Part shown: positions 1-64,000 of the stretch, piece by piece
Layout of the letters: each line of letters starts with the position of its first letter
How positions within the stretch are numbered: position 1 is the stretch's first letter
Source of the DNA: an uncultured Clostridia bacterium
GTDB lineage: Bacteria; Bacillota; Clostridia; Christensenellales; Borkfalkiaceae
Assembly (NCBI GenBank): GCA_947631925.1
Contig: CANRNE010000002.1
Span: 62,001-126,000 of the forward strand
DNA: 64,000 nucleotides
Direction of reading: 5' to 3'
Program-made: the position numbers and the translations under genes
Notes under the pieces: model-generated
The model's database searches: none
What the model was told of the DNA's origin: nothing
The model's input: only the letters and a program-made list of their open reading frames with translations

Positions 1-142
1 AGCCGCAGTTCTTGCAGACGCGGTGTGCGACTTTGAGGGCGCCGCAGTGCTCGCACTTCACGAGAGAGGGCTCCGTCGCCTTATAGTTTGCGAAACGCTT
101 ATTCGTTCTGCTCTTCGACTGTTTGCTCTTGGGGACTGCCAT
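1..142 (-). CDS. rpmF: 50S ribosomal protein L32 (3' end cut by window edge)
   Basis: Small structural protein of the large ribosomal subunit. The visible 47 residues start MAVPKSKQSK and carry a Cys4 zinc ribbon (C30, C33, C43, C46), which marks the zinc-dependent form of L32. The gene runs off the left edge, so only a few C-terminal residues should be missing. The ATG has an AGGT-type ribosome site just upstream and lies nine bases after the yceD stop, the usual yceD-rpmF pairing in bacteria. Expression is probably shared with yceD from the promoter at 579-607. Confidence 0.95.
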   Translation of the reverse strand, partial: MAVPKSKQSKSRTNKRFANYKATEPSLVKCEHCGALKVAHRVCKNCG

Positions 143-151
143 ATCGTTACC

Positions 152-568
152 TCACTTGTTATTATCTTCCTGTTTGCATGCCGCACAGTGGAGTACGGGG
201 GGAATTGCGAAGATGACGCACTCGCGCAGCCAGCCGTCTGGCTCGACGCAGCCGCCGCGGTAGGGAATTTCCCCCTCGTCCTCATCGGCTTCACCGGGGA
301 CGAACAGCGCCTCCGCCTCCGAAAAAATCTCTTCTTCGGCAGGCTCTAAACAGCGGGAACAGCTCCCCTTGAGGCCGAAACGGAGATGGGCGCGGACAGC
401 GACTTCCCCGTTTTCCGCAATCTCATAGAAGAGCTCACAGGAAACGGGCGAGGAGAACGAGACGAGCGGGAGGTCCAGCCAATCCTGTTCCCCGTCAAAG
501 GAAAAATCGAGTTTCCCCTCTGTCTGCCCCTTGGCGCGCAGCAGGGCGATGTGTATCTTCGGAATCAT
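152..568 (-). CDS. yceD: YceD family (DUF177) protein
   Basis: A 138-residue DUF177 protein, the family encoded next to rpmF in most bacteria and linked to 23S rRNA or large-subunit maturation. A CxxC pair at residues 70-73 and a second at 128-131 could bind a metal. I chose the ATG at 566-568. A longer frame would begin at a TTG at 605-607, but that TTG is the start of a consensus -35 box. The chosen ATG has no clear Shine-Dalgarno site and sits about four bases after the predicted transcription start, so translation may begin on an almost leaderless message. Function of the family is only partly known. Confidence 0.88.
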   Translation of the reverse strand: MIPKIHIALLRAKGQTEGKLDFSFDGEQDWLDLPLVSFSSPVSCELFYEIAENGEVAVRAHLRFGLKGSCSRCLEPAEEEIFSEAEALFVPGEADEDEGEIPYRGGCVEPDGWLRECVIFAIPPVLHCAACKQEDNNK

Positions 569-578
569 TGACTTAAAA

Positions 579-607
579 AGTATAGGATATTTCCGCAGAT
601 TTGTCAA
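579..607 (-). promoter_or_regulatory. Sigma-A type promoter of yceD-rpmF
   Basis: On the minus strand TTGACA (602-607) and TATACT (579-584) are separated by exactly 17 bases. The predicted start of transcription is near 572, only about four bases before the yceD ATG, so the mRNA would be nearly leaderless. Confidence 0.8.
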
Positions 608-643
608 TCGTTTTTCGCGCGAGATTCGTGAATTTTGAGAAAA

Positions 644-1834
644 TTACAGCAGCGCGGCCGTTTCGCGTGCGATGACCAGCTCTTCGTTGGTGGGAATCAC
701 GAGAATCTTCACCTTGGAATCCTTCGCGGAAATGTCGCGGATGCCCTCCCCGCGCTCGAAATTTTTCTTCTCGTCGAGCTTGATGCCGAACGCCTCGAGC
801 CCCTTTACGGAATCCCGCCGCACGGTGGGCGTGTTCTCGCCGATGCCCGCGGTGAAGACGATGGCGTCCAGCCCGCCGAGCGCAGCCATGTACGCGCCGA
901 TGTACTTCTTGCAGGCGTAGGAGAACATGTCGAGGGCGAGCCGCGCCCTGTCGTTGCCCGCCTCCTGCGCCGCGATGAGGTCGCGGAAGTCGGAGGAGAC
1001 GCCAGAGACGCCGTACACGCCGCACTTCTTGTTGAGATATTCGAGCCCCTCGTCCATCGTCATGCCCTTCTTGTGGCACAAAAAGTCGATGGCGGCGACG
1101 TCGATATCCCCGCTTCGCGTCCCCATGGGCACGCCCGCCAGCGGAGTGAAGCCCATCGAGGTGTCGATGCACTTGCCGCCCTTGACGGCAGAGATGGAGG
1201 AACCGTTTCCGAGGTGACAGGTGATAATTTTGAGGTCCGCGATGTCCCTGTTCAGATATTTTGCCGCCTCGCCCGCGACGTATTTGTGCGAGGTCCCGTG
1301 CGCGCCGTAGCGGCGGACTTTATACTTGAGATAGTCGTCATAGTCGATGGCATAGAGGTGGGCATAGTCGGGCATGGTGGCATGGAACGAGGTGTCGAAC
1401 ACGAGCGCCATCTTTTTGCCCGGCATGACCGCGCGGCACGCATTCACACCGAGAATGGCGGCGGGATTGTGCAGGGGCGCGAGCTCTGCAATCTCATCCA
1501 TGAGGACCATCGCCTCATCGGTGACGAGCGTCGTCTCCTTGAAGGCCTCGCCCGAGGCAACCACGCGATGTCCCACGGCATCAATCTCCTCCATCGAGGA
1601 AATGACGCCCGCCTTGGGGTCGACGAGCATGTCGAGGACGAGGGAGATGGCATCGGTATGGGTGGGCATCTCGCGCTCGATGACGAAGGTCTCGCCGTGC
1701 GCCTTGTGGGTGAGCTTCCCGCCGGGGATGCCGATGCGTTCGCATCCGCCCTTGGCGATGACCTCCTCGGTCTCCATGCGGATGAGCTGGTACTTGAGCG
1801 AGGAACTCCCCGCATTGATGACAAGAATTTTCAT
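644..1834 (-). CDS. ackA: Acetate kinase
   Basis: Converts acetyl phosphate and ADP to acetate and ATP, the energy-yielding last step of acetate fermentation. The 396-residue protein has the full set of family motifs: NAGSSSLK at 7-14, GHRVV with the substrate arginine at 88-92, FDTSFHATMP at 147-156, HLGNGSS near 207-213, MGTRSGDID near 238-246 and TAGIGENTP near 328-336. The start is the ATG at 1832-1834, preceded by GAGG at a good distance; a longer frame to 1861 lacks support. It lies downstream of pta on the same strand, but a 0.5 kb repeat block separates the two, so they may not be tightly co-expressed. Confidence 0.97.
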   Translation of the reverse strand: MKILVINAGSSSLKYQLIRMETEEVIAKGGCERIGIPGGKLTHKAHGETFVIEREMPTHTDAISLVLDMLVDPKAGVISSMEEIDAVGHRVVASGEAFKETTLVTDEAMVLMDEIAELAPLHNPAAILGVNACRAVMPGKKMALVFDTSFHATMPDYAHLYAIDYDDYLKYKVRRYGAHGTSHKYVAGEAAKYLNRDIADLKIITCHLGNGSSISAVKGGKCIDTSMGFTPLAGVPMGTRSGDIDVAAIDFLCHKKGMTMDEGLEYLNKKCGVYGVSGVSSDFRDLIAAQEAGNDRARLALDMFSYACKKYIGAYMAALGGLDAIVFTAGIGENTPTVRRDSVKGLEAFGIKLDEKKNFERGEGIRDISAKDSKVKILVIPTNEELVIARETAALL

Positions 1835-1947
1835 GAATGATACCTCATTTATCCGCCCCATTGGCGGTCCTTTTGCTGATTTTTATATGTTGCGCGCGGG
1901 CAAGGCATACCCCAAAGGCGACGCCGGGAGATTTCTCGTTCCAATTC

Positions 1948-2359
1948 GTCACCCTGAGCCTGTCGAAGCTTATTATCATGCGGATATGCTTCGACTTACG
2001 CTCAGCATGACGATTTTAGAATCAAGGAAAAAGCAAAAACCGCGCTTTTTGCTTTTTCACCCCATTTGCGACCTCGGGGCTTATTGTCCGATGGAACGAC
2101 CGCGACGACCAGACAAATTAAGCCGCCAACGCTAATTTCCTCGACGAAAAGATTTGCTTTAGCAAAGCTTTTCGCCGAAACCTAAAATTACTTGCGCGAG
2201 CAAAACCACGCTTTTGCGCTGCGCGCCCCCATTTGCAACGCCACCGCAGGCTTATTGTCCGATGAAACAGTACAGTTTGCGCGGCTAAGAGCAGGAGGAG
2301 GCGCGAACGCCTATCCGCTCGAGAAAAATATTTGCGAACGCAAAGATTTTTGTCGAAAC
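1948..2359. repeat. Mosaic intergenic repeat block B1 (between pta and ackA)
   Basis: No gene in this gap. It contains the large inverted repeat R1 (1948-2012, arms GTCACCCTGAGC and GCTCAGCATGAC, inner arms TCGAAG and CTTCGA), a terminator-like hairpin at 2028-2057 with a 12-base stem and T-rich end, a variant of module R3 ending in hairpin 2142-2177, and a second R3 copy (2228-2359) ending in hairpin 2320-2355. The last copy ends directly against the pta stop codon. The same modules recur in blocks near 12, 15, 17.5, 19, 47.5, 56 and 58.5 kb. Confidence 0.85.
2028..2057. terminator. Terminator-like hairpin inside repeat block B1
   Basis: A 12-base perfect stem of AAAAAGC-AAAAA type closes on a CCGCGC loop and ends in T's on either strand. 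A near-identical hairpin is found at 18883-18912 in block B6. It would suit termination after pta, but it is also simply part of the repeat. Confidence 0.55.
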
Positions 2360-3412
2360 TTACGCCTGCAACGCCGTCACCGCAACCGCACAGACGATAT
2401 CGGAGGCCTTGCAGCCGCGGGAGAGGTCGTTGACGGGCTTCGCAAATCCCTGACAGATGGGCCCGATTGCCTCGAAGTGGCCCAGCCGTTCGGCAATCTT
2501 ATAGCCGATGTTCCCGGACTGCAAATCGGGGAAGATGAGCACGTTTGCGTGACCAGCAACCTCGGACATGGGTGCCTTCAATTTGGCGACGGCGGGTACG
2601 ATTGCCGCGTCGAACTGCAGCTCGCCGTCAATCTTCAAATCGGGCGCCTGCTCCTTTGCGATGCGCGTCGCCTCCTGCACGTTGGTGACGAGGTCGTGCT
2701 TCGCGCTTCCCACCGAGGAGAAGGAGAGCATCGCGACGCGGGGCTCGAGTCCCGCGATTTCCCTCGCGCTCTTTGCGGTCGCAATGGCGCATTCGGCGAG
2801 CCCTTCTGCGGTGTAGGTGGGGTTGAGGCCGCAGTCCGCAAAGATGAACATGCCGTCCTCGCAATATTCGTTCCCGCCGGCGGGAGCGACCATGAGGTTG
2901 AAACTGGAGACCGACTTCACGCCGGGGGCGGTCTTGATTATCTGCAGGGCGGGGCGAAGGGTGTTTGCCGTCGAATGGCAGGCGCCGGAGACCATGCCGT
3001 CCGCGTCCCCGCTCTTGAGCATGAGCGCGCCGAAGAACGTCGCATCCTTCGCCTGCTCTTTGGCCTGTTCCTCGGTCATGCCCTTGGCCTTGCGCAGTTC
3101 ATAGAGAAGGTTGGCATAGTCCGCAAGTTTGGGGGAAGTGAGCGGGTCGACAATCTCCACGCCCGAAAGGTCCACGTCGGGGTTGCGCCCCGCAATCTCT
3201 TCCGCATTGCCGAGAAGGATAATCTTCGCGACTTTCTCCTCCACGCACTTTGCGGCGGCTTCGACGACGCGGCTGTCCTCGCCCTCACAGAGGACGATGG
3301 TCTTCTGCCTCTCCTGCGCCTTCTTCTTGATGGTCTCGATGACGGTGCCCGATTCGTTGATTTTGCGCACGGCGTCGGAGACAGATTTCTTGAGTTCGTT
3401 GAAAAATCCCAT
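2360..3412 (-). CDS. pta: Phosphate acetyltransferase
   Basis: Makes acetyl phosphate and CoA from acetyl-CoA and phosphate, feeding acetate kinase. The 350-residue protein has the short Pta form without the N-terminal P-loop region. Family motifs include DGMVSGACHSTA near 138-149, LSFSSVGSAKHD near 229-240 and LIFPDLQSGNIGYK near 292-305. The ATG at 3410-3412 is preceded by GAGGTG six bases upstream; a GTG nine bases earlier overlaps that ribosome site and is rejected. The stop codon touches the terminal hairpin module of repeat block B1. A promoter candidate lies at 3488-3516. Confidence 0.97.
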   Translation of the reverse strand: MGFFNELKKSVSDAVRKINESGTVIETIKKKAQERQKTIVLCEGEDSRVVEAAAKCVEEKVAKIILLGNAEEIAGRNPDVDLSGVEIVDPLTSPKLADYANLLYELRKAKGMTEEQAKEQAKDATFFGALMLKSGDADGMVSGACHSTANTLRPALQIIKTAPGVKSVSSFNLMVAPAGGNEYCEDGMFIFADCGLNPTYTAEGLAECAIATAKSAREIAGLEPRVAMLSFSSVGSAKHDLVTNVQEATRIAKEQAPDLKIDGELQFDAAIVPAVAKLKAPMSEVAGHANVLIFPDLQSGNIGYKIAERLGHFEAIGPICQGFAKPVNDLSRGCKASDIVCAVAVTALQA

Positions 3413-3454
3413 ACAATTCACCTCAAATTCTTTATTTTTCCTCCGCAGTTATGC

Positions 3455-3516
3455 TATAATAAGGGCGGAGGAGGTCCAAACGAGGACATTATACACCTTT
3501 CCCGAGCAAAAGTAAA
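3455..3516. promoter_or_regulatory. Divergent promoter region of pta (minus) and tmcAL (plus)
   Basis: For pta, TTTACT (3511-3516, minus) and TATAAT (3488-3493) are 17 bases apart. For tmcAL, a TATAAT at 3455-3460 on the plus strand has only a weak -35. The two transcripts would overlap at their 5' ends. The pta element is the better supported. Confidence 0.5.
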
Positions 3517-3537
3517 GGACAAAGCGAGGAAAAAACC

Positions 3538-4722
3538 GTGAAATTTTGCGCTGTTATTTGCGAATACAACCCCTTCCACAACGGCCACCGCTACCAGTTC
3601 TCCGAGATTTCGGAGAAAAGCGGCTGCGACCGCATCCTCTGTCTCATGAGCGGAAACTTCACCCAGCGCGGCGAGGCGGCAGTCTTCGACAAGTACACGC
3701 GGGCAAGGCACGCCGTTCTCTGCGGCGCGGACGCCGTTCTCGAACTTCCCGCGGCGTTTGCAACCGCCCCCGCCGAACTCTTTGCGGGCGGCGCTGTGCA
3801 CATTCTCTCCTCCGTTCCCGCCGTGGAAAAACTTGCCTTCGGGTGCGAAAGCGGCGAAAAGGCGGAATTTCTGCGTGCGGCGGAAGCAGCCTCGCGGGAG
3901 GACAGGCAGTTCCGCTCCGCCCTCAAGGAGCGGATGAAAGACGGCACTTCCTATGCCAGAGCGCGCACCGAGCTCCTGCTCTCCCTCAACACCGACGTCG
4001 ACGAGAGCCTGCTCACCTCCCCCAACAACATCTTGGGGGTGGAATATTGCCGCGCCATTCTGCAGGAGAGGGCGAATATCGAGCCCCTGCCCATTTTGCG
4101 CCGCGGGTCGGGCTATGCGGACACCGACCTCATCAAGAATTTCTCCTCGGCAACCGCACTGCGCGCCGCCCTCACATCGGACGGGAGAAAGACGAGAAAG
4201 GCGGTGAAGGACAACCTCCCCGACTGCGTCTTCGAGGACGTGCAGAGCTACGCCCCCCTTCCCTTCGGACAGGCCGCGCTCTGTGCCCTGTTTTCGGCGA
4301 CGGCGGAGGAGATTGCGGAGACGCCCGACTGCTCGGAGGGCCTCGAGAACAGGCTCGTCGGCATGGCGCGCACCAATCCGACCTATGAGGAGCTCCTCAA
4401 GAAGGTCGTCTCCCGCCGCTATACGCGCGCACGGCTCCAACGCATCCTCGTGCAGAATTTTTTGAAAATCAAAAGAAAGGACGTGCGGGATTTTCTCGAC
4501 AGTCCGCTCTATCTCCGCCCGCTCGCCATCAAAAAATCGTGCGCGGAGGAGGTGCTCTCCGCCCTTTCGCAGGCGGAATTTCCCCTGCTCGTCCGCCGCA
4601 GCGACGCCGACGCGTTAAAAAAGGACGCGCCCCGCTGTCTTGCCATCGACCTGCGCGCCAACGACCTCTATTCCGCCCTCTCGGGCACCTACCGCTCCCC
4701 CTTCGAACTGCAGCTGGTGTAA
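3538..4722 (+). CDS. tmcAL: tRNA(Met) cytidine acetate ligase, TmcAL/YlbM family
   Basis: Predicted to form N4-acetylcytidine at the wobble base of elongator tRNA-Met, using acetate and ATP. The 394-residue protein has the nucleotidyltransferase signature at the N-terminus: CEYNPFHNGH at residues 8-17 and MSGNFTQRGE at 37-46, both hallmark sequences of the family. The start is a GTG preceded by GCGAGGA. The gene is divergent from pta; an acetate-using enzyme beside the acetate pathway genes may be coincidence, although the family uses acetate directly. No terminator is seen immediately after the stop. Confidence 0.93.
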   Translation: MKFCAVICEYNPFHNGHRYQFSEISEKSGCDRILCLMSGNFTQRGEAAVFDKYTRARHAVLCGADAVLELPAAFATAPAELFAGGAVHILSSVPAVEKLAFGCESGEKAEFLRAAEAASREDRQFRSALKERMKDGTSYARARTELLLSLNTDVDESLLTSPNNILGVEYCRAILQERANIEPLPILRRGSGYADTDLIKNFSSATALRAALTSDGRKTRKAVKDNLPDCVFEDVQSYAPLPFGQAALCALFSATAEEIAETPDCSEGLENRLVGMARTNPTYEELLKKVVSRRYTRARLQRILVQNFLKIKRKDVRDFLDSPLYLRPLAIKKSCAEEVLSALSQAEFPLLVRRSDADALKKDAPRCLAIDLRANDLYSALSGTYRSPFELQLV

Positions 4723-5035
4723 TAGGCCGCCCCCTTTTGTCATCAGGGCCAAGCCGCGCAAGCGACGCGCGGAGTCACCTCCCCCCTTATACTTGAGGGG
4801 GGAGGGTAGGGAAGGGGGTGCCGCTTCCCAAATCCGTCACCCTGAGCGCAGTCGAAGGGTATCCTTATTATAATGCAGATATATTTCGATGGCGAAGCCC
4901 GCGAGCCGCAGGCGAAGGACTTCGCTCGAAACAATCGCGGCGCCAACGGCGCCGCGCGAATCCCCCCCCACATGAAAAGCGCCGCCCGAAATGGTGTATT
5001 CCATAGGGACTAAATTTCATTACAGAGAAAAAAGA
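4723..5035. repeat. Intergenic repeat block B2
   Basis: No gene between tmcAL and the ABC transporter. The gap holds module R4 (about 4738-4822, GTCATCAGGGCCAAGCCGCG followed by a C-run/G-run pair; it recurs at 14931) and a degenerate copy of inverted repeat R1 from 4836 to about 4930, whose right half differs from the other copies and matches instead the fragment at 11958-12020. Confidence 0.7.
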
Positions 5036-5040
5036 ACGGT

Positions 5041-5078
5041 TGCCGCAGGCGAAGTTATTCGCTTGCGGCAGCTTTTTT
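5041..5078. terminator. Bidirectional-looking terminator after the ABC transporter and tmcAL
   Basis: A 13-base stem (5041-5053 with 5058-5070, one wobble pair) around a GTTA loop is followed by a run of T's on the plus strand at 5073-5078. On the minus strand it lies just after the ABC transporter stop, but its T-run there is weaker and displaced. Confidence 0.75.
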
Positions 5079-5110
5079 CTGTTTGAATTTGTGATGTGAC
5101 AATAGTTGAT

Positions 5111-7726
5111 TTATTCTTTCGCTTTTATGACGTTGGTCGGCTTGATATATCTCAGTCGCAGCATTGGCACAAGGAAGGATGCTGCCATTATTATGCACGC
5201 CAATACGCAGTTCTGCAAAATGTACTTCCACTTGACGACGAGGAAGGATACGTCCATCACCAATGTATTCTTGGCAAGCTCGTTGAGAGACAGCACAAGG
5301 ACCTTGTTTGCAAGCCCGATGAACACAAACGAGCCTGCAATATAAAGTATTATCATTGCAAGCCCCGCAATAAGTACCTGAAAACCGAAAATGACGATAA
5401 GGTCGATATCCCTTGCCCCCAGCGCCTTCATTATACCTATATCACGCATCTTGTCGCGAATGTTTTTCAGTTCGAACTGCACCATAAGGAGCAGGAGCGC
5501 CGCGCACAATACGATGAATATGAGATTGAAAAATCGACTGAACACATTGACCGCCTTGCTCATGGTCGTAATGGAGCCGCCGATCGACGAGTTGGGTATA
5601 AAGCCGTTTTCGCTCGCCGTGTTAAAAAGCAGCTCTTCCTGCTCGGCATTGTCAAAGTAGTAACCGAAAGTAAACATATCAATTCCGAGTAAAAGTTCGA
5701 AAACGTTGTCTGCAACATTGATTTTGTTTAATTGGTCGGTAATTGCAACTATTTTGAGAGTCGTTTCGTATCTTTTCTGCGATCTGTTTTGGTCGCATGC
5801 TAAATAATAGCTCAATTTCACTTCATGCGGAATAAATTCTTTCATGTTCTGAGCCGTGTAAGTTGTTCCGAATATTTCATTGTAAACACTATAATTGGCT
5901 ACAAGTTCGTTGTCGGCAAGCGGTACGGTATTGTTCATATTTGCGCACGAAAAATATTTATATGAACAATCATATATCTTGCCGTCGTATTCCATAACAC
6001 TATTGCCAAGACCTTCAAATTGCCTGACATGGGACTTTATCGTATCCTCAACAAAGTTCGGATTAAAAGAATATGATATATTCAGATATTGGCAAATCTC
6101 GTCGTAAAACGCAAGACATTCGTCGCTTTGAGCGATCTTTTTCAGTTCATCTTGCGAAGTGCTCGGGTCGGTCACTTTATCGATGATATCTTTATAGCGT
6201 TCTTTGTAACCCGTATTTATGATACCGTTTATAAACGCATATCGATTTTGTGTGTACGGCGCATATCTGCCCAATAAGTCACTGTACGATTTGATATACG
6301 TCGGACGATTTACCATGCAAGCGTCTGCAAAGAAATCGGTTATATATATGCCATCCACCCTTTGCTCTTCGGCGCAAATGACATAGTCGACAGACCCGAA
6401 TTTTTTCTCCAAAAAGCTCTCCTCCGTCACGAGCGTCCCTACCGACGCAGGTATAGCATACGGATTTGCGCCATACGTCACTTTCCTTTGATATGCGGAT
6501 GAATCATCGCTTGTAATATACAGGGCATAGTTTATCAGCGGATACGCTTTGCCCTCGTAGCCCGCTTCGTAAAACTTTTGAAGGTCGCCCGCCTCTACGT
6601 CCACTTTGCACGTCGTATCTACAACGTCGTAATTATCGTTTGTATCCTTTATGAAGGAAGCACAGCTTAAATTCCGTTTATCCATTTCTTTCGCAACAAC
6701 TTCGCCGCCGTTGAAGTTCATGATAAGCTGACTTAGACCGAGCACCACCAATACCGCGGCAAAGATAACGGAATAGACGCACGTCCGAATCAATCTTCGC
6801 CGCGCAAATTTTACCGAAAGTTTTGTCGTGTGTTTGAATTTAAGATGCTTTTTCTCAAGCGGTTCCGATTCGGTTTTGGATTCACATTCCCTCGTATTTT
6901 CATATGGTAAAAACCTGTCGCTGTCCTGCTTAACGGATTTTATGTCAATGTTTGATAGTTCGGAATTGACTGTATTTAAATTTTCATCGGTAAGTTTTTC
7001 GCCGTATGGTATTACAAGCGTATCGTTCTCCACGCGGAGACGTGCGTCGAAGTCCTCGTTTCTTTTTAAATGTTGAAGTATTTTGCCGTCGGATAACTCG
7101 ATAATTTCATCCGCATAATGTTCCGCATCGCTCAGATTATGCGACACTATGACAACGAGTTTTTCCTTTGACAGTTCTTTCAGTAGGTCAAGTATCTGCG
7201 CCGTCGTCTTGCTGTCGAGGTTTCCTGTAGGCTCGTCTGCAAGTATTATGGACGGTCGCTTTACAAGCGCACGCGCTATCGCCACGCGCTGTTTCTGCCC
7301 ACCCGAAAGTTCCTTGGGATAGCGATTTTCGTATTCCGCAAGGTCGGTGTCCTCGAGCGCTTTTTTGATCTTGTCTTTATCCGTTTCTCCGCGAAGTTCA
7401 AGCGCAAGCGCGATATTCTCGGAGATAGTAAGTTCATCAATTAGATGAAAGTCCTGAAAGATAAAACCTATCGTCGAGTTGCGGTAATAGACCTGCTCCT
7501 TAAGCCCGAATTTGTCTATATGTCTGCCGTTTTCGATGATCTCGCCCGACGTAATAGTGTCCAGCCCACCGAGGAGAGAAAGCAGCGTCGTCTTGCCGCT
7601 CCCGCTCTTGCCGATAACAAAAACAAAGCCCTTGTCGGGTAACGTAAAACTTATGTGGTCAAGGGCTGTGCAATTTCCGCTTTTGCGGCTTTTATATATC
7701 TTTGTCAGTTCTTTTACTTCTATCAT
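5111..7726 (-). CDS. ABC transporter, fused ATPase and FtsX-like permease (MacB-like architecture)
   Basis: An 871-residue membrane protein. The N-terminal ATPase (1-220) has Walker [10 protein letters not shown] at 39-47, a Q-loop glutamine near 91, signature LSGGQ at 140-144, Walker B ILADEP near 161-166 and the H-loop histidine at 196. A membrane segment follows near 310-335, a long extracellular region after that, and a C-terminal FtsX-type permease block with three membrane segments near 740-870. This layout suits export of peptides or lipids, or a mechanotransmission role; the substrate is unknown. The start at 7724-7726 has GGAG seven bases upstream; the longer frame is not supported. 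Base and codon use are clearly richer in A and T than the neighbours, suggesting recent transfer. No sensor kinase or regulator is adjacent. Confidence 0.9.
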
Positions 7727-7796
7727 GCTTGTGCTCCGGATGTTCCTTGGCATATTATGCGTTTGGAAAATGAAAATTTTTAATTTCGGCAATATA

Positions 7797-7825
7797 ATTA
7801 TATATTTTTATAAATTATATGTCAA
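7797..7825 (-). promoter_or_regulatory. Promoter of the ABC transporter gene
   Basis: TTGACA (7820-7825, minus) and TATAAT (7797-7802) are separated by 17 A/T-only bases. The predicted leader is about 65 bases. The AT-rich tract belongs to the same low-GC segment as the gene. Confidence 0.8.
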
Positions 7826-7967
7826 GGCATTAGAGTCATCGGCCAACCCCTTTTCAGATTCTTTCCTTTAAGGCGGGTCTCCCGCTTGTTGAGGGGCGAT
7901 TGGGGCAGAACTGCCCACAATTCTTATCCTGCTTCCCCTCAAAGCAAAAATCTACCCACTTTTGCGG

Positions 7968-8010
7968 TACGAATAAGCGGTTTGGCTAACCGCCAAACCG
8001 CTTATTCGTA
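7968..8010. repeat. 18-base perfect inverted repeat
   Basis: Arms of 18 bases (7968-7985 and 7993-8010) pair perfectly around a 7-base centre. It lies in a 415-base gap (7727-8141) otherwise without a gene. A T-run does not follow directly. It may be a terminator for the flavoprotein operon, an attachment-like site at the edge of the low-GC ABC segment, or a repeat. A related but imperfect hairpin ends the gene at 11814. Confidence 0.6.
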
Positions 8011-8141
8011 GAATCCCTATGGACACACGCCGAACGGGCGGCGCTTTTCTGAGAGAATATGAAAAAATCTTGGAGAGGATGCCTTTTATCGTCCATCATT
8101 GTAACGCCCGTCTGTGACGGTTTGATAAAAACCCCATAAAA

Positions 8142-9650
8142 TTACAGATATCTGCCCGCAATCGCCGCCGCGACGCGAATCCCGTCCGCCGCCGCCGAGG
8201 CAATTCCCCCCGCATAGCCGCATCCCTCGCCGCAGGGGTAGACGCCCTCCGCGCCCGCCGCCTGCAAATCCTCGCCGCGCAAGATGCGCACGGGCGAGCT
8301 CGTCCGCGATTCCACCCCCGTGAGCACGGCATCCGCCGCCCCGAATCCCCTGAGTTTTGCATCCAAATCGGGAATCGCAAGCCGCAGGCAGTCACAGAGC
8401 TCCTGCGGAAGGTAGCTGTCCACGGGCGCAAAGACCGTCCCGCGGGCATAGGTGGGAAGGACGCTCCCGAACGCGCGGCTCTCCCCTTTTGCAAGGAAGT
8501 CCCCGACGAGCTGGACGGGCGCGCGGAAGTCCCCCGCCGCCGCGAAGGCCGCCCGCTCCATCTTCCTCTGAAATTCCACGCCCGCGAGCGGATGTTCGCT
8601 CCCGAAATCCTCCCGCCGCACCTGCACGACGAGGGCGGAATTGGCATTTTTTCCGTCCCGCGCGTAATTGCTCATGCCGTTTGTGACGACGCCGCCCGCC
8701 TCCGAAGCGGAGGGAATGACGACGCCCCCGGGGCACATGCAGAAGGTAAACACCCCGCGCGGCGCCGCATGGGAGACGAGCCGATAGTCCGCAGGGGGAA
8801 GAAGGTCCGCCGCCCCGCCGTACTGCGCCCGCCCAATCTCGCTCTGGAGATGCTCGATGCGCACGCCCGCTGCAAATTCCTTCTGCTCGAGAGAAAACCC
8901 GCGCGCAAGCAGCATTTCAAAGGTATCCCGTGCGCTGTGCCCGACGGCGAGCACGAGCGCGTCCGCAGGCTCCGCCTCACCGTCAAGGCACACGGCGGCA
9001 AGTTTTCCGTCCCGCAAGACGATGTCCGTGAGCGTTGTATGAAAGCGAAAGACCCCACCATGTCCGAGAATGAAGGCTCGGATTCGCGTCAAGATGCCCT
9101 TCAGGCGGTCACTGCCGATGTGCGGCTTGTTGAGGTATTCTATCTCCTCGGGCGCGCCGAATGCCACAAACCGCGCGAGCACTTCGTCGTGATAGGGAGA
9201 GTGGGTGCGCGTGTTGAGTTTTCCGTCCGAAAACGCCCCCGCGCCGCCCTCGCCGAACTGCACATTGCTATTCGGGTCGAGCTTTCCCGTCCTTTGAAAG
9301 AGGTCAATGTCCCTCTCCCGCTCCCCGATGGGTCCGCCCCGTTCCACAATGACGGGCGCGATGCCGTGGTCGATGAGGCGGAGCGCACAGAAGAGCCCCG
9401 CCGGGCCCGCGCCCGCGATGACGACGCGCGGAGTCCCCTTCACCCTCTCATACTGCGGCGCGGGAATTTTTTCCTCCCGCGGCGAACAGTCCACGGTATA
9501 CGTCCAGCGGATGTCCCCCTTGTCGCGCGCGTCGAGAGATTTTTTCACGATGCGGAAGTACTTTGCCCCGCAGCCGAGTTTTTTCTCCGCCACCTCGCGC
9601 ACAGACCGCATATCCCCGATGGGCAGGGAAAATTGCAGCCGCTTCAGCAT
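8142..9650 (-). CDS. FAD-dependent dehydrogenase, COG2509 family
   Basis: A 502-residue flavoprotein of unknown substrate. After an N-terminal region of about 75 residues, the dinucleotide-binding motif GAGPAG is at 80-85, followed by the acidic VERG turn near 102-105. A C-terminal stretch near 470-490 (CGEGCGYAGGI) is the second FAD-contact motif of this family. The start at 9648-9650 overlaps the last seven bases of the upstream flavoprotein gene, implying translational coupling; a longer frame to 9695 starts deep inside that gene. What the pair does together is not known; this protein resembles geranylgeranyl-reductase-like oxidoreductases in fold only. Confidence 0.85.
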   Translation of the reverse strand: MLKRLQFSLPIGDMRSVREVAEKKLGCGAKYFRIVKKSLDARDKGDIRWTYTVDCSPREEKIPAPQYERVKGTPRVVIAGAGPAGLFCALRLIDHGIAPVIVERGGPIGERERDIDLFQRTGKLDPNSNVQFGEGGAGAFSDGKLNTRTHSPYHDEVLARFVAFGAPEEIEYLNKPHIGSDRLKGILTRIRAFILGHGGVFRFHTTLTDIVLRDGKLAAVCLDGEAEPADALVLAVGHSARDTFEMLLARGFSLEQKEFAAGVRIEHLQSEIGRAQYGGAADLLPPADYRLVSHAAPRGVFTFCMCPGGVVIPSASEAGGVVTNGMSNYARDGKNANSALVVQVRREDFGSEHPLAGVEFQRKMERAAFAAAGDFRAPVQLVGDFLAKGESRAFGSVLPTYARGTVFAPVDSYLPQELCDCLRLAIPDLDAKLRGFGAADAVLTGVESRTSSPVRILRGEDLQAAGAEGVYPCGEGCGYAGGIASAAADGIRVAAAIAGRYL

Positions 9651-10783
9651 CTTGCCGCCCCTTCGGCGGCGACGAACGCCGAGGCAAACGCCCACTGCAG
9701 GTTATATCCCCCGCACGCGCCGTCCACATTCAGCATCTCGCCCGCAAAGAAGAGCCCGCTCTGTTTGCGGCTCTCGAGATGTTCGTCCACCTCCGCGAGC
9801 GGAATGCCGCCCTTGGTCACCTGCGCCTCGCCGAATCCGAACGTCCCCGTGACGGGCAGGCGATAGCCCTTGAGCGCCGCAATGAGGGCCTCTTCCCCCG
9901 TCGCACGGCGGGAAAGAAAGCGCCCGAGCCCGTTGGGCACGAGGCAGAGCAGTCTGTCCTCCCCCTCTCCGCATGCGAGCGCGCGGGAGAGCCGTTCCTT
10001 TGTGACCTCGGGCAAAAAGTCCAGCTCGAGGATGTCCCCCTCCTTGGCATAGGAAGAGGCGCGGAAGACGAGGTCGCCCGAGAGGCCGCCATCCGTGAAG
10101 AGGATGTCCCCCCGGTCCGAGAAGATACAGCTTCCCCCGCGCAGAAGGCGGAGTGCGCCGTCGATGCGAATCCCCTTGAGACCGCGCACGAGGGCGGGGT
10201 CCGTCTTCAGCCGCACGAGGGCGGGAGAGAGCGGCGTCACCGTGTGCCCGAAGCGCGTGGCGAGCGCGTATTGGGAGCCGTCCGTTCCGAACTGCGGCGC
10301 GGCCTTTCCGCCCGCCGCTAGCACGACTGCATCCGCATGCACCTGTCCGCCCTCCCATGTGAGCGTAAAATCCCGCTCATATGCAATCGAACGCACCTGC
10401 GCCGAATAACAGATGTGCACGCCGAGACGGGCGAGTTCTCTCCGGAAGAGGTCGACGACGGCAGACGCCTGTCTGCCCGCGGGATACACTCTGCCCCGAC
10501 TGTCCGCCAAAAAGATGCCACCCATGCCCTCGAGAAAGCGCACGGTGTCGCGGTCGGAGAAGCGGGAGAGCACCTTCTCCACCAGTTGCGGTGCATCGGA
10601 AAAATAGCAGTCTCCGCGAAGATTTATGTTGGTGACATTGCCCTGTCCGTTCCCCGTCGCCGCAAGTTTGCGCCCGAGGCGCTCCCCCCGTTCGAGGAGA
10701 ATGACCCGTTTTCCCTTTCTCGCGAGGTGCACGGCGCACGCCATTCCCGCCGCGCCGCCCCCGACGATAGCAATTTTTTCCAT
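9644..10783 (-). CDS. HI0933/BaiN-like NAD(P)/FAD-dependent oxidoreductase
   Basis: A 379-residue flavoprotein. The FAD-binding GGGAAG lies at 8-13, and the C-terminus carries the typical LFFAGEMLNVDG and GGYNLQWAF motifs. Members include YhiN and the bile-acid reductase BaiN, but the sequence gives no proof of substrate. I start at the ATG 10781-10783. It lies seven bases after the -10 box of a consensus promoter, so the mRNA should begin at or next to the A of ATG and have no Shine-Dalgarno leader. The frame extending to 10867 runs back through that promoter and is rejected. It overlaps the next flavoprotein gene by seven bases. Confidence 0.87.
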   Translation of the reverse strand: MEKIAIVGGGAAGMACAVHLARKGKRVILLERGERLGRKLAATGNGQGNVTNINLRGDCYFSDAPQLVEKVLSRFSDRDTVRFLEGMGGIFLADSRGRVYPAGRQASAVVDLFRRELARLGVHICYSAQVRSIAYERDFTLTWEGGQVHADAVVLAAGGKAAPQFGTDGSQYALATRFGHTVTPLSPALVRLKTDPALVRGLKGIRIDGALRLLRGGSCIFSDRGDILFTDGGLSGDLVFRASSYAKEGDILELDFLPEVTKERLSRALACGEGEDRLLCLVPNGLGRFLSRRATGEEALIAALKGYRLPVTGTFGFGEAQVTKGGIPLAEVDEHLESRKQSGLFFAGEMLNVDGACGGYNLQWAFASAFVAAEGAARC

Positions 10784-10789
10784 ATTCTT

Positions 10790-10818
10790 ATCATAACGCA
10801 CGGAAAAAATTTTGTCAA
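10790..10818 (-). promoter_or_regulatory. Promoter of the flavoprotein pair, predicted leaderless
   Basis: TTGACA (10813-10818, minus), a 17-base spacer and TATGAT (10790-10795). The ATG begins six bases after the -10 box. The -35 box faces the divergent -35 at 10823-10828 across four bases. Confidence 0.82.
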
Positions 10819-10822
10819 TGGA

Positions 10823-10851
10823 TTGACAGACGAAGTTTTTCGTGCTACAAT
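10823..10851 (+). promoter_or_regulatory. Promoter of the DUF1508 protein gene
   Basis: TTGACA (10823-10828), 17-base spacer, TACAAT (10846-10851). It is back to back with the minus-strand promoter at 10790-10818, the two -35 boxes forming one short palindrome (10813-10828). Confidence 0.82.
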
Positions 10852-10881
10852 AGAAAAAAAGATGCAAGAAGGAGATTGGAT

Positions 10882-11814
10882 ATGAATATCTATCTTTTAG
10901 CGGAAAGTTTCCTCAGTTGGATTCAGGAAAATCTCATCCTCGTGATTGTGCTCGCGGCGGTCCTCGTCATCATCATCGCCCTGCTCGTCGCCATCATCGT
11001 GCTGCATGTCAAGGACAAGAAGAAGGCAAAGGCTGCGGCGGCACAGGAAGAGACGAAGACTTCGGGAGAAGTCGAAGGCGAGAAGGAAGACGTCGAAGCG
11101 CCCGCCGAGGCTTCCGGGGAAGAGCCCGTCGAGGAGCCTGCGGAAGGACCCGTGGCGGAATCCGTCGAGGAGCCTGCGGAAGAACCCGTGGCGGAACCCG
11201 TCGAGGAACCCGTAAAAACCGAAGAAGAGACGACACCCGCAGTCGATGAGCCTGCGGAGGACGATACAACGAACAAAAAGGAGGATATCCAGATGAAAAC
11301 CGACAAGACCCCCGCTCCCGCGAAGAAAGCAGAGCCCGCAAAGAAGGCGGACGTCAAGAAGACAGAACCCGCCAAGAAGCCCGAACCCAAGAAGGAGACG
11401 AAGCCCCTCGTGTTCAAGCCCGAGGCAAAGAAAGAGGCTCCCGCCCCCGCCCCCGCTCCCGCAGCCAAACCCGAGAAGGTCTCCGGCGCGAACGGCAAAT
11501 GGGTCATTGAGAATGTCAAGGGCAAATTCTGGCTCACGCTCTACGCGCCCAACGGGCAGGTAATGCTGGAGAGCCCCACCCCTTACGCGACCCTTTCGAG
11601 CGCACGGTCGGGCATCAAAACTTATCAGGACAACATCGCAGCGGGCAGACTGGAGATTACCGAGCACAAGAACGGCGACAGCCAGGTGAACGTGCTCAAC
11701 GGCCGCGGCGGCCTCCTTGCCACCAGCTCGACGTATTCGACCCGCTCGCAGGCGGAGAACGCACAGGCTTCCATCAAGCGCTGGGCGGCTACCACCGTCA
11801 TCGAAGAGCTGTAA
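10882..11814 (+). CDS. Membrane-anchored protein with tandem DUF1508 (YegP-like) domains
   Basis: A 310-residue protein of unknown role. One hydrophobic segment (about 18-43) suggests an N-terminal anchor. It is followed by an acidic linker rich in EEP and VEEP (about 58-132), then a basic linker rich in K, P and A (about 145-198), then two copies of the DUF1508 fold (about 206-250 and 260-305), each with the GKFW or GGLL strand and a serine-rich turn before a helix. Usual DUF1508 proteins are short and soluble, so the anchor and the charge-split linker are unusual. The ATG at 10882 has AAGGAG seven bases upstream. A terminator follows at 11910. Confidence 0.85.
   Translation: MNIYLLAESFLSWIQENLILVIVLAAVLVIIIALLVAIIVLHVKDKKKAKAAAAQEETKTSGEVEGEKEDVEAPAEASGEEPVEEPAEGPVAESVEEPAEEPVAEPVEEPVKTEEETTPAVDEPAEDDTTNKKEDIQMKTDKTPAPAKKAEPAKKADVKKTEPAKKPEPKKETKPLVFKPEAKKEAPAPAPAPAAKPEKVSGANGKWVIENVKGKFWLTLYAPNGQVMLESPTPYATLSSARSGIKTYQDNIAAGRLEITEHKNGDSQVNVLNGRGGLLATSSTYSTRSQAENAQASIKRWAATTVIEEL
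11128..11217 (+). repeat. 36-base tandem repeat coding the acidic linker
   Basis: Two full 36-base units (from 11128 and 11164) and a partial third (from 11200) encode the repeated VEEPAE-PVAE segments of the DUF1508 protein linker. Such in-frame repeats change length easily. Confidence 0.75.
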
Positions 11815-11909
11815 GGCTTTAGAAAATCAGGCGTCCGAAACTCGGGCGATTTGCACGGTGCTCCCTGCGCCGTGCTTTCCTGTTGCTTTTTCCATAGGAA
11901 TTGTTGCCT

Positions 11910-11941
11910 AAGCGGTTTGGCAGTCTGTCAAGCCGCTTTTT
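11910..11941 (+). terminator. Terminator of the DUF1508 protein gene
   Basis: A 10-base stem (11910-11919 with 11929-11938, one wobble pair), 9-base loop, then a T-run to 11941. Confidence 0.75.
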
Positions 11942-11957
11942 CGGAACTGAACCCGCG

Positions 11958-12496
11958 TGAATGAGATGTCTCGACGGTGAAGCCCACGAGCCGCAGGCAA
12001 AGTACTTCGCTCGACATGACGAATTTAGAATGCGCCCCACCTCAGTCTCGCTATGCTCGACAGCTCTCTCGGGCAGGTAGAGCCCTGCCCTCGGTCATCG
12101 TTCGCGCGGCGAATGCGCTCACTCTTCGCAAACGCCGCGCACAGCGCACTGTGCTGTGCGCGAAGAATGCGTTTGCTACCCACGGAGGCGCCATGCATGC
12201 CCCTCCCAAGGAATCGCTCCTCATGCCCCCTCCCACGGAGGCGCCATGCATGCCCCTCCCGATGGAATCGCTCCTCATGCCCCCTCCCGGGGAGGGGGGT
12301 AGGGGGGGTGGGTACGAGTTCTAAATTCCTTGCCTTAGGCGGAATTCACTTCCGCCGTGGGCACCCCCATTTGCAACGCCACCGCAGGCTTATTGTCCGA
12401 TGAAACAGTAACGTTTGCGCGGCTAAAAGTATATGAAGGCGCAAACGCCCATCCGCTCGAAGAAAATATTTGCGCACGCAAAGATTTTCTTCGAAA
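11958..12496. repeat. Mosaic intergenic repeat block B3
   Basis: A 0.7 kb gap without a convincing gene. It contains a right-half fragment of R1 (11958-12020), module R2 (12031-12330) and module R3 (12338-12496) ending in hairpin 12458-12493. R2 here has a 54-base tandem duplication (12181-12234 and 12235-12288) that is single in the other copies. Short frames recur within R2, but they are conserved only because the DNA is repeated. Unlike other blocks, the R3 tail here points away from a stop codon: it precedes the plus-strand gene at 12517. Confidence 0.85.
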
Positions 12497-12516
12497 AAAT
12501 AAATAAAGGAGTAATT

Positions 12517-13086
12517 ATGTTAAATTCCGTATTAAGTCGCTACAAAGTCAGCATCCGCATCTCGGTCAAGAGCGCGATTTCCCTGCTCTTGGTCGTGCTT
12601 GCGGTGGCGCTTCCCCAGCTCGGGCACTTCTTCGGGAAGGAATTTTCCTCAATCTATATGCCCATGTATGCGCCCGCCCTGCTCGCGGGGTGCCTCTTGG
12701 GCTACGGCTGGGGGCTCGGCGTCGGGATTCTCTCCCCTGTCGCAAGTTTTGCATTCTCCACCCTCTTCTTGGAGTCCGTCATGCCAACGGCGTCCCGCCT
12801 TCCGTACATGATTTTGGAGCTCGCGCTCTACGGTCTCATCTGCGGGCTGTTTTCCAAGAAGATTGAGAAGAACGCCTTCGTCGCCTTCCCCGTCGTGGCG
12901 CTTGCGCAGATTTCGGGAAGAGCCGTCTATGTCATCTATAATCTGATTGCGGGCAGGACGTTTGCGGAGCTGATGGCGTCCGTTCAGACGGGAATGGTCG
13001 GCCTGTACATTCAGCTCGTCCTCGTGCCCCTCATCGTCATGTTGCTCGCGATGCTCATCAAAAAGGACAGAGGCGGGAGGGAATAA
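12517..13086 (+). CDS. ECF transporter S-component family protein
   Basis: A 189-residue hydrophobic protein with about five or six membrane segments. The segment PALLAGCLLGYGWGLGVG followed by a SPVASF turn, and then LPYMILELALYGLICGL, resembles the substrate-binding S-components of energy-coupling factor vitamin importers. No EcfA or EcfT gene is nearby, which is normal for group II systems that share one energizing module. The substrate cannot be read from the sequence. The ATG at 12517 has AAAGGAG five bases upstream; the frame going back to 12433 is repeat sequence. The next gene starts three bases after the stop. Confidence 0.75.
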   Translation: MLNSVLSRYKVSIRISVKSAISLLLVVLAVALPQLGHFFGKEFSSIYMPMYAPALLAGCLLGYGWGLGVGILSPVASFAFSTLFLESVMPTASRLPYMILELALYGLICGLFSKKIEKNAFVAFPVVALAQISGRAVYVIYNLIAGRTFAELMASVQTGMVGLYIQLVLVPLIVMLLAMLIKKDRGGRE

Positions 13087-13089
13087 CAA

Positions 13090-14220
13090 ATGGCAAACAA
13101 CGAATTTTTCGGAGAAGAGATAAAAAAGCTCGGCTTCGGGTTGATGCGGTTGCCCAAGAAGGGACTGCACACCGACATCGAGCAAGTGAAAGACATGGTC
13201 GACCTCTTCCTCGACGCGGGATTTACATATTTCGACACGGCGTTCGTGTACGGCTCGAGCGAGGAGGACATCAAAAAGGCGCTCGTCGACCGCTATCCCC
13301 GCGACAGATACACGCTTACGACGAAGCTCAACGCCTTTATGATGGCGGGCAGCGAACAGGCGGCGAAAGGTCAATTCTACAAAAGTTTGGAGCGCACGGG
13401 CGCGGGATATTTCGACTTCTATCTTCTCCACGCGCTCATGGCGCACAACTATAAGAAGTACGACGCTTACCACATCTGGGACTTTGTCAAGGAGCAGAAG
13501 GAGAAGGGCCTCGTCAAGCGGTTCGGTTTCTCCTATCACGCCGACCCCGCACTCTTGGACGAGCTGTTGACGGTACACCCCGAGGTGGACTTCATCCAGT
13601 TGCAGATAAACTACGCCGATTGGGAGAACCCGTCGGTGGCGTCCCGCGGCAACTACGAGGTGGCGAGAAAGCACAACAAGCCCGTTGTCATCATGGAGCC
13701 CGTCAAGGGCGGCGCGCTTGCAAATCCGCCCAAGGCGGTGCAGAAGCTGTTCAAGGAATATGCCCCCGACGCTTCCTTTGCGAGCTGGGCAATCCGCTTT
13801 GCCGCGTCCCTCGACGGCGTGATGACCGTGCTTTCGGGCATGTCCAACACCGAGCAGATGCGGGACAACCTTTCGTATATGAAGGATTTTGCGCCGCTCA
13901 ATGACGACGAACAGGAGATTATCCGCAAGGCCCAGCGCATCATGGGACACTCCTCCGCCATCCCCTGCACGGCTTGCCACTACTGCGTGGACGGCTGTCC
14001 GAAGAAGATTGACATTCCCGCCGTCTTTGCGGCGGCGAACAGGCACCTCGGCAATGGCCAGACGGCGCAGGCCATCGAGGCCTACAGGCAGGCGACGGAG
14101 AGCCGCGGGCTCGCCTCTTCCTGCATCGGCTGCAAGCAGTGCGAACGGGCATGCCCCCAGCATCTGCCCATCACAAAGCATCTCAAAGACTGCGCGGCGC
14201 TGCTCGAAACCCGCGAATAG
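13090..14220 (+). CDS. Aldo/keto reductase with C-terminal 4Fe-4S domain (COG1453)
   Basis: A 376-residue cytoplasmic oxidoreductase. Residues 10-275 form the aldo/keto reductase barrel, with candidate catalytic residues D49, Y54, K79 and H114. The C-terminus has two ferredoxin-like cysteine sets: C293, C296, C299, C303 and C345, C348, C351, C355, which would hold two 4Fe-4S clusters. Such fused proteins are common in anaerobes and may pass electrons between ferredoxin and a carbonyl substrate; the substrate is unknown. It sits three bases after the S-component gene, so the two are probably one operon, which hints at (but does not prove) a shared substrate. Confidence 0.9.
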   Translation: MANNEFFGEEIKKLGFGLMRLPKKGLHTDIEQVKDMVDLFLDAGFTYFDTAFVYGSSEEDIKKALVDRYPRDRYTLTTKLNAFMMAGSEQAAKGQFYKSLERTGAGYFDFYLLHALMAHNYKKYDAYHIWDFVKEQKEKGLVKRFGFSYHADPALLDELLTVHPEVDFIQLQINYADWENPSVASRGNYEVARKHNKPVVIMEPVKGGALANPPKAVQKLFKEYAPDASFASWAIRFAASLDGVMTVLSGMSNTEQMRDNLSYMKDFAPLNDDEQEIIRKAQRIMGHSSAIPCTACHYCVDGCPKKIDIPAVFAAANRHLGNGQTAQAIEAYRQATESRGLASSCIGCKQCERACPQHLPITKHLKDCAALLETRE

Positions 14221-14246
14221 TATGAAAAATCAGATGATAAAATGAC

Positions 14247-14274
14247 GCGCGGCGGAACTTTCGTTCCGCCGCGC
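14247..14274. terminator. Bidirectional hairpin between converging genes
   Basis: A perfect 12-base GC-rich stem (14247-14258 with 14263-14274) around a TTTC loop lies between the ends of the aldo/keto reductase gene and khpA. On the minus strand it is followed by TCATTTTAT, so it fits khpA termination well. Confidence 0.75.
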
Positions 14275-14290
14275 ACACGTTTCCAAAAGA

Positions 14291-14533
14291 TTACAGTGTG
14301 TCGTTTTCCTTGATTTCGACGTTGTATTTCTTGGAGCCCTTGGGCGTTGCGGCGCGCACGAGGGTGCGGAGCGCCTTTGCAATCTTGCCCTGCTTGCCGA
14401 TGACCTTCCCCATGTCGGAATCCGCGAGGAGCACGGTGACGTTGATGGCGTCCTCCGTCTCTTCCACGCGATAGTCCACATGCTCCTTGTCCTCGGCGAA
14501 CTGCCCGACGATATAGCGGATGAGTTCTAACAT
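14291..14533 (-). CDS. khpA: KH-domain RNA-binding protein KhpA (YlqC)
   Basis: An 80-residue RNA-binding protein consisting of one KH domain with the GxxG loop (GKQG at 46-49). KhpA proteins work with KhpB/Jag in small-RNA and mRNA binding and in cell-size control in Gram-positive bacteria. The ATG has GGAGG upstream and lies 24 bases after the rpsP stop, the standard rpsP-khpA order. Usually rimM and trmD follow; here the operon ends instead. Confidence 0.92.
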   Translation of the reverse strand: MLELIRYIVGQFAEDKEHVDYRVEETEDAINVTVLLADSDMGKVIGKQGKIAKALRTLVRAATPKGSKKYNVEIKENDTL

Positions 14534-14557
14534 GATATCCTCCGAACGTGCAAGCGA

Positions 14558-14851
14558 TTACTTCTTCTTTTTCTTGCCCTTGGTCTTGGACGGGGAAAGT
14601 TTGTCGCTCTTCTCGATGGCGCCGGCGCGGACCAAGAGGCTTCTGACCGTCTCGGTGGGCTGAACGCCCTTGGAGAGCCAATCTCTCGCCTTGTCGGCAT
14701 CGACGGTGAGCGTCACGGGCTCGGACTTGGGGTCGTAGAAACCGATTTTATCGATATACTCCCCCGTTGCGGCTTTGCGCGCGTCCACGACGACGATGCG
14801 GTAGACGGGGGATTTCTTATCGCCCAATCTTACCAATCTCATTTTGACCAT
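14558..14851 (-). CDS. rpsP: 30S ribosomal protein S16
   Basis: Structural protein of the small subunit, 97 residues, with the typical start VKMRLVRLG and the segment PVYRIVVVDARKA near 16-28. The C-terminus ends in a lysine-rich tail (KKKKK). TGGAGG lies ten bases before the ATG. It follows ffh on the same strand but repeat block B4 (about 470 bases) separates them. Confidence 0.97.
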   Translation of the reverse strand: MVKMRLVRLGDKKSPVYRIVVVDARKAATGEYIDKIGFYDPKSEPVTLTVDADKARDWLSKGVQPTETVRSLLVRAGAIEKSDKLSPSKTKGKKKKK

Positions 14852-14930
14852 TGTATTGTTACCTCCAAATAAATTTCGAATGTTTGATTGATTGTTGTTA
14901 TTGATTGTTATTGCCGCCCGCCCCGCTCTG

Positions 14931-15320
14931 TCATCAGGGCCCAGCCGCGCAAGCGGCGCGGGGAGCCCCCTCCCCCCTTATACCTGAGGGTGGAGCGCCG
15001 CAGTTCTCGCTCAACAGCACGGGGTGCTGTGAGCGGCGGCGCGACAGGAGCGCTGGCAGGCGCGACGGACTTTGCGGCGGTCCCTGCCGCCCAAAGAGGG
15101 GAGGGTAGGGGGTGCCGCTTCCAAATAATGTGCGCGAGCAAAACCACGCTTTTGCGCTGCGCGCCTCAATTTGCAACGCCACCGCAGGCTTATTGTCCGT
15201 TGAAACAGTACCGTTTGTGCGGCTACGAGCGGGAGAAGGTACGAACGCCCATCCGCTCGACGAAAAGATTTGCTTTAGCAAAGATTTTCGCCGAAACAAG
15301 GAAGGATTTTCGCCGAAGCT
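14931..15320. repeat. Mosaic intergenic repeat block B4 (between ffh and rpsP)
   Basis: No gene here. It contains module R4 (from 14931), module R5 (about 14995-15097, with a CAGCAC-GTGCTG hairpin) in the opposite orientation to its copies at 18916 and 56186, and module R3 (15130-15318) ending in hairpin 15258-15293. The tail motif CGAAGC ends four bases before the ffh stop codon. Confidence 0.82.
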
Positions 15321-15323
15321 AAC

Positions 15324-16634
15324 TCAGAACGGGAATCTCCTCTTCCCTCTCATCTGTTTCATCAGCTGTTTGGTCTGGTCGAACTGGCGGAGCAGGCGGT
15401 TGACGTCCTGCAACGTCGTCCCCGACCCCTCGGCGATGCGCTTTTTGCGCGAATAGTTGATAATCTGCGGGTTGTCGCGCTCCTTTTGCGTCATGGAGAG
15501 GATGATGGCGCGCATGCGCTCAATCTTCCTCTCGTCCACGTCCCCCTCTTTTATCTGCAATTTCCCCATCCCGGGGAGCATGCTCACGAGCGCGTTTGCG
15601 CCGCCCATCTTCTTGAGCGTCTCGAACTGCGTCAAGAAGTCGGAGAGGGTGAAGGAATTCTCCCGCATCTTCTTCTCGAGTTCTTGCGCCTGCTTCTCGC
15701 TGACGGCCTCCTGCGCCCTTTCGATGAGGGATAAGACGTCCCCCATGCCCAAGATTCTCGACGCCATGCGGTCGGGATAGAAGGGCTCGAGGTCGGTGAG
15801 CTTCTCCCCCACGCCGATGAACTTGATGGGCTTGCCCGTGACCGCCTTGATGGAGAGGCAAGCGCCGCCGCGCGTGTCGCCGTCGAGCTTGGTGAGGATG
15901 ACGCCCGTAATCGAGAGGCGGCTGTTGAAGGTCTCCGCGACGTTCACGGCATCCTGTCCCGTCATCGCGTCGACGGTGAGAAGAACTTCGGTGACTTCCA
16001 CCGCCTTTTCGATGTTTTCGAGCTCTTGCATGAGCTTTTCATCGATATGCAGCCGCCCCGCGGTGTCGATGACGACGGTGTCAAAGCCCATCTTGACAGC
16101 ATACGCCACGGCCTCTTTCGCGGTCTTGACGGGGTCCTGTGTGCCCCGTTCGAAGACTTCCGCCCCCGCCTTTGCGCCGACGACTTTGAGCTGTTCGATG
16201 GCGGCGGGACGGTAGATGTCGCCCGCGACAAGCAGGGGCCGCTTGCCCTGTTTCTTGAGCTGAATGGCAAGTTTTGCACACATGGTGGTCTTGCCCGCGC
16301 CCTGCAGACCGCACATCAGGATGACTGTGGGCGGCTTGGATGCCACTTCGAGCTTGGCATTCGAAGGGCCCATGAGGGCGATGAGCTCTTCATTGACGAT
16401 TTTGATGACCTGCTGGGCGGGGTTGAGGGATTCCAACACCTGCTGCCCCACCGCTTTTTCGGAGACTTCGGCGATGAAGTCCTTGGCGACTTTGAGGTTG
16501 ACGTCGGCTTCGAGAAGGGCAATGCGCACTTCCCGCATCGCCTGACGGATTTCGAGCTCGGTGAGCTTGCCGCGCTTCGTCAACTTGGAAAAGATGTGGT
16601 TGAGCCGCTCGGAGAGCGAAGCAAAGAGCGCCAT
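15324..16634 (-). CDS. ffh: Signal recognition particle protein Ffh (SRP54)
   Basis: GTPase that binds signal sequences and SRP RNA and docks with FtsY to deliver membrane proteins. The 436-residue protein has the N domain (1-90), the G domain with GLQGAGKTT at 109-117, DTAGR near 190 and TKLDGD near 246, then the methionine-bearing M domain from about 300 to the end. The length is slightly below the usual 445-450, with a short basic tail. The ATG follows the ylxM stop directly (TAAATG), so the two are translationally linked. The SRP RNA gene is not visible in the window. Confidence 0.97.
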   Translation of the reverse strand: MALFASLSERLNHIFSKLTKRGKLTELEIRQAMREVRIALLEADVNLKVAKDFIAEVSEKAVGQQVLESLNPAQQVIKIVNEELIALMGPSNAKLEVASKPPTVILMCGLQGAGKTTMCAKLAIQLKKQGKRPLLVAGDIYRPAAIEQLKVVGAKAGAEVFERGTQDPVKTAKEAVAYAVKMGFDTVVIDTAGRLHIDEKLMQELENIEKAVEVTEVLLTVDAMTGQDAVNVAETFNSRLSITGVILTKLDGDTRGGACLSIKAVTGKPIKFIGVGEKLTDLEPFYPDRMASRILGMGDVLSLIERAQEAVSEKQAQELEKKMRENSFTLSDFLTQFETLKKMGGANALVSMLPGMGKLQIKEGDVDERKIERMRAIILSMTQKERDNPQIINYSRKKRIAEGSGTTLQDVNRLLRQFDQTKQLMKQMRGKRRFPF

Positions 16635-17051
16635 TTATTCCTCCTCTTTGAGGTCTATGACCTCGCCGACGCATACCATGTCCGCGATTGCATCGATTTT
16701 TTCGCAAAGTTCGGGGCGCTCCGCCTTGAGACGTTCGAGCGCATCTTTCACCCGCGTCATCATGTCGGAGACCGCGAGGGAATACGCCAGATTGTTTTCG
16801 CGGACGTGCAATTTCCCCTCATAGAAGTCGAGAAGCGCCCTGCTCTTTTTGAGCGCGTCGGAGACGGCCTGCTTGGAGATGCCCTTCTCCTCCGCAATCT
16901 CGGAGAGGGACAGGTCGCACAAATAATACCGCTCGCAGACCTCTTGCTGCGTGTCGGAGAGGAGCGGCCCGTAGGCGTCCCACAGCTGCAGATAGTGCAG
17001 CCGCTCCGCCTCCGTTCCCTTCGCTTCTCCGATGACCGTTCCGAACGGCAT
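16635..17051 (-). CDS. ylxM: YlxM family DNA-binding protein (UPF0122)
   Basis: A 138-residue protein with a sigma-factor-like helix-turn-helix (SLSEIAEEKGISKQAVSDAL, about 49-68), the family always found just before ffh in Firmicutes. It is thought to act with the SRP pathway. I start at the ATG 17049-17051, five bases after GGAGG; a TTG fifteen bases earlier overlaps that ribosome site. It ends with TAA immediately before the ffh ATG. A consensus promoter lies at 17082-17110. Confidence 0.9.
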   Translation of the reverse strand: MPFGTVIGEAKGTEAERLHYLQLWDAYGPLLSDTQQEVCERYYLCDLSLSEIAEEKGISKQAVSDALKKSRALLDFYEGKLHVRENNLAYSLAVSDMMTRVKDALERLKAERPELCEKIDAIADMVCVGEVIDLKEEE

Positions 17052-17081
17052 ATCCGCCTCCGTCAAGCATTTCTGCTTGAC

Positions 17082-17110
17082 ATTTTACCATAAAAAAATC
17101 CGCCTGTCAA
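17082..17110 (-). promoter_or_regulatory. Promoter of ylxM-ffh
   Basis: TTGACA (17105-17110, minus), 17-base spacer, TAAAAT (17082-17087). The leader would be about 25 bases and contains the ribosome site. TTGAC also recurs at 17071 and 17121 as part of a short local repeat. Confidence 0.78.
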
Positions 17111-17154
17111 GCATTTTCCCTTGACGGGCGGAAAATTTTTGTAAAATCGCTATG

Positions 17155-17672
17155 GAGAAATCTCGTTCTAATCCGTCACCCTGAGCCTGTCGAAGCTTAT
17201 TATGAATGCGGATATGCTTCGACTCGCCGCGATGCGGCGGCTCAGCATGACGAATTTAGAATGCGCCCCACCTCAGTCTCGCTATGCTCGACAGCTCTCT
17301 CGGGCAGGTAGAGCCCTGCCCTCGGTCATCGTTCGCGCGGCGAATGCGCTCACTCTTCGCAAACGCCGCGCACAGCGCACTGTGCTGTGCGCGAAGAATG
17401 CGTTTGCTACCCACGGAGGCGCCATGCATGCCCCTCCCGAGGAATCGCTCCTCATGCCCCCTCCCGGGGAGGGGGGTAGGGGAGTGGGTACGAGTTCTGA
17501 ATTCCTTGCCTTAGGCGGAATTCACTTCCGCCGTGGGCAACACAATTTGCAACGCCACCGCAGGCTTATTGTCCGATGAAACAGTAACGTTTGCGCGGCT
17601 AAGAGTACATGAAGGCGCAAACGCCCATCCGCTCGACGAAAAGATTTCCGCAGGAAAGCTTTTCGCCGAAAC
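17155..17672. repeat. Mosaic intergenic repeat block B5 (after ftsY)
   Basis: No gene. In order: a short GAGAAATCTC end, inverted repeat R1 (17175-17252, with an extra CGCCGC-GCGGCG inner hairpin), R2 (17262-17500) and R3 (17514-17671) ending in hairpin 17634-17668. The final CGAAAC ends four bases before the ftsY stop codon. Confidence 0.85.
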
Positions 17673-17676
17673 CCTC

Positions 17677-18573
17677 TCAGAAAAACCCCTCCACAAACTG
17701 CTCCGCATCGAAGAGCTCGAGGTCGTCGATTTTCTCCCCCACGCCCGCGAAGACGACGGGGACTTTGAGCTCGCCGCAGAGGGAAAACACGAATCCCCCC
17801 TTGGCCGTGCCGTCGAGTTTGGTGAGCACGATGCCGTCGAGGGAGACCGCCTCACGGAAGGCGCGCGCCTGCAAAAAGGCGTTCTGCCCCGTCGTGGCGT
17901 CGAGGACGAGGAACTTATAGAAGTGCGCCTCGGGGTACTCCCGTTCCACGACGCGGTCCATCTTTTTGAGTTCGTTCATGAGGTTTTCTTTGACATGCAG
18001 CCGCCCCGCGGTGTCGATGAGAAGGACGTCCGTCTTTCTCGCCTTGGCGGAGGAGACGGCATCAAACACGACGGCGGAGGGGTCGCTCCCCTCCTCATGC
18101 TTGACGATGCGCACGCCCGCGCGGTCCGCCCACACCCCGAGCTGGTCGATGGCCGCCGCGCGGAAGGTATCCGCCGCCGCCACGGTAACCGACTTCCTTT
18201 TGCGGAGAAAATAGTTCGCGACTTTGCCGATGGTAGTCGTCTTTCCGACGCCGTTCACGCCCACGAACATGATGACACAGGGGTACTCAATCTCGGGCAT
18301 GGGTGCCTCGTTTAACGTGTCCTCGAGAATATCCTTCAAGAGGTCGGTGACGAATTGCTCGTCCTTCACCTTGTTCCCGATGGCCTCTTCGCGGACCTCG
18401 CCGATGATTTCTTCCGCCGTTACGACGCCGACGTCCGAAGAGATGAGAATCTCCTCGAGCTCGTCGTAGAACGCGTCCCCGATTTTATCTTTGAGGAAGA
18501 GCTGGCGCAGTTTATGCGAAACATTGTCCTTTGTCTTTTTCAGCGCATCCCGAATTTTCCCGAAAAAACTCAT
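17677..18573 (-). CDS. ftsY: SRP receptor FtsY
   Basis: Membrane-associated GTPase that receives the Ffh-ribosome complex. The 298-residue protein has the NG core only: N domain up to about 95, then GVNGVGKTTT at 105-114, DTAGR near 190 and TKLDG near 250. The long acidic A domain of enterobacterial FtsY is absent, as is common in Gram-positive bacteria. The ATG at 18571-18573 has AAGGAG upstream; the frame reaching 18636 enters repeat sequence. It lies downstream of smc in the conserved rnc-smc-ftsY order, but repeat block B6 separates it from smc. Confidence 0.95.
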   Translation of the reverse strand: MSFFGKIRDALKKTKDNVSHKLRQLFLKDKIGDAFYDELEEILISSDVGVVTAEEIIGEVREEAIGNKVKDEQFVTDLLKDILEDTLNEAPMPEIEYPCVIMFVGVNGVGKTTTIGKVANYFLRKRKSVTVAAADTFRAAAIDQLGVWADRAGVRIVKHEEGSDPSAVVFDAVSSAKARKTDVLLIDTAGRLHVKENLMNELKKMDRVVEREYPEAHFYKFLVLDATTGQNAFLQARAFREAVSLDGIVLTKLDGTAKGGFVFSLCGELKVPVVFAGVGEKIDDLELFDAEQFVEGFF

Positions 18574-18631
18574 AACACTCCTTACACTGTTTGCCACTCG
18601 AAAAGATGTTTTGATGGACCCTTCCCAATCC

Positions 18632-19148
18632 GTCACCCTGAGCGTAGCCGAAGGGTATCCTTATTATCATGCGGATATGCTTCGACTCGCCGCGATGCGG
18701 CGGCTCAGCATGACGATTTTAGAGTGCCACCCCTTCCGTCGCTCTCTTCGTTCGCGCCACCCACCCCTCAAGGGGTGGGCAAGTGACTTGGCGCCCCCTT
18801 GAGACTCGGGCAAGCAACTTGGCTCCCCCTTGAGGGGGAGCTGTCACGCAGTGACTGAGGGGGTGTCATTTCCAAATAACGGAAAAAGCAAAAACCGCGC
18901 TTTTTGCTTTTTTGCGTGGGCGGCAGGGACCGCCGCACGCCTCTTCGCGGAGGCCACCGCTCATGTCGCGCCGCCGCTCACAGCACCCCGTGCTGTTGAG
19001 CGAGAATTGCGGCGCTCCACACAATTTGCGACCTCGGGGCTTAGTGTCCGATGAAACAGTAACGTTTGCGCGGCTACGAGTAAATGAAAACAAAACCGCC
19101 TATCCGCTCGAAGAAAATATTTGCGCACGCAAAGATTTTCTTCGAAAC
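18632..19148. repeat. Mosaic intergenic repeat block B6 (between smc and ftsY)
   Basis: No gene. R1 (18632-18715), a module of C-run/G-run palindromes with a GTCACGCAGTGAC core (about 18760-18866), the terminator-like hairpin 18883-18912, R5 (18916-19019) and R3 (19022-19148) ending in hairpin 19109-19144. The tail ends three bases before the smc stop. Confidence 0.83.
18883..18912. terminator. Terminator-like hairpin inside block B6
   Basis: Same 12-base A/T-rich stem with CCGCGC loop as at 2028-2057, ending in six T's on the plus strand. Confidence 0.5.
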
Positions 19149-19151
19149 CTT

Positions 19152-22100
19152 TTACGCTATGACCGTATCTCCCCCCAGCCTTGACTCGACTTCGGAGAGT
19201 TTTACGGAGACAATCTTGGAGACCCCCTTCTCCTCCATGGTGACGCCGAAGAGGGTGTCCGCCTGATTCATCGTCGGCTTTCTGTGCGTGATGACGATGA
19301 ACTGCGTATCGCGGGAGAATTTCTTGAGATATTTTGCAAAGCGGTCGACATTCGCCTCGTCGAGCGCCGCCTCGATTTCGTCGAGGATACAGAAGGGCAT
19401 CGGACGGGACTTCAGGATGGCGAAGAGGATGGCGATTGCGGTGAATGCCCGCTCGCCGCCCGAGAGCAGGGAAATCTTCGTGAGCTTCTTGCCGGGCGGG
19501 CAGGCGATGATTTCCACGCCCGCGTCGAGGGGATCTGTCCCCTCCTCGTAGTCGAGCTGCATCTCCGCTCTGCCGCCGCCGAAGAGTTCCTTGAAAATCT
19601 TGGAGAAGTTCTCGTTGATTTCCTTGAATCCCTCGTCGAACTTGGTCTGCATCTCGTCGCGCAGTTCGCCGAGCACGCCCGTGAGGTCTGCGATGCCCTT
19701 GTCGAGGTCCTCCTTCTGCGTCTGCATCTCGGTGTAGCGGGCGAGAAGTTCGTCGTAGTCCTCCACGGCGCGTTGGTTGACGGGGCCGAGCGCGGCAATT
19801 TTATGGCGAAGCGAATTGATGTTGGTATTCGCCTGTGTAAAGTCGTATTCGGGGTCGCGCAACTCCTGCGCGCTCTCGTAGGTGAGGCCGTACTGCTCGT
19901 CCAGCCGCTGGCGCATGTTCTCGAGCGTGGTCTGCGCGCGCACAATCTCGTTCTCGGCGGCGTGCTTTTCCTCGCTCTTGGTCATCTGTGCGGTGAGAAG
20001 TCCCCTCTTCTCTTCGGCAATTTTTACCTGCCGCTCGGATTCCTCCCGCTTCTTCGCCTCCACGTCCTCGAGACGGCCGCGGAGCGCGTTGACGGTGAAC
20101 TGTTCCTCCTCGGTGAGAGCGACCGCTTCTTCATCCCGCTTGAGCTGTTCGATGAGCTTCTGCGTGTTGGCGACTTCCTGCCGCGTGTTGTCGACGCGGG
20201 CGTAGAGTTCCGCCTTCTCGGCGATGAGACGGTTTGCGTTGTCCTCTTCGGAGGCGGCAATGGACGCGGCCTCCGCGCCCTGCATGCGCATGGCGTGCAG
20301 CTGTTCGCTGAGGCTGTCGCGCTGTTTGCGCAGTCTCCCGATTTCCGTCTCCTGCGCCTGCGCCTCGTTCGCCGCCTCTGCGCGGATTCTGTTCAAGAGG
20401 TCCTCATTCTCCGCGGAGGAAGCCATCTCGCTCTCGAGGTCGGAGGCCTGCCGCGAGAGACGCTCCAAGAGCCCCCTGTATTCCCCAAGGTCGCTCTCCG
20501 TGTTCTCGGCAAGCCCCTCGATGGCGAACTCCTTCTGGGCGATGGCGGCGAGATTTGCCGTCTCGTCGGTGACCTTCTGGCGGAATGCCTCATAGTCCTT
20601 CCTCGCCTGTTCGAGTTCCTCCTCGCAGGAGGCAAGCGCGGACTGCAGTTTGACGAGAGCGCCCTTCTTGCGGGCGATGTTCTCCTCGCACTCCTTGATT
20701 TGCCGCTCGTTGGCGAGCAGGTTGCCGCTGTCTCTGCGGGCGGAGCCGCCCGTCATGGCGCCGCTCGTGGCGATGTTGTCGCCGTCGAGGGTGACGATTC
20801 GGAAGGCGCGCGGATATTTCTTCGCAATGCGCGTCGCATTGGCGATGTTGTCGCAGATGAGGGTGTTGCCGAGCAGATAGCGGATGACGTTCGCATAGTA
20901 CGGGTCGAAGCGGACGAGCTCATCCGCAAGTCCCAGCGCCCCCGTCTCCTGTGCGGCGCGCTCGACCTCTCTCGAATTTGCGCGGGCGCGCATCTGGTCG
21001 ACGGGCAGGAAGGTGACGATACCGCCGCGGTTGGCCTTGAGGTATTCGATGAGCCACTGTGCGTCGTCCGCCGTGGCGGTGACGAGGTTCTGCATCGCCC
21101 CGCCGAAGGCCGTCTCGATGGCGGTCTCGTACTGTTTGTCCGTGGAGACGATGTCCGCGATGGCGCCCTTGATGCGGCTGCCGATGGCGGGATTGTGCTG
21201 AGCTTCGAGCTGCAGTCTCCTCACGCTGTCGCGATAGCCGTCAAAGCGGTTCTTGAGGGAGATATACAGCTCAAGGTTGTTGGTCTGGTTGGCGATTGTC
21301 GTCTTGCAGTCGGAAATCTCCTGTGCAATCTTCTTGGAGGACTGCGTGAGGTCGGCAATGACGGAGAGATGGTTCTGCTCGAGGCGGGGTTTGTCGTCGA
21401 GGAAGGACTGGCAGGCGGCCTTCTCCTTGCGGCATGCGGCGAGCTGACTGCGATATTCCTCCGCCCGCGCCTCTGCCTTGGCGATGGCCTCCGTGACTTC
21501 CCCGATTCTGCCGTGCGCGGCGTCCCGCTTGGCGGTGAGGCTCCCGACGGTCGCCCGCGCCTCGGCGAGGTTTTCCACGGTGGAGAGCTCGCTCGCGCGC
21601 TTCTCGTCGGAGAGACGCTCGATGACGCTCACCCGTGCGTCCGCTTCCTGTACTTTCTTGACGAGCTCGGCGCATGCGACCTCGATTTCGGCGGCGCGCT
21701 TCTCGTTCTCCTGTTTGCGCTTCTTACTCTCGGCGACCTGTACGTCGATGTCCTTCGCCTTGCGGAGGGAGTATTCGACCTCCTCGCTCACCTGTTTAAT
21801 CTGGCGGCTGTAGCCGTCAATCTTGGCGCGGATGGACTTCGCCTCGCCGCTCTTGTCCGCCATGCCGACCTCGAAGAGACGGAGCTTTTGGTTGATGTCG
21901 CGGAGAAGGTCGTCCGCCTCGCGGATGGCGTCGCGGATGCGCTCCTCTTCGCCGTCCACCTCCCCGATTCTCGCCTCGATTTCGGAGAGCGCGGCGCCCG
22001 CGGCGTCGATGCGGCTCTGATAGCGCGCCGTCTCCTGTTCGAATCCGTCGCTGCGGACGAGGTAGGCGTTGACCTCCTCGTACTTGAGCTGCTCGGAATA

Positions 22101-22751
22101 TTCGCGGAACTTCTTGGCGGATTCCGCCTGTTTCTCGAGGGGACGGAGCTGTTTTTCCGCCTCGTCCATGCGCTGGACGAAGACGGTGAGGTTGTCCTTG
22201 GCGTTCTCGAGTTTGTTTTCAATCTCGCGCTTCTGCGACTTGAACTTGATGACGCCCGTCGCCTCTTCGAAGATGGCGCGCCTGTCCTCGGGCTTGGCGT
22301 TCATAATCTGGTCGACTTTGCCCTGACCGATGATGGAATACCCCTCTTTCCCGATGCCGACGCCGTGCAGAAGCGCCACAATGTCCTTGAGGCGGCAGGG
22401 CTGCATGTTGAGCAGGTATTCGCTCTCGCCCGAGCGGTACAGTCTTCTCGTCATGGCAACTTCCTCATAGTCGATGTCGAAGAGACGGTTGGAGTTGTCG
22501 AAGACGAGGGTGACCTCGCAGAAGGAGAGTTGGCGGCGCGATTCCGTGCCGTTGAAGATGACGTCGAGCATGTTGGAGCCGCGCAGCGTCTTTGCAGACT
22601 GCTCGCCGAGCACCCAGCGCACGGCGTCCGCCACGTTGCTCTTGCCGCACCCGTTGGGTCCGACGATACAAGTGACGCCGTCGTCAAATTTGATAGAGGT
22701 CTTGTCCGCGAAGGACTTGAAGCCCGCAAGCCGTATTTCTTTGAAATTCAC
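19152..22751 (-). CDS. smc: Chromosome segregation protein SMC
   Basis: ATPase of the condensin complex that organises and separates chromosomes with ScpA and ScpB. The 1,199-residue protein has the full five-part layout: N-terminal head with GPNGCGKSN at 31-39, a long coiled coil from about 165, a hinge near 510-660, a second coiled coil, and the C-terminal head with the LLSGGE signature and Walker B CILDEIEAALD shortly before the end. The start is GTG, overlapping the rnc stop (GTGA), so translation is coupled to rnc. The long frame on the opposite strand is a composition artefact. Confidence 0.97.
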   Translation of the reverse strand: MNFKEIRLAGFKSFADKTSIKFDDGVTCIVGPNGCGKSNVADAVRWVLGEQSAKTLRGSNMLDVIFNGTESRRQLSFCEVTLVFDNSNRLFDIDYEEVAMTRRLYRSGESEYLLNMQPCRLKDIVALLHGVGIGKEGYSIIGQGKVDQIMNAKPEDRRAIFEEATGVIKFKSQKREIENKLENAKDNLTVFVQRMDEAEKQLRPLEKQAESAKKFREYSEQLKYEEVNAYLVRSDGFEQETARYQSRIDAAGAALSEIEARIGEVDGEEERIRDAIREADDLLRDINQKLRLFEVGMADKSGEAKSIRAKIDGYSRQIKQVSEEVEYSLRKAKDIDVQVAESKKRKQENEKRAAEIEVACAELVKKVQEADARVSVIERLSDEKRASELSTVENLAEARATVGSLTAKRDAAHGRIGEVTEAIAKAEARAEEYRSQLAACRKEKAACQSFLDDKPRLEQNHLSVIADLTQSSKKIAQEISDCKTTIANQTNNLELYISLKNRFDGYRDSVRRLQLEAQHNPAIGSRIKGAIADIVSTDKQYETAIETAFGGAMQNLVTATADDAQWLIEYLKANRGGIVTFLPVDQMRARANSREVERAAQETGALGLADELVRFDPYYANVIRYLLGNTLICDNIANATRIAKKYPRAFRIVTLDGDNIATSGAMTGGSARRDSGNLLANERQIKECEENIARKKGALVKLQSALASCEEELEQARKDYEAFRQKVTDETANLAAIAQKEFAIEGLAENTESDLGEYRGLLERLSRQASDLESEMASSAENEDLLNRIRAEAANEAQAQETEIGRLRKQRDSLSEQLHAMRMQGAEAASIAASEEDNANRLIAEKAELYARVDNTRQEVANTQKLIEQLKRDEEAVALTEEEQFTVNALRGRLEDVEAKKREESERQVKIAEEKRGLLTAQMTKSEEKHAAENEIVRAQTTLENMRQRLDEQYGLTYESAQELRDPEYDFTQANTNINSLRHKIAALGPVNQRAVEDYDELLARYTEMQTQKEDLDKGIADLTGVLGELRDEMQTKFDEGFKEINENFSKIFKELFGGGRAEMQLDYEEGTDPLDAGVEIIACPPGKKLTKISLLSGGERAFTAIAILFAILKSRPMPFCILDEIEAALDEANVDRFAKYLKKFSRDTQFIVITHRKPTMNQADTLFGVTMEEKGVSKIVSVKLSEVESRLGGDTVIA

Positions 22752-23407
22752 TGCCCGTTCCCCTTTGTCAGAATATCGTATAACTTACACGCGGCCTCTG
22801 TCTCGGCCGCCTTTTTGCTCTGTCCTCTCCCCGTCGCGCTCTTGCCGAGCGCCGTCACGGTGCTTGAGAAGCCGTCCTCCGCCTCCTGCGTGCGGTAGCG
22901 GGGGGTGCCCTCTGTGCGCTCCTGCACATATTCTTGCAGGAGTGACTTGCCGTTCACCGTCTCCGTCTCGCCGATATGCGCGGCGAGCCATTTTTTCGCG
23001 GCGCCGTAGCCACCCTCGAGGAAGATTGCCCCCACGACGGCCTCGAAGAGGTTGGAACTCGTCTTCCCCCCGAGGTTGCTCTCCCCGCCCGCATGGCGCA
23101 GAAAGCGCATGAGCTCCAATTTCTCCTCCGCCGAGGTGAGCGCATCCCGCGAGACGAACTGCTTGCGCCGCTCGGTGAGCGCCCCCTCGTCCGCCTTGTC
23201 CGAGCGGAAGAGGTATTCGGTGACGGCGAGCTCGATGACGGCATCTCCCAAAAATTCCAGCCGCTCGTTGTCCCGTCCGCCGAAGGAGGCGGCATAGGAG
23301 GAATGCGTGAATGCCGCAAGGAGCAACTCCCTGTCGCGGAAGGGATAGCCGACCGCCTCCGCCGCGGAGGAGAACGTCTCCTCCGTCCAATCTTCGCCGT
23401 TACGCAT
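22748..23407 (-). CDS. rnc: Ribonuclease III
   Basis: Cleaves double-stranded RNA in rRNA and mRNA processing. The 219-residue protein has the catalytic signature NERLEFLGDAVIEL at 47-60, the second acidic cluster near FEAVVGAIFLEGG (about 119-131) and a C-terminal double-stranded RNA-binding domain from about 150. It overlaps plsX by eight bases and smc by four bases, forming a tight plsX-rnc-smc unit. The acpP gene that often lies between plsX and rnc is absent. Confidence 0.96.
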   Translation of the reverse strand: MRNGEDWTEETFSSAAEAVGYPFRDRELLLAAFTHSSYAASFGGRDNERLEFLGDAVIELAVTEYLFRSDKADEGALTERRKQFVSRDALTSAEEKLELMRFLRHAGGESNLGGKTSSNLFEAVVGAIFLEGGYGAAKKWLAAHIGETETVNGKSLLQEYVQERTEGTPRYRTQEAEDGFSSTVTALGKSATGRGQSKKAAETEAACKLYDILTKGNGQ

Positions 23408-24428
23408 CGCCGCCTCCCCCGAAGCCCTCTTTCTCGAGAAGGTCGGAGATGCTCCCTATCAGTCCGCCGCGGCTCGCCTCCGCCGCCTGCAGGACGGACG
23501 CCTTGACGGAGGCCGCCTTGGAGGAGCCGTGGCTCTTGACGACGACTTGGCGCAGTCCCAAGAAGACGGACCCGCCGAGACGGGAATAGTCAAGCATGTT
23601 TTTGAGCCCCAGGATGTGCTTTTTCGTCACGAGATAGCCGAGCTTCGCGCCGAAGGAGGAGGTGAATTCCCGTTTGAGAAGGTCCCCCACCGTCTTGCCG
23701 CACCCCTCGATGGATTTGAGGGCGATATTGCCGGAAAATCCGTCCGAGACGACGACGTCCACGTCGCCGTACATGATGTCCCTGCCCTCGACGTTGCCGC
23801 AGAAGTCGATGTTCTTCATCTCCTTGAGCAGGGCGTGCGCCTCCTGATGCAGGGGGTCCCCCTTGTGCTCCTCGGTGCCGTTGGAGAGAAGCCCCACCTT
23901 GGGGTTTCGAATGCCGTACGCGGCGCGCGCATACGCAGTCGCCATGACGGCAAACTGGGCGAGCTGGGGCGCCTTGCACTCGACGTTCGCACCGCAGTCG
24001 CAGAGAAGGGTAAACGTCCCGCGGACGTTGGGAATGGCGGGGCAGAGCGCGGGGCGCATGACCCCCTTGATTCTGCCGATGTGCATAAATCCGCCCGTGA
24101 GCACCGCCCCCGTGGAGCCCGCCGAGACAAAGCCGCCCGCCTCGGGGTCCTCTTTGAGACGGCGAAGTCCCACGACGAGGGAGCTGTCCCGCTTGGCACG
24201 GACGGCTTGGGTGGGCATGTCGTCGTTGGTGATAATCTCCGTGCAGGGCATGACCTCCACCCGCTTCGAATCAAACGCGCCGTATTTAGAGAGTTCGCGC
24301 TCCACCGCCGCCCCGTCCCCCGTCAGAATGAGGGAAATTCCGGGGTCCGCAAGCGCATCGAGCGCACCCTTTACAATCTCCTGCGGGGCGTTGTCCCCGC
24401 CCATGGCGTCAACGATGATTTTCAACAT
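23400..24428 (-). CDS. plsX: Phosphate acyltransferase PlsX
   Basis: Makes acyl phosphate from acyl-ACP for the first step of phospholipid synthesis (with PlsY). The 342-residue protein begins with DAMGGDNAP at 7-15 and has GSTGA near 104-108 and a SDGFSGN stretch near 228-234, typical of the family. A promoter (24465-24493) lies about 40 bases upstream. It heads the plsX-rnc-smc-ftsY group; in many Firmicutes fabD, fabG and acpP or rpmF are adjacent, but here rpmF is 24 kb away. Confidence 0.96.
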   Translation of the reverse strand: MLKIIVDAMGGDNAPQEIVKGALDALADPGISLILTGDGAAVERELSKYGAFDSKRVEVMPCTEIITNDDMPTQAVRAKRDSSLVVGLRRLKEDPEAGGFVSAGSTGAVLTGGFMHIGRIKGVMRPALCPAIPNVRGTFTLLCDCGANVECKAPQLAQFAVMATAYARAAYGIRNPKVGLLSNGTEEHKGDPLHQEAHALLKEMKNIDFCGNVEGRDIMYGDVDVVVSDGFSGNIALKSIEGCGKTVGDLLKREFTSSFGAKLGYLVTKKHILGLKNMLDYSRLGGSVFLGLRQVVVKSHGSSKAASVKASVLQAAEASRGGLIGSISDLLEKEGFGGGGDA

Positions 24429-24464
24429 AGAAAATACTCCGAATTGTATATACTATACATAGTT

Positions 24465-24493
24465 ATTATACCATTTATTTCGTGAAAACACAA
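24465..24493 (-). promoter_or_regulatory. Promoter of plsX
   Basis: TTGTGT (24488-24493, minus), 17-base spacer and a perfect TATAAT (24465-24470). Confidence 0.7.
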
Positions 24494-24656
24494 TACTTTG
24501 GACGCAACTTGAAAAAAATTTTCGTAATTTCGGGCAAAAAGGACCCCGCGACGGGGCTGCATAAAGTACGGGGGAATTGTCAATCATACTCCGCGGGACA
24601 AGAGCGCGGGAGGTCTACATACAATGATAGCGGAGACAATTGCCAAGGAGAAAGCG

Positions 24657-25007
24657 ATGACGGTCAAGCGCGGAGAACTGTATTATGCCGACCTCTCCCC
24701 CGTCGTGGGGAGCGAACAGGGCGGGGTGCGCCCCGTGCTCGTCGTGCAGAATGACACGGGGAACAAGTACTCCCCCACCGTGATTGCCGCCGCCGTGACG
24801 AGCAAGATTCACAAGGCGAGACTTCCCACCCATATCGAACTTCCGCATGCCTTCGGCCTGCAGCGGGACTCCGTCATTTTGCTCGAGCAAATCCGAACCA
24901 TCGACAAAAAACGCCTGATGGCGCGTATCGGCGAACTTCCGCCCGCCACGATGAGCAAAGTCGACCGCGCCATCCTCATCAGCCTCGGCTTCACCCCCCT
25001 TCCCTGA
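24657..25007 (+). CDS. mazF: MazF/PemK-type mRNA interferase toxin
   Basis: A 116-residue protein of the MazF (EndoA/PemK) family, sequence-specific ribonucleases that cut mRNA. Family features are [11 protein letters not shown] at 5-15, the [16 protein letters not shown] strand-loop at 18-33 with the conserved R25, and the AAAVTSK segment near 44-50. The ATG at 24657 has AAGGAG seven bases upstream; the frame starting at 24624 has no ribosome site. No MazE-like antitoxin frame is seen before or after it. In Clostridia the antitoxin is normally just upstream, so this copy is solitary, or its antitoxin is elsewhere. Confidence 0.9.
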
Positions 25008-25013
25008 CACCGC

Positions 25014-25160
25014 TTTGTCATTTCGACCAAGCCGCGTGCCGCCCACTTTGTCATTTCGGCCAAGCCGCGTGCCGCCCACTTTGTCATTTCGACCAAGCCG
25101 CGTGCCGCCCACTTTGTCATTCCGACCAAGCGAACGCAGTGAGCGCGTGGAGAAATCTCG
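25014..25160. repeat. 33-base tandem repeat after mazF
   Basis: Three full 33-base units (25014-25046, 25047-25079, 25080-25112) and a partial fourth that runs into a GAGAAATCTC-ended element. Each unit holds GTCATTTCGACCAAGCCGCG or a one-base variant. The same TCATT-CGA and GAGAAATCTC ends occur at 1930, 17155 and 58070. Confidence 0.85.
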
Positions 25161-25173
25161 CCCTTTTCTCCAT

Positions 25174-25204
25174 AAAAAATCACCCCCTTGCGCTTGCAAG
25201 GGGG
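25174..25204 (-). terminator. Terminator of the BspA-like lipoprotein gene
   Basis: On the minus strand a perfect 9-base stem (CCCCCTTGC type, 25183-25191 with 25196-25204) and 4-base loop is followed by a T-run (25174-25179). It lies 20 bases after the stop codon. Confidence 0.85.
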
Positions 25205-25224
25205 GAAATGTTATGTTTTTTGCA

Positions 25225-27396
25225 TTACCAGATTTCCGGTGAGCCGTCCGCCCCGTAATGCCAGCCCTTTCCGCCGTCCGCCGCGTCCGTCAGATAGTAG
25301 ACGGTGACGCCCGAAGGCACGGAGGCGTTGGTAAATTCGGCATTGAGCGCGTCCCAATCCTCCTGCGTCCCCTCGAAAAACGCCGTTTGCAGCGCGGAAT
25401 TGGAGAAGGCGTTGGAAAATTTCACGAGATCTTTCCCGAGCACGACGCTCTCGAGCATACTGTTCGAAAACGCGCTCTGCCCGATTCTTTTGACCCCTTT
25501 CCCCACGACGGCCGACGTTACGGGCGCGCCGCAAAAGGCATAGGCGCCAATCTCTTCCACGCCCTCGATGACAATCTTCTCGGGCAGGGCAAGACCCGCG
25601 CAGTACAGCGTCGCCTGCGGCTCCGAGCCCGTGTTGAAGACGGTCGCATAGTTGTTGCCGAAGGTGATTGCCGCATACTCGGAGACAGTGCCCGCATAGT
25701 ATGCTTCTTTGAGCGCATCGCAGGAGACAAACGCCCCGCCTCCCACCGTCTTGAGGCTCTTGGGAAGGTGCACCGTCGTCAGCGCGGAGCAGGATTTGAA
25801 GGCGCCCTCGCCAATCTCGGTGACCCCCTCTTCGAGCGTGACCTCTGCAAGGTCGGCGCAGTTCGAACAGGCAGATTCGCCGAGAACGACGCCTGCGGGA
25901 ACGGTGAGGCTCGTAAAGCCGCACGCCGCAAGCGCAGAATCGCGCACCGTGTAGGCGCTTCCGTGATAGTCGGCGGGCAGGACGAGCGCGCTCGCTTCGC
26001 CGAAATAGGCAATCAGCTGTCCCGCCTTTGTCTGCCAGACGAAGCCGTCCGCGTCGGGCTCCGAGACGACGCTCGCCTCCGACTGCGTGCGGACAACGAC
26101 GTCCGCTGCAAGTCCGTACAGGTTGCCGTCTCCGAAGTCATCCTTCTGCGTGACGTCGATTCCCGAGAGGTTGCAGACCTCTGCGAGGCGGTTGCACCCC
26201 TTGAACGCCTGACGGATGAAGTCGCCCGCGAGCGTCGTCAGCGTAGAGGGAAGCGTCACGGCGGTGACATACTTGTGGTCGAGGAAGAGAGCCTTGTTGG
26301 ACCCAATCTCCGTCACGCCCTCACACACGTCTACCTTTCCCTTATAGGCGTAAGGAACGAGCACGAGCTGCGTCTTTGCCTTGTTGTAGAGAACGCCGTC
26401 CGCGGACGCATAGACCGCGTTCTCGCCGCTCACTTCGATGCGTTCGAGATGTTCCATCGGGAACGTATCCCACACGATCGGCTGCGTGAACGCCTTCCCG
26501 AAGGAGACCGTGCGCAGATTTTCCGTCGTATAAAAGGCATAGCTTCCGAGCTCGGTGACGCCGTCGCCGAAGGAAGCGGACGTGAGCGCGGGGCAATCCT
26601 GAAAGACCTGTGCCCCGAAATTCTCCACTCCCTCCACGGAGAGCGAGCGCATGGACGTGCACCGATAGAAGGCATAGTCGCCCAACGTCTCGAGCGAGCC
26701 GAGCGTGGCGCTCAAGAGCCCCGTGCAGCCGTAGAAGGCGCCCTTTGCCACCGTCGTGACGGACTGCATCTCGATGTTCGCGAGCCCGACACAGCCGTAA
26801 AAGGCGTATTCGCCAATCGTCTTTACCGATTCCGCGAGAAAGACGCTTTGGAGCGTCTCGTCTCCGTCCCCGTCGTCGGCGTAGAAGGCGTTGTCCGCGA
26901 TTGCAATCACGGGCCGCTCCGCATGCGTTTCGGGCACGACGAGCATGTGCCTGTCCGTCACGCTATCGTCCCAGCCTGTCACGGCGTATCCGACGACCGT
27001 GCTCCCGTCCTCGCCGAGCACCTCTTCATAGGTGAGCTCCGAAGGCGTGAGCGTATACCCGCAGACCGAACAGGCGCCGCGGGATATGATATGCGCCCCC
27101 TCTTCGTTCCGTGCGCCGCACCCGCGTTCGCAGACATGGTAGTGGACGGTCTCGTCCCAAGTCCAAGCCTTGCTCCATGCGTGCCCGAGCGCGGGGACCG
27201 TCTCCCTCTCGACATGGGTGGGGTCTGTCTTGCAGACCCGCTCGCGCGAGCCGTCCGCCGTGCAGGTGGGAGCAGTCTCGCTCCACTCCCCCCAATCGTG
27301 GACATGCCCCCCGGGCACGGCCTCCACGTCCGCACAACCCGCTCCCAAGAGGAGCACCGCCGCAACCGTTGCGGCAAGCCAAGTGTGTTTCTTCAT
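25225..27396 (-). CDS. BspA-like leucine-rich-repeat surface lipoprotein
   Basis: A 723-residue predicted lipoprotein. The N-terminal signal (lysines, then a hydrophobic stretch) ends at a lipobox-like LGAGC, with the acylated cysteine at 21. Next comes a histidine- and cysteine-rich segment (about 30-115) with CxxC pairs, then many BspA-type repeats of the form (N/S)-x-AF-x-x-C-x-x-L (about 165-340, 400-430, 500-690). Such proteins are surface adhesins or ligand binders in gut and oral bacteria; no ligand can be named. The ATG at 27394-27396 is seven bases after GGAGG. Transcription appears controlled by two operators (27412-27432 and 27443-27463) shared with the divergent XRE regulator. Confidence 0.88.
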   Translation of the reverse strand: MKKHTWLAATVAAVLLLGAGCADVEAVPGGHVHDWGEWSETAPTCTADGSRERVCKTDPTHVERETVPALGHAWSKAWTWDETVHYHVCERGCGARNEEGAHIISRGACSVCGYTLTPSELTYEEVLGEDGSTVVGYAVTGWDDSVTDRHMLVVPETHAERPVIAIADNAFYADDGDGDETLQSVFLAESVKTIGEYAFYGCVGLANIEMQSVTTVAKGAFYGCTGLLSATLGSLETLGDYAFYRCTSMRSLSVEGVENFGAQVFQDCPALTSASFGDGVTELGSYAFYTTENLRTVSFGKAFTQPIVWDTFPMEHLERIEVSGENAVYASADGVLYNKAKTQLVLVPYAYKGKVDVCEGVTEIGSNKALFLDHKYVTAVTLPSTLTTLAGDFIRQAFKGCNRLAEVCNLSGIDVTQKDDFGDGNLYGLAADVVVRTQSEASVVSEPDADGFVWQTKAGQLIAYFGEASALVLPADYHGSAYTVRDSALAACGFTSLTVPAGVVLGESACSNCADLAEVTLEEGVTEIGEGAFKSCSALTTVHLPKSLKTVGGGAFVSCDALKEAYYAGTVSEYAAITFGNNYATVFNTGSEPQATLYCAGLALPEKIVIEGVEEIGAYAFCGAPVTSAVVGKGVKRIGQSAFSNSMLESVVLGKDLVKFSNAFSNSALQTAFFEGTQEDWDALNAEFTNASVPSGVTVYYLTDAADGGKGWHYGADGSPEIW

Positions 27397-27411
27397 CACA
27401 TTACCTCCATT

Positions 27412-27432
27412 GATATACAGTTAGTGTATATC
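27412..27432. promoter_or_regulatory. Operator 1 between lipoprotein and XRE genes
   Basis: Perfect inverted repeat GATATACA-N5-TGTATATC. It lies in the predicted 5' leader of the lipoprotein mRNA. It shares the core TATACA-N5-TGTATA with operator 2, centre to centre 31 bases, or about three helical turns. Confidence 0.75.
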
Positions 27433-27442
27433 CTTTTCTCAT

Positions 27443-27463
27443 ATTATACAGATAATGTATAAT
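27443..27463. promoter_or_regulatory. Operator 2, overlapping both promoters
   Basis: Perfect inverted repeat ATTATACA-N5-TGTATAAT. Its left arm contains the -10 box of the lipoprotein promoter on the minus strand, and its right arm contains a TATAAT that could be the -10 of the XRE gene on the plus strand. A bound dimer would block both. Confidence 0.78.
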
Positions 27464-27471
27464 GAAGTCAA
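27443..27471 (-). promoter_or_regulatory. Promoter of the BspA-like lipoprotein gene
   Basis: TTGACT (27466-27471, minus), 17-base spacer, TATAAT (27443-27448). The -10 and spacer are covered by operator 2. Confidence 0.8.
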
Positions 27472-27492
27472 GCATTTGCGAGGGAAAACGGT

Positions 27493-27708
27493 ATGGAAAT
27501 CAAGGAAGAATTCGGGAAACGTCTGCTTGCGCGGCGCAAGGAACTTCATTTGACGCAAAAGGAGGTCGCCGCGGCGCTCGGCGTCGCGCAACCCGTCTAT
27601 CAACGGTTCGAAAAGGGAATTTTTGAATGCAATTATGCCCAGATTGCCGCGCTCTGCCGCCTCTATGACGTCTCGGCGGACTATCTGCTCGGCATCGCGG
27701 AATATTGA
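27493..27708 (+). CDS. XRE (Cro/CI) family transcriptional regulator
   Basis: A 71-residue DNA-binding protein consisting almost only of the Cro/CI helix-turn-helix: LTQKEVAAALGVAQPVYQRF near 20-39, with the typical EKG turn after it and a C-terminal YDVSADYLLGI. It has no sensor domain, so it may respond through protein level or another partner. It is divergent from the lipoprotein gene, and the two palindromes between them are the obvious binding sites. I infer autoregulation and repression of the lipoprotein. A terminator follows at 27731. Confidence 0.88.
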   Translation: MEIKEEFGKRLLARRKELHLTQKEVAAALGVAQPVYQRFEKGIFECNYAQIAALCRLYDVSADYLLGIAEY

Positions 27709-27730
27709 CCCCATTCCCAAAAAACACACA

Positions 27731-27757
27731 AAAAACCGCACCTGTGTGCGGTTTTTT
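27731..27757. terminator. Terminator between the XRE gene and pnp (convergent)
   Basis: An 11-base stem (AAAAACCGCAC with its complement, 27731-27741 and 27746-27756) and CTGT loop. T-rich on the plus strand and A-rich at the other end, so it can serve both directions. Confidence 0.9.
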
Positions 27758-27772
27758 TGAATTTCCTATCCA

Positions 27773-29869
27773 TTACGAAAGTTTCTCAAGCAGTTTGAAG
27801 TCGATGCCCTTCTCGCCAATCTTGATAATCTTCACCTTGACCACATCGCCGACGGAGAGCACGTCCTCCACCTTCTCGACACGCTTGTCCGAGAGCTTGG
27901 AGATGTGAATCATGCCGTCTTTGCCGGGTGCGAATTCGACGAACGCGCCCATCGTGGAGAGGATGCGGACGACCCGACCGATGAACATGTCGCCGACCTC
28001 GGGGTCGTGCACGATGCTCTCGACGATGGCCTTTGCCTTGAGCGCGGCCTCGGCGTCGCCGTAGGAAGCGATGCACACGGTGCCGTCGTCCTCGATGTCA
28101 ATCTTGGTGCCCGTCTCTGCGATGATGGAGTTGATGACCTTGCCCTGTTTGCCGACCACGTCGCCAATCTTCTCGGGATCGATTTTGAAGAAGATGATGC
28201 GGGGCGCATATTTGGACAGCTCGGGGCTGACCTCGGGCACGCAGGCGAGCATCTTGGAGAGGATGAACTGTCTGCCCTCATTCGCCTGTTCGATGGCGGT
28301 GTGCATAATCTCCTCGGAGATGCCCTTAATCTTGATATCCATCTGGATGGCGGTGATGCCCTTGACGGTGCCCGCGACTTTGAAGTCCATGTCGCCGAGG
28401 AAGTCCTCGAGGCCCTGAATATCCGTCATGACGCGGAATTCTCCCGTCTCCTGATTCTTGATGAGGCCCATTGCGACGCCCGCGACGGGAGCCTTGATGG
28501 GCACGCCGGCATCCATGAGCGCCATGGTGGAGCCGCAGACGGACGCCATCGACGAGGAGCCGTTGGACGAGAGGATGTCGTTGACGACACGGATAGCGTA
28601 AGGGAACTCCTCTACGGGCGGGATGACAGGCTCGAGTGCACGCTCTGCGAGGGCACCATGTCCGATTTCACGCCGTCCGGGACTGCGCAGCGCCTTGGCT
28701 TCGCCCGTGCAGTACCCGGGGAAGTTGTACTGGTGCATGTACCGCTTTTCCGTCTCGTCGTCGAGCCCTTCGAGCTTCTGCGCCGCGGCGAGCATGTCGA
28801 GCGTGCAGGTGGTGAGCGTCTGGGTCTGTCCGCGGGTGAAGACGGCAGAGCCGTGAGCGCGGGGAAGGACGCTTCTCTCGCACCAAATCGGGCGAACGTC
28901 CTTGAGCCCTCTCCCGTCGGGGCGGATGCCCTTGTCGAAAATCTTCGCGCGCACCTTCTCCTTGGTGAGATAGTACAGGCTGTCCTTGATTTCCCGCACG
29001 TTGTCGGGGTAGATATCCTTGAAGTGTTCGAGGGTCTCCGCGTCCACCTCGTCCTGTCTCTTCTGCCGCTCCTGACGGTCGAAGGTGTCGAGCGCCCAGT
29101 CGAGTTTTTCGCCCGCAAATTCGCGCACCGCGGCGTCGATGTCCTCGGGGATGTGATAGAGCTCGATGGCACGCTTGGGCTTGCCGACGGCGGGAACGAT
29201 GACGTCCTCGATGTAGGCGCAAATCTTGGAGATTTCCGCCTGTCCGAACATGATGGCGCCCACCATTTCGTCGTTGGTGACTTCGTTGGCGCCCGCCTCA
29301 ATCATGAGAATGGCGTCCTTGGAGCCCGCGAGGTTGAGGTGAATGGAGCTATTCTTTCTCTGCTCATAGTCGGGGTTGATGACGTATTTGCCGTCCACGA
29401 GTCCGACCACGACGCTCCCTGTGGGGCCCGCCCACGGGATGTCCGAAATCGCAAGCGCGATGGAGGAGCCCACCATGGCGAGGGGTTCGGGCGCAACGTC
29501 GGGTTCGACGGAGAGCGCAGTCGCCGTCACGACGACGTCGTTGAAGAGTCCCTTCGGGAAGAGCGGGCGAAGCGGTCTGTCGATGAGACGGGCGGTGAGG
29601 ATGGCTTTATCGGACGCCCTCCCCTCCCTTCTCTTGAAGCCGCCGGGGATTTTCCCGACCGCAAACATCTTCTCTTCATAGTCCACTTGGAGCGGGAAGA
29701 AATCGATGCCGTCTCTCGGCGTCTCGGACATGCACACGTTCACCATGACGACCGTCTCTCCGCAGCGAACCACGCAGGACCCGTTGGTCTGTTCGGCATA
29801 CTTGCCCGTCTCGACGACGACCTCTCTGCCGCCAATCGGAAACCTGAATTCTTTGTACGTTTGTGTCAT
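27773..29869 (-). CDS. pnp: Polyribonucleotide nucleotidyltransferase (PNPase)
   Basis: Phosphate-dependent 3'-5' exoribonuclease that degrades mRNA and trims small RNAs. The 698-residue protein has the usual order: first RNase PH domain (about 1-215), helical linker, second RNase PH domain with the catalytic loop (about 310-545), KH domain with GKQG (about 555-610), and S1 RNA-binding domain (about 620-695). Length and motifs are standard. It follows rpsO with a hairpin between them, as in most bacteria. Confidence 0.97.
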   Translation of the reverse strand: MTQTYKEFRFPIGGREVVVETGKYAEQTNGSCVVRCGETVVMVNVCMSETPRDGIDFFPLQVDYEEKMFAVGKIPGGFKRREGRASDKAILTARLIDRPLRPLFPKGLFNDVVVTATALSVEPDVAPEPLAMVGSSIALAISDIPWAGPTGSVVVGLVDGKYVINPDYEQRKNSSIHLNLAGSKDAILMIEAGANEVTNDEMVGAIMFGQAEISKICAYIEDVIVPAVGKPKRAIELYHIPEDIDAAVREFAGEKLDWALDTFDRQERQKRQDEVDAETLEHFKDIYPDNVREIKDSLYYLTKEKVRAKIFDKGIRPDGRGLKDVRPIWCERSVLPRAHGSAVFTRGQTQTLTTCTLDMLAAAQKLEGLDDETEKRYMHQYNFPGYCTGEAKALRSPGRREIGHGALAERALEPVIPPVEEFPYAIRVVNDILSSNGSSSMASVCGSTMALMDAGVPIKAPVAGVAMGLIKNQETGEFRVMTDIQGLEDFLGDMDFKVAGTVKGITAIQMDIKIKGISEEIMHTAIEQANEGRQFILSKMLACVPEVSPELSKYAPRIIFFKIDPEKIGDVVGKQGKVINSIIAETGTKIDIEDDGTVCIASYGDAEAALKAKAIVESIVHDPEVGDMFIGRVVRILSTMGAFVEFAPGKDGMIHISKLSDKRVEKVEDVLSVGDVVKVKIIKIGEKGIDFKLLEKLS

Positions 29870-29941
29870 AAAATTTGTTTCTCCTTGCCTTTCCTATTTC
29901 TTTGCCCCACAGCCCCGTGGCTACGGATGCGGTTTTCCATG

Positions 29942-29974
29942 AAAAAAAGGGTGGAAGAAAACCCCGCCCTTTTT
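29942..29974 (-). terminator. Attenuator or terminator between rpsO and pnp
   Basis: On the minus strand a stem of about 11 pairs (one wobble), GGGCGG opposite CCACCC, is followed by a T-run. A partial terminator between rpsO and pnp is typical and sets the relative level of the two. Confidence 0.7.
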
Positions 29975-29982
29975 GCAGTTCG

Positions 29983-30237
29983 TTACTTACGGAGATCCAG
30001 CGCCGCGATGACGGCACGGTAGCGCTCGATGTCTTTGGCTTTGAGATAATCCAAAAGACCGCGGCGGCGACCGACCATCTTCAGAAGCCCTCTTCTCGAG
30101 TGATTGTCGTGCTTGTGCTCTTTGAGATGCTCGTTGAGGTGGTTGATGCGCTCGGTGAGCAGAGCAATCTGCACTTCGGGAGAACCCGTGTCACCCTCGT
30201 GAGATGCGAACTTTGCGATGATTTCGCTCTTTTCCAT
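29983..30237 (-). CDS. rpsO: 30S ribosomal protein S15
   Basis: Small-subunit primary-binding protein, 84 residues of standard length. Hallmarks are [17 protein letters not shown] near 15-31, [15 protein letters not shown] near 38-52 and the C-terminal [14 protein letters not shown]. It has a promoter at 30319-30347 with an 80-base leader, long enough for the autoregulatory structure usual for rpsO, though I cannot assign one by eye. Confidence 0.97.
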
Positions 30238-30318
30238 TTGCGTTTATCCTCCTATGGAAGTATTCGCGAGACGCCAAGAGGTGCGTGGAGAGCGCGTCTC
30301 CTCGCGTCCGTCTGATAT

Positions 30319-30347
30319 AGAATACCACATTTCGGCGACGTTGTCAA
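30319..30347 (-). promoter_or_regulatory. Promoter of rpsO-pnp
   Basis: TTGACA (30342-30347, minus), 17-base spacer, TATTCT (30319-30324). The rest of the 280-base gap up to 30517 shows only a small GGGCGC-GCGCCC hairpin at 30451-30465 and no gene. Confidence 0.75.
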
Positions 30348-30517
30348 AGGATTTCACGCGCACGGACAATAAATTTTCGCAAATTTCCCGTTTCGCCCCA
30401 TCCCTCATACCGACGACCGAAGGGAGGAGTGTATCTTGAAAGATTCACTCGGGCGCTCCGCGCCCTCGGGATGAGGGCGGGGAATCATCGGAACAAAACA
30501 AAAGAAATCGCGTGAAA

Positions 30518-31903
30518 TCAGCAAAGCGTTTCGCCGAAACCAATCTTTTCCTTCTCCGCGAGCAGTTTATCAACTTTTGCGAGGTAGGTGGGAATATCCT
30601 TCGGGCTGCCGACGCGCTCAATTCTCCCCTCTGCGGAAAAAATCTTCTTGGAAATCGCATTCGCGCCGACGGCGAGGTTGTCGCAGGTCTCCTCCATGAC
30701 GTCGACGTTGTAGACGCACGCCTTGCCCGCCTTGGTCCAGCCGACGTTCTCGTGCGAACCCGCCATATATTTCTGCCGATAGAGGTAGTACGGCTCGTAG
30801 CCCGCCGCAGTGAGTTTTTTGCGAGAATAGGCTATCATCTCGGACATGCCCCCCTCGAAAAGGCTCTCCGTCTCCTCTTTGAGGCGTGCGCCCTTCTTGA
30901 GGCAGAGGGTGTGGACGGTGATATTTTCGGGAGAAAGTTCGACCGCCCTGTCCACGCTTGCACAAAATTCCTCCAGGCTTTCCCCCGTGAGACCCGCGAT
31001 GAGGTCGCAGTTGAGGTCAAACTCGTACGGGCGCGCCATCCCGAACGCGCGGACGACGTCCTCCCCCGTGTGCTTTCTGCCGATGGCCTCGAGCGTCCTG
31101 TCCGAAAAACTTTGCGCGTTGATGCACAGCCGCGTCACGCCGTATTTTTGACACAGGTCGAGTTTTTCCGCGCAAAACGTGTCGGGCCGCCCTGCCTCCA
31201 CCGTATATTCGCACCCGTTTTGCCGAAGGGGCGCGACCGCGCGAAACACCCGCTCGAGCTCCTCGGGGGAGAGCACAAAGGGCGTCCCCCCGCCGATGTA
31301 CACCGAGCGCAGCCGTTTTATCTGCCCCGCCGCGGCCGCAAGTTCCTTTTCCAAGGCGGAAAGATAGGCGGGCATGTACCCGTGCGTTGCCGCAATGGGC
31401 GCGGTGATGAAGGAGCAATACACGCATTTCGTGGGACAGAAGGGCAGCGAGACGAAGAGGTCGCAATTGTCGGGATTTTTCTCATAGATGCCCCGCTGGC
31501 CCGCAATCACCCGTTTGGTGAGGGCGATGTTCTCCTCCGAGACGCCAAGGGTGCGGAAAAATTCCTCGAACTCCCCCTTCTTCTCGAGATTTTGGTAGGC
31601 GAGCCGCGTCGGACGGATGCCTGTCAGCGACCCCCAAGGAAGCGTTTTTTTATACCGTTTGGCGAGTAATTTGTAGAGGCCGAGTTTTGCGAAGCGCTTT
31701 ACAAGGCTCTTCTTCTCCGTCTCGCCCGCATAGCGCTCCCAATCGGTGAAGGCAAATTCCTCGCCGTCGATGATAAACCGATTATAAAATTCCTCGCCGC
31801 GCACCGCGAATGTATGCGAAATTCCGAGCGCCGACGCGCCCTCGAAGAGGCGCACGACGTCCATGAGTTCGCAGGTCAAAGATTCAGTGGCGGAGGTAAC
31901 CAT
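30518..31903 (-). CDS. hemZ: Oxygen-independent coproporphyrinogen III oxidase-like radical SAM protein HemZ
   Basis: A 461-residue radical SAM enzyme. The cluster-binding motif CPTKCVYC is at 156-163, followed by an IGGGTP segment that marks the HemN/HemZ family. HemZ converts coproporphyrinogen to protoporphyrinogen without oxygen, though some members act as heme chaperones. The N-terminal 110 residues form the HemZ-specific extension. I start at the ATG 31901-31903 with GAGGAG upstream; it overlaps the end of the upstream MBL gene by 20 bases. No other heme genes are nearby. The last codons coincide with a short copy of the repeat-tail motif TTTCGGCGAAA. Confidence 0.88.
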   Translation of the reverse strand: MVTSATESLTCELMDVVRLFEGASALGISHTFAVRGEEFYNRFIIDGEEFAFTDWERYAGETEKKSLVKRFAKLGLYKLLAKRYKKTLPWGSLTGIRPTRLAYQNLEKKGEFEEFFRTLGVSEENIALTKRVIAGQRGIYEKNPDNCDLFVSLPFCPTKCVYCSFITAPIAATHGYMPAYLSALEKELAAAAGQIKRLRSVYIGGGTPFVLSPEELERVFRAVAPLRQNGCEYTVEAGRPDTFCAEKLDLCQKYGVTRLCINAQSFSDRTLEAIGRKHTGEDVVRAFGMARPYEFDLNCDLIAGLTGESLEEFCASVDRAVELSPENITVHTLCLKKGARLKEETESLFEGGMSEMIAYSRKKLTAAGYEPYYLYRQKYMAGSHENVGWTKAGKACVYNVDVMEETCDNLAVGANAISKKIFSAEGRIERVGSPKDIPTYLAKVDKLLAEKEKIGFGETLC

Positions 31904-32480
31904 ACATTTTCTCCTCGTCAAGTGTTGTGGGCATACCATGTCCGGGGTAGACCGTTAAATTTTCAAGTTTTTTCAGGCGCGAAAGGCTCTTCTTCATGTC
32001 GGATTCGCTCCCCGTGGGCAGGTCGCACCTGCCGATGTCGCGGCGGAACAGGGTATCCCCCGTGAAGATTTCCCCCTCGGTGAGAAAGCAGCAGCTCCCC
32101 GCCGTGTGTCCCGGGGTCGCCATCACCGCAAACCGCATGCCGCAAAGCGGAATCACATCCCCGTCCTCAAAGGTAAAATGAATGGGAAAAGGCGGAACAA
32201 TTCTTCCGAATTCCGCCCCCATGTTGTCATTTCCGAGCGCGAGCGCCCGCTCTTTGGCGAGACAGCCAATCTTCGTCCCCGCGGCGGCAAGGCGCGCGCA
32301 TCCCCCGATGTGGTCGAAGTGCCCGTGCGTCAGAAGCGCATAGCGAATGACAAGTCCCCTCTTTTGCGCCTCCTCGAGAACTTCCGGCGTCGCGGGGTCT
32401 ATCGCCACCGCCTCTTCCCCGAGGGAGACAAGGTAGCAATTCGCGGCAAAAATTTTTGGATGAACGGTGAGAATCTGCAT
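31884..32480 (-). CDS. MBL-fold metallo-hydrolase (glyoxalase II-like)
   Basis: A 198-residue protein with the metallo-beta-lactamase metal site THGHFDH at 51-57, later TPGHTAG near 122-128, FTGDTLF near 138-144 and a final PGHG near 178-181. This size and motif set match the small hydroxyacylglutathione-hydrolase-like proteins found after rel in Clostridia; the true substrate is unknown. The ATG lies one base after the rel stop (TGATATG), so they are coupled. Confidence 0.9.
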   Translation of the reverse strand: MQILTVHPKIFAANCYLVSLGEEAVAIDPATPEVLEEAQKRGLVIRYALLTHGHFDHIGGCARLAAAGTKIGCLAKERALALGNDNMGAEFGRIVPPFPIHFTFEDGDVIPLCGMRFAVMATPGHTAGSCCFLTEGEIFTGDTLFRRDIGRCDLPTGSESDMKKSLSRLKKLENLTVYPGHGMPTTLDEEKMYGYLRH

Positions 32481-32481
32481 A

Positions 32482-34611
32482 TCAACTGCTCAGTCTGTGC
32501 ACGTCGCGGATGCGGCTGTTTTGTCGAATTTTGTCGATGAGCACCTCGACGTCCTGCTTCCCGGGCAAGCTCACCGTGACCTCGACAATCGCCCCGCCCG
32601 ATTTTTCGTATCTGCCGTTGATGGAGGAGATGGAAATCTTCATGTCCGAAGTCGCCTGCGAGATGACGGAGAGCGCCGCCCCCTGTTCCTCGGCATAGAC
32701 GACGATGGTGGCGCGGAAGCGTACCTCCCCGGGGCGCACCGTCCATTCGGCGGGCTGCAGCCGCTCGGGCTCGACGTTCTTCATGTTGGAGCAGTCCCGT
32801 CTGTGAATGACGACGCCCCTCCCCCGCGTGACAAAGCCGACGATGTCGTCCCCGGGCACGGGCGAACAGCACCCCGCAAAGGAGACGAGAAGACCGGAGA
32901 GCCCCTTGACGGTGACCGTCCCCGAGACATTCTTCTCCTTGAAGGGGCGCACGTCGACGGGCTGGGGCACCTCTTTGCGGAAGTAGTCGATGAGTTTGAA
33001 CAGGATTTGGTTGACGGTAATCGCGCCGTAGCCGACGGCGGCAAATGCCTCCTCCTGCGAGTCGAAGTTGAGTTTCTCGGAGACCTTCTTAAAGCTGTCG
33101 GGCGTGAGAAGTTCGGCGAGCGAATATCCCCTGCGCTTGGCGGCCTCTTCGAGCATGGTCTTGCCGAGTTTGACGTTCTCCTCCTTGGTCTGCTTCTTGT
33201 AGAACGCCTTGATTTTGGCGCGTGCGGAGGAGGATTTGATGAATTTCAGCCAGTCGCGCGAGGGTCCCTTGCTTGCGGGCGAGGTGATAATCTCCACGAC
33301 GTCGCCGAGCTCGAGGGTGGAATTGAGCGGGACAATCTTGCCGTTCACCTTTGCACCCGTGCAGCGGTTTCCCACCTCCGAGTGGATGGCGTAGGCGAAA
33401 TCCACGGGCGTCGCGCCCTCGGGCAGGGAGATGACTTTCCCGCGCGGCGTAAACACGAGAAGTTCGGAGCTGTACAGCTCCTCCTTTACCGTGTTCATGA
33501 ATTCCTTGGAGTCGCGCAGTCCGCCCTGCAGCTCCATCATCTCGCGCACCCACGAGATGCGCTGGTCGAGCGTGGTCTCGTTGTCGCGCTGTTCCTTATA
33601 CTTCCAGTGCGCCGCGATACCGTATTCCGCCGTTCGGTGCATCTCCTCCGTCCTGATTTGAATCTCGAACGGCTGTCCGAAGTCGGTGACGACGGTCGTG
33701 TGCAGGGACTGATACATGTTGGGCTTGGGCGTCGCAATGTAGTCCTTGATGCGCCCGGGGACGGGATTCCACTTCTTGTGAATCTTCCCGAACACTTCGT
33801 AGCACTCGTCCACGGTGCCCACGATGACGCGCACGGCGGTCAAATCATAGATTTGGTCGAGGGTGCGATGCTTGGTCTTCATCTTCTTGTAGATGGAGTA
33901 GAAATGCTTGGGGCGCCCGAAGACTTCCCCCTTTATCTCGGATTCGGCGAGAATCCCCTTGATTTCCTCGACGACGAAGTTGACAAACCTGCGCCGCTCT
34001 TCGAGTTTTTGGTGGATGTTCTCGACGAGATATTCAAACGCCTCGGGGTCGAGATATTTGAGGCAGAGGTCCTCGAGTTCGCATTTGACCTGACTGATAC
34101 CCAGCCGCCCCGCGATGGGCGCATAGATATCGAGGGTCTCCTGCGCCATCTTGCGCTGCCGCCCGGGGGAGAGGTAGTTGAGCGAGCGCATGTTGTGAAG
34201 CCGGTCGGCGAGCTTGATGATGATGACGCGGATGTCCTTCGCCATTGCGATGAAGATCTTGCGGAAGTTCTCCGCCTCCTCCTCTTCCTCCGACTTGAAG
34301 ACAATCTTGTCGAGCTTCGTGACGCCCGAGACGAGAGTGAAGACCCCCTCGCCGAATTCGCGGCGGATGTCCTCGTCGGTGGCGTCGGTGTCCTCGATGA
34401 CGTCATGGAGAAGGGCGGCCGCGACGGTCTCCGCGTCGAGCCCGAGGTCGGCTAAAATTTCTGCAACGGCGCACGGGTGGATGAAATAGGGTTCCCCCGA
34501 GGCGCGCTTCTGGCTGGCATGCGCCGCCTTGGCATAGTCGTATGCCTTGAGGAGCATGTCGCGCTCTTCGCCCGAGTAAAATTCATACAGTTTCATGAGA
34601 ATGGGTTCCAT
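32482..34611 (-). CDS. rel: Bifunctional (p)ppGpp synthetase/hydrolase Rel
   Basis: Makes and degrades the alarmone (p)ppGpp of the stringent response. The 709-residue protein has the HD hydrolase domain with H45, HD at 69-70 and ED at 73-74 intact, the synthetase domain around RIKDYIATPK and YQSLHTTV (about 315-330), a TGS domain (about 395-455), a helical part, and a C-terminal ACT domain. Both activities are therefore expected. The start ATG overlaps the recJ stop by one base (TAATG), with GGAGGG as ribosome site; the frame running on to 34836 lies in recJ. Confidence 0.96.
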   Translation of the reverse strand: MEPILMKLYEFYSGEERDMLLKAYDYAKAAHASQKRASGEPYFIHPCAVAEILADLGLDAETVAAALLHDVIEDTDATDEDIRREFGEGVFTLVSGVTKLDKIVFKSEEEEEAENFRKIFIAMAKDIRVIIIKLADRLHNMRSLNYLSPGRQRKMAQETLDIYAPIAGRLGISQVKCELEDLCLKYLDPEAFEYLVENIHQKLEERRRFVNFVVEEIKGILAESEIKGEVFGRPKHFYSIYKKMKTKHRTLDQIYDLTAVRVIVGTVDECYEVFGKIHKKWNPVPGRIKDYIATPKPNMYQSLHTTVVTDFGQPFEIQIRTEEMHRTAEYGIAAHWKYKEQRDNETTLDQRISWVREMMELQGGLRDSKEFMNTVKEELYSSELLVFTPRGKVISLPEGATPVDFAYAIHSEVGNRCTGAKVNGKIVPLNSTLELGDVVEIITSPASKGPSRDWLKFIKSSSARAKIKAFYKKQTKEENVKLGKTMLEEAAKRRGYSLAELLTPDSFKKVSEKLNFDSQEEAFAAVGYGAITVNQILFKLIDYFRKEVPQPVDVRPFKEKNVSGTVTVKGLSGLLVSFAGCCSPVPGDDIVGFVTRGRGVVIHRRDCSNMKNVEPERLQPAEWTVRPGEVRFRATIVVYAEEQGAALSVISQATSDMKISISSINGRYEKSGGAIVEVTVSLPGKQDVEVLIDKIRQNSRIRDVHRLSS

Positions 34612-36917
34612 TACGAGCCCTCCTTCATGCGGCAAACGGCAGTATAGATGCGCGATTCGGAAAGGTCGGCGCGCCTGCCGCGCACGACGCGAAGCCTTCC
34701 CTCTTCCACCGTGAAAAATCCCAGCTCGGAAAAGACCGCGAGTGCGAAGACGACCTGCTCCAAATTGAAGCCGAGCCCGAGTTCGCGCGCCGTCTCCGAA
34801 AAGCTGTCCGAGACGTATCTCCCCTCCGCGCCGCACAGCGCACGGTAGGTGTAAATCATGTCCTCACGGCTGCACGAGACGCGTTTTAAGGCACCCATGT
34901 CCGAAAAAGAACCGCAAGAAAGCACGTTTGCGCGTCCCGTTGCGGGCAGAGCGGGAGGAAAATCGAGGCAGATGATGTCCCGATATGCGGCAAGATTTGC
35001 GTCGGGTGCGGGCGAAAACAGCACACAGTTGGCAGCTCCCGCCGACGCGGGGCGGAAAATATCGAGCTCCAAGCCCGCAAGCGCGGGGAATTTCTCCACG
35101 GTGCGCCGATTTTGTACGACGGCGCACAGCCCGTATGCGCATTCCCCGATTTTCTGTTCGATGAGCGCATTTGCGGCACCCATGTCCAAGGTTTCCCCCT
35201 CCGATTCGCCCTCGGGCAGGAGGCGGATGGCATGCTCGAAGGCGTCGAGTTCGACGTCCCGCCCGCTCATGCCGTCATAGAGCACGCAGCGGATGATGCC
35301 CTTCACATATTCTCTCCCCTTGAAGCGGGAGAGGTTATATTCAAACACGACCCTCTTTTTGAGGTCGCATCGTAAGAGTTCTTCCTCCTTGGCGCCGCCG
35401 AAGTAGACGAAGTCGTCCCCGCCAATCTTCATCGAAAGGTGCGGCGAGCCCTCCTTCATCGGCGTGGCGTCGATGCTACCCGCCTCCACATAGAAGAGCG
35501 GGCGCTTGTTGCCCATGCCGCACGGCTCGAGCAGGACGAGTTCGCGCGCAATCCGCCTGAAATCCCCGCTCGCCTTGCCCGCCACGGGGACGGTGGGAAT
35601 GAAGTCCTCGCGCGCGTAATGGCTCCCGATAAAGCTGTTGAGGGCGGCCTTGAGGCGGGGGAAGTTCTCCTCGGTGACGTTGATGCCCGCCGCCTGTGCG
35701 TGTCCGCCGAATTCGGAGATGTACTCCGAACAGCCCTTCAGGGCCTCGAAGATGTTGACGCTTTCCACCGAGCGCGCACTGCCCTTATAGCTTGCTCCGC
35801 GCTTGGTGAAGAGCAGGGCGGGACGGGCGTACTCCTCCGCGACGCGCGCGGCGACGATGCCCGCAAAGCCCGCATTCCAGTTCTCGCCCGCGAGCATGAC
35901 GATGTTGCCGTACGGCCCCTCCTCGGCAATTTGCTCCGAGACGCGGGTATACAGTTCGTCGCACAGCCTCTGCCGCTCTGCGTTGTAGCGGTTGAGAAGT
36001 TCGGCGAGCGCGTAAATTTCCTCCTCGTCCTCACTCGTGAAGAGGCGGAGCGCGGCGCGTGCATCCCCCATTCTGCCCGCGGCGTTGATGCGGGGCGCGA
36101 TGGTAAAGGAGAGCGTCTGCGCGTTGATGTCGGTGACCTTCCCCAGGAGGGCGGCGATGGCGGGACGGGGAGAGCGTTCGATGCGCCGGAGTCCCTCCGC
36201 CACGATGTCGCGGTTCTCGCCCACGAGGGGCACGCTGTCGGCGACGGTGGAGATGGCGGCAAAGTCGACGAGGGGGAGCGCCTTGTCCCCGATGAGCGCC
36301 TGCGCCAGCTTGAAGGCAACTCCCGCGCCGCACAGGTTGTCGTAGGGGTAGTCCCCGCCGAGCTTGGGATTGACGACGATGCAGTCGGGCAGTTCGTCGG
36401 GAAGTTCGTGGTGGTCGGTGACGATGACTTCGGCGCCGAGCGATTTGATGTATTCCACCTCCCGCCTTCCCGAAATGCCGCAGTCCACCGTGACGACGAG
36501 GTCGGGTAAAAATTCGTCGAAGATTCTGTCGATGGCGCCCACGGACAGCCCGTAGCCGTCCGTCCGTTCGGGCACGAAGAGAAAGTGCTCGATGCCGAAT
36601 TCGTCGAGGGCACGGGAGAGGATGGCGCACGCGCCGATGCCGTCCGCGTCATAGTCCCCGAAGACGGCCACCCGCCACCCCTCGTCGCGGGCGAAGGTGA
36701 GCTTTTTCACCGCCTCCGTCATCCCCCTGAGGAGGAAAGGCGAGAGGAAATTCTGCGCACCGGGGCGCAGGAAGGCGTGCATTTTGCCCTCCGTATCCAT
36801 TCCCCGCGCGAAGAGAATCCCCGCGACCGTCTCGGTGAGTCCCACCCGTTCGGCAAGCCTTTCCACGGTATGAAGTTGTTCGGGCGTAAATTCAAATTCC
36901 CGGACGAGTTTCTTCAT
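34611..36917 (-). CDS. recJ: Single-stranded-DNA-specific exonuclease RecJ
   Basis: 5'-3' single-strand exonuclease of recombination and mismatch repair. The 768-residue protein has the DHH phosphoesterase motifs: GDYDADG at 87-93, TVDCG near 143-147 and TDHHE at 167-171, the DHHA1 RNA/DNA-binding region (GGHAQAAG near 405-412) and an OB-fold segment. A C-terminal extension of about 200 residues is present, as in other Firmicute RecJ proteins. It sits between secF and rel in the conserved clostridial order. Confidence 0.95.
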   Translation of the reverse strand: MKKLVREFEFTPEQLHTVERLAERVGLTETVAGILFARGMDTEGKMHAFLRPGAQNFLSPFLLRGMTEAVKKLTFARDEGWRVAVFGDYDADGIGACAILSRALDEFGIEHFLFVPERTDGYGLSVGAIDRIFDEFLPDLVVTVDCGISGRREVEYIKSLGAEVIVTDHHELPDELPDCIVVNPKLGGDYPYDNLCGAGVAFKLAQALIGDKALPLVDFAAISTVADSVPLVGENRDIVAEGLRRIERSPRPAIAALLGKVTDINAQTLSFTIAPRINAAGRMGDARAALRLFTSEDEEEIYALAELLNRYNAERQRLCDELYTRVSEQIAEEGPYGNIVMLAGENWNAGFAGIVAARVAEEYARPALLFTKRGASYKGSARSVESVNIFEALKGCSEYISEFGGHAQAAGINVTEENFPRLKAALNSFIGSHYAREDFIPTVPVAGKASGDFRRIARELVLLEPCGMGNKRPLFYVEAGSIDATPMKEGSPHLSMKIGGDDFVYFGGAKEEELLRCDLKKRVVFEYNLSRFKGREYVKGIIRCVLYDGMSGRDVELDAFEHAIRLLPEGESEGETLDMGAANALIEQKIGECAYGLCAVVQNRRTVEKFPALAGLELDIFRPASAGAANCVLFSPAPDANLAAYRDIICLDFPPALPATGRANVLSCGSFSDMGALKRVSCSREDMIYTYRALCGAEGRYVSDSFSETARELGLGFNLEQVVFALAVFSELGFFTVEEGRLRVVRGRRADLSESRIYTAVCRMKEGS

Positions 36918-36933
36918 CTTGTTTTCCCTATCA

Positions 36934-36958
36934 AAAAGGGCGGGTCTGTTCGCCCGCC
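36934..36958 (-). terminator. Hairpin between secF and recJ
   Basis: GGCGGG (36953-36958 side, minus) pairs with CCCGCC (36939-36944), followed by a T-run. It could partly end the secDF transcript before recJ. Confidence 0.6.
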
Positions 36959-36978
36959 GCTTTGATTTTTTTCAGCGG

Positions 36979-38022
36979 TTATTCTTCCGTATCCGCTTTC
37001 TTCTTTTTGCCGACGTACACGCGGTTTCTCACGGCGCGCCGCTTGTCAAACTGCTTGCGCACGACGGCAAACACCGCGGGCCCGAACACGAAGGTCGAGT
37101 AGACGGGCACGGCGACGCCGATAATGGCGGGAAGCACGAGGGCGATGGAGCCGAGCGTTCCGACGAGGCCGAGGACGGCGATGACGATGCCACACAGCCC
37201 TGCGAGCAGGAGCGCCGTCTTCCAACCTTCGCTGCGCGCGCGGTCGGCGACCGTCTCTGCGGGCAAGGACGCCGTGTCGGGGTCCTTATAGATGGCCCGA
37301 ATCCGATTGGCGTAGAAGACCCACAGAAGCGCCGAGACAAAGACGGACACAGCCGCATAGAGCAGGGGCGCGGAGGAGTAGACGGGAATGCGCAAAACCG
37401 CAAACAGCGCGGCAGTGAAGAGCCCGTCGTGGGCGCAGGTGACGAGACCCGCAACCCCGCACGGCACGCCGAAGCGGAACGTCACATAGACGAGGGCGAC
37501 GATGGCGCCGACCGCAAGGGCGATTGCCCCGCGCCAGCCGGCAGAGCCCGTTCCCGCGAGGGCGAGCTGTTCCTGATACAGGCTCACCGAGCCGTCCGCA
37601 TAGTAATAGATGTCGGGTTGGTCGCCGTTCAGGCCGCTGTGCGCCGCAATTTCATCGGCGATCTTGTCCTTTGCGGCGGTGTAAGCAGTTTCGTCGCCGC
37701 CCGAAAGGGTGTAGCGCACGATGCGGTACGAGCTCTCGATGAGGGAACCGTTGGTGTCGTTCGTGGAGGTATAATCCTTCACAATCTCCTTCTCAAAGGA
37801 AATCTTCGCATCGGTGAGCGTCTTCTCGGCGAAGTTTTGCAGCGTCGTCTCGTTCTGGGCGCCGATGTTGGAGTCGTACTTGACGTCGAGCTTGTCCTGC
37901 ACGGGACGGTCCAAGGAGGCGTTGAAGCCGAGCACGGCAAAGAGGATGATGCCCGCGACCACAATCGCAATGGAGATTGCCATGAAGACGGGCAGAAGTT
38001 TTTTGAGGTTGAGTTTACTCAT
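36979..38022 (-). CDS. secF: Divergent protein translocase subunit SecF
   Basis: A 347-residue membrane protein matching SecF by position and topology: one N-terminal membrane segment (about 9-32), a periplasm-side domain, then five membrane segments (about 148-315). A core HDGLFTAALFA segment near 200-210 corresponds to SecF's HDV-I-T helix. However, the highly conserved motif G-Y-S-x-N-D-T in the next helix is not recognisable: it reads FVSALLWVFYANRIR, keeping only the trailing NRIR. SecD and SecF normally use proton flow to pull proteins across the membrane. The gene overlaps secD by eight bases. Confidence 0.85.
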   Translation of the reverse strand: MSKLNLKKLLPVFMAISIAIVVAGIILFAVLGFNASLDRPVQDKLDVKYDSNIGAQNETTLQNFAEKTLTDAKISFEKEIVKDYTSTNDTNGSLIESSYRIVRYTLSGGDETAYTAAKDKIADEIAAHSGLNGDQPDIYYYADGSVSLYQEQLALAGTGSAGWRGAIALAVGAIVALVYVTFRFGVPCGVAGLVTCAHDGLFTAALFAVLRIPVYSSAPLLYAAVSVFVSALLWVFYANRIRAIYKDPDTASLPAETVADRARSEGWKTALLLAGLCGIVIAVLGLVGTLGSIALVLPAIIGVAVPVYSTFVFGPAVFAVVRKQFDKRRAVRNRVYVGKKKKADTEE

Positions 38023-39604
38023 CGTCGGAGACCTCCTCGCGCTTGAAGTTGCAGAACGCGCCGGGTTTCTTCGTGAAGGTCATGAGCATCGCCCAGTGGA
38101 AGCGGTTGACGGCGAGGGAGCACAGCCCCGACAGCACCGCACCGAGCCCGAGCGTGAAGGCAAACACGGAGAGCTGCGTGAGGGAAATGAAGTAGGCGAC
38201 GAACCCGAGAAGCGCAATCACGATGTGCAAATCGAAAATCAGCCAGAAGCACTTCTTATAGCCCGTCTTGACGGAAGATTCCATCGTCTTGCCGAGGGCG
38301 TATTCCTTGCGCGCGTTCTCGTAGGAGAGCGCGTTGCAGACGGAGAGGAGCAGCCCGCCGAGGGCGACGGCCACCACCGTCCATGCGTTGAGGTTGAGGA
38401 AGGGAATTGCCCAGACGAGGACAATCATGAGCAGGAGGTAGATGAGGAAGGAATAGAGGTGCGCCACGGCGAGCCCGTGGTATCTCACGAAGAAGAACAC
38501 GAGCATGCCGACGGCAAGCGCCGCGAATGCGACATAGAGAAGGATGAGGGCGAGGTCGCCGAACTGCGCCTTCTCGAAGCTGTATTCCCCGACCGTGAAG
38601 GAGAGCGCCTCCCCCTCGGTATCCATCGACGTGCGCATCGCCGCGGAGAGGCAGCGCGCCTCGTATGCGGTGTAGGCGACCGCGCTCGTCTTGCTCAGAT
38701 AGATGGTGGACGCGGTAATCTGCTCCTGCGTGGAGACGGAGGCAACCGTCTCGCCGCCGATGCGGAAGTAGATGCTCACCGCGCCGTCGGCAGCCGTTGC
38801 CGTCTGCGTGGAGAGCCAAGCGGCACCCGCGGGCGTGAAATCCACCCCTACCGCAGAGACGCTGCCCACGTTGTAGGCATACACTCTCTTGATGTAGTCG
38901 CGGATGGTCTCCTGCTCGTACTTGCCCGCAGAGACTTCCTTCTGTCCGTAGGTAAGTTCGGTCGCCGCATCCTCGGAAGTGCCCGCCGCCACGGTGAACT
39001 CTCCCATCCTGCGGGCGTACCCGAAGACGGAGAGCAGTTCGCTGTTCTCAATCGTCGCGCCGACGGAGGGCAGATAGACGGCCACGGAGTACTTGTCCCG
39101 CACCGAAACGCGCACATTCGCCATCTCGAGGCTGTCAAAGCGCGTCTTCAGCCGGTCGAGGGAGCTTGCAAAGTCCTCCTCGAACGCCGCCGTGGGCTTG
39201 TACCCGTCCCCGTCCTTTTCGACGAGGTCCTTCTCGAAGTAGAACGCACCGACTTTGCGGTAGTCTTCTTCGTACTTCTGCTGCTGTTCGGCATCCGTCT
39301 CGTAGCCTGCGAGGTTGTCATGGTACTCCTTTTCGGAGATGACCCCTTCGGGATAGTAGACGGCGACAAAGCCGCCGCCGCGGTAATATCTCTCTTTGTT
39401 TTCGGCCTTCCCTTCGTCGTACTCCTCGTCGCCGTCGTCATAGGTAAGTCCGCCGTACTGGGCGTCCTTATCCGTCATGGAGAGGATGTTGTTATACCTT
39501 CTCCCCGAATGACCGTACGGGAACATCGCCGAACACATAAAAATCAGCCCGGCGATGACGACTGTGATCAAGGCGAAGCAAATTGCCGATTTGACCTTGT
39601 TCAT
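38015..39604 (-). CDS. secD: Divergent protein translocase subunit SecD
   Basis: A 529-residue membrane protein with one N-terminal membrane segment, a large outside domain (about 35-345) and five C-terminal membrane segments. The SecD motif V-D-A-N-V-L-I-F-E-R-I-R-E is replaced by SVCNALSYENARKE, so the aspartate used for proton coupling in known SecD (D340 of Thermus SecDF) is missing, while IFDLHIVIALL after it still matches. The DLxGG motif near the N-terminus is also absent. Position between the SCIFF genes and secF, and pairing with secF, support the assignment. Promoter at 39667-39695. Confidence 0.85.
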   Translation of the reverse strand: MNKVKSAICFALITVVIAGLIFMCSAMFPYGHSGRRYNNILSMTDKDAQYGGLTYDDGDEEYDEGKAENKERYYRGGGFVAVYYPEGVISEKEYHDNLAGYETDAEQQQKYEEDYRKVGAFYFEKDLVEKDGDGYKPTAAFEEDFASSLDRLKTRFDSLEMANVRVSVRDKYSVAVYLPSVGATIENSELLSVFGYARRMGEFTVAAGTSEDAATELTYGQKEVSAGKYEQETIRDYIKRVYAYNVGSVSAVGVDFTPAGAAWLSTQTATAADGAVSIYFRIGGETVASVSTQEQITASTIYLSKTSAVAYTAYEARCLSAAMRTSMDTEGEALSFTVGEYSFEKAQFGDLALILLYVAFAALAVGMLVFFFVRYHGLAVAHLYSFLIYLLLMIVLVWAIPFLNLNAWTVVAVALGGLLLSVCNALSYENARKEYALGKTMESSVKTGYKKCFWLIFDLHIVIALLGFVAYFISLTQLSVFAFTLGLGAVLSGLCSLAVNRFHWAMLMTFTKKPGAFCNFKREEVSDDE

Positions 39605-39666
39605 TAGCGCCTCCTGTATACGGGCGCGCGTGTCATGTCCCCGCGCCCGCGATAACTCACTATACT

Positions 39667-39695
39667 ATTATAGAGAAAAAGAGTTCCGCCGTCAA
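39667..39695 (-). promoter_or_regulatory. Promoter of secD-secF
   Basis: TTGACG (39690-39695, minus), 17-base spacer, TATAAT (39667-39672). It overlaps nothing but the tail of the scfB intergenic space. Confidence 0.78.
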
Positions 39696-39736
39696 GCCGA
39701 AATGCGGCGCTTGGCGAATTTTCTTCCCGATTTCCG

Positions 39737-41044
39737 TCAATTTTCCGAAGATTTTCTCTCCGCGAGCACGTGCATCGCGCACTCGATGCGCTTTTTCATC
39801 ATCGCGCACGTCATCTCGTAGGGGGTGTTCATGTCCCCCGTGAAGTGATAGTTGTTCGCACTGCATCCGCCCGAGCAGATGTATTTGGCGAAACACCCCT
39901 CGCACTTCTTGCGGGTGAAGAGGCAGTTTTCCGCAAACTTCATGCGGAGCGCCTCGTTCTGAATGCCGTCGAAGACGTTCCCCATCAGAAAATCCTTCTC
40001 CCCCGCAAACTGGTGGCAGGGGTAGAGGTCGCCCGACGGCACGACGGAGAAGTATTCGTTCCCCGCGCCGCACGCCGAGACGCGCTTGGCAAGGCAGGGC
40101 CCGCCCTCGAGGTCAATCTGGAAGTGGAAGAAGAGAAATCCCTTCCCCTCCTTCTCGCGCCGCACATATTCGTCGCAGAGCGCCTCATACTCCCGCTCGA
40201 TGGCGGGCAGATGTTCTTCCTTAATCTGCAAGTCCTCGATGTCGGTGACGACGGGCTCCATGGAGATGCTGTCAAACCCACTGTCCGCGAGGAAGAGCAC
40301 ATCCTTGGAGAAGTCGAGATTCTTCGCGGTGAAGGTGCCGCGGACGTAGTAATGCTTGTCCCCGCGCGCCCTGACGAACTTCTTGATTTTGCCGATGACG
40401 ACGTCGAAACTTCCCTTGCCGTTCACCGTCTTTCTTACGGCGTCGTTGACTTCCTTTCTCCCGTCGAGGGAGAGCACGACGTTCTCCATCTCCTCGTTGA
40501 AAAACCTGATGGTCTCATCGTCGAGAAGGAGGGCGTTCGTCGTCGTCGTGAAGAGGAACTTCTTGCCGAGCTTTGCCCCCTCTTCCTTGGCGTAGGCCAC
40601 CGTCTTTTTGACGACGTCGAGGTTCATGAGAGGCTCGCCGCCGAAGAAGTCCACTTCGAGCACCCGCCGCTTTCCGCTCTCGCGGAGAAGAAAGTCGATG
40701 GCGGCCTTCGCGGTCTCGAAGGACATCACCTCGCGCTTGGCATGGTATGCCCCCTCGTCCGCAAAACAGTAGCGGCAGCGAAGGTTGCAGTCATGCGAGA
40801 CGTGCAGACAGAGCGCCTTGATTTCATGCGATTTGATGGGCCGTTCGCGCGTTTCGGGCGCGTCGAGAAGCCCCGCCTCGCGAAGGGCGCGGATTTCCTC
40901 GAGAGAGGCGGAAAGTTCGCTGTTCGTCAATGCGACGGGCTGCCCCGCAAGAAGTTTTGCGATGGCCTCGTCGCACTCGTGCAGACTGCCGCTCCCCACG
41001 TCATAGATGTAATGCTTGCCGTGATAAGAAAAGACGTGTCTCAT
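39737..41044 (-). CDS. scfB: SCIFF maturase, radical SAM/SPASM thioether-forming enzyme
   Basis: A 435-residue radical SAM enzyme that joins cysteines of the SCIFF peptide to neighbouring residues by thioether bonds. The N-terminal 65 residues resemble the peptide-binding RRE region; the SAM cluster motif CNLRCRYC is at 86-93; FFGGEP follows near 124-129. The C-terminal SPASM region has cysteines in CGAGNEYFS, YPCHQF and the CxxC-x5-C-x3-C cluster CEGCFAKYICSGGC, for two further 4Fe-4S clusters. The substrate peptide gene lies 51 bases upstream on the same strand, the usual arrangement. Confidence 0.95.
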   Translation of the reverse strand: MRHVFSYHGKHYIYDVGSGSLHECDEAIAKLLAGQPVALTNSELSASLEEIRALREAGLLDAPETRERPIKSHEIKALCLHVSHDCNLRCRYCFADEGAYHAKREVMSFETAKAAIDFLLRESGKRRVLEVDFFGGEPLMNLDVVKKTVAYAKEEGAKLGKKFLFTTTTNALLLDDETIRFFNEEMENVVLSLDGRKEVNDAVRKTVNGKGSFDVVIGKIKKFVRARGDKHYYVRGTFTAKNLDFSKDVLFLADSGFDSISMEPVVTDIEDLQIKEEHLPAIEREYEALCDEYVRREKEGKGFLFFHFQIDLEGGPCLAKRVSACGAGNEYFSVVPSGDLYPCHQFAGEKDFLMGNVFDGIQNEALRMKFAENCLFTRKKCEGCFAKYICSGGCSANNYHFTGDMNTPYEMTCAMMKKRIECAMHVLAERKSSEN

Positions 41045-41095
41045 GGTGAAAACACGGGAAAAAGCGACGCCGCGCGCCGCTTTCCGCCGTCAAAT

Positions 41096-41251
41096 TTACT
41101 TGTTCTCGTCGATTTTCTGTTCGCGGGTGACGCGTTCGCAGGACTGGTTGCCCACGGTGCAGCTCGTCTTGCAGGCGGACTGGCAGGTGCTCCTGCATTC
41201 GCCGCACGCGGTCACTTTCTTTTCGACAGGTTTCGCAATCGTCTTAATCAT
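41096..41251 (-). CDS. scfA: SCIFF ranthipeptide precursor (six cysteines in forty-five residues)
   Basis: A 51-residue precursor peptide. The core has six cysteines (16, 19, 23, 27, 31, 38) in the spacing CGEC-x3-C-x3-C-x3-C-x6-C, followed by a charged tail. The family is found almost throughout Clostridia and is modified by the maturase encoded next. Its product has been linked to population-level signalling in some species, but the role here is not shown by sequence. GGGAG lies eight bases before the ATG. The longer frame on this strand up to 41683 is the out-of-frame upstream gene and is not used. Confidence 0.93.
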   Translation of the reverse strand: MIKTIAKPVEKKVTACGECRSTCQSACKTSCTVGNQSCERVTREQKIDENK

Positions 41252-41279
41252 AGCAGTTTCTCCCGAAAGTTTTTTCTTT

Positions 41280-41308
41280 ATTATACTACACTTCGGGGGA
41301 AATGACAA
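41280..41308 (-). promoter_or_regulatory. Promoter of scfA-scfB
   Basis: TTGTCA (41303-41308, minus), 17-base spacer, TATAAT (41280-41285); leader about 22 bases. It separates the SCIFF genes from the upstream membrane-protein gene. Confidence 0.8.
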
Positions 41309-41313
41309 GCGTT

Positions 41314-41694
41314 TTAACTCTCTTTGCGCAATTTTACCCCGCAAAGCGCGCCCGCCGCCGCAAGGACGGCGCACATGAGGAGTTCGAGCGGGAAAAACGG
41401 CGTGAGGTGAAATCCCCCGCCGATGGCGGCGAAGAGCAGCATCGCGGCAAGACACATGCAGGCGCCCGCCGCCGCCCCCTTGACAGCCGCCTTCCCGCTG
41501 TGCACGAAGAGCATGGGAAAGAGCAGGCTCCCCACCCCCTTGAGAATCCAATTGGTCGCCACGACGACACTCTGCGCGGGCGCATACGCCTTGACGAGCG
41601 CGGCAAAAATCGCCGCGGCGATGAGATAGAACGCCGCCCCCGCCACGGCGGAGAGAGCGACCTCCTTGATGGCATGTTTCCAACCGTCCGTCAT
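41314..41694 (-). CDS. TIGR04086 family membrane protein
   Basis: A 126-residue membrane protein with four predicted membrane segments and no catalytic motif. The family (YrzE-like) is typical of Clostridia and is usually found between yajC and the SCIFF genes, as here. Its function is unknown. Its ribosome site GGAGG is part of the 3' arm of a hairpin (41702-41729) and is followed by seven T's and then ATG, so translation and transcription of this gene could both be limited by that structure. Confidence 0.85.
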   Translation of the reverse strand: MTDGWKHAIKEVALSAVAGAAFYLIAAAIFAALVKAYAPAQSVVVATNWILKGVGSLLFPMLFVHSGKAAVKGAAAGACMCLAAMLLFAAIGGGFHLTPFFPLELLMCAVLAAAGALCGVKLRKES

Positions 41695-41701
41695 AAAAAA
41701 A

Positions 41702-41729
41702 CCTCCGCTACCTTTACGGTATGCGGAGG
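41702..41729 (-). terminator. Hairpin that combines terminator shape with the ribosome site of the next gene
   Basis: On the minus strand CCTCCGC (41723-41729) pairs with GCGGAGG (41702-41708), extended by GGTA/TACC with one bulge. A T-run of seven follows at once, then the ATG of the TIGR04086 gene. GGAGG of the 3' arm is the only visible ribosome site. Confidence 0.75.
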
Positions 41730-41745
41730 GAATTGTGCTTATGAA

Positions 41746-42279
41746 TTATTTTTCCTCGGGCACATCCGAAGAATCGGGCGTTTCGACAACTTCGGGAAGT
41801 TCTTCCGCCGCGGGAGCGTCCTCCGAAGGCGTCACTTCTTCGGGCGCCTCCTCCGTCTCTGCCGCGGGGGCATTCTTTGCCTCTTTTGCCGCCCTCTTGG
41901 CAGCTTCCGCTTCCTCGCGGGCAATCTGCGTGGGGCCCTTGGCGTCCGTCTGGTAGATGGACTCTTTGTCCAACTTGATGTAGGACTTGCCCGAGGCCTC
42001 GCTGCCCGTCTCCATGATGATGGTGTTGTCATCGCACACTTCGACGACAATTCCGCAGATGCCGCCCGCCGTCTTCACCTTGTGCCCGGGGCGAATGGCG
42101 TCGAGCTGTTCGGTATATTCCTTCTGGCGGTCCTTATTCTTCTTGTTGGAAAACACAAACCACGCGATGAACGCGACGACAACGACGGCGAGAATGACCC
42201 AGGTCACCCACTGCATGTTGTTGTTGGGCGTGGTTCCCGTTCCTTCTGCGGCCTCTTCGGCCAATAATAACCAATTCAT
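41746..42279 (-). CDS. yajC: Preprotein translocase subunit YajC
   Basis: Accessory subunit of the SecDF translocase complex. The 177-residue protein has an N-terminal membrane segment (about 24-44), a basic NKKNKDRQK stretch and the YajC core with the P-G-x-K-V-x-T-x-G-G-I-C-G-x-V motif near 64-78. The C-terminal half (about 105-177) is an unusually long acidic and alanine/proline-rich tail not found in short YajC proteins. The gene has its own promoter (42303-42331) and AAGGAG seven bases upstream of the ATG. Confidence 0.92.
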   Translation of the reverse strand: MNWLLLAEEAAEGTGTTPNNNMQWVTWVILAVVVVAFIAWFVFSNKKNKDRQKEYTEQLDAIRPGHKVKTAGGICGIVVEVCDDNTIIMETGSEASGKSYIKLDKESIYQTDAKGPTQIAREEAEAAKRAAKEAKNAPAAETEEAPEEVTPSEDAPAAEELPEVVETPDSSDVPEEK

Positions 42280-42302
42280 ACTTCGTCTCCTTTTCTATTT
42301 CT

Positions 42303-42331
42303 ATGATAGCGTATCCGGGAATTTTTTGCAA
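42303..42331 (-). promoter_or_regulatory. Promoter of yajC
   Basis: TTGCAA (42326-42331, minus), 17-base spacer, TATCAT (42303-42308). Confidence 0.62.
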
Positions 42332-42367
42332 GCGATTTCAAAGCACATTTTCCGTTTCCCGAAAAAA

Positions 42368-43696
<1,329 letters not shown>

Positions 43697-44716
43697 CTAT
43701 AAGACGAGCATAGCGTCGCCGAAGGAGAAGAAACGATACCGCTCCCTCACCGCCTCTTCGTACACATGCAGGACCTCCTCCCGCGAGCAGAGACAGGAGA
43801 CAAGCATGAGGAGGGTGCTCTCGGGCAAGTGGAAATTGGTGATGAGCGCATCCACGCACTTCATCTTGTAGGGCGGGTACAAAAAGATGCTCGTCTCCCC
43901 CTTCGCGGCGTGAACGAGGCCACCCATGTCCGCGACCGACTCGAGCGTGCGCACCGAAGTCGTCCCCACGCAGATGACCCTTCTCCCCTCTTTTTTGGCG
44001 CGATTTATGGACGATGCGGCCTCCTCGGAGACCTCGAAATACTCGCTGTGCATGACGTGCCGCTCCACATCCTCCACCTTGACGGGGCGGAAGGTCCCCA
44101 GCCCGACGTGCAGGAGAACTTCGACGATTTCCACCCCCATGTCGCGAATTTTGGCGAGGAGCCCCTCCGTAAAATGCAGTCCCGCGGTGGGCGCCGCGGC
44201 GGAGCCGTTCTCCTTGGAGTAGACGGTCTGATACCGCTCGGGGTCCTTGAGTTTTTCATGAATATAGGGCGGGAGCGGCACCGTTCCGACGCGGGAGAGC
44301 ACGTCCTCGAACGCACCCTCGAAGAAGAATTTCACCCGCCGTTCGCCGCTCTCGGTGAGGGAGAGCACCTCGAGGGAGAGCTCCTCGTTGACGGCGAGCC
44401 TCGCCCCGACCTTCGCCTTCTTCCCGGGGCGCACGAGCACCTCCCACGTGTCGATGGCGAGCCGCTTGAGAAGGAGCACTTCGACGCGCGCGCCGTGCGG
44501 GGTAAAGGCAAACATGCGCGCGGGGAGCACACGGGTGCGGTTGACGACGAGCACGTCCCCCCTCTTCAGATAGTCGCAGATGTCGGAAAAGACGCGATGC
44601 TCGATGCGCCGCGTATCCCTGTGATAGACGAGGAGCCGCGAACTGTCCCGCGGCTCCGCCGGTGTCTGTGCGATGAGCTCTTCGGGGAGCTCATAGAAAA
44701 AGTCCGAGGTCTTCAT
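43697..44716 (-). CDS. queA: S-adenosylmethionine:tRNA ribosyltransferase-isomerase QueA
   Basis: Moves the ribosyl part of SAM to preQ1 on tRNA to give epoxyqueuosine. The 339-residue protein has the standard start DFFYELPEELIAQTP, DSSRLLV near 24-30, VNRTRVLPAR near 57-66, and later PTAGLHFT and HVGLGTFRPV (about 175-210). It follows ruvB by seven bases, the common ruvB-queA-tgt order. Confidence 0.96.
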   Translation of the reverse strand: MKTSDFFYELPEELIAQTPAEPRDSSRLLVYHRDTRRIEHRVFSDICDYLKRGDVLVVNRTRVLPARMFAFTPHGARVEVLLLKRLAIDTWEVLVRPGKKAKVGARLAVNEELSLEVLSLTESGERRVKFFFEGAFEDVLSRVGTVPLPPYIHEKLKDPERYQTVYSKENGSAAAPTAGLHFTEGLLAKIRDMGVEIVEVLLHVGLGTFRPVKVEDVERHVMHSEYFEVSEEAASSINRAKKEGRRVICVGTTSVRTLESVADMGGLVHAAKGETSIFLYPPYKMKCVDALITNFHLPESTLLMLVSCLCSREEVLHVYEEAVRERYRFFSFGDAMLVL

Positions 44717-44723
44717 GCCGTCC

Positions 44724-45773
44724 TCACGAATCGAATACGCTCATCTGCCGCCTGACTGCCTCGGGCATGGGTACCCCCAAATGGTCATACCCCCCCTTCA
44801 GGCACACCCTGCCGCGCGGCGTTCTCGCGATGAATCCGAGCTGCAGAAGGTAGGGCTCGTAGATGTCCTCGATGGTCCCCACGTCCTCATTTACAGTCGC
44901 CGCGAGCGTGTCGAGCCCCGCAGGTCCGCCGTTGAATTTTTCAATGAGCGCACGCAGAAGGTTGCGGTCGGTCTCGTCGAGGCCGAGTTCGTCAATCTCC
45001 ATGCGGGCGAGCGCCTTTCTCGCATCGGAGAGGGAGACGGCGGAGGAGCCGAGCACGGCGGAGAAGTCCCGCACGCGCTTCAACAGCCTGTTCGCAATGC
45101 GCGGCGTGCCCCGCGAGCGGCGGGCAATCTCATACGCCCCCTCCTTTTCGATGGCAATGCCGAGCGTCCGCGCCGAACGGGTGACAATTCTCTCGAGTTC
45201 GGCGGGCGTGTACATGTCGAGGCGGCACATGATGCCGAATCGGTCCCTGAGCGGCGAGGAGAGCATCCCCGCGCGAGTGGTCGCCCCAATGAGGGTAAAT
45301 TTGCGGAGAGCAAAGCGCACGTTTCGCGCCATGGGGCCCTTCCCCACGATGATGTCGAGGGCATAGTCCTCCATCGCGGAGTACAAAATCTCCTCCACCT
45401 GATGGTTGAGGCGGTGAATCTCGTCAATGAAGAGGATATCGCCGTCGTTGAGGTTGGTGAGAATGGCTGCAAGGTCGCCCGCCCGTTCGATGGCGGGTCC
45501 GCTCGTCACCTTAATCTGCGACCCCATCGTGTTTGCGATGATGTGCGCCAGCGTCGTCTTGCCGAGCCCCGGGGGGCCGTATAAGAGGACATGGTCGAGC
45601 GCCTCGCCCCGCTGTTTGGCAGCGGCGATGTAGACGGCAAGGTTCTCCTTCACCTTGTCCTGCCCGACATATTCCTCCATCGTCTTGGGACGGAGCACAT
45701 TCTCTTCGATGTCGAGGTCGCCCTTCTCAGCCGAGAGCAGTCTCCCCTCTTCCAAATTGTCGTCGTCAAACAT
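44724..45773 (-). CDS. ruvB: Holliday junction DNA helicase RuvB
   Basis: Hexameric ATPase motor of branch migration with RuvA. The 349-residue protein has Walker [11 protein letters not shown] at 66-75, Walker B FIDEIHR at 115-121, sensor [10 protein letters not shown] near 205-215 and a C-terminal winged helix. GGAG lies six bases before the ATG. A possible weak internal promoter (TTGGCA, 16 bases, TATAAT near 45791-45818) overlaps the end of ruvA. Confidence 0.96.
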
Positions 45774-45791
45774 AGTGTTCTCCGAAATTTA

Positions 45792-46394
45792 TTATACGCC
45801 GCGCAGCGCGATTGCCAAAATTTCCTCCGCGGTGGTCGCCCCCCGCTCCTTGGCGCGCGTCACCGCCTGTGCGCTCTCCTGCCTCGTGAATCCCAGCCCC
45901 ATGAGCGCCGCAACTGCATCCTCATCCACGGACATGGGTGCCGCCGATACTCTCCCGCCCACCGATTCGGTGCCGAGAATCTCATCCGCGGAAATCTTGC
46001 CGTGCAGCTCTAAAATGATGCGCTCGGCGACCTTTTTGCCCACCCCTTTTGCGGAGGAGAGCCGCTTCGCATCCGCCGTCGCGATGGCGTCGGAGACTTC
46101 CTCGGGGCGCATGGAGGAGAGGATGCTCATCGCAACTTTCGCCCCCACGCCCTGCACGGACGTGAGACGGAGGAAGAGGTCCTTTTCGCGCAAATCCGCA
46201 AATCCGAAGAGGGTGATGTCGTCCTCCGAGACGCGAAGATGGGTGTAGACTTCCCCGTCCTCCCCCGTTCTGACGCCCGAGAGCCGCGAAAACGCCGCCC
46301 CCGAACAGACGACCTCATACCCGACGCCGCCCACTTCGAGCAGCACCGCCTCGGGTGCAAGATATTTCACTTTTCCTTTCAAATAACCTATCAT
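45792..46394 (-). CDS. ruvA: Holliday junction DNA helicase RuvA
   Basis: Tetrameric junction-binding protein that loads RuvB. The 200-residue protein has an N-terminal OB fold (1-63), two helix-hairpin-helix motifs (VQGVGAKVAMSIL near 74-86 and AKGVGKKVAERII near 109-121) and the C-terminal RuvB-binding domain. The ribosome site is AAGGTGAT. Upstream a 116-base gap containing REP-like sequence separates it from ruvC. Confidence 0.95.
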   Translation of the reverse strand: MIGYLKGKVKYLAPEAVLLEVGGVGYEVVCSGAAFSRLSGVRTGEDGEVYTHLRVSEDDITLFGFADLREKDLFLRLTSVQGVGAKVAMSILSSMRPEEVSDAIATADAKRLSSAKGVGKKVAERIILELHGKISADEILGTESVGGRVSAAPMSVDEDAVAALMGLGFTRQESAQAVTRAKERGATTAEEILAIALRGV

Positions 46395-46427
46395 ATATTA
46401 TCACCTTTCCGCTGTGCCGATTGAACT

Positions 46428-46496
46428 TGGCCGAAATGACAGGAAGAGCGACTTCGCTTCGCTCCGCCCGAAATGACAGGGTAAGCAAAGCAAAAG
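46428..46496. repeat. Short REP-like repeat between ruvA and ruvC
   Basis: GAAATGACAGG occurs twice (about 46434 and 46471) around a GCGACTTCGCTTCGCTCCGC palindrome-like centre. It resembles the TCATTTCG elements near 25014 and 58060 and is not coding. Confidence 0.55.
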
Positions 46497-46510
46497 AAAT
46501 CGCACGAAAC

Positions 46511-47005
46511 CTACACTCCGAACATCCCCGAAAACCGACTGGTAAACGCATGGCAGAGGGCAACGGCGAGGGCATCGGCGGCATCGTCGGGACGGGGGAT
46601 GGCTTTGAGGCGCAGGTGCGAGGCGACGCACCGCATCATCTGTCCCTTGTCGGCTCCGCCCCAGCCCGTGAGTGCCTGCTTAATCTGATTGGGCGTGTAT
46701 TCGAAGATTCTCCCGCACCGCTTGTTGCAAGTGAGGAGCATGACGCCGCGCGCATGGGCGACGGCGATACCCGTCGTGATATTCTTGGAGAAGAACAGCT
46801 CCTCCATGGCGGCTTCTTCGGGGTGGAACTTGTCGAAGAGCTTGTTGACGCCCTCCTCGAGCATGCACAGCCGCACGGCAAAATTTTCGCCCGTGGGCGT
46901 CTTGACGGCGCCGTAACCGACGCAGGAGCAGTTGCCCCGCGCGTCCTTTTCGATGACGCCGTACCCCATCGTGCCGTACCCGGGGTCGAGTCCGAGAATA
47001 ATCAT
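46511..47005 (-). CDS. ruvC: Holliday junction resolvase RuvC
   Basis: Endonuclease that cuts Holliday junctions. The 164-residue protein keeps the four catalytic acids: D7 in GLDPGYG, E68 in AMEELFF, and D141 and D144 in RPDDAADALA. The start ATG at 47003-47005 matches the family start and lies seven bases after the -10 box, so the message is predicted to be leaderless; the frame to 47077 runs back through the promoter. It is upstream of ruvA and ruvB as usual. Confidence 0.95.
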   Translation of the reverse strand: MIILGLDPGYGTMGYGVIEKDARGNCSCVGYGAVKTPTGENFAVRLCMLEEGVNKLFDKFHPEEAAMEELFFSKNITTGIAVAHARGVMLLTCNKRCGRIFEYTPNQIKQALTGWGGADKGQMMRCVASHLRLKAIPRPDDAADALAVALCHAFTSRFSGMFGV

Positions 47006-47011
47006 GAAAAT

Positions 47012-47040
47012 ATTGTACCCGAAATCAACTATTTTGTCAA
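47012..47040 (-). promoter_or_regulatory. Promoter of ruvC, predicted leaderless
   Basis: TTGACA (47035-47040, minus), 17-base spacer, TACAAT (47012-47017), then six bases and the ATG. Confidence 0.83.
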
Positions 47041-47135
47041 GGGGAAAACGCTCCCCTCGGCACAATGTTGCCAACAAAAATTCCCTCCCCCTCGCTGCGA
47101 GGGAGAGGGAGATGCAATTTGTTGTTTCGAATCGT

Positions 47136-47624
47136 CACCCTGAGCCTGTCGAAGCTTATTATAATACTGCGGATATGCTTCGACTCGCCGCGATGCGGCG
47201 GCTCAGCATGACGAATTCAGAATGCGCCCCACCTCAGTCTCGCTATGCTCGACAGCTCTCTCGGGCAGGTAGAGCCCTGCCCTCGGTCATCGTTCGCGCG
47301 GCGAATGCGCTCACTCTTCGCAAACGCCGCGCACAGCGCACTGTGCTGTGCGCGAAGAATGCGTTTGCTACCCACGGAGGCGCCATGCATGCCCCTCCCG
47401 AGGAATCGCTCCTCATGCCCCCTCCCGCGGAGGGGGGTAGGGGGGTGGGTACGAGTTCTAAATTCCTTGCCGTAGGCGGAATTCACTTCCGCCGTGGGCG
47501 CCCCCATTTGCCACGCCACCGCAGGCTTATTGTCCGATAACACGACCGCGACAGTGAGCCTATTAAGGCGATTCGGCTAATTTCCTCGACGAAAAGATTT
47601 CCGCAGGAAAGCTTTTCGCCGAAA
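47136..47624. repeat. Mosaic intergenic repeat block B7 (after the giant lipoprotein)
   Basis: No gene in this gap of about 600 bases. R1 (47136-47213), R2 (47223-47460) and a shortened R3 (47475-47624) ending in hairpin 47587-47621. The tail motif CGAAAC overlaps the first base of the giant lipoprotein's stop codon. Confidence 0.85.
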
Positions 47625-50600
47625 CTATTCAAAAATCCATCCCCCATCCTCTTCCACAAGAGTGATATGGTACGTCTTGCCGTTGAAGGTGATGTCGAAG
47701 ACGTTGTCGGTGTGCGTCTCGGTGAACGTCCTGTCGATGACGCTGCCGCCCACAAAGCGCTCGGCGCTGTGCAACAGGAAGAGATACTTGGTCTCCGTTC
47801 CGTCCGCATAGGGAATGACATAGAACGTGAACCGCGTGTAAGGCTGGTCTGCCGCAGGCGTCGCGGGGTCGGTGTATACCGGCGTGAACATGCCCGAGAC
47901 CTGCCCATCGTTGGAGAGCTCCTTCACGGTGACATAAGTTGTCCCGAAGGTGAGGTGATACAGGCCGGTCGCGAATGTTCCCATCTGACGCTCCCCTTCC
48001 ACATAGGCGACCCAGCCGCCGTCCGAAAGTTTCGCACAGGCGAGCACGTCCAAGTTGTCCCAAGGGATGTAGCCCTCCGCGGGCATGTAGTTCCCCTGCG
48101 CAATCGTCCGAATGCCGACGAGTTCGCCCTCCCCGTCATATTCCGCCAATACGCGGAAGTCCTCGCGGCTGTACGAGCCCTTGCCTGTGAGGTCGCCCGA
48201 ATAGACCCAGCGAAGGTCGCGGTAGACGCCCGTCGCGGTATTCGTCGCAAAGTCCACGGTGACGGTGTACGTCCCCGCCCGCGCGGCATCGCCCTCATAG
48301 GTGAACTCGATGGTGAGTTTGCCGTCCGCATAGCTATAAGAAGTCGGCGCGATGGCGCTCCTGTCGGAGGGTGTTCCGACATAGACCGCGTGAACGGCAT
48401 ACCCCTCGAAGAAGTTCCCCTCGATGTTGAAATATCCGAAGAAGTCGAAGGAGAAGTCCACCTGCCCGTACCCTGCGTCGAAGGGATACTTGTGCGCAGT
48501 GATACTCGACATGGCGGCGTTGACGCGGAGATATTCATGCCCGTCCATCGTGACGATGTCGTTCGCATAGGCGAGCGCGATGTCCACCGTGGTCGTTCCG
48601 TCTTCGCTGCGGCGGAAGGCGGTCGGCTGGGCGCCCTCTTCTTGGATGATATACATGCCGAAGGTCGTGAGCGGGTGTTCTCTTCCGATGCCGCCCACCG
48701 TGATGCGTCCGTTCTCAAAGCGCAGGAACTGCTCCGCCGTGAAGGAATAGAAGTCATAGCCTTCGAGGTAGTCCCGTCCCACCGACTTGAGGGACGCGGT
48801 GTCGCGAATGGCCTCGGGCCAGTTCTCTGCAATCCAGAATTCCCGAAGGGTGGGGATATCCGCAAGCAGGATGACCGTTCCGACGGGCAGACGGTTGCCG
48901 TCCGCATCCTCGACGTAGTCGCCGTAGGCGAGGCCGTCGAACACGCCCGTGCCGAGCTCGATTTCCTTGAGCTCATCCGCCGTGAACGCCGTGAAGTCGA
49001 AGGTCACGGTGATATTCTGCCGCATCGAGAAGGCGTGGTCGCCAATCGACGCGAGCGTCGTCCCGAACTTGAAGTTGGTAATCGTCGCATTGCGGAAGGC
49101 CTCCGCCCCGATGGTGACGACTTTGGGGAAATTCACCGAGGAAACCGCATGATAGATGGTGACGGGCGCATAGTTGTCATAGAACTCGATGGCGAGAGCA
49201 CCCTCCCCGATTTCCGTGACGTTGGGTCCGTACACGCTCACATAGGCGAGGTTGACATAGTGGAAGGCATGCGCGTCGAGATGGACGACCTCGTTGAGGT
49301 TGAGCGTGCCCGCCGTGTTCCCATCCGTCGGTCCGATCCACGTGTTGAAGGGGAAGGAACTGCGCGTGATGCGCGTGATGCCGTCGGGAATCTCGTCGAA
49401 GGCGCCGCTCCCCTGATAGCCGATGAGCACGCCGTCTTCCACGATGAATTCGTCCTCGCAGATGGCGAAGGTGCCTTCTGTATCGTTCAAGGTGAAGTAG
49501 ATGAGGTTGCCTGTCTCGGGAAGCAGGCTGACGTAGTGGCGCCGTTCGCCGAGCAGGGTGTAGATACCCGCCGTGCGCACGCCGTTGTGGTCGACATAGT
49601 AGCCCGTGAGATAGTCATCGAGGTGCAGCATGGACCAGTCGGAATTGATGTAGTCCATGGTGGCGTTCCCGTTGGAAACGGCAAAGCTGTACACTGTCAC
49701 GCCCGAATTGGTGGTCATCAGGAAGATGCCGAACCCGAACGTCAAATCGTCGCTCGTGAAGAGATAGGAGCTGGCGCCGCTCTCCGTGTCCCGCGTCACC
49801 GTGCCCACCGTCTGTTCGCCGTTGCGGACGAGGGTGCCCTTGCCGTGCCCGTCGAGAAGAAGGGTTGCACTGCCGATGTCGCCGCCCACCGTCTCCACAA
49901 AGAGCCCGGAGTCCGTCGTGCGCAGGCTTGCATATTCCACCCCGTCCTTTTCCACGATGTCGAAGAAGAACTGGTCGGAAATTTCGTTGTTCTCGTCATA
50001 TGCCTCGAAGAGGAAGACGTTGCCCGGTCTCCCGTCGTCGAAGATGAAATCGCGCTCGGAATAATAGAAGCTGTCGTTCTCGTATCTCCCGCGCAGCACC
50101 GTGCCGACGTAGAAGTTGACGCCGTCGAAATATGCGGCATCCGAGATGGTTATCGTGTTGTAGGAGACGTAGCCGTAGGAGGTGATATACCCGTTGCCGT
50201 CCTCCGTCTCAATCTCGACCGTGTTGGATTCCAGCTGTTGGAAGAAGAACCCGAACGGGATGAAGAGGAAGGTCTCCCCGTCCATCGTGTAGCTGAGTTC
50301 GTTGGAATGGAAGGCCGCCACGTTGACGTGCTCCGTCTCCTCTCCCTCTTGGAAGGTGAAGGTGTAGAGGACGAGGTCGTCCGTGATGCCGAGCTGGTCG
50401 AGAAGAGTCGCGCCGTTGGCGAGAATGCCCGTCTCCTCATAGGTTCCGCGGCGCTCCGTGCCGTTCTGTTCGGAGAGAATGACATGGCCCGCGCCGTCCA
50501 ATTCAAAGGCATAGCCCGCAATGCCGATTCCGCCCCCCGAGAGGATGGCGGCATAGTACACGCCCGCCCTGTCGGAGCCGAGTTCGAAGGTACCGTTTAC

Positions 50601-53600
50601 GAGGTCGATGACGGCATAGTATTCCTGCGCCTGCTGAAGGACGAGGCCGCTCTCCGTCGTGACGGGGTCGGCAAACGTCGAATAGGCGAGCGTGGCGCGG
50701 CTTCCGTCGTCGTCGCGGCGGGCATAGGGATATGTCGTCGTCCCCGTCGGCGTCGTGAGCGTCAGGATGCCGTACCCGTCCGCCGTCAACGTGCTGCCGT
50801 TGGAGGTCGCCCTGTATGCGCCGTCGTAGAAGGCAAAGGTGCCGTCCGCGTTGATGCGGAAGCGCAGGCCGTCCGTCTCGACGCCCGTGTAATACTCAAA
50901 CGTCGCGGCGATATCGTCATCCTGTATGACGAAGGTATATTCCCCCGCCGCATCGGGCACCGCCGTCGTCGTCCCCGCCCAGAGGGTAAAGGAGCCGTCA
51001 ATGTTGTAGCCAAGGAGGTATTTCCCGTCGCCCGCGTCATAGAGATAGACCTCGGTGGCGGGTCTGCGCATGTAGGGCTGGGGCGCCATCAGGTGGAGAT
51101 TGGCATAGATATCCGCCTCTTTGAAGGTGACCGAGGAGTCATCCTCGATGTGGAAGGAGAAGCAGCGCTCGGTGCCGTCCTCGAGGATAAAGCGGTAGAA
51201 GCCCGAGCGGAACGTCCCGTACTTCGTGCCGTCATCCCCCACCTCGATGATTTCGTCTGTGGGGTCGCCGAGGGTGTCGCGGTAGGCGACCGCGACATGG
51301 TCCGTGTCGTCCGCGGACAGCATGTAGTGTCCGATTCCGTAGCCGTCAATCCAGAACCTCTCGCCCGTCTCGCTGTCTTCGAAGACGGTCTGCTCCTCGC
51401 CCGCCTCCACTTCCTCGTCGCTCGTGTTGAGGATGTCGATGTAGAGGTTGCCGCCCTCGCCCGCGACGAAGGCAAAGCGCCCGTTGAAGTCGAGAAGTCC
51501 GCCCGTTCTTGCGAAGGTGTACACCCCGTCCTCGCTGACGGAAGTGACGGCGCCCGTGGCGAGGGGCTCCCAGAAGGGCTGTGCCTCGCCCGCAATCACC
51601 TGCGTCCAGATGTCGCCCGAGCTCCTGCCGTAAATCCAGAACTCGGTGCGGTCGCCGTGGACGTCCCAGAACATGACATCGGTGAAGCGCTGTCCCACGG
51701 TGCCGTAGTAGTAGTTCATCACCGCGCTCGCGCCGAAGTATTCGAGGTCGGTACCCAGGACATGGTACTGCTTGGGGAAGTTTTTGCGGACGGTATAGGT
51801 GTGTTCGCTCCCGATGTCGAAGTAGGAGACGTCCCCCGTCTCGCTGTCGGTATATTCCACCCACCAGAGATAGGAGGCGGAGAAATCGAAGCCGTTCGTC
51901 GCGGTGGAGTTGCTGAACCCGTAGACGAGTTCTTCGCGCATCACATAGGTCCCCGTCCATACCAAGTCTTCATACGCGGTATCCTCGGTATAGCGGGCGG
52001 ACGGGTCGTAGATGGCCCTGCCGAACCCGTCGAGCACGAGGGTGGCTTCATTTGCATCATAGCCGAGCATGAAGCCCGCCGCGCGGTTGCCTCCTATCAG
52101 CATCCCCTCCTCGAGGAGCCCGTCATAGGCATACCATATGCCGTCCAGCCGATAGGAAGAGAGGTCCATGAGGTCGTCCCTCGCCGTAAGTTTTACGGTG
52201 TAGCTGTCCCCGTCGGAGAAGCTGAGGGTATAGATGAGTTCGTCCTCGCTCCAGTCGGTCAGGCGGACATATCTGCCCACCGCGCCGTCGTGCGTATTGA
52301 AGTACTGCTGTTCGTAGCTGTTGGGGGAATCCTTGAGCGCGGGGTCGTAGTGCTCGGTCACGAAGCCGAAGCCGTCGAATTCGAGCACGGTGTAGCCGTA
52401 GCTGTCCTCGTCCCCCAAATTCTCGAGGCGGGCAAACGTCCCCTTGTCTTCGGGATTTTCGAGGCGGAAGCAGGGCTCGCCGTCCTTATTTTCGTCGATG
52501 ACAAATTCGGTGGGCGTTCCGCCGCCGTTCGGGGTGAAGAAGTACCGTCCCGTCTTCCCGTCCACGGAAATCTTGCCCGAGACCGCATCCGCGCCTTTTG
52601 CGGGCGTGTACGTCGCGTCGCCGTGGTCGGTGCCGAAGGTGATGACGGCATCCGAGCCGTCGTATGCCCCGAATTCCTTTGCCGCCGTGTCGTTGTAGTA
52701 GTAGAAGGACTCCGCAAACACCACGCCGCCCAAAATTTCCTTGCCGTCCTCCTCAAAGCGGAAGACGGAGGTAGCGGCATCGAGGACGCCCTTGCGGTAC
52801 CGGGTGCCGCGGCGGAGGAAGATTTCCCCCTCATGGACGAAGAGATAGTCCTGTCCGCCGAAGAGGTCGGCCTTGCCGAAGGTAATCTCGCCCGTGATGG
52901 GCGCGTCGCTCCCGACGGTCACCTTTTCCCCGGGCGCACAGCTCTTGCCGTTTGCGAGCCACGAGTAGACATAGACATTTTCGGGGAGACGGGCATAGAG
53001 CGGCGTCTCGGGATAGGCGGGAAGGGTGAGCTCCGCGCCGTAGTAGGTGGAAACGGCATAGCGGACCTCGGAGACCCCGCTCGTCCCGCCGCCCACGGTG
53101 ATGGGCACGTCAAAGCGACGGCGGGCGGCATACACGGTGAAATTTTCCCCCTTGCCGAGGCGCTGCGTCTCGAAGCTGGAGCCCGTGTGCCCTCTGTCGA
53201 TTTCAAATCCCGTCGGAACGGGGCAGGTGAAGGGCTCGCCGAAGAACCCCTTGTCCGTCGCAGACGTGGAGCTGCCGTAGGTCGCGCCGTCCGCATTCTG
53301 CAGGTAAGTCGTCATCGTGTAGTTGACGGTATACCGCGCGCGCAGCGTGAGGTCGGCCGCGGGCATGGTGGCGCCGTCGGCCGTCTTGACCTCTCCCTGA
53401 TACCAACCGTCAAAGGTGATATCGGCATCCCCCGAAGAGGCGTCCACCGAGGCAAGGCTCGCCGCAAGCGAGGTGCCGGCAATGAGCGGGAACGTCTTCG
53501 TCTGCGCATCGATAGCGCCGTCTTCGATGCCGTAAGTGAGCGTCAGCATGTGGACGAGGTTGCTGTTCGTCCAGACGGCATAATACGTCACATTCTGTCC

Positions 53601-53879
53601 GGGAATGGTTGTGGGGACCGCCCCTACTTCCCCGCCGCGTGTCGCCGACCAGCCGAGGAAGAAGGACCCGGGAAGCGAAGGCTCGGCCGGAAGAGAGAAG
53701 TCGTCCCCCGCCGTCCCCTCCACGATGAGGGTGGGCTGCCCGCCGTCAAACGTTCCGCCGTTCGCGTCGAACGTCACGGAGAAGGTGGGCTTGGTGCAGG
53801 CCGCGATGCCGAGCGCGAGCGCCGCCGCAAAGAGCGCGACGAGCGCCGCCATGGTAAATCGTTTTGTCCTGTTGGTCAT
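47625..53879 (-). CDS. Giant surface lipoprotein with InlB-type repeats and degenerate DGxG repeats
   Basis: A 2,084-residue predicted lipoprotein. The signal peptide ends at LGIAAC with the acylated cysteine at 28. Residues 33-103 and about 155-183 look like InlB B-repeat (Listeria-Bacteroides) units, with FDANGG, FLGW and TYYAVW, and FDGWY and LRARY. From about 330 to 1480 the protein is made of long beta-rich units in which a short D-G-x-G motif recurs (502, 617, 845, 1034, 1128, 1227, 1343), each followed by a T-Y or G-T-Y strand. A leucine-rich BspA-like part lies near 1500-1650, and a beta-rich end follows. There is no sortase motif. It is probably displayed on the cell surface; the ligand is unknown. 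AAGGAG precedes the ATG. Confidence 0.85.
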   Translation of the reverse strand: MTNRTKRFTMAALVALFAAALALGIAACTKPTFSVTFDANGGTFDGGQPTLIVEGTAGDDFSLPAEPSLPGSFFLGWSATRGGEVGAVPTTIPGQNVTYYAVWTNSNLVHMLTLTYGIEDGAIDAQTKTFPLIAGTSLAASLASVDASSGDADITFDGWYQGEVKTADGATMPAADLTLRARYTVNYTMTTYLQNADGATYGSSTSATDKGFFGEPFTCPVPTGFEIDRGHTGSSFETQRLGKGENFTVYAARRRFDVPITVGGGTSGVSEVRYAVSTYYGAELTLPAYPETPLYARLPENVYVYSWLANGKSCAPGEKVTVGSDAPITGEITFGKADLFGGQDYLFVHEGEIFLRRGTRYRKGVLDAATSVFRFEEDGKEILGGVVFAESFYYYNDTAAKEFGAYDGSDAVITFGTDHGDATYTPAKGADAVSGKISVDGKTGRYFFTPNGGGTPTEFVIDENKDGEPCFRLENPEDKGTFARLENLGDEDSYGYTVLEFDGFGFVTEHYDPALKDSPNSYEQQYFNTHDGAVGRYVRLTDWSEDELIYTLSFSDGDSYTVKLTARDDLMDLSSYRLDGIWYAYDGLLEEGMLIGGNRAAGFMLGYDANEATLVLDGFGRAIYDPSARYTEDTAYEDLVWTGTYVMREELVYGFSNSTATNGFDFSASYLWWVEYTDSETGDVSYFDIGSEHTYTVRKNFPKQYHVLGTDLEYFGASAVMNYYYGTVGQRFTDVMFWDVHGDRTEFWIYGRSSGDIWTQVIAGEAQPFWEPLATGAVTSVSEDGVYTFARTGGLLDFNGRFAFVAGEGGNLYIDILNTSDEEVEAGEEQTVFEDSETGERFWIDGYGIGHYMLSADDTDHVAVAYRDTLGDPTDEIIEVGDDGTKYGTFRSGFYRFILEDGTERCFSFHIEDDSSVTFKEADIYANLHLMAPQPYMRRPATEVYLYDAGDGKYLLGYNIDGSFTLWAGTTTAVPDAAGEYTFVIQDDDIAATFEYYTGVETDGLRFRINADGTFAFYDGAYRATSNGSTLTADGYGILTLTTPTGTTTYPYARRDDDGSRATLAYSTFADPVTTESGLVLQQAQEYYAVIDLVNGTFELGSDRAGVYYAAILSGGGIGIAGYAFELDGAGHVILSEQNGTERRGTYEETGILANGATLLDQLGITDDLVLYTFTFQEGEETEHVNVAAFHSNELSYTMDGETFLFIPFGFFFQQLESNTVEIETEDGNGYITSYGYVSYNTITISDAAYFDGVNFYVGTVLRGRYENDSFYYSERDFIFDDGRPGNVFLFEAYDENNEISDQFFFDIVEKDGVEYASLRTTDSGLFVETVGGDIGSATLLLDGHGKGTLVRNGEQTVGTVTRDTESGASSYLFTSDDLTFGFGIFLMTTNSGVTVYSFAVSNGNATMDYINSDWSMLHLDDYLTGYYVDHNGVRTAGIYTLLGERRHYVSLLPETGNLIYFTLNDTEGTFAICEDEFIVEDGVLIGYQGSGAFDEIPDGITRITRSSFPFNTWIGPTDGNTAGTLNLNEVVHLDAHAFHYVNLAYVSVYGPNVTEIGEGALAIEFYDNYAPVTIYHAVSSVNFPKVVTIGAEAFRNATITNFKFGTTLASIGDHAFSMRQNITVTFDFTAFTADELKEIELGTGVFDGLAYGDYVEDADGNRLPVGTVILLADIPTLREFWIAENWPEAIRDTASLKSVGRDYLEGYDFYSFTAEQFLRFENGRITVGGIGREHPLTTFGMYIIQEEGAQPTAFRRSEDGTTTVDIALAYANDIVTMDGHEYLRVNAAMSSITAHKYPFDAGYGQVDFSFDFFGYFNIEGNFFEGYAVHAVYVGTPSDRSAIAPTSYSYADGKLTIEFTYEGDAARAGTYTVTVDFATNTATGVYRDLRWVYSGDLTGKGSYSREDFRVLAEYDGEGELVGIRTIAQGNYMPAEGYIPWDNLDVLACAKLSDGGWVAYVEGERQMGTFATGLYHLTFGTTYVTVKELSNDGQVSGMFTPVYTDPATPAADQPYTRFTFYVIPYADGTETKYLFLLHSAERFVGGSVIDRTFTETHTDNVFDITFNGKTYHITLVEEDGGWIFE

Positions 53880-53957
53880 AGAGTATTCTCCTTGTATAGG
53901 GAATTTTCAATATGCGGAATTTTCATGCAATTATGCAAAAATTTATCGCTGTTTTCT

Positions 53958-53987
53958 ATTATACTTTATTATTTATACGCTTGTCAA
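53958..53987 (-). promoter_or_regulatory. Promoter of the giant lipoprotein gene
   Basis: TTGACA (53982-53987, minus), 18-base AT-rich spacer, TATAAT (53958-53963). The leader is about 70 bases. Confidence 0.75.
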
Positions 53988-54064
53988 GCAAAAAGCCGCG
54001 GATAGCGGGATTTCGATGAAAATAATGCGGGCACAAAGATTTTCGGCGAAATAATTTGTTTTTG

Positions 54065-54093
54065 TTGCAATTTTTTCGGAAACCTGCTACAAT
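54065..54093 (+). promoter_or_regulatory. Promoter of fba
   Basis: TTGCAA (54065-54070), 17-base spacer, TACAAT (54088-54093). Confidence 0.68.
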
Positions 54094-54124
54094 AAAGAAA
54101 AAATCTTTGGAGGACTATTCCGAA

Positions 54125-55060
54125 ATGCCTTTGGTAACTACGACTGATATGTTCAAAAAAGCATATGCGGGCGGCTACGCAATCGGCGCGTTCAACGTCA
54201 ACAACATGGAGATGATTCAAGCCATCGTCGAAGCCGCCAACGAATGCCGTTCCCCCGTCATCCTGCAGGTCTCCGCGGGTGCGAGAAAGTACGCCAATCC
54301 CGTCTATCTTCGCCACCTCGTCGCGGCCGCTGTCGAGACGACGGACATCCCCATCGCGATGCACCTCGACCACGGCGCCGACTTCGAGATTTGCAAGTCG
54401 TCCATCGACGGCGGGTTCACTTCCGTCATGATTGACGCCTCTTCCAAGCCTTGGGAGGAGAACATCGCCCTCACGAAGAAGGTGGTGGAGTACGCGCACG
54501 ACCACGGCGTGGTAGTAGAAGCCGAGCTCGGGAAGCTCGCAGGCGTCGAAGATGACGTCAAAGTGGACGCCAAGGACGCCCTCTTCACCTCGCCCGACGA
54601 AGTGGAGGAATTCACCGAGAGGACGGGCATCGACTCCCTTGCCATCGCCATCGGCACCTCGCACGGCGCCTATAAATTCAAGCCCGGTCAGGACCCCAAA
54701 CTGCGCATCGACATTTTGGAAGAGATTGGACGGCGCCTCCCCGGCTTCCCCATCGTCTTGCACGGCGCTTCGAGCGTCCCGCAGGACAAAGTCGCCGTCG
54801 TCAACCAATTCGGCGGCAGCATGCCCAACGCCATCGGCATTCCCGAGAGCGAACTGAGAAAGGCCGCCAAGCTCGCCGTCTGCAAGATTAACATCGACAG
54901 CGACCTGCGCGTCACCTTCACCGCCGCCATCCGCAAGCACTTTGCCGAGAACCCCTCTCACTTCGACCCGCGCCAGTACCTCACCGACGCCCGCGCCGAC
55001 ATGAAGGAGATGGTCAAGCACAAGATTTGCGACGTGCTCGGCTCCGCCAACAAGGCGTAA
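54125..55060 (+). CDS. fba: Class II fructose-1,6-bisphosphate aldolase
   Basis: Zinc-dependent aldolase of glycolysis. The 311-residue protein has the catalytic and metal residues of the class: D82 and H83 in HLDHG, E134 in VEAELG, H180 in GTSHG and H213 in LHGASS, plus NID near 270. The ATG at 54125 follows GGAGG by eleven bases; the frame starting at 54056 covers the promoter. It stands alone on the plus strand between minus-strand genes and ends with its own terminator. Confidence 0.96.
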   Translation: MPLVTTTDMFKKAYAGGYAIGAFNVNNMEMIQAIVEAANECRSPVILQVSAGARKYANPVYLRHLVAAAVETTDIPIAMHLDHGADFEICKSSIDGGFTSVMIDASSKPWEENIALTKKVVEYAHDHGVVVEAELGKLAGVEDDVKVDAKDALFTSPDEVEEFTERTGIDSLAIAIGTSHGAYKFKPGQDPKLRIDILEEIGRRLPGFPIVLHGASSVPQDKVAVVNQFGGSMPNAIGIPESELRKAAKLAVCKINIDSDLRVTFTAAIRKHFAENPSHFDPRQYLTDARADMKEMVKHKICDVLGSANKA

Positions 55061-55082
55061 AACCCACCCCATATCGACAAAA

Positions 55083-55117
55083 CGCCGCCCCTCGGCTCCG
55101 AAGGGCGGCGTATTTTT
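55083..55117 (+). terminator. Terminator of fba
   Basis: CGCCGCCC (55083-55090) pairs with GGGCGGCG (55103-55110), followed by TATTTTT. Confidence 0.88.
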
Positions 55118-55129
55118 ACGGAAAATTTC

Positions 55130-55783
55130 TTATTTCGTGCTGTTCATGAATTTGAGAATGGTCTCGGTGTCGCCGAAGACGACGAGCTGGTCGCCCGCGT
55201 CGAAGACATACTCCCCGTCGAGGGACGTGATGACCTCCTCCCCCTTCTTGACGGTGAGGATGTTCATGCCGTACTTCTTCCTCGGGTTGATGTCGATAAG
55301 TTTCTTCCCGCTCCACTTGTGCGGGCAGGCAATCTCGAAGATGGAATAGCGCGCGTCCACGTCGATAAAGTTGATGACGTTGGACGAGTTGAGGCGCACG
55401 GCAAGTTTCTCGGCGATATCGCGGTCGGGATAGATGACTTCGTCCGCGCCCTCGCGCAGAAGGAATTTGCGCTGAATCTCGGTGGAGGCCTTGGAGATTA
55501 CCCGCTTCGCGCCCAAATCCTTGAGATTGGACGTGATTTCGAGGGAGGACTGGAAGTCGTCCCCGATGGTGACGATGCACACGTCGAAAGACGGGATGTC
55601 CATGACGCGCAGGTTGTCCGCCTCGGCACAGTTTGCGATGAGCGCATTGGTGTAGCGCGGCGCGAGCGTGTTGATGACTTCCTCTTTTTTATCGACAATC
55701 ATCACCTCGTCGCCCATATTGAGGAGCTGTTCCCCGAGCGTCCGCCCGAACTTCCCCATGCCAATCAATAATACGGAAATCAT
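55130..55783 (-). CDS. ktrA: Potassium uptake regulatory protein KtrA/TrkA (RCK domains)
   Basis: Cytoplasmic gating subunit of a Ktr-type potassium transporter. The 217-residue protein has an RCK-N domain with the dinucleotide motif GMGKFG at 8-13 and D31 at the end of the second strand, and an RCK-C domain from about 135. It binds ATP, ADP or NAD and a second messenger such as c-di-AMP in relatives. Its membrane partner ktrB lies 808 bases upstream across a repeat block. GGAGG precedes the ATG. Confidence 0.92.
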   Translation of the reverse strand: MISVLLIGMGKFGRTLGEQLLNMGDEVMIVDKKEEVINTLAPRYTNALIANCAEADNLRVMDIPSFDVCIVTIGDDFQSSLEITSNLKDLGAKRVISKASTEIQRKFLLREGADEVIYPDRDIAEKLAVRLNSSNVINFIDVDARYSIFEIACPHKWSGKKLIDINPRKKYGMNILTVKKGEEVITSLDGEYVFDAGDQLVVFGDTETILKFMNSTK

Positions 55784-55839
55784 ATTTCCCTCCTTTTCTT
55801 TGTATCTATTTTAAGGCCTACCCCCACTGGGGGGCGCAG

Positions 55840-56590
55840 AGCGACTTCCTTGCCCACCCCTCGAGGGGTGGGTGTCACGAGCAACGCGAGTGACGGAAGG
55901 GGTGGCGCCTGTCCCTACAACACCCCCTCACCGCCTGCGGCGGAGCTTTCTCGGGCAGGTAGAGTCCTGCCCTCGGGCATCGTTCGCGCGGCAAATGCGC
56001 TCACTCACCGCAAACGCCGCGCACAGCGCACTGTGCTGTGCGCAAGGAATGCGTTTGCGACCCTCAAGGGGGTGCCAAGGAGATGAGCCGTCTATCCGCT
56101 CGACGAAAAGATTTCCGCAGGAAAGCTTTTCGCCGAAACTTAAAATTACTTGCGCGAGCAAAACCACGCTTTTTGCTTTTTTGCGTGGGCGGCAGGGACC
56201 GCCGCACGCCTCTTCGCGGAGGCCACCGCTCATGTCGCGCCGCCGCTCACAGCACCCCGTGCTGTTGAGCGAGAATTGCGGCGCTCCACTCCATTTGCAA
56301 CGCCACCGCAGGCTTATTGTCCGTTGAAACAGTTCTGCTTGCGCGGCTAAGAGTAAATGAAGGTACGAACGCCATTCCGCTCGACGAAAAGATTTCCGTA
56401 GGAAAGCTTTTCGTCGAAACTTAAAATTACTTGCGCGAGCAAAACCACGCTTTTGCGCTGCGCGCCACAATTTGCAACGCCACCGCGGGCTTATTGTCCG
56501 ATGAAACGACCGCGACGACCAGACAAATTAAGCCATCAACGTTAATTTCCTCGACGAAAAGATTTGCGAAGCAAAGATTTTCGTCGAAAC
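55840..56590. repeat. Mosaic intergenic repeat block B8 (between ktrB and ktrA)
   Basis: An 0.8 kb gap without a gene. It holds a CCACCCCTCGAGGGGTGG palindrome module, a diverged R2 (about 55946-56070), a short R3 tail with hairpin 56101-56135, R5 (56186-56289), R3 ending in hairpin 56382-56416, and a variant R3 ending in hairpin 56552-56586. Three terminal hairpins in a row make this the most compound block. The last tail ends one base before the ktrB stop. Confidence 0.83.
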
Positions 56591-56591
56591 T

Positions 56592-57938
56592 TTACCCAAT
56601 AAAAAACAAATCTATCGGCTTCTTCACAGCGACTTCGGCGCGCCGTCTGCGCATCGCGGCGGCGAGGGTCAAAATCCCCACCCTGCCCGTATACATGAGG
56701 AGAATGAGCACGATTTTGGAGAACACCCCGATGCTCCCCGTGAAGTTCCCCATCGACAGCCCCACCGTGCCGAGCGCGGAGACGACTTCGAAGAGCACCC
56801 GTAAAAATTCCCCCTGCGCATTCGGGTCGATGGCGCAGATGAGCAGCGTGGAGATGACGATGAGGGTGAGATAGGCGGCGAAGATGGCGAGCGCCTGCCC
56901 CAAGAGGGACATATCCACGCGGCGCTTGCCGATGTTGAGGTCGCGCTTACCCCGCATGACGGCGAACATACCTGCGACGACGATGATGAACGTCCCCACT
57001 TTGATACCGCCCGCGGTACTTCCGGAGCTGCCGCCGATGAACATCAGAAGGATGGTGAGGAAGGCCCCGCTCGACGAGAAGGTTTCGGGCGGCGTGGTGT
57101 AGAATCCCGCCGTGCGCGCCGTAGTGCTGTCGAAGAAGGCGCAGAGGAGCCGCTCCCAGAAGGTATACCCTTGATAGGCGGGGTTGGCATGCTCAAACGC
57201 CATGAAGAGCGCCGTCCCGCCGACGAGCAGGATGCTGTTGACGATGAGGATGATTTTGGTGTAGGCGGAGAAGCGGTTGGGGCGGAATTTGCAGTCGATG
57301 ACGTCCTGCCAGATGCAAAATCCCAGCCCGCCCACGATGATGAGCACGCACAGGGTGAGCGAGACGAGCGGGTCGGTGGCATATTTTGCGAAACTGTCCC
57401 CGCCGAGCACGTCGAATCCCGCATTGCAGAAGGCAGACACGGCATGAAAAATCGCATAATATATCCCCCTCTTTGTGCCGAATTCGGGGACAAAACGGAT
57501 GCAGAGAAGACCCGCGCCTGCGGCCTCGAAGAGCATGGTCCCGAGGACGATTCGACGGATGAGCCGCTTGACGCCGTCGAGCGTTCCCCCGCCCAGCGAC
57601 TGCAGAACGGCGCGCCGCTGGAACTGTTTGAGACCGCCCCGCACGGCGAGCAGAACGAGGGAGACAAAGGTCATAAACCCGAGGCCGCCGAGCTGAATGA
57701 GAATGAGAATGACAATCTGCCCGTACAGCGTCCAATCGACCGTCGCAAAGGGCACCAGTCCCGTGACGCAGGCGGCAGAGACGGCGGTAAAGAGCGCATC
57801 GATAAAGGACGCACTCCCCTCGCCCCTGTAAGCAGGCGGAAGCACGAGCAGAACGGTCCCCGTCATGATGACGACAAGGTACCCGAGCGCGAGGAACTGC
57901 CATACGCTCAATTTTAATTTCAACTTGGAAAATTTCAT
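56592..57938 (-). CDS. ktrB: TrkH/KtrB family potassium transporter
   Basis: A 448-residue membrane protein, the ion-conducting subunit that works with KtrA. It has four M1-P-M2 units; the selectivity-filter glycines are visible in AACVTGLVPF near 55-64, SAFCNAGFD, STTARTAGFYT and ALGTVGLSMG. It is of the KtrB rather than the longer TrkH type. The start has GAGGAACGGA upstream and a promoter at 57963-57991. Confidence 0.94.
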   Translation of the reverse strand: MKFSKLKLKLSVWQFLALGYLVVIMTGTVLLVLPPAYRGEGSASFIDALFTAVSAACVTGLVPFATVDWTLYGQIVILILIQLGGLGFMTFVSLVLLAVRGGLKQFQRRAVLQSLGGGTLDGVKRLIRRIVLGTMLFEAAGAGLLCIRFVPEFGTKRGIYYAIFHAVSAFCNAGFDVLGGDSFAKYATDPLVSLTLCVLIIVGGLGFCIWQDVIDCKFRPNRFSAYTKIILIVNSILLVGGTALFMAFEHANPAYQGYTFWERLLCAFFDSTTARTAGFYTTPPETFSSSGAFLTILLMFIGGSSGSTAGGIKVGTFIIVVAGMFAVMRGKRDLNIGKRRVDMSLLGQALAIFAAYLTLIVISTLLICAIDPNAQGEFLRVLFEVVSALGTVGLSMGNFTGSIGVFSKIVLILLMYTGRVGILTLAAAMRRRRAEVAVKKPIDLFFIG

Positions 57939-57962
57939 TCCGTTCCTCTTACGACTTTGAGG

Positions 57963-57991
57963 ATTTTATCACAAAACCGTACATTTGTCAA
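57963..57991 (-). promoter_or_regulatory. Promoter of ktrB
   Basis: TTGACA (57986-57991, minus), 17-base spacer, TAAAAT (57963-57968). Confidence 0.8.
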
Positions 57992-58059
57992 CAAAAACGA
58001 TGTCGCGCGATTGGTTTCGACGAAAATCTTTCCTGCGGGAATCTCTTGCTCAAGTTTTC

Positions 58060-58574
58060 ATTGTCATTGCGAGCGGGGTCAAGCGAAGCAGAGAAATCTC
58101 GTTCTAATCCGTCACCCTGAGCCTGTCGAAGGGTATCATTATTATCATGCGGATATGCTTCGACTTACGCTCAGCATGACGGAGTAGAATGCGCCCCACC
58201 TCAGTCTCGCTATGCTCGACAGCTCTCTCGGGCAGGTAGAGCCCTGCCCTCGGTCATCGTTCGCGCGGCGAATGCGCTCACTCTTCGCAAACGCCGCGCA
58301 CAGCGCACTGTGCTGTGCGCGAAGAATGCGTTTGCTACCCACGGAGGCGCCATGCATGCCCCCTCCCGGGGAGGGGGGTAGGGGGGTGGGTACGATTGCA
58401 AATTACTTGCCTTAGGCGGAATTCACTTCCGCCGTGGGCGTCCCCATTTGCCACGCCACCGCAGGCTTATTGTCTGATGAAACAGTAACGCTTGCGCGGC
58501 TAAGAGCGGGAGAAGGTACGAACGCCTATCCGCTCGACGAAAAGATTTGCTTTAGCAAAGATTTTCGCCGAAAA
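58060..58574. repeat. Mosaic intergenic repeat block B9 (after the large helicase)
   Basis: No gene. A TCATTGCGAG-to-GAGAAATCTC element (about 58062-58100), R1 (58111-58181), R2 shortened (58190-58396) and R3 (58415-58573) ending in hairpin 58535-58570. It stops five bases before the helicase stop codon. A reversed partial tail lies at about 58014-58045. Confidence 0.85.
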
Positions 58575-58579
58575 ACTCT

Positions 58580-61500
58580 TTACGCCAAGCTTATCCGATC
58601 CGACACCGACCGCACAAACAGCCCCTTCTCCTCGCCATAGGCGATGCACTTCTGCAGGAAGGCATACAGCCGTTCACCGCCGCGCAGGTCGGGGAAGACG
58701 CCCGAAAGCAGCGCGACGAGTTCGTCGGTGTAGAGCGCCACCCGCTCCTCAAGGGCGGCCTTGACGAGGGAGACGACCTCATACACGCTGAAGTCCTCCT
58801 CCCCTCTGCGAAGGGCGGGAGAATTGCTCTCGACGCGGAACTTCCCTATCTGCACGGCGCGGGGATTTTTATAGTAATAATCCACCCCTGCCGCGCGGTC
58901 GCGAAGGAATCCGCACCCGTCGATGAGGGCGTCGAGGCGGGCGTCCACGCGCGTCCCGCTCTTGGCAATGCCGAAGCTCATGAGCAGGCGTTTGCGCAAA
59001 AATGCGCGGGAGATGGGCTCCTCGGCGGAGACGATTTCCTTGAGCCGCGCCGCAATCTCCCCGTCGTGTTCGCCCGAGGTCACGAACGCCGCCGTCTCGG
59101 AGGCGGTCTGTGCGACGAATTTATACGGTCTTCTGTATTTGGAGAACTTCCCGTCCCGCTTCTCCGCCCCGGTGAGGCGGTCGAGGACGTCCTTGATGCG
59201 CTTAAGTTCACGCTTGGGGTTGTTGTAGTAATTGACGCAGTTGATGCGCATCACGTTCCAGTTCATGCGCTTGAGCGTCTGAATCTGCAGAATGTTTCTG
59301 TCCTTGACCGAGAAGGCCTCGGTGCCGTCGCAGAGAATGCCGAGCAGAAAGCGGTGTTTGTTCTTGGGGTCGACGACGGCGACGTCGAGTTTGAAGTCGG
59401 ACGCCCCCACGTCATAGCGGCAGTCATAGCCGTACCCCTCGAGTTCGGCGGCGATGTATTTCCCGATTCCGCCCCCCTTTCTGACGCTGTCCGCACGCAC
59501 GGCGAGCGTCGTCTTGCCCTTTTCGGCGAATTCGAGGAAGGCCTTGAGCCCCGCCACCCCCTTCGACGAAGTCTTGGCGAGGTCAATCATGGGCGAAGTC
59601 ATCGTCGAGAAGACGAGCATCTCCTCCCTTGCGCGCGAGACCGCGACGTTGAGCCGCCGCCAGCCGCCCGCCTGGTTGAGCGGTCCGAAGTTGAGGGAGA
59701 GCCGCCCCAATCTGTCGGGGCCGTAGCACACCGAGAACAGGATGACGTCCCGCTCGTCCCCCTGCACATTTTCGAGGTTTTTGATGAAGAGGGGCTCCTC
59801 GCGGTCGTAAGCCGCCCCTTCGAGGCGCAGTTTCTGAATCTCCTTGGCGAGCATGCGGTCGATGTCGTCCCGCTGTGCGGTGGAGAACGTCACGACGCCC
59901 ATGGAGCGCTTGGAGAGTTCGGGGTCGCGCAGTCTGCGCACGACCTCGGCGACGAGCGCCTCCGCCTCCTTTTTGTTGCGCTTGGTAAAGCCGCGGTCGT
60001 AGGTGCCGTCCACTTTGACGAGCCGCACCCTGCTCTCGAGCGCGTCGGGGGAAGGGAAGGTGCACAGGCGGTTGTCATAGTACATGCTGTTGGAGAAGGC
60101 GATGAGACTCTCGTGCTTGCTGCGGTAGTGCCAGAGAAGGTGCCGCTCTGGCATGCCGAGGGCGAGGCAATCGTCGAGCACGCTCTCGAGTTCCTCCGCC
60201 CCCTCGTCTTCATCGAGATAGGAGGCGCGGAAGAAGGCGGTGGGCGGGAGCTGTTTGGGGTCGCCGACGACGATGCACGCCTTCGCGCGGGCGATGGAGC
60301 CGACCGCCTCCGCCGTGGTCATCTGGGAGGCCTCGTCGAAGATGACGAGGTCGTAGGCATTGGCCTCGGGCTGCAGATACTGCGCCACCGTGATGGGACT
60401 CATGAGAAGGCAGGGACAGACGAAGGCCGACAGCGTGGGAATCTCCGCGAGCAGGGCGCGGATGCCCGACCCGCGCAGGTTGGTCTTCGCAAGGCGGGTG
60501 AAGGCGGCAAGTTCGATGCTGACCGCCCCCTCGTCCTCGGGTTTGGGAAGGCGGGCGATGAGCTGCGCGCGCAGATACTCGCGGGAAATCTTCTGATATT
60601 CTTCCCACGCGAGGCGGAACTTTTCCACCGTGTCCTCGAGGGTGCCCACCGTCATGCGGGAGAGCGCCTCGTCCTGCGGAATGTTGATTTCGAGGAAGTT
60701 TTTATAGACGTTCTTTTCGAAGCCCGCGAGCACGGTGTCCACGCGCAGCCGCCCGCTCTCGAGGGCGTCCGTGATGAAGGTGAGCCCCATCGCGGAAAGT
60801 TTCTTCGCCGTCGCGCGGTACATGCACCAGTTGGGGAGCATGTCCACGTTGTCGATGAGCGCGGAGGCCTTCTGCGAGAAGTAGTCGAGGATGTCCTCCC
60901 CGCGCACCTTGGAAGGGTCCGCCGCTGTCACGGCAAGGAAGCTCGCCTCGGCGGCAAAATAGCTCTCCGCCGCCTTTTGGCACCCCTCAAGCACGGGCAT
61001 GGTATACCCGTTTGCGGCGCGGATGCACATTTCGTTGAATGCGTCGGGGTTGTATTCGAGGAAGGTTTTCTCCGCCGCGGCATGCAGAGCGGAGAGGTCT
61101 TTGAGGAACTCCGCCCGCTTCTTATAGTTGATTTTCCCGCTACGGTCGCAGAAGTTTGCGGACAGCTTCGTGTTCTCCGTGATGCGCTTCTCGGCGGCGG
61201 CGATGTCGACGAGCGTTTGCAAGTATTTGGGCGCGTCCGCCTCGTCGAGGGGGCTCAATGCGACGCGGGAGAGCCGCTTGAAGGCGGCCTTTGCGGGACG
61301 GAACAGCTTCCAGTCCCCGCCGTTTTCGAGCAGTTTTGCAATCTCCTCCGCCCCGTCCTCGTCGACGAGGGACTTGAAGTGGCGGAAGTAGTAGGCGAGG
61401 CAGGCGTCCAGCCGTCTGTTGGCATTGAAGAAGCGGTAAAATTCCCCCACGTCCGCCCCCGCAAAGTACTTGTCGTAGCGGTGGGAGGCGAGGTCCCCCG

Positions 61501-64000
61501 CGAGGGAGACGAGGCTCTGCAACTTCTTGCGGGTGAGCGTCGAGATGCGCTGGCGGTAAAACTCGAGGAAGAGCGCAAGGAAGGCGCGCAGGTGCTTGAT
61601 TTCGGTGAGAATGACCTCGGACGCGCAGAACACGCGGTCGCGCAGGGCTTGGGAATACTCGGAGAGGTTGACGTTCTCGAAGGGAGAATTGCACACCCCG
61701 CCGCACTCCTTCGCCGCCGCTGCGGCGGTGAGAATCATCTGCTTGCAGTCGGACAGCTTCTTCTCGTCGAGGGAATCGTAGAACGAGCTCTCGATGTCGA
61801 GGATATCGGGCGCGTTTTTGTTCTTGAGGTAGCCCAAAATGGCGTCATAGACGGAGATTCCGAGCCGCCGCCGCTTGTGCAGGGCGCGCATGGGCGCCTT
61901 GAGCTCCTCGCGCAGCGCCGCAAGTTCGCGGGTGCGTTCGCCGAAGCCCACCTCTTCGCCCCTTCCCGCAAGGGCGAGCGTCTCCTCCATGCGGCGGAGA
62001 ACTCCCGCCTTGTCCGTCTTGTTGGAATGCAGTTCGAGGCAGAAATCCCCCGCTCCGATGGCGTCGAGCCGCTTTTTGACGACGTCGAGCGCCGCCTTCT
62101 TCTCGGCGACGAAGACCACCCGCTTGCCGTGCAAAAGGGCGTTGGCGATGATGGCGGAAATGGTCTGGCTCTTGCCCGTTCCCGGGGGGCCGTGGAGCAC
62201 AAACGAGGCACCCATGTCCGAGAGCGACACCGCGCTGTACTGCGAACTGTCGAGGGAGAGCGGGGTGAGAAGACGGGCGGGGTCGTCCTCGTCTTCCTCC
62301 GCCGCGGAGAGCGGTTCCCGCTTGGGCGGCGTGCCCGAAAGGAGGGCGGAGACCGTCTCATTCTTGGCAAATTCGTCGATGTGCGTGCGGATGTCGTTCC
62401 AGAGCAAGAAGTTCTGGAAGGAGAACACCGAGAGGTACACGTCCTCGACGATGTCCCACCCCTTCATGGAGGCCGTCTCGGCGCGCACCATCGCAAAAAT
62501 CTCCGACAGGCGCAGCAGGGACACGTCCCCGCCCAGCCCGCGGATGTCGATATTAAATTCCTGTTTGAGGTATTCGAGCAGCGTCGCGTTGACGAAGTAC
62601 CCCTCGTCGCCCGCCGCGACCGTGAAGTCCTCGTTGCCCTTGGCGCGGGCAAGCGAGACGGGCGAGAGCACGAGCGGGGCATACTTTTCCAGCCCGTCCT
62701 CGCGGCTCACATATTTGAGGAAGCCGAGCGCGAGGTAGAGAATCTTCGCCCCCGTCTCCTCGACGGCCTCCCGCCGCCTGCGGAAGAGTTTGGAAGCCGT
62801 CTCCGCGAGCGACTTCTGGTCGGAGAGCACGCGCAGAATGCCCTTCTGCTGTTCGAGCTCGTAGAGCGACTTGGTCTGCGGGGAGACTTCCGCGCCGAAT
62901 TTCTCCTCCGCGCCCCCCGCTTTCAGCTTCATGCTCCCCTTTTCGGCGAGACGGGAGAGCAGGGCGTCGCACCCCGCAGAGGCGATGTGCAGGGCATTTT
63001 TTCCCTCGAAGGAGAGCAGCGTGTTGCGGAAGGTGAGGTCGAGGAGCCGCCTCTCCCACGCCTTGTTCTTGGGCTGTTTGCCGTCCAGTTTGAGGTCGCG
63101 GAAGACGGGCAGCGGCTCGGGTTCCCCCTCCTCCGCCTCCTCGCGGTACACTTCGTAACCCTTGATGCTCCTGCCGCGCATCGGGCAGACGCCGATCCCC
63201 CCCATGCGGCAGCGGCGAATGTCTGCAAAATATTCGAAGTAGCCCTCCTTCAGCTTGGTGCGGAAGTGCCCCTCCGAGGGCGTAAAGGTGGCATTGCTCC
63301 CGACGAAGAGGTCCTCCACGTCGAAGAAACTCAAGTTGTTGATGCCGTCCGAGGCATATTTCTCCACAATCTCCGCATCGTCGAAGGCGGGCTCGAGGAA
63401 GCAGCTGTCATACAGCCACACGCCGACCGCGACTCCCTTGCCCACCGCCACGATGGGATGAAAATGCGCCGCCTCGAGGCAGGATGCGACAAGGATTCCG
63501 AGTTCGAACGCCGTCGCCCGCCTGTCCTTTAAGACGGACCCCTCCCGCACGGCGGGAAGCGGCGCCGAAAGGTCGCAGGGCTCATTTCCGATGCCGAAGG
63601 ACTTCACCGACTGGAAGATGGCGGCGAGAATTCTTCGCACCGTGTTCTTGTCCGTCCCCGTGTAGCCGAAAAATTCGGCGTCCGCCTTCCACTTTTTGAG
63701 AAGTTTCCCCGCCTCCGCCAGCACGACGGCACAGTCGCTCGCCCGCGGCCGCACGAAGCACGCGATGCGCTCCGCATTGCCCGAGAGCCCCTCCCAGAAG
63801 TCGAAGGGAAGGACGGTTATCTCCGCACTGCCATGGGCGACTTCCTTGCCCGAATGGCGCACGGAAACTTCCACCGTGACCGTGTGAATCTCATTGCATT
63901 CCGCAAGATATTCGGGGGAAAAGACCCCGCTGTTCTCCATGGAAACCGCACTCTCGAAGGGGACCTCCACCGACTGCTCGTAGGGAAGAAGCAGTCCCGC
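58580..64000 (-). CDS. Very large superfamily I helicase with DUF4011 and C-terminal nuclease-like domain (5' end beyond window)
   Basis: A COG1112-type protein of at least 1,806 residues. Numbering from a GTG at 63970, which is not necessarily the start because the frame stays open to the window edge: a beta-rich N-terminal part, DUF4011 (RRLLDLTFRNTLLSF near 307-321), Walker A GPPGTGKSQT at 594-603, a long helical insertion, Walker B FDEAS at 1211-1215, GDPKQLPPT at 1236-1244, QGDERD at 1403-1408 and NVAVSRAREE at 1441-1450. A segment at about 1500-1595 resembles the MTES_1575/Vsr-like endonuclease fold, and a DUF3320-like region and winged-helix end follow. Relatives occur near anti-phage defence genes, but no defence partner is visible here. 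Confidence 0.88.
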   Translation of the reverse strand, partial: AGLLLPYEQSVEVPFESAVSMENSGVFSPEYLAECNEIHTVTVEVSVRHSGKEVAHGSAEITVLPFDFWEGLSGNAERIACFVRPRASDCAVVLAEAGKLLKKWKADAEFFGYTGTDKNTVRRILAAIFQSVKSFGIGNEPCDLSAPLPAVREGSVLKDRRATAFELGILVASCLEAAHFHPIVAVGKGVAVGVWLYDSCFLEPAFDDAEIVEKYASDGINNLSFFDVEDLFVGSNATFTPSEGHFRTKLKEGYFEYFADIRRCRMGGIGVCPMRGRSIKGYEVYREEAEEGEPEPLPVFRDLKLDGKQPKNKAWERRLLDLTFRNTLLSFEGKNALHIASAGCDALLSRLAEKGSMKLKAGGAEEKFGAEVSPQTKSLYELEQQKGILRVLSDQKSLAETASKLFRRRREAVEETGAKILYLALGFLKYVSREDGLEKYAPLVLSPVSLARAKGNEDFTVAAGDEGYFVNATLLEYLKQEFNIDIRGLGGDVSLLRLSEIFAMVRAETASMKGWDIVEDVYLSVFSFQNFLLWNDIRTHIDEFAKNETVSALLSGTPPKREPLSAAEEDEDDPARLLTPLSLDSSQYSAVSLSDMGASFVLHGPPGTGKSQTISAIIANALLHGKRVVFVAEKKAALDVVKKRLDAIGAGDFCLELHSNKTDKAGVLRRMEETLALAGRGEEVGFGERTRELAALREELKAPMRALHKRRRLGISVYDAILGYLKNKNAPDILDIESSFYDSLDEKKLSDCKQMILTAAAAAKECGGVCNSPFENVNLSEYSQALRDRVFCASEVILTEIKHLRAFLALFLEFYRQRISTLTRKKLQSLVSLAGDLASHRYDKYFAGADVGEFYRFFNANRRLDACLAYYFRHFKSLVDEDGAEEIAKLLENGGDWKLFRPAKAAFKRLSRVALSPLDEADAPKYLQTLVDIAAAEKRITENTKLSANFCDRSGKINYKKRAEFLKDLSALHAAAEKTFLEYNPDAFNEMCIRAANGYTMPVLEGCQKAAESYFAAEASFLAVTAADPSKVRGEDILDYFSQKASALIDNVDMLPNWCMYRATAKKLSAMGLTFITDALESGRLRVDTVLAGFEKNVYKNFLEINIPQDEALSRMTVGTLEDTVEKFRLAWEEYQKISREYLRAQLIARLPKPEDEGAVSIELAAFTRLAKTNLRGSGIRALLAEIPTLSAFVCPCLLMSPITVAQYLQPEANAYDLVIFDEASQMTTAEAVGSIARAKACIVVGDPKQLPPTAFFRASYLDEDEGAEELESVLDDCLALGMPERHLLWHYRSKHESLIAFSNSMYYDNRLCTFPSPDALESRVRLVKVDGTYDRGFTKRNKKEAEALVAEVVRRLRDPELSKRSMGVVTFSTAQRDDIDRMLAKEIQKLRLEGAAYDREEPLFIKNLENVQGDERDVILFSVCYGPDRLGRLSLNFGPLNQAGGWRRLNVAVSRAREEMLVFSTMTSPMIDLAKTSSKGVAGLKAFLEFAEKGKTTLAVRADSVRKGGGIGKYIAAELEGYGYDCRYDVGASDFKLDVAVVDPKNKHRFLLGILCDGTEAFSVKDRNILQIQTLKRMNWNVMRINCVNYYNNPKRELKRIKDVLDRLTGAEKRDGKFSKYRRPYKFVAQTASETAAFVTSGEHDGEIAARLKEIVSAEEPISRAFLRKRLLMSFGIAKSGTRVDARLDALIDGCGFLRDRAAGVDYYYKNPRAVQIGKFRVESNSPALRRGEEDFSVYEVVSLVKAALEERVALYTDELVALLSGVFPDLRGGERLYAFLQKCIAYGEEKGLFVRSVSDRISLA

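Follow-up and report, generated by a model that had tools for sequence, protein, structure and literature searches.

The divergent gene pair and the sequence between its genes

The locus under study lies in a 64-kb stretch of forward-strand DNA from an uncultured Clostridia bacterium, which is referred to as the window, and consists of two divergently oriented single genes. On the plus strand, a 71-aa XRE/HTH_3 regulator is encoded at 27493..27708, with its ATG at 27493 and a match to HTH_3 (PF01381) of 43.6 bits, over the cut-off of 23. The AlphaFold model of the regulator (pLDDT 95.4) has a five-helix Cro/CI fold with helices at residues 3-17, 22-29, 33-40, 48-58, and 62-65, and the protein carries no sensor domain. 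Foldseek ranked C.BclI first for this model, with P22 c2 and ImmR near the top. Based on knowledge of the HTH_3 family, we take residues 33-40 to be the recognition helix (QPVYQRFE, codons at 27589..27612, plus strand). The regulator gene stands alone and is followed by a terminator-like hairpin at 27730..27757, scored on the minus strand, and by the convergent pnp. The hairpin appears near-symmetric and perhaps terminates transcription from both directions.

The divergent gene, here called the cargo, occupies 25225..27396 on the minus strand and encodes a protein of 723 aa that carries BspA-type LRR_5 repeats (PF13306, 176.8 bits, over the cut-off) in addition to an export signal at its N-terminus. 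Its start is more likely the ATG at 27396 than the GTG at 27399. A preliminary description of the locus had called this protein a lipoprotein; its lipobox, LGAGC, departs from the consensus that the counterpart in G002 follows (SLAGC), which makes the term likely and not certain. The cargo gene ends opposite a convergent PemK/MazF-type toxin gene (24624-25007, PF02452, 121.5 bits). A short tandem repeat at 25015-25130 lies between them, the plus-strand translation of which reads SFRPSRVPPTL three times.

Two palindromes are found within the 96 bp that separate the start codons of the two genes. With their flanks, the putative operators have arms of 8+8 bp and are assigned to neither strand: O1 at 27443..27463 reads ATTATACA-N5-TGTATAAT, and O2 at 27412..27432 reads GATATACA-N5-TGTATATC. 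Their core palindromes, TATACAGATAATGTATA at 27445-27461 in O1 and TATACAGTTAGTGTATA at 27414-27430 in O2, are both exact copies of TATACA-N5-TGTATA and start 31 bp apart, just as the preliminary description had claimed. With up to two mismatches allowed, three matches occurred in the window against 0.13 expected in shuffled sequences, and none of 100 shuffles reached three. The genome search that had been suggested for defining the regulon was also run. O1 and O2 are the sole exact copies in the genome of the bacterium itself (1.92 Mb, 75 contigs), and one further place was found at one mismatch (G000:C37:6754-6770), the reversed-pattern control likewise giving one.

The promoter of the LRR gene, TTGACT-17-TATAAT, matches the consensus at 11 of 12 positions and lies on the minus strand at 27443..27471 (read 27471-27443), so that O1 overlies the -10 together with the greater part of the spacer. 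A weaker promoter-like site directed toward the regulator, TTCTCA-16-TATAAT (10 of 12 positions), lies on the plus strand at 27436..27463, and its TATAAT forms the other edge of O1. Promoter scoring thus upheld both overlaps that had been proposed for O1. The start point of the LRR gene was inferred at about 27436, which places O2 at about +7 to +23, between the start point and the RBS GGAGG (27404..27408, minus strand), and therefore in the divergent leader, where it had been located before. A promoter of the form TTGA(C/T)N-N16..18-TATA(A/C)T was present in most orthologous loci by regular expression. On reading the orthologous regions, no conserved -35 was seen for the regulator's own promoter, and such an element was rejected.

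The regulator and its operators in related genomes

Two scans were run for the operator pair across genomes. In the genus, 103 genomes were searched without a protein reference for ATACA-N5-TGTAT occurring twice, 29-33 bp apart. Fifteen genomes matched with one site each, the reversed-pattern control gave 0, and all 15 sites adjoin an XRE gene whose product is 64-100% identical to that of the window. The same pair at 28-32 bp was searched in 396 genomes of the order, with 13 genus genomes shared between the scans, and was found in 15 genomes, 12 of them new and three already seen in the genus (control 0); all 12 new sites adjoin an XRE with 56-72% identity. Combined, 27 of 27 distinct sites occurred beside an XRE of 56-100% identity, which supports an association of the regulator with the operator pair.

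The regulator clade, limited at E <= 1.6e-37 with the next match at 1.6e-25, was found in 18 of the 103 genus genomes. The exact pair occurred in 15 of these 18 and in 0 of the 85 genomes without the clade (Fisher p = 2e-15, a value that overstates independence among related genomes), and in the remaining three (G008, G099, and G100) either one or both sites of the pair deviate by a single mismatch. In the 18 genomes, KATACA-N5-TGTATM gave 31 sites (control 1), 29 of which lie at the cassette of regulator, operators, and divergent promoter. The regulon is thus essentially one locus, and a global regulon was rejected.

A total of 49 orthologous loci were read, comprising 45 of the named records (uncultured Clostridia MAGs, Candidatus Borkfalkia, Candidatus Protoclostridium, and Christensenella sp.), the window, and three further loci; many of the 45 come from the genomes of the blind scans, and the two sets of counts overlap accordingly. 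The pair was carried with at most one mismatch per site by 45 of the 49 loci. The regulator is present in L140 and L151, with no pair detected within 160-170 bp, and L153 has degenerate copies only, with two mismatches each. No pair was found within 170 bp in L145; L196, which encodes the same protein, has one about 320 bp upstream. Overall, the comparison ties the operator pair to the regulator. Purifying selection acts on the latter, with dN/dS of 0.01-0.16 in 11 pairs, pairs with G122 included. The predicted recognition helix is near-invariant in the orthologues and different in paralogues that have other operators.

Among the 45 orthologous loci with the pair, the two sites are spaced by 31 bp in 28, 30 bp in six, 32 bp in five, and 28 bp in six. 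The 28-bp spacing belongs to one subclade and turns the sites by about 100 degrees relative to 31 bp. Since these six loci lose the same helical face, a tight same-face contact cannot be needed in all loci. Of the same-face spacing of three turns that had been suggested earlier, the approximate three turns are kept in many homologues, while strict phasing as a universal rule was rejected by the subclade.

The facing gene is far less constant. An RBS-preceded ORF starting 72-128 bp away faces the regulator in 31 of the 49 loci, and none was found within 135 bp in the other 18. The 31 facing ORFs fall into 13 BLAST clusters, the largest of which (n = 11) is of the LRR_5 type. An N-terminal export signal or another predicted membrane segment was found in 28 of the 31 facing proteins, counted with simple hydropathy window averages and not with a trained predictor.

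The same pemK stands beside the cassette in nine of the 17 other genus genomes (G002, G003, G019, G024, G099, G110, G111, G122, and G125), seven of which have smc-rnc-plsX before the cassette and eight pnp or hemZ beyond it. At this syntenic locus, the facing gene encodes an LRR protein in G024, G110, G111, and G125, a truncated relative in G002, a 315-325-aa lipoprotein without LRR match in G003 and G099, a 92-aa protein in G019, and a 50-aa remnant in G122. The relatives in the named records are almost all metagenome-assembled genomes, and truncated (G002, G122) or missing cargo could partly reflect assembly error. Seven of the 17 genomes have no window neighbour gene besides the cassette in the stretch that was read, although in one of them the cargo itself also found a weak LRR counterpart; G008 is represented by a 4-kb contig only. 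The -35 and -10 of the divergent promoter are lost in G113 and G100, where both operators are kept, and G093 and G106 hold orphan cassettes with operators and no facing gene. This distribution indicates that the cargo is exchanged at one fixed locus while the regulator and operators persist. The surface protein, which the preliminary description had made the target of the switch, is not its fixed partner, being replaced or lost at the syntenic locus while the switch stays, and a regulator-plus-cargo pair conserved together was rejected for this reason. In G122 (L097, 5380-6371), only a remnant with the signal peptide is left of the cargo, and a further small XRE-like ORF lies in the gap along with a 147-aa ORF on the other strand.

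Probable repression by the regulator and alternative readings

We favour, with a probability of about 0.78, a reading in which the XRE protein acts locally to repress its own gene and, bound as two dimers, silences the divergent gene as well. One dimer of the 71-aa protein would bind O1 and another O2. The dimer at O1 would block RNA polymerase at the strong divergent promoter and at the weak promoter of the regulator, and as occupancy of O1 would block the regulator's own promoter, the regulator is proposed to limit itself. The second dimer, at O2, would either touch the first over the 31 bp (about three turns) and so make repression stronger, or act as a roadblock. Repression would be relieved by a signal, the protein itself having no sensor domain. 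The regulated gene would be a changeable cargo, usually exported or membrane-bound, and the constant unit would be the regulator with its operator pair. The position of the pair, which is placed to block the divergent promoter and overlaps the regulator's own -10, fits this arrangement. Binding of the protein to the sites, its repressive effect, the contact between dimers, and relief by a signal are what we infer from the sequence, and an on/off switch in the bistable sense, as the wording of the preliminary description could imply, is conjecture. As G113 and G100 keep both operators with a dead divergent promoter, O2 is not kept only for repression of the cargo, and control of the regulator itself is probably a further role of the operator pair.

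The same two genomes, together with the orphan cassettes in which O2 is kept (G093 and G106), also speak for a two-way switch like those of restriction-modification (R-M) controllers and lambda CI, in which the dimer at O2 would activate the regulator promoter and filling of O1 would shut both promoters, so that the response would have a threshold or be bistable. The regulator promoter, with its good -10 and poor -35, fits such a switch, and because this -35 is poor and unconserved, expression of the regulator could need activation. C.Csp231I binds sites of the same 5-N5-5 form, which are separated by a gap of 18 bp, and the length of its spacer is critical (PMC4321490). However, the spacing shifts to 28, 30, and 32 bp in the orthologues, and G113 and G100 may stem from a single event. 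The centre of O2 lies about -48 from the inferred start of the regulator, which is not a usual position for contact by an activator. We therefore consider activation from O2 possible but doubtful. The cassette might also be a mobile or selfish unit in its own right, perhaps left over from the immunity switch of a phage or conjugative element, with the facing genes being chance neighbours. The seven genomes without window neighbours, the 18 loci without a facing gene, and the presence of ICEBs1 ImmR and P22 c2 among the closest solved relatives by sequence and fold are consistent with this, but the locus is syntenic in nine of 17 genomes, an informal reading of the surroundings showed no integrase and no genes of an element, and the 28 of 31 facing genes that look exported or membrane-bound are unlike chance neighbours. 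A mobile origin thus appears unlikely.

Two readings that take the palindromes away from the regulator fare worse. O2 could act as an RNA hairpin instead of as DNA, given that the leader of 41 nt has a folding energy of -7.4 kcal/mol (z = -2.0). Yet the stem consists largely of A-U pairs, an equally good fold was reached by 7 of 200 shuffles, and the half-sites and 5-bp gap are shared by O1, which is not part of the transcript. An RNA role is therefore very improbable. That a different, wider-acting regulator binds the palindromes is scarcely credible, as 29 of the 31 sites lie at this locus and both blind scans placed the pair exclusively next to this XRE.

The known systems closest to this cassette of a putative autorepressor with two operators appear to be C.Csp231I and the small protein CylR2. 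Controllers of the C.Csp231I/EcoO109I type are likewise small XRE proteins with two 15-bp 5-N5-5 operators upstream of their own gene (PMC4321490, PMC3115060), and paired palindromic operators in this position were found here as well. The gap is 18 bp in C.Csp231I, or 33 bp centre to centre, compared with 16 and 31 bp here (PMC4321490). Its spacer matters by length and not by sequence for the second dimer (PMC4321490; PMC3115060), and a bent tetramer has been proposed (PMC4321490), which by analogy may be a good model for the 31 bp found here. The half-sites differ, with ATACA/TGTAT here and GACT/AGTC or CTAAG/CTTAG in the controller proteins that the same source describes (PMC4321490). The regulator of the window has 71 aa and lacks long C-terminal helices, in contrast to 98 aa in the C.Csp231I type, and its operators, unlike theirs, lie in a divergent promoter with an exchangeable facing gene. 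No R-M genes were recognised by reading among the large ORFs at 22-34 kb, the neighbours being the LRR gene, pemK, and pnp. Membership in the R-M controllers was rejected on the lack of R-M genes and the other half-site.

CylR2 of Enterococcus faecalis resembles the regulator as an HTH repressor at divergent overlapping promoters that represses an operon for a secreted product, but is encoded together with CylR1, a predicted membrane protein (PMC3709268), whereas the regulator gene here is alone. CylR2 was absent from the PDB sequence matches of the regulator at E <= 0.001, and membership was rejected on this and on the lack of a membrane partner in the regulator's operon. The Pseudomonas XRE-cupin proteins are also local repressors of an adjacent gene with palindromic sites; they carry a cupin sensor domain and are reported to be conserved together with their targets, in contrast to the swapped target here (PMC7901475). 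ImmR (ICEBs1) and P22 c2 are the closest solved relatives by sequence (7t8i, the DNA-binding domain only, 2.1e-9) and are immunity repressors of mobile elements, whereas no such element was noticed here. A type II toxin-antitoxin antitoxin was rejected because the regulator gene is single without a co-transcribed toxin gene; its MqsA match is below the cut-off, and the PemK gene at 24624 lies beyond the LRR gene. By the features tested, the cassette belongs to none of the R-M controllers, CylR2, and toxin-antitoxin systems, and it appears to work like them. No paper on this cassette was found in the open-licence PMC literature.

Paralogous loci with other half-sites

Paralogous XRE loci with 38-53% identity were picked by protein similarity (42 loci, a selection from the rows of the match tables). 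A pair with the same half-site at 31 bp was found in 21 of the 42, compared with 0.01 expected from resampled sequences. Pairs at 28, 29, 30, and 32 bp occurred in 3, 2, 5, and 1 loci, respectively, where one locus may count at several distances. The half-sites themselves vary: ACATCA occurs with the helix MTQQQYSRFENG, ATAGCA with QPSYIRYENG, and TATAAC, in three sites, with LQPSYARYESG, and CTACCA, GGAACA, and TACTAA were further half-sites. A spacing that stays constant while the half-site varies points to protein-protein geometry. In the bacterium's own genome, 18 other HTH_3 proteins were scanned (of 24 others listed), and no such pair was found at 29-32 bp, so that the pair is a feature of an XRE subgroup and not of XRE proteins generally.

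The comparisons extend the first reading of the locus in two respects: the facing gene is not constant, and the 31-bp spacing recurs in paralogues with different half-sites. Tentatively, one branch of these gut Clostridia could use the cassette as a standard expression head with a fixed place on the chromosome, behind which surface and membrane genes are traded among species, with strong purifying selection on the regulator and operators. Its paralogues, with mutually orthogonal half-sites and one 31-bp grammar, could form private repression channels for envelope proteins. If so, uncultured gut Clostridia would exchange their surface proteins at the species level by way of a promoter head that is fixed and limits itself, and a search for this head would reveal the facing gene of any genome. 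Natural pairs of regulator and half-site in one geometry are also available in the paralogues, as a direct dataset on how helix 3 of XRE proteins determines specificity and perhaps as small orthogonal repressors.

Some paralogous loci depart from the simple arrangement. One subgroup (L040, L041, L157, and L158) has three TATAAC/GTTATA sites, the first two of which are 22-24 bp apart. In L046 and L178, the palindromes lie between two small HTH-like genes in facing orientation, which may regulate each other. In L183 (G054), an XRE gene with an ATAGCA pair at 31 bp faces a 430-aa ORF that resembles a DNA methyltransferase; if it is one, the same spacing grammar would here serve a genuine system of the R-M controller kind.

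Follow-up and report, generated by a model that had tools for sequence, protein, structure and literature searches.

A mosaic intergenic repeat of uncultured Clostridia whose terminal hairpin appears to keep its folded shape, not its sequence

The R3 unit and its neighbouring genes

The stretch of DNA analysed here (the window, 64 kb) comes from a gut bacterium of an uncultured Clostridia lineage. Within it, hairpins designated P4 follow smc, ftsY, ffh, pta, trkH, and two very long ORFs. P4, itself 35–36 nt long, forms the 3′ module of a four-helix mosaic repeat, R3, approximately 175 nt in length. R3 units occupy the gaps pta/ackA, trkH/trkA, smc/ftsY, and ftsY/ylxM—the genes concerned all being on the same strand—and lie within the operons smc-ftsY-ylxM-ffh, pta-ackA, and trkH-trkA, although no common function unites the flanking genes. 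One unit is laid out as follows.

58398..58570, plus strand: R3 unit (predicted fold; boundaries by alignment of copies)
about 58398–58451, plus strand: P1, with a variable and exchangeable tip
about 58455–58500, plus strand: P2, holding the conserved TTATTGTCTGATGAAAC and TTATTGTCYGATGAAAC
about 58504–58535, plus strand: P3, from the predicted fold of the unit
58535–58570, plus strand: P4, the terminal hairpin

The predicted fold of this unit has a z-score of −3.8 on the plus strand and −2.2 on the minus strand. By eye, the tip of P2 shows paired variation like that of P4 (CCGAACCCTTTCGG, CGCATACTTGCGG, and GCCCCACGGGACG). RNAalifold, applied to a MAFFT alignment of R3, recovered the structure as fragments only, owing to length variation in P2 and P3. 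Units are arranged both in tandem and as mosaics.

Eleven P4 hairpins in the window

The original prediction listed eleven P4 hairpins in the window, each with a stem of about 16 pairs, and all eleven are present.

2142..2177, plus strand: CGACG/CGCCG stem with inner GC; first of a tandem R3 pair in the pta-ackA gap
2320..2355, plus strand: CGAGA/TGTCG stem; starts 4 nt past the pta stop (minus-strand reading)
12458..12493, plus strand: CGAAG/CTTCG stem, then AAAAAATAAATAAAGGAGTAATTATG on the plus strand in a start-like context; an exception to the stop-codon rule
15258..15293, plus strand: CGACG/CGCCG stem with tandem G·A; 30 nt past the ffh stop
17634..17668, plus strand: CGACG/CGCCG stem with inner CC/GG; 8 nt past the ftsY stop
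19109..19144, plus strand: CGAAG/CTTCG stem; 7 nt past the smc stop
47587..47621, plus strand: CGACG/CGCCG stem with inner CC/GG; 3 nt past the stop of a 2084-codon minus-strand ORF
56101..56135, plus strand: P4 of a triple R3 array in the trkH-trkA gap; the unit most distant from trkH
56382..56416, plus strand: CGACG/CGTCG stem; middle unit of the triple R3 array between trkH and trkA
56552..56586, plus strand: CGACG/CGTCG stem; 5 nt past the trkH stop
58535..58570, plus strand: CGACG/CGCCG stem with tandem G·A/A·G; 9 nt past the stop of minus-strand ORF 58580-63970

Each arm does span 16 positions, but only 13–15 of these pair, because of an A·C third pair, an A·G mismatch, and, in some copies, a second tandem mismatch. 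Six copies (2142, 15258, 17634, 47587, 56101, and 58535) have the A·C pair (CGACG/CGCCG), and all eleven have the A·G mismatch, between AAAA/TTTT and TTT/AAA; the second mismatch adjoins it (tandem G·A/A·G) in copies with AAAAGATTT..AAAGATTTT. Paired positions change together, as had been claimed, with double compensatory changes at three stem positions within the window. The inner closing pair alternates between G-C and C-G (TTTGC/GCAAA against TTTCC/GGAAA), pair n2 between C-G and A-T, and stem position x between G-C and T-A. The loops do vary among the copies.

Partial or degenerate P4-like hairpins, outside the earlier list, lie at 54014–54048 and 58018–58052. Extra partial P4 3′ arms (AAACAAG..GATTTTCGCCGAA) are found just outside full P4 hairpins at 15294–15310, in the gap between the ffh stop and P4, and in loci of other sequences (L003 488–525 and L005 1468–1503), as if a newer unit had entered the end of an older one. 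A 33-nt tandem repeat, CCACTTTGTCATTTCGGCCAAGCCGCGTGCCGC, occupies window positions 25010–25131.

Copy number and range

In the whole genome from which the window derives (G000; 1.92 Mb, 75 contigs), a search with one R3 tail gave 49 matches. Two symmetric-core patterns gave 45 and 64, the second pattern constraining just the A/T portion of P4 and the CTCG..CG at its ends, against none for a reversed-pattern control; these counts exclude a chance origin of the hairpins. The hairpin core also occurs in records of uncultured Clostridia bacterium, Candidatus Coproplasma, and Candidatus Gallimonas. The core pattern matches eight of 297 genomes of the order and four of 291 of the class, most of these belonging to the family, and is thus nearly confined to the genus and one Clostridia family. 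Compared with Rfam 15, P4 and R3 gave no score above the gathering threshold of any family, and a literature search by order name found no work on intergenic repeats of the order.

Pairing is conserved across the genus

Inside the window, most copies could be traced to two or three founder stems, mostly of CGACG and CGAAG type, plus small variations; the window alone would therefore not settle whether pairing is conserved, and by itself would fall to the refuting condition that the original prediction set. The hairpin set collected across the genus, in contrast, goes well beyond such founders and withstands that condition. Among the matches listed by the search, which left outer pairs n1–n3 and the internal loop free, 21 genomes contribute at least 92 distinct hairpins. 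The R3-type subset, defined as hairpins without a following GAGGAG, comprises 75 hairpins from 12 genomes and contains 33 distinct arm pairs, again among the matches listed. At least nine differing outer stems occur across these 12 genomes: CGACG/CGCCG or CGTCG, CGGCG/CGCCG, CGAAG/CTTCG, CGCAA/TTGCG, and CGCAC/GTGCG, and further CGCGC/GCGCG, CGCGG/CCGCG, CGCGA/TCGCG, CGTTC/GAACG, and CGAAA/TTTCG.

Among the 33 arm pairs from the matches listed, 97.2% of cells are paired (86.4% when shuffled), and both sides are changed in 42 cells against 13.0 shuffled. For the same arm pairs the covariation score is 0.260, compared with 0.056 for shuffled sets (0 of 500) and at most 0.069 for slid partners. 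This signal comes from n1–n3, since columns fixed by the search pattern cannot vary and are hence uninformative; in the 12 genomes each of these three pairs occurs as four or five of the standard pair types. When every genome is represented by its modal stem alone, 32 of the 36 pairs are formed across the 12 genomes, which none of 20,000 re-dealings matched. On a tree built from the 125 nt upstream of P4 in 82 elements, pair-to-pair changes on the same branch number 17 at n2 (2.4 expected), nine at n3 (1.6 expected), and three at n1 (2.3 expected); these counts are not taken as P values, because exchange of whole P4 modules also yields coincident changes.

Matching junctions show the same behaviour. 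Position x is G-C at the ftsY 3′ end of G000 and T-A in the relative G002, and the stem behind smc is CGAAG/CTTCG in G000 and CGCAA/TTGCG in G069; outer stems are swapped wholesale between genomes, with pairing retained. Both sides of the hairpin are rewritten together in related species, and therefore it is the folded shape of P4, not its sequence, that appears to be kept. The earlier proposal that the paired structure is the conserved thing is accordingly borne out by genus-wide pairing, covariation, the modal-stem comparison, and the tree.

Copying of founder palindromes and shuffling of their modules, with no selection on pairing, could also yield apparent covariation. The reduction of most window variants to CGACG- and CGAAG-type stems is what such shuffling would leave, as are chimeras with mispaired arms, e.g., CGAAG/CGCCG, found elsewhere in G000. 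Nevertheless, this account is very unlikely given the 33 arm pairs among the matches listed (97% paired), the variety of outer stems in 12 genomes, the double changes at matching junctions, and the numerous coincident changes on the tree.

A recurrent mismatch and the folding strand

The position inside AAAA/TTTT, left free in the search, is A·G in 86 of the 92 hairpins among the matches listed, with G·A, T-A, or G-C as its neighbour. In a second hairpin group, the internal position is GA/GA in 76 of 82. On the plus strand of R3 the mismatch takes the tandem sheared G·A arrangement, an established motif of RNA and DNA, and we infer that this motif is important in R3.

Two possible indicators of the folded strand were dropped. 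Whole-unit fold energy is better on the plus strand in only 21 of 68 units, whereas the z-score is lower on that strand (−3.7 versus −2.9), and so the two measures disagree. The asymmetry between G·U and A·C is no better guide: in R3, G·U falls on the gene-sense strand (A·C on the plus strand) and points to that strand, whereas in the type II hairpins described below G·U falls on the plus strand and points to the other. The A·C of R3 is, in addition, largely one inherited state.

Position behind stop codons

In the orientation of the adjacent gene, P4 is the first module, directly past the stop codon. With ORFs of at least 80 codons considered, 32 of 50 copies in G000 follow an ORF ending no more than 60 nt away; the distance is at most 15 nt for 19 of these copies and 3–9 nt for 17. 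Random intergenic positions lie that close to an ORF end in 28% of cases for the 60-nt limit and in 5% for a limit of 9 nt. By this test the other 18 copies do not follow an ORF end; many of them are inner units of tandem arrays, and the copy at 12458 lies ahead of a start-like site. Among relatives, G002 and G016 have R3 units ahead of a gene identified by eye as rpmJ, and one unit in G002 stands directly past infA (also read by eye).

A hairpin directly past a stop codon invites comparison with an intrinsic transcription terminator. That reading was rejected as extremely improbable: P4 does not combine a GC-rich stem with a T run, no T run follows it on either strand, and a terminator scan placed no site on it. 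Because it lies between same-strand genes of one operon, lacks a T run, and attracts no terminator call, P4 is probably contained within mRNAs without ending them.

Turnover between relatives

The presence of R3 at orthologous junctions is patchy. Behind ftsY, R3 is found in G000 and G002 and is absent, with the next gene close, in G016, G012, and G007; between smc and ftsY it is found in G000 and absent in G002, G019, G004, and G005. Both junctions are empty in several relatives, with short gaps. The more distant G009, G010, G008, and G018 carry hairpins of quite different sequence at the same junctions. Such patchiness may reflect loss instead of movement.

Type II elements in relatives

Related genomes carry a further arrangement, the type II element, in which GAGGAG separates a hairpin H1 (core AAAAGATTTGC..GCAAAGATTTT, as in P4) from a second, variable hairpin, H2, and the element terminates sharply in GCGACG (L085, L086, L094, L153, L195, and other related loci). 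In seven loci this end is exactly the CCA of convergent tRNA genes; TGG follows the end at offset 0 in 13 of 95 elements, at offset 3 in nine, and at other offsets in about one. At L203, L202, L139, and L113 the element sits inside tandem duplications of approximately 80–130 nt, some with parts of tRNA genes. Long direct repeats at type II elements were considered as target duplications and rejected, as those at L203 and others look like tandem duplications of element plus flank.

P4 and H1, with their recurrent A·G (tandem G·A) loop, might conceivably serve as the mark by which some undescribed mobilisation system recognises its elements and inserts them, 3′ end leading, exactly at the 3′ ends of genes, namely at stop codons for R3 and at tRNA CCA for type II (H1-GAGGAG-H2-GCGACG). 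We regard this proposal as speculative and rather doubtful.

What R3 may be

R3 is multi-copy, conserved in its pairing, marked by a recurrent mismatch, placed behind stops, and patchily present among relatives. It is probably a new REP/BIME-like family that spread at the DNA level and is transcribed into mRNA, where it forms a hairpin immediately past the stop codon. R3 would spread or turn over as short non-coding DNA and settle directly behind genes, and it would be co-transcribed inside operons; the upstream message would therefore bear the reverse-complement hairpin a few bases past its stop. Shape may be kept for either or both of two reasons: a moving enzyme may recognise the mismatched single-stranded hairpin, or the RNA hairpin may slow the terminating ribosome or block 3′ exonucleases, effects that have been reported of E. 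coli REPs. Transcription, mobility, and any effect on translation or decay are inferred.

Enzyme binding alone could conserve the hairpin if R3 were purely a DNA-level mobile element, either MITE-like or a single-stranded hairpin substrate, with its stop-codon position arising from target choice or from selection against other sites. We consider this possible, though less than probable. The approximately 64 hairpin copies, their tandem and mosaic arrangement, and their patchiness at orthologous junctions all suit such an element, as do the related hairpins of type II elements next to the 3′ ends of tRNA genes and the recurrent strand-asymmetric mismatch, which is reminiscent of hairpins read by single-strand transposases. 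However, no enzyme was found with R3, no clear target duplication was measured for it, and enzyme specificity would have to follow the replacement of whole hairpins between species. At the other extreme, R3 could be a functional RNA—a 3′ UTR regulator, an mRNA-end protector, or a processing signal—selected site by site and scarcely mobile. Its spacing of 3–9 nt behind the stop for 17 of the 32 copies that follow an ORF, its place inside operons, a whole-unit fold that beats shuffles, and compensatory changes at matching junctions agree with this, but close relatives lack R3 at the same junctions, the flanking genes share no function, and Rfam offers no match, so that we hold it to be quite unlikely. 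Comparison of natural stem variants at one operon junction makes testable the long-standing question of whether such repeats persist as DNA substrates or as mRNA hairpins.

Comparison with known systems

Most of what is known of REPs comes from Proteobacteria in which RAYTs accompany them. Like the REP/BIME elements of E. coli and Pseudomonas, R3 occurs between genes in many copies, as mosaics and tandem arrays, and contains a short imperfect palindrome: P4 falls within the 20–40 nt of such palindromes and is intergenic, with 64 matches in 1.92 Mb and none for the control. It likewise lies mainly downstream of coding regions (32 of 50 copies versus 28% of random intergenic positions), often within 15 nt of the stop. 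REPs generally lie mostly downstream of ORFs (PMC3733652), and ribosome stalling has been reported for E. coli REPs that lie no more than 15 nt past a stop (PMC12306157).

Unlike these elements, R3 has no GTAG tag and no association with a RAYT/Y1 transposase, its palindrome is one module of a four-helix unit of approximately 175 nt, its host belongs to the Clostridia, and its stem sequence has been replaced among congeneric species, with the A·G mismatch retained. Neither an unpaired GTAG nor an unpaired CGTC tag was found at the end of P4, the flanks being CT and AAA, and at P4 CGTC is confined to the paired arm as read on the minus strand. No linked Y1 (RAYT) transposase was found, nor a hairpin near any of ten Y1 loci; Y1_Tnp is present in 16 of 61 genomes of the genus and absent from the hairpin-rich G016, G064, and G074. 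Y1/RAYT was thus rejected as the mover, being neither linked to nor co-distributed with the hairpin.

With the CGTC-tagged REPs (Di Nocera 2013, PMC3733652), P4 shares palindromes downstream of ORFs and the lack of a known dedicated transposase, but its CGTC is not an unpaired tag and the published families come from other phyla. Another repeat in the window, CGTCACCCTGAGC..GTCGAAG (1943–2012, 4835–4889, 17170–17260, 18631–18720, 47130–47220, and 58107–58181), frequently forms inverted pairs with CATGACG ends and lies close to R3 units at several sites; it resembles the CGTC-tagged REPs and appears nearer to that family than P4 does. Mismatched subterminal hairpins also recall the ends of IS200/IS605 and PATE-type derivatives; R3, however, has no TnpA alongside and no evident paired left and right ends. 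R3 acts like a REP yet falls outside both tagged REP super-families and the RAYT association: a REP-like family of Clostridia, with no RAYT found alongside, whose stem has been rewritten repeatedly within a single genus without giving up its pairing, its one mismatch, or its place past the stop codon.
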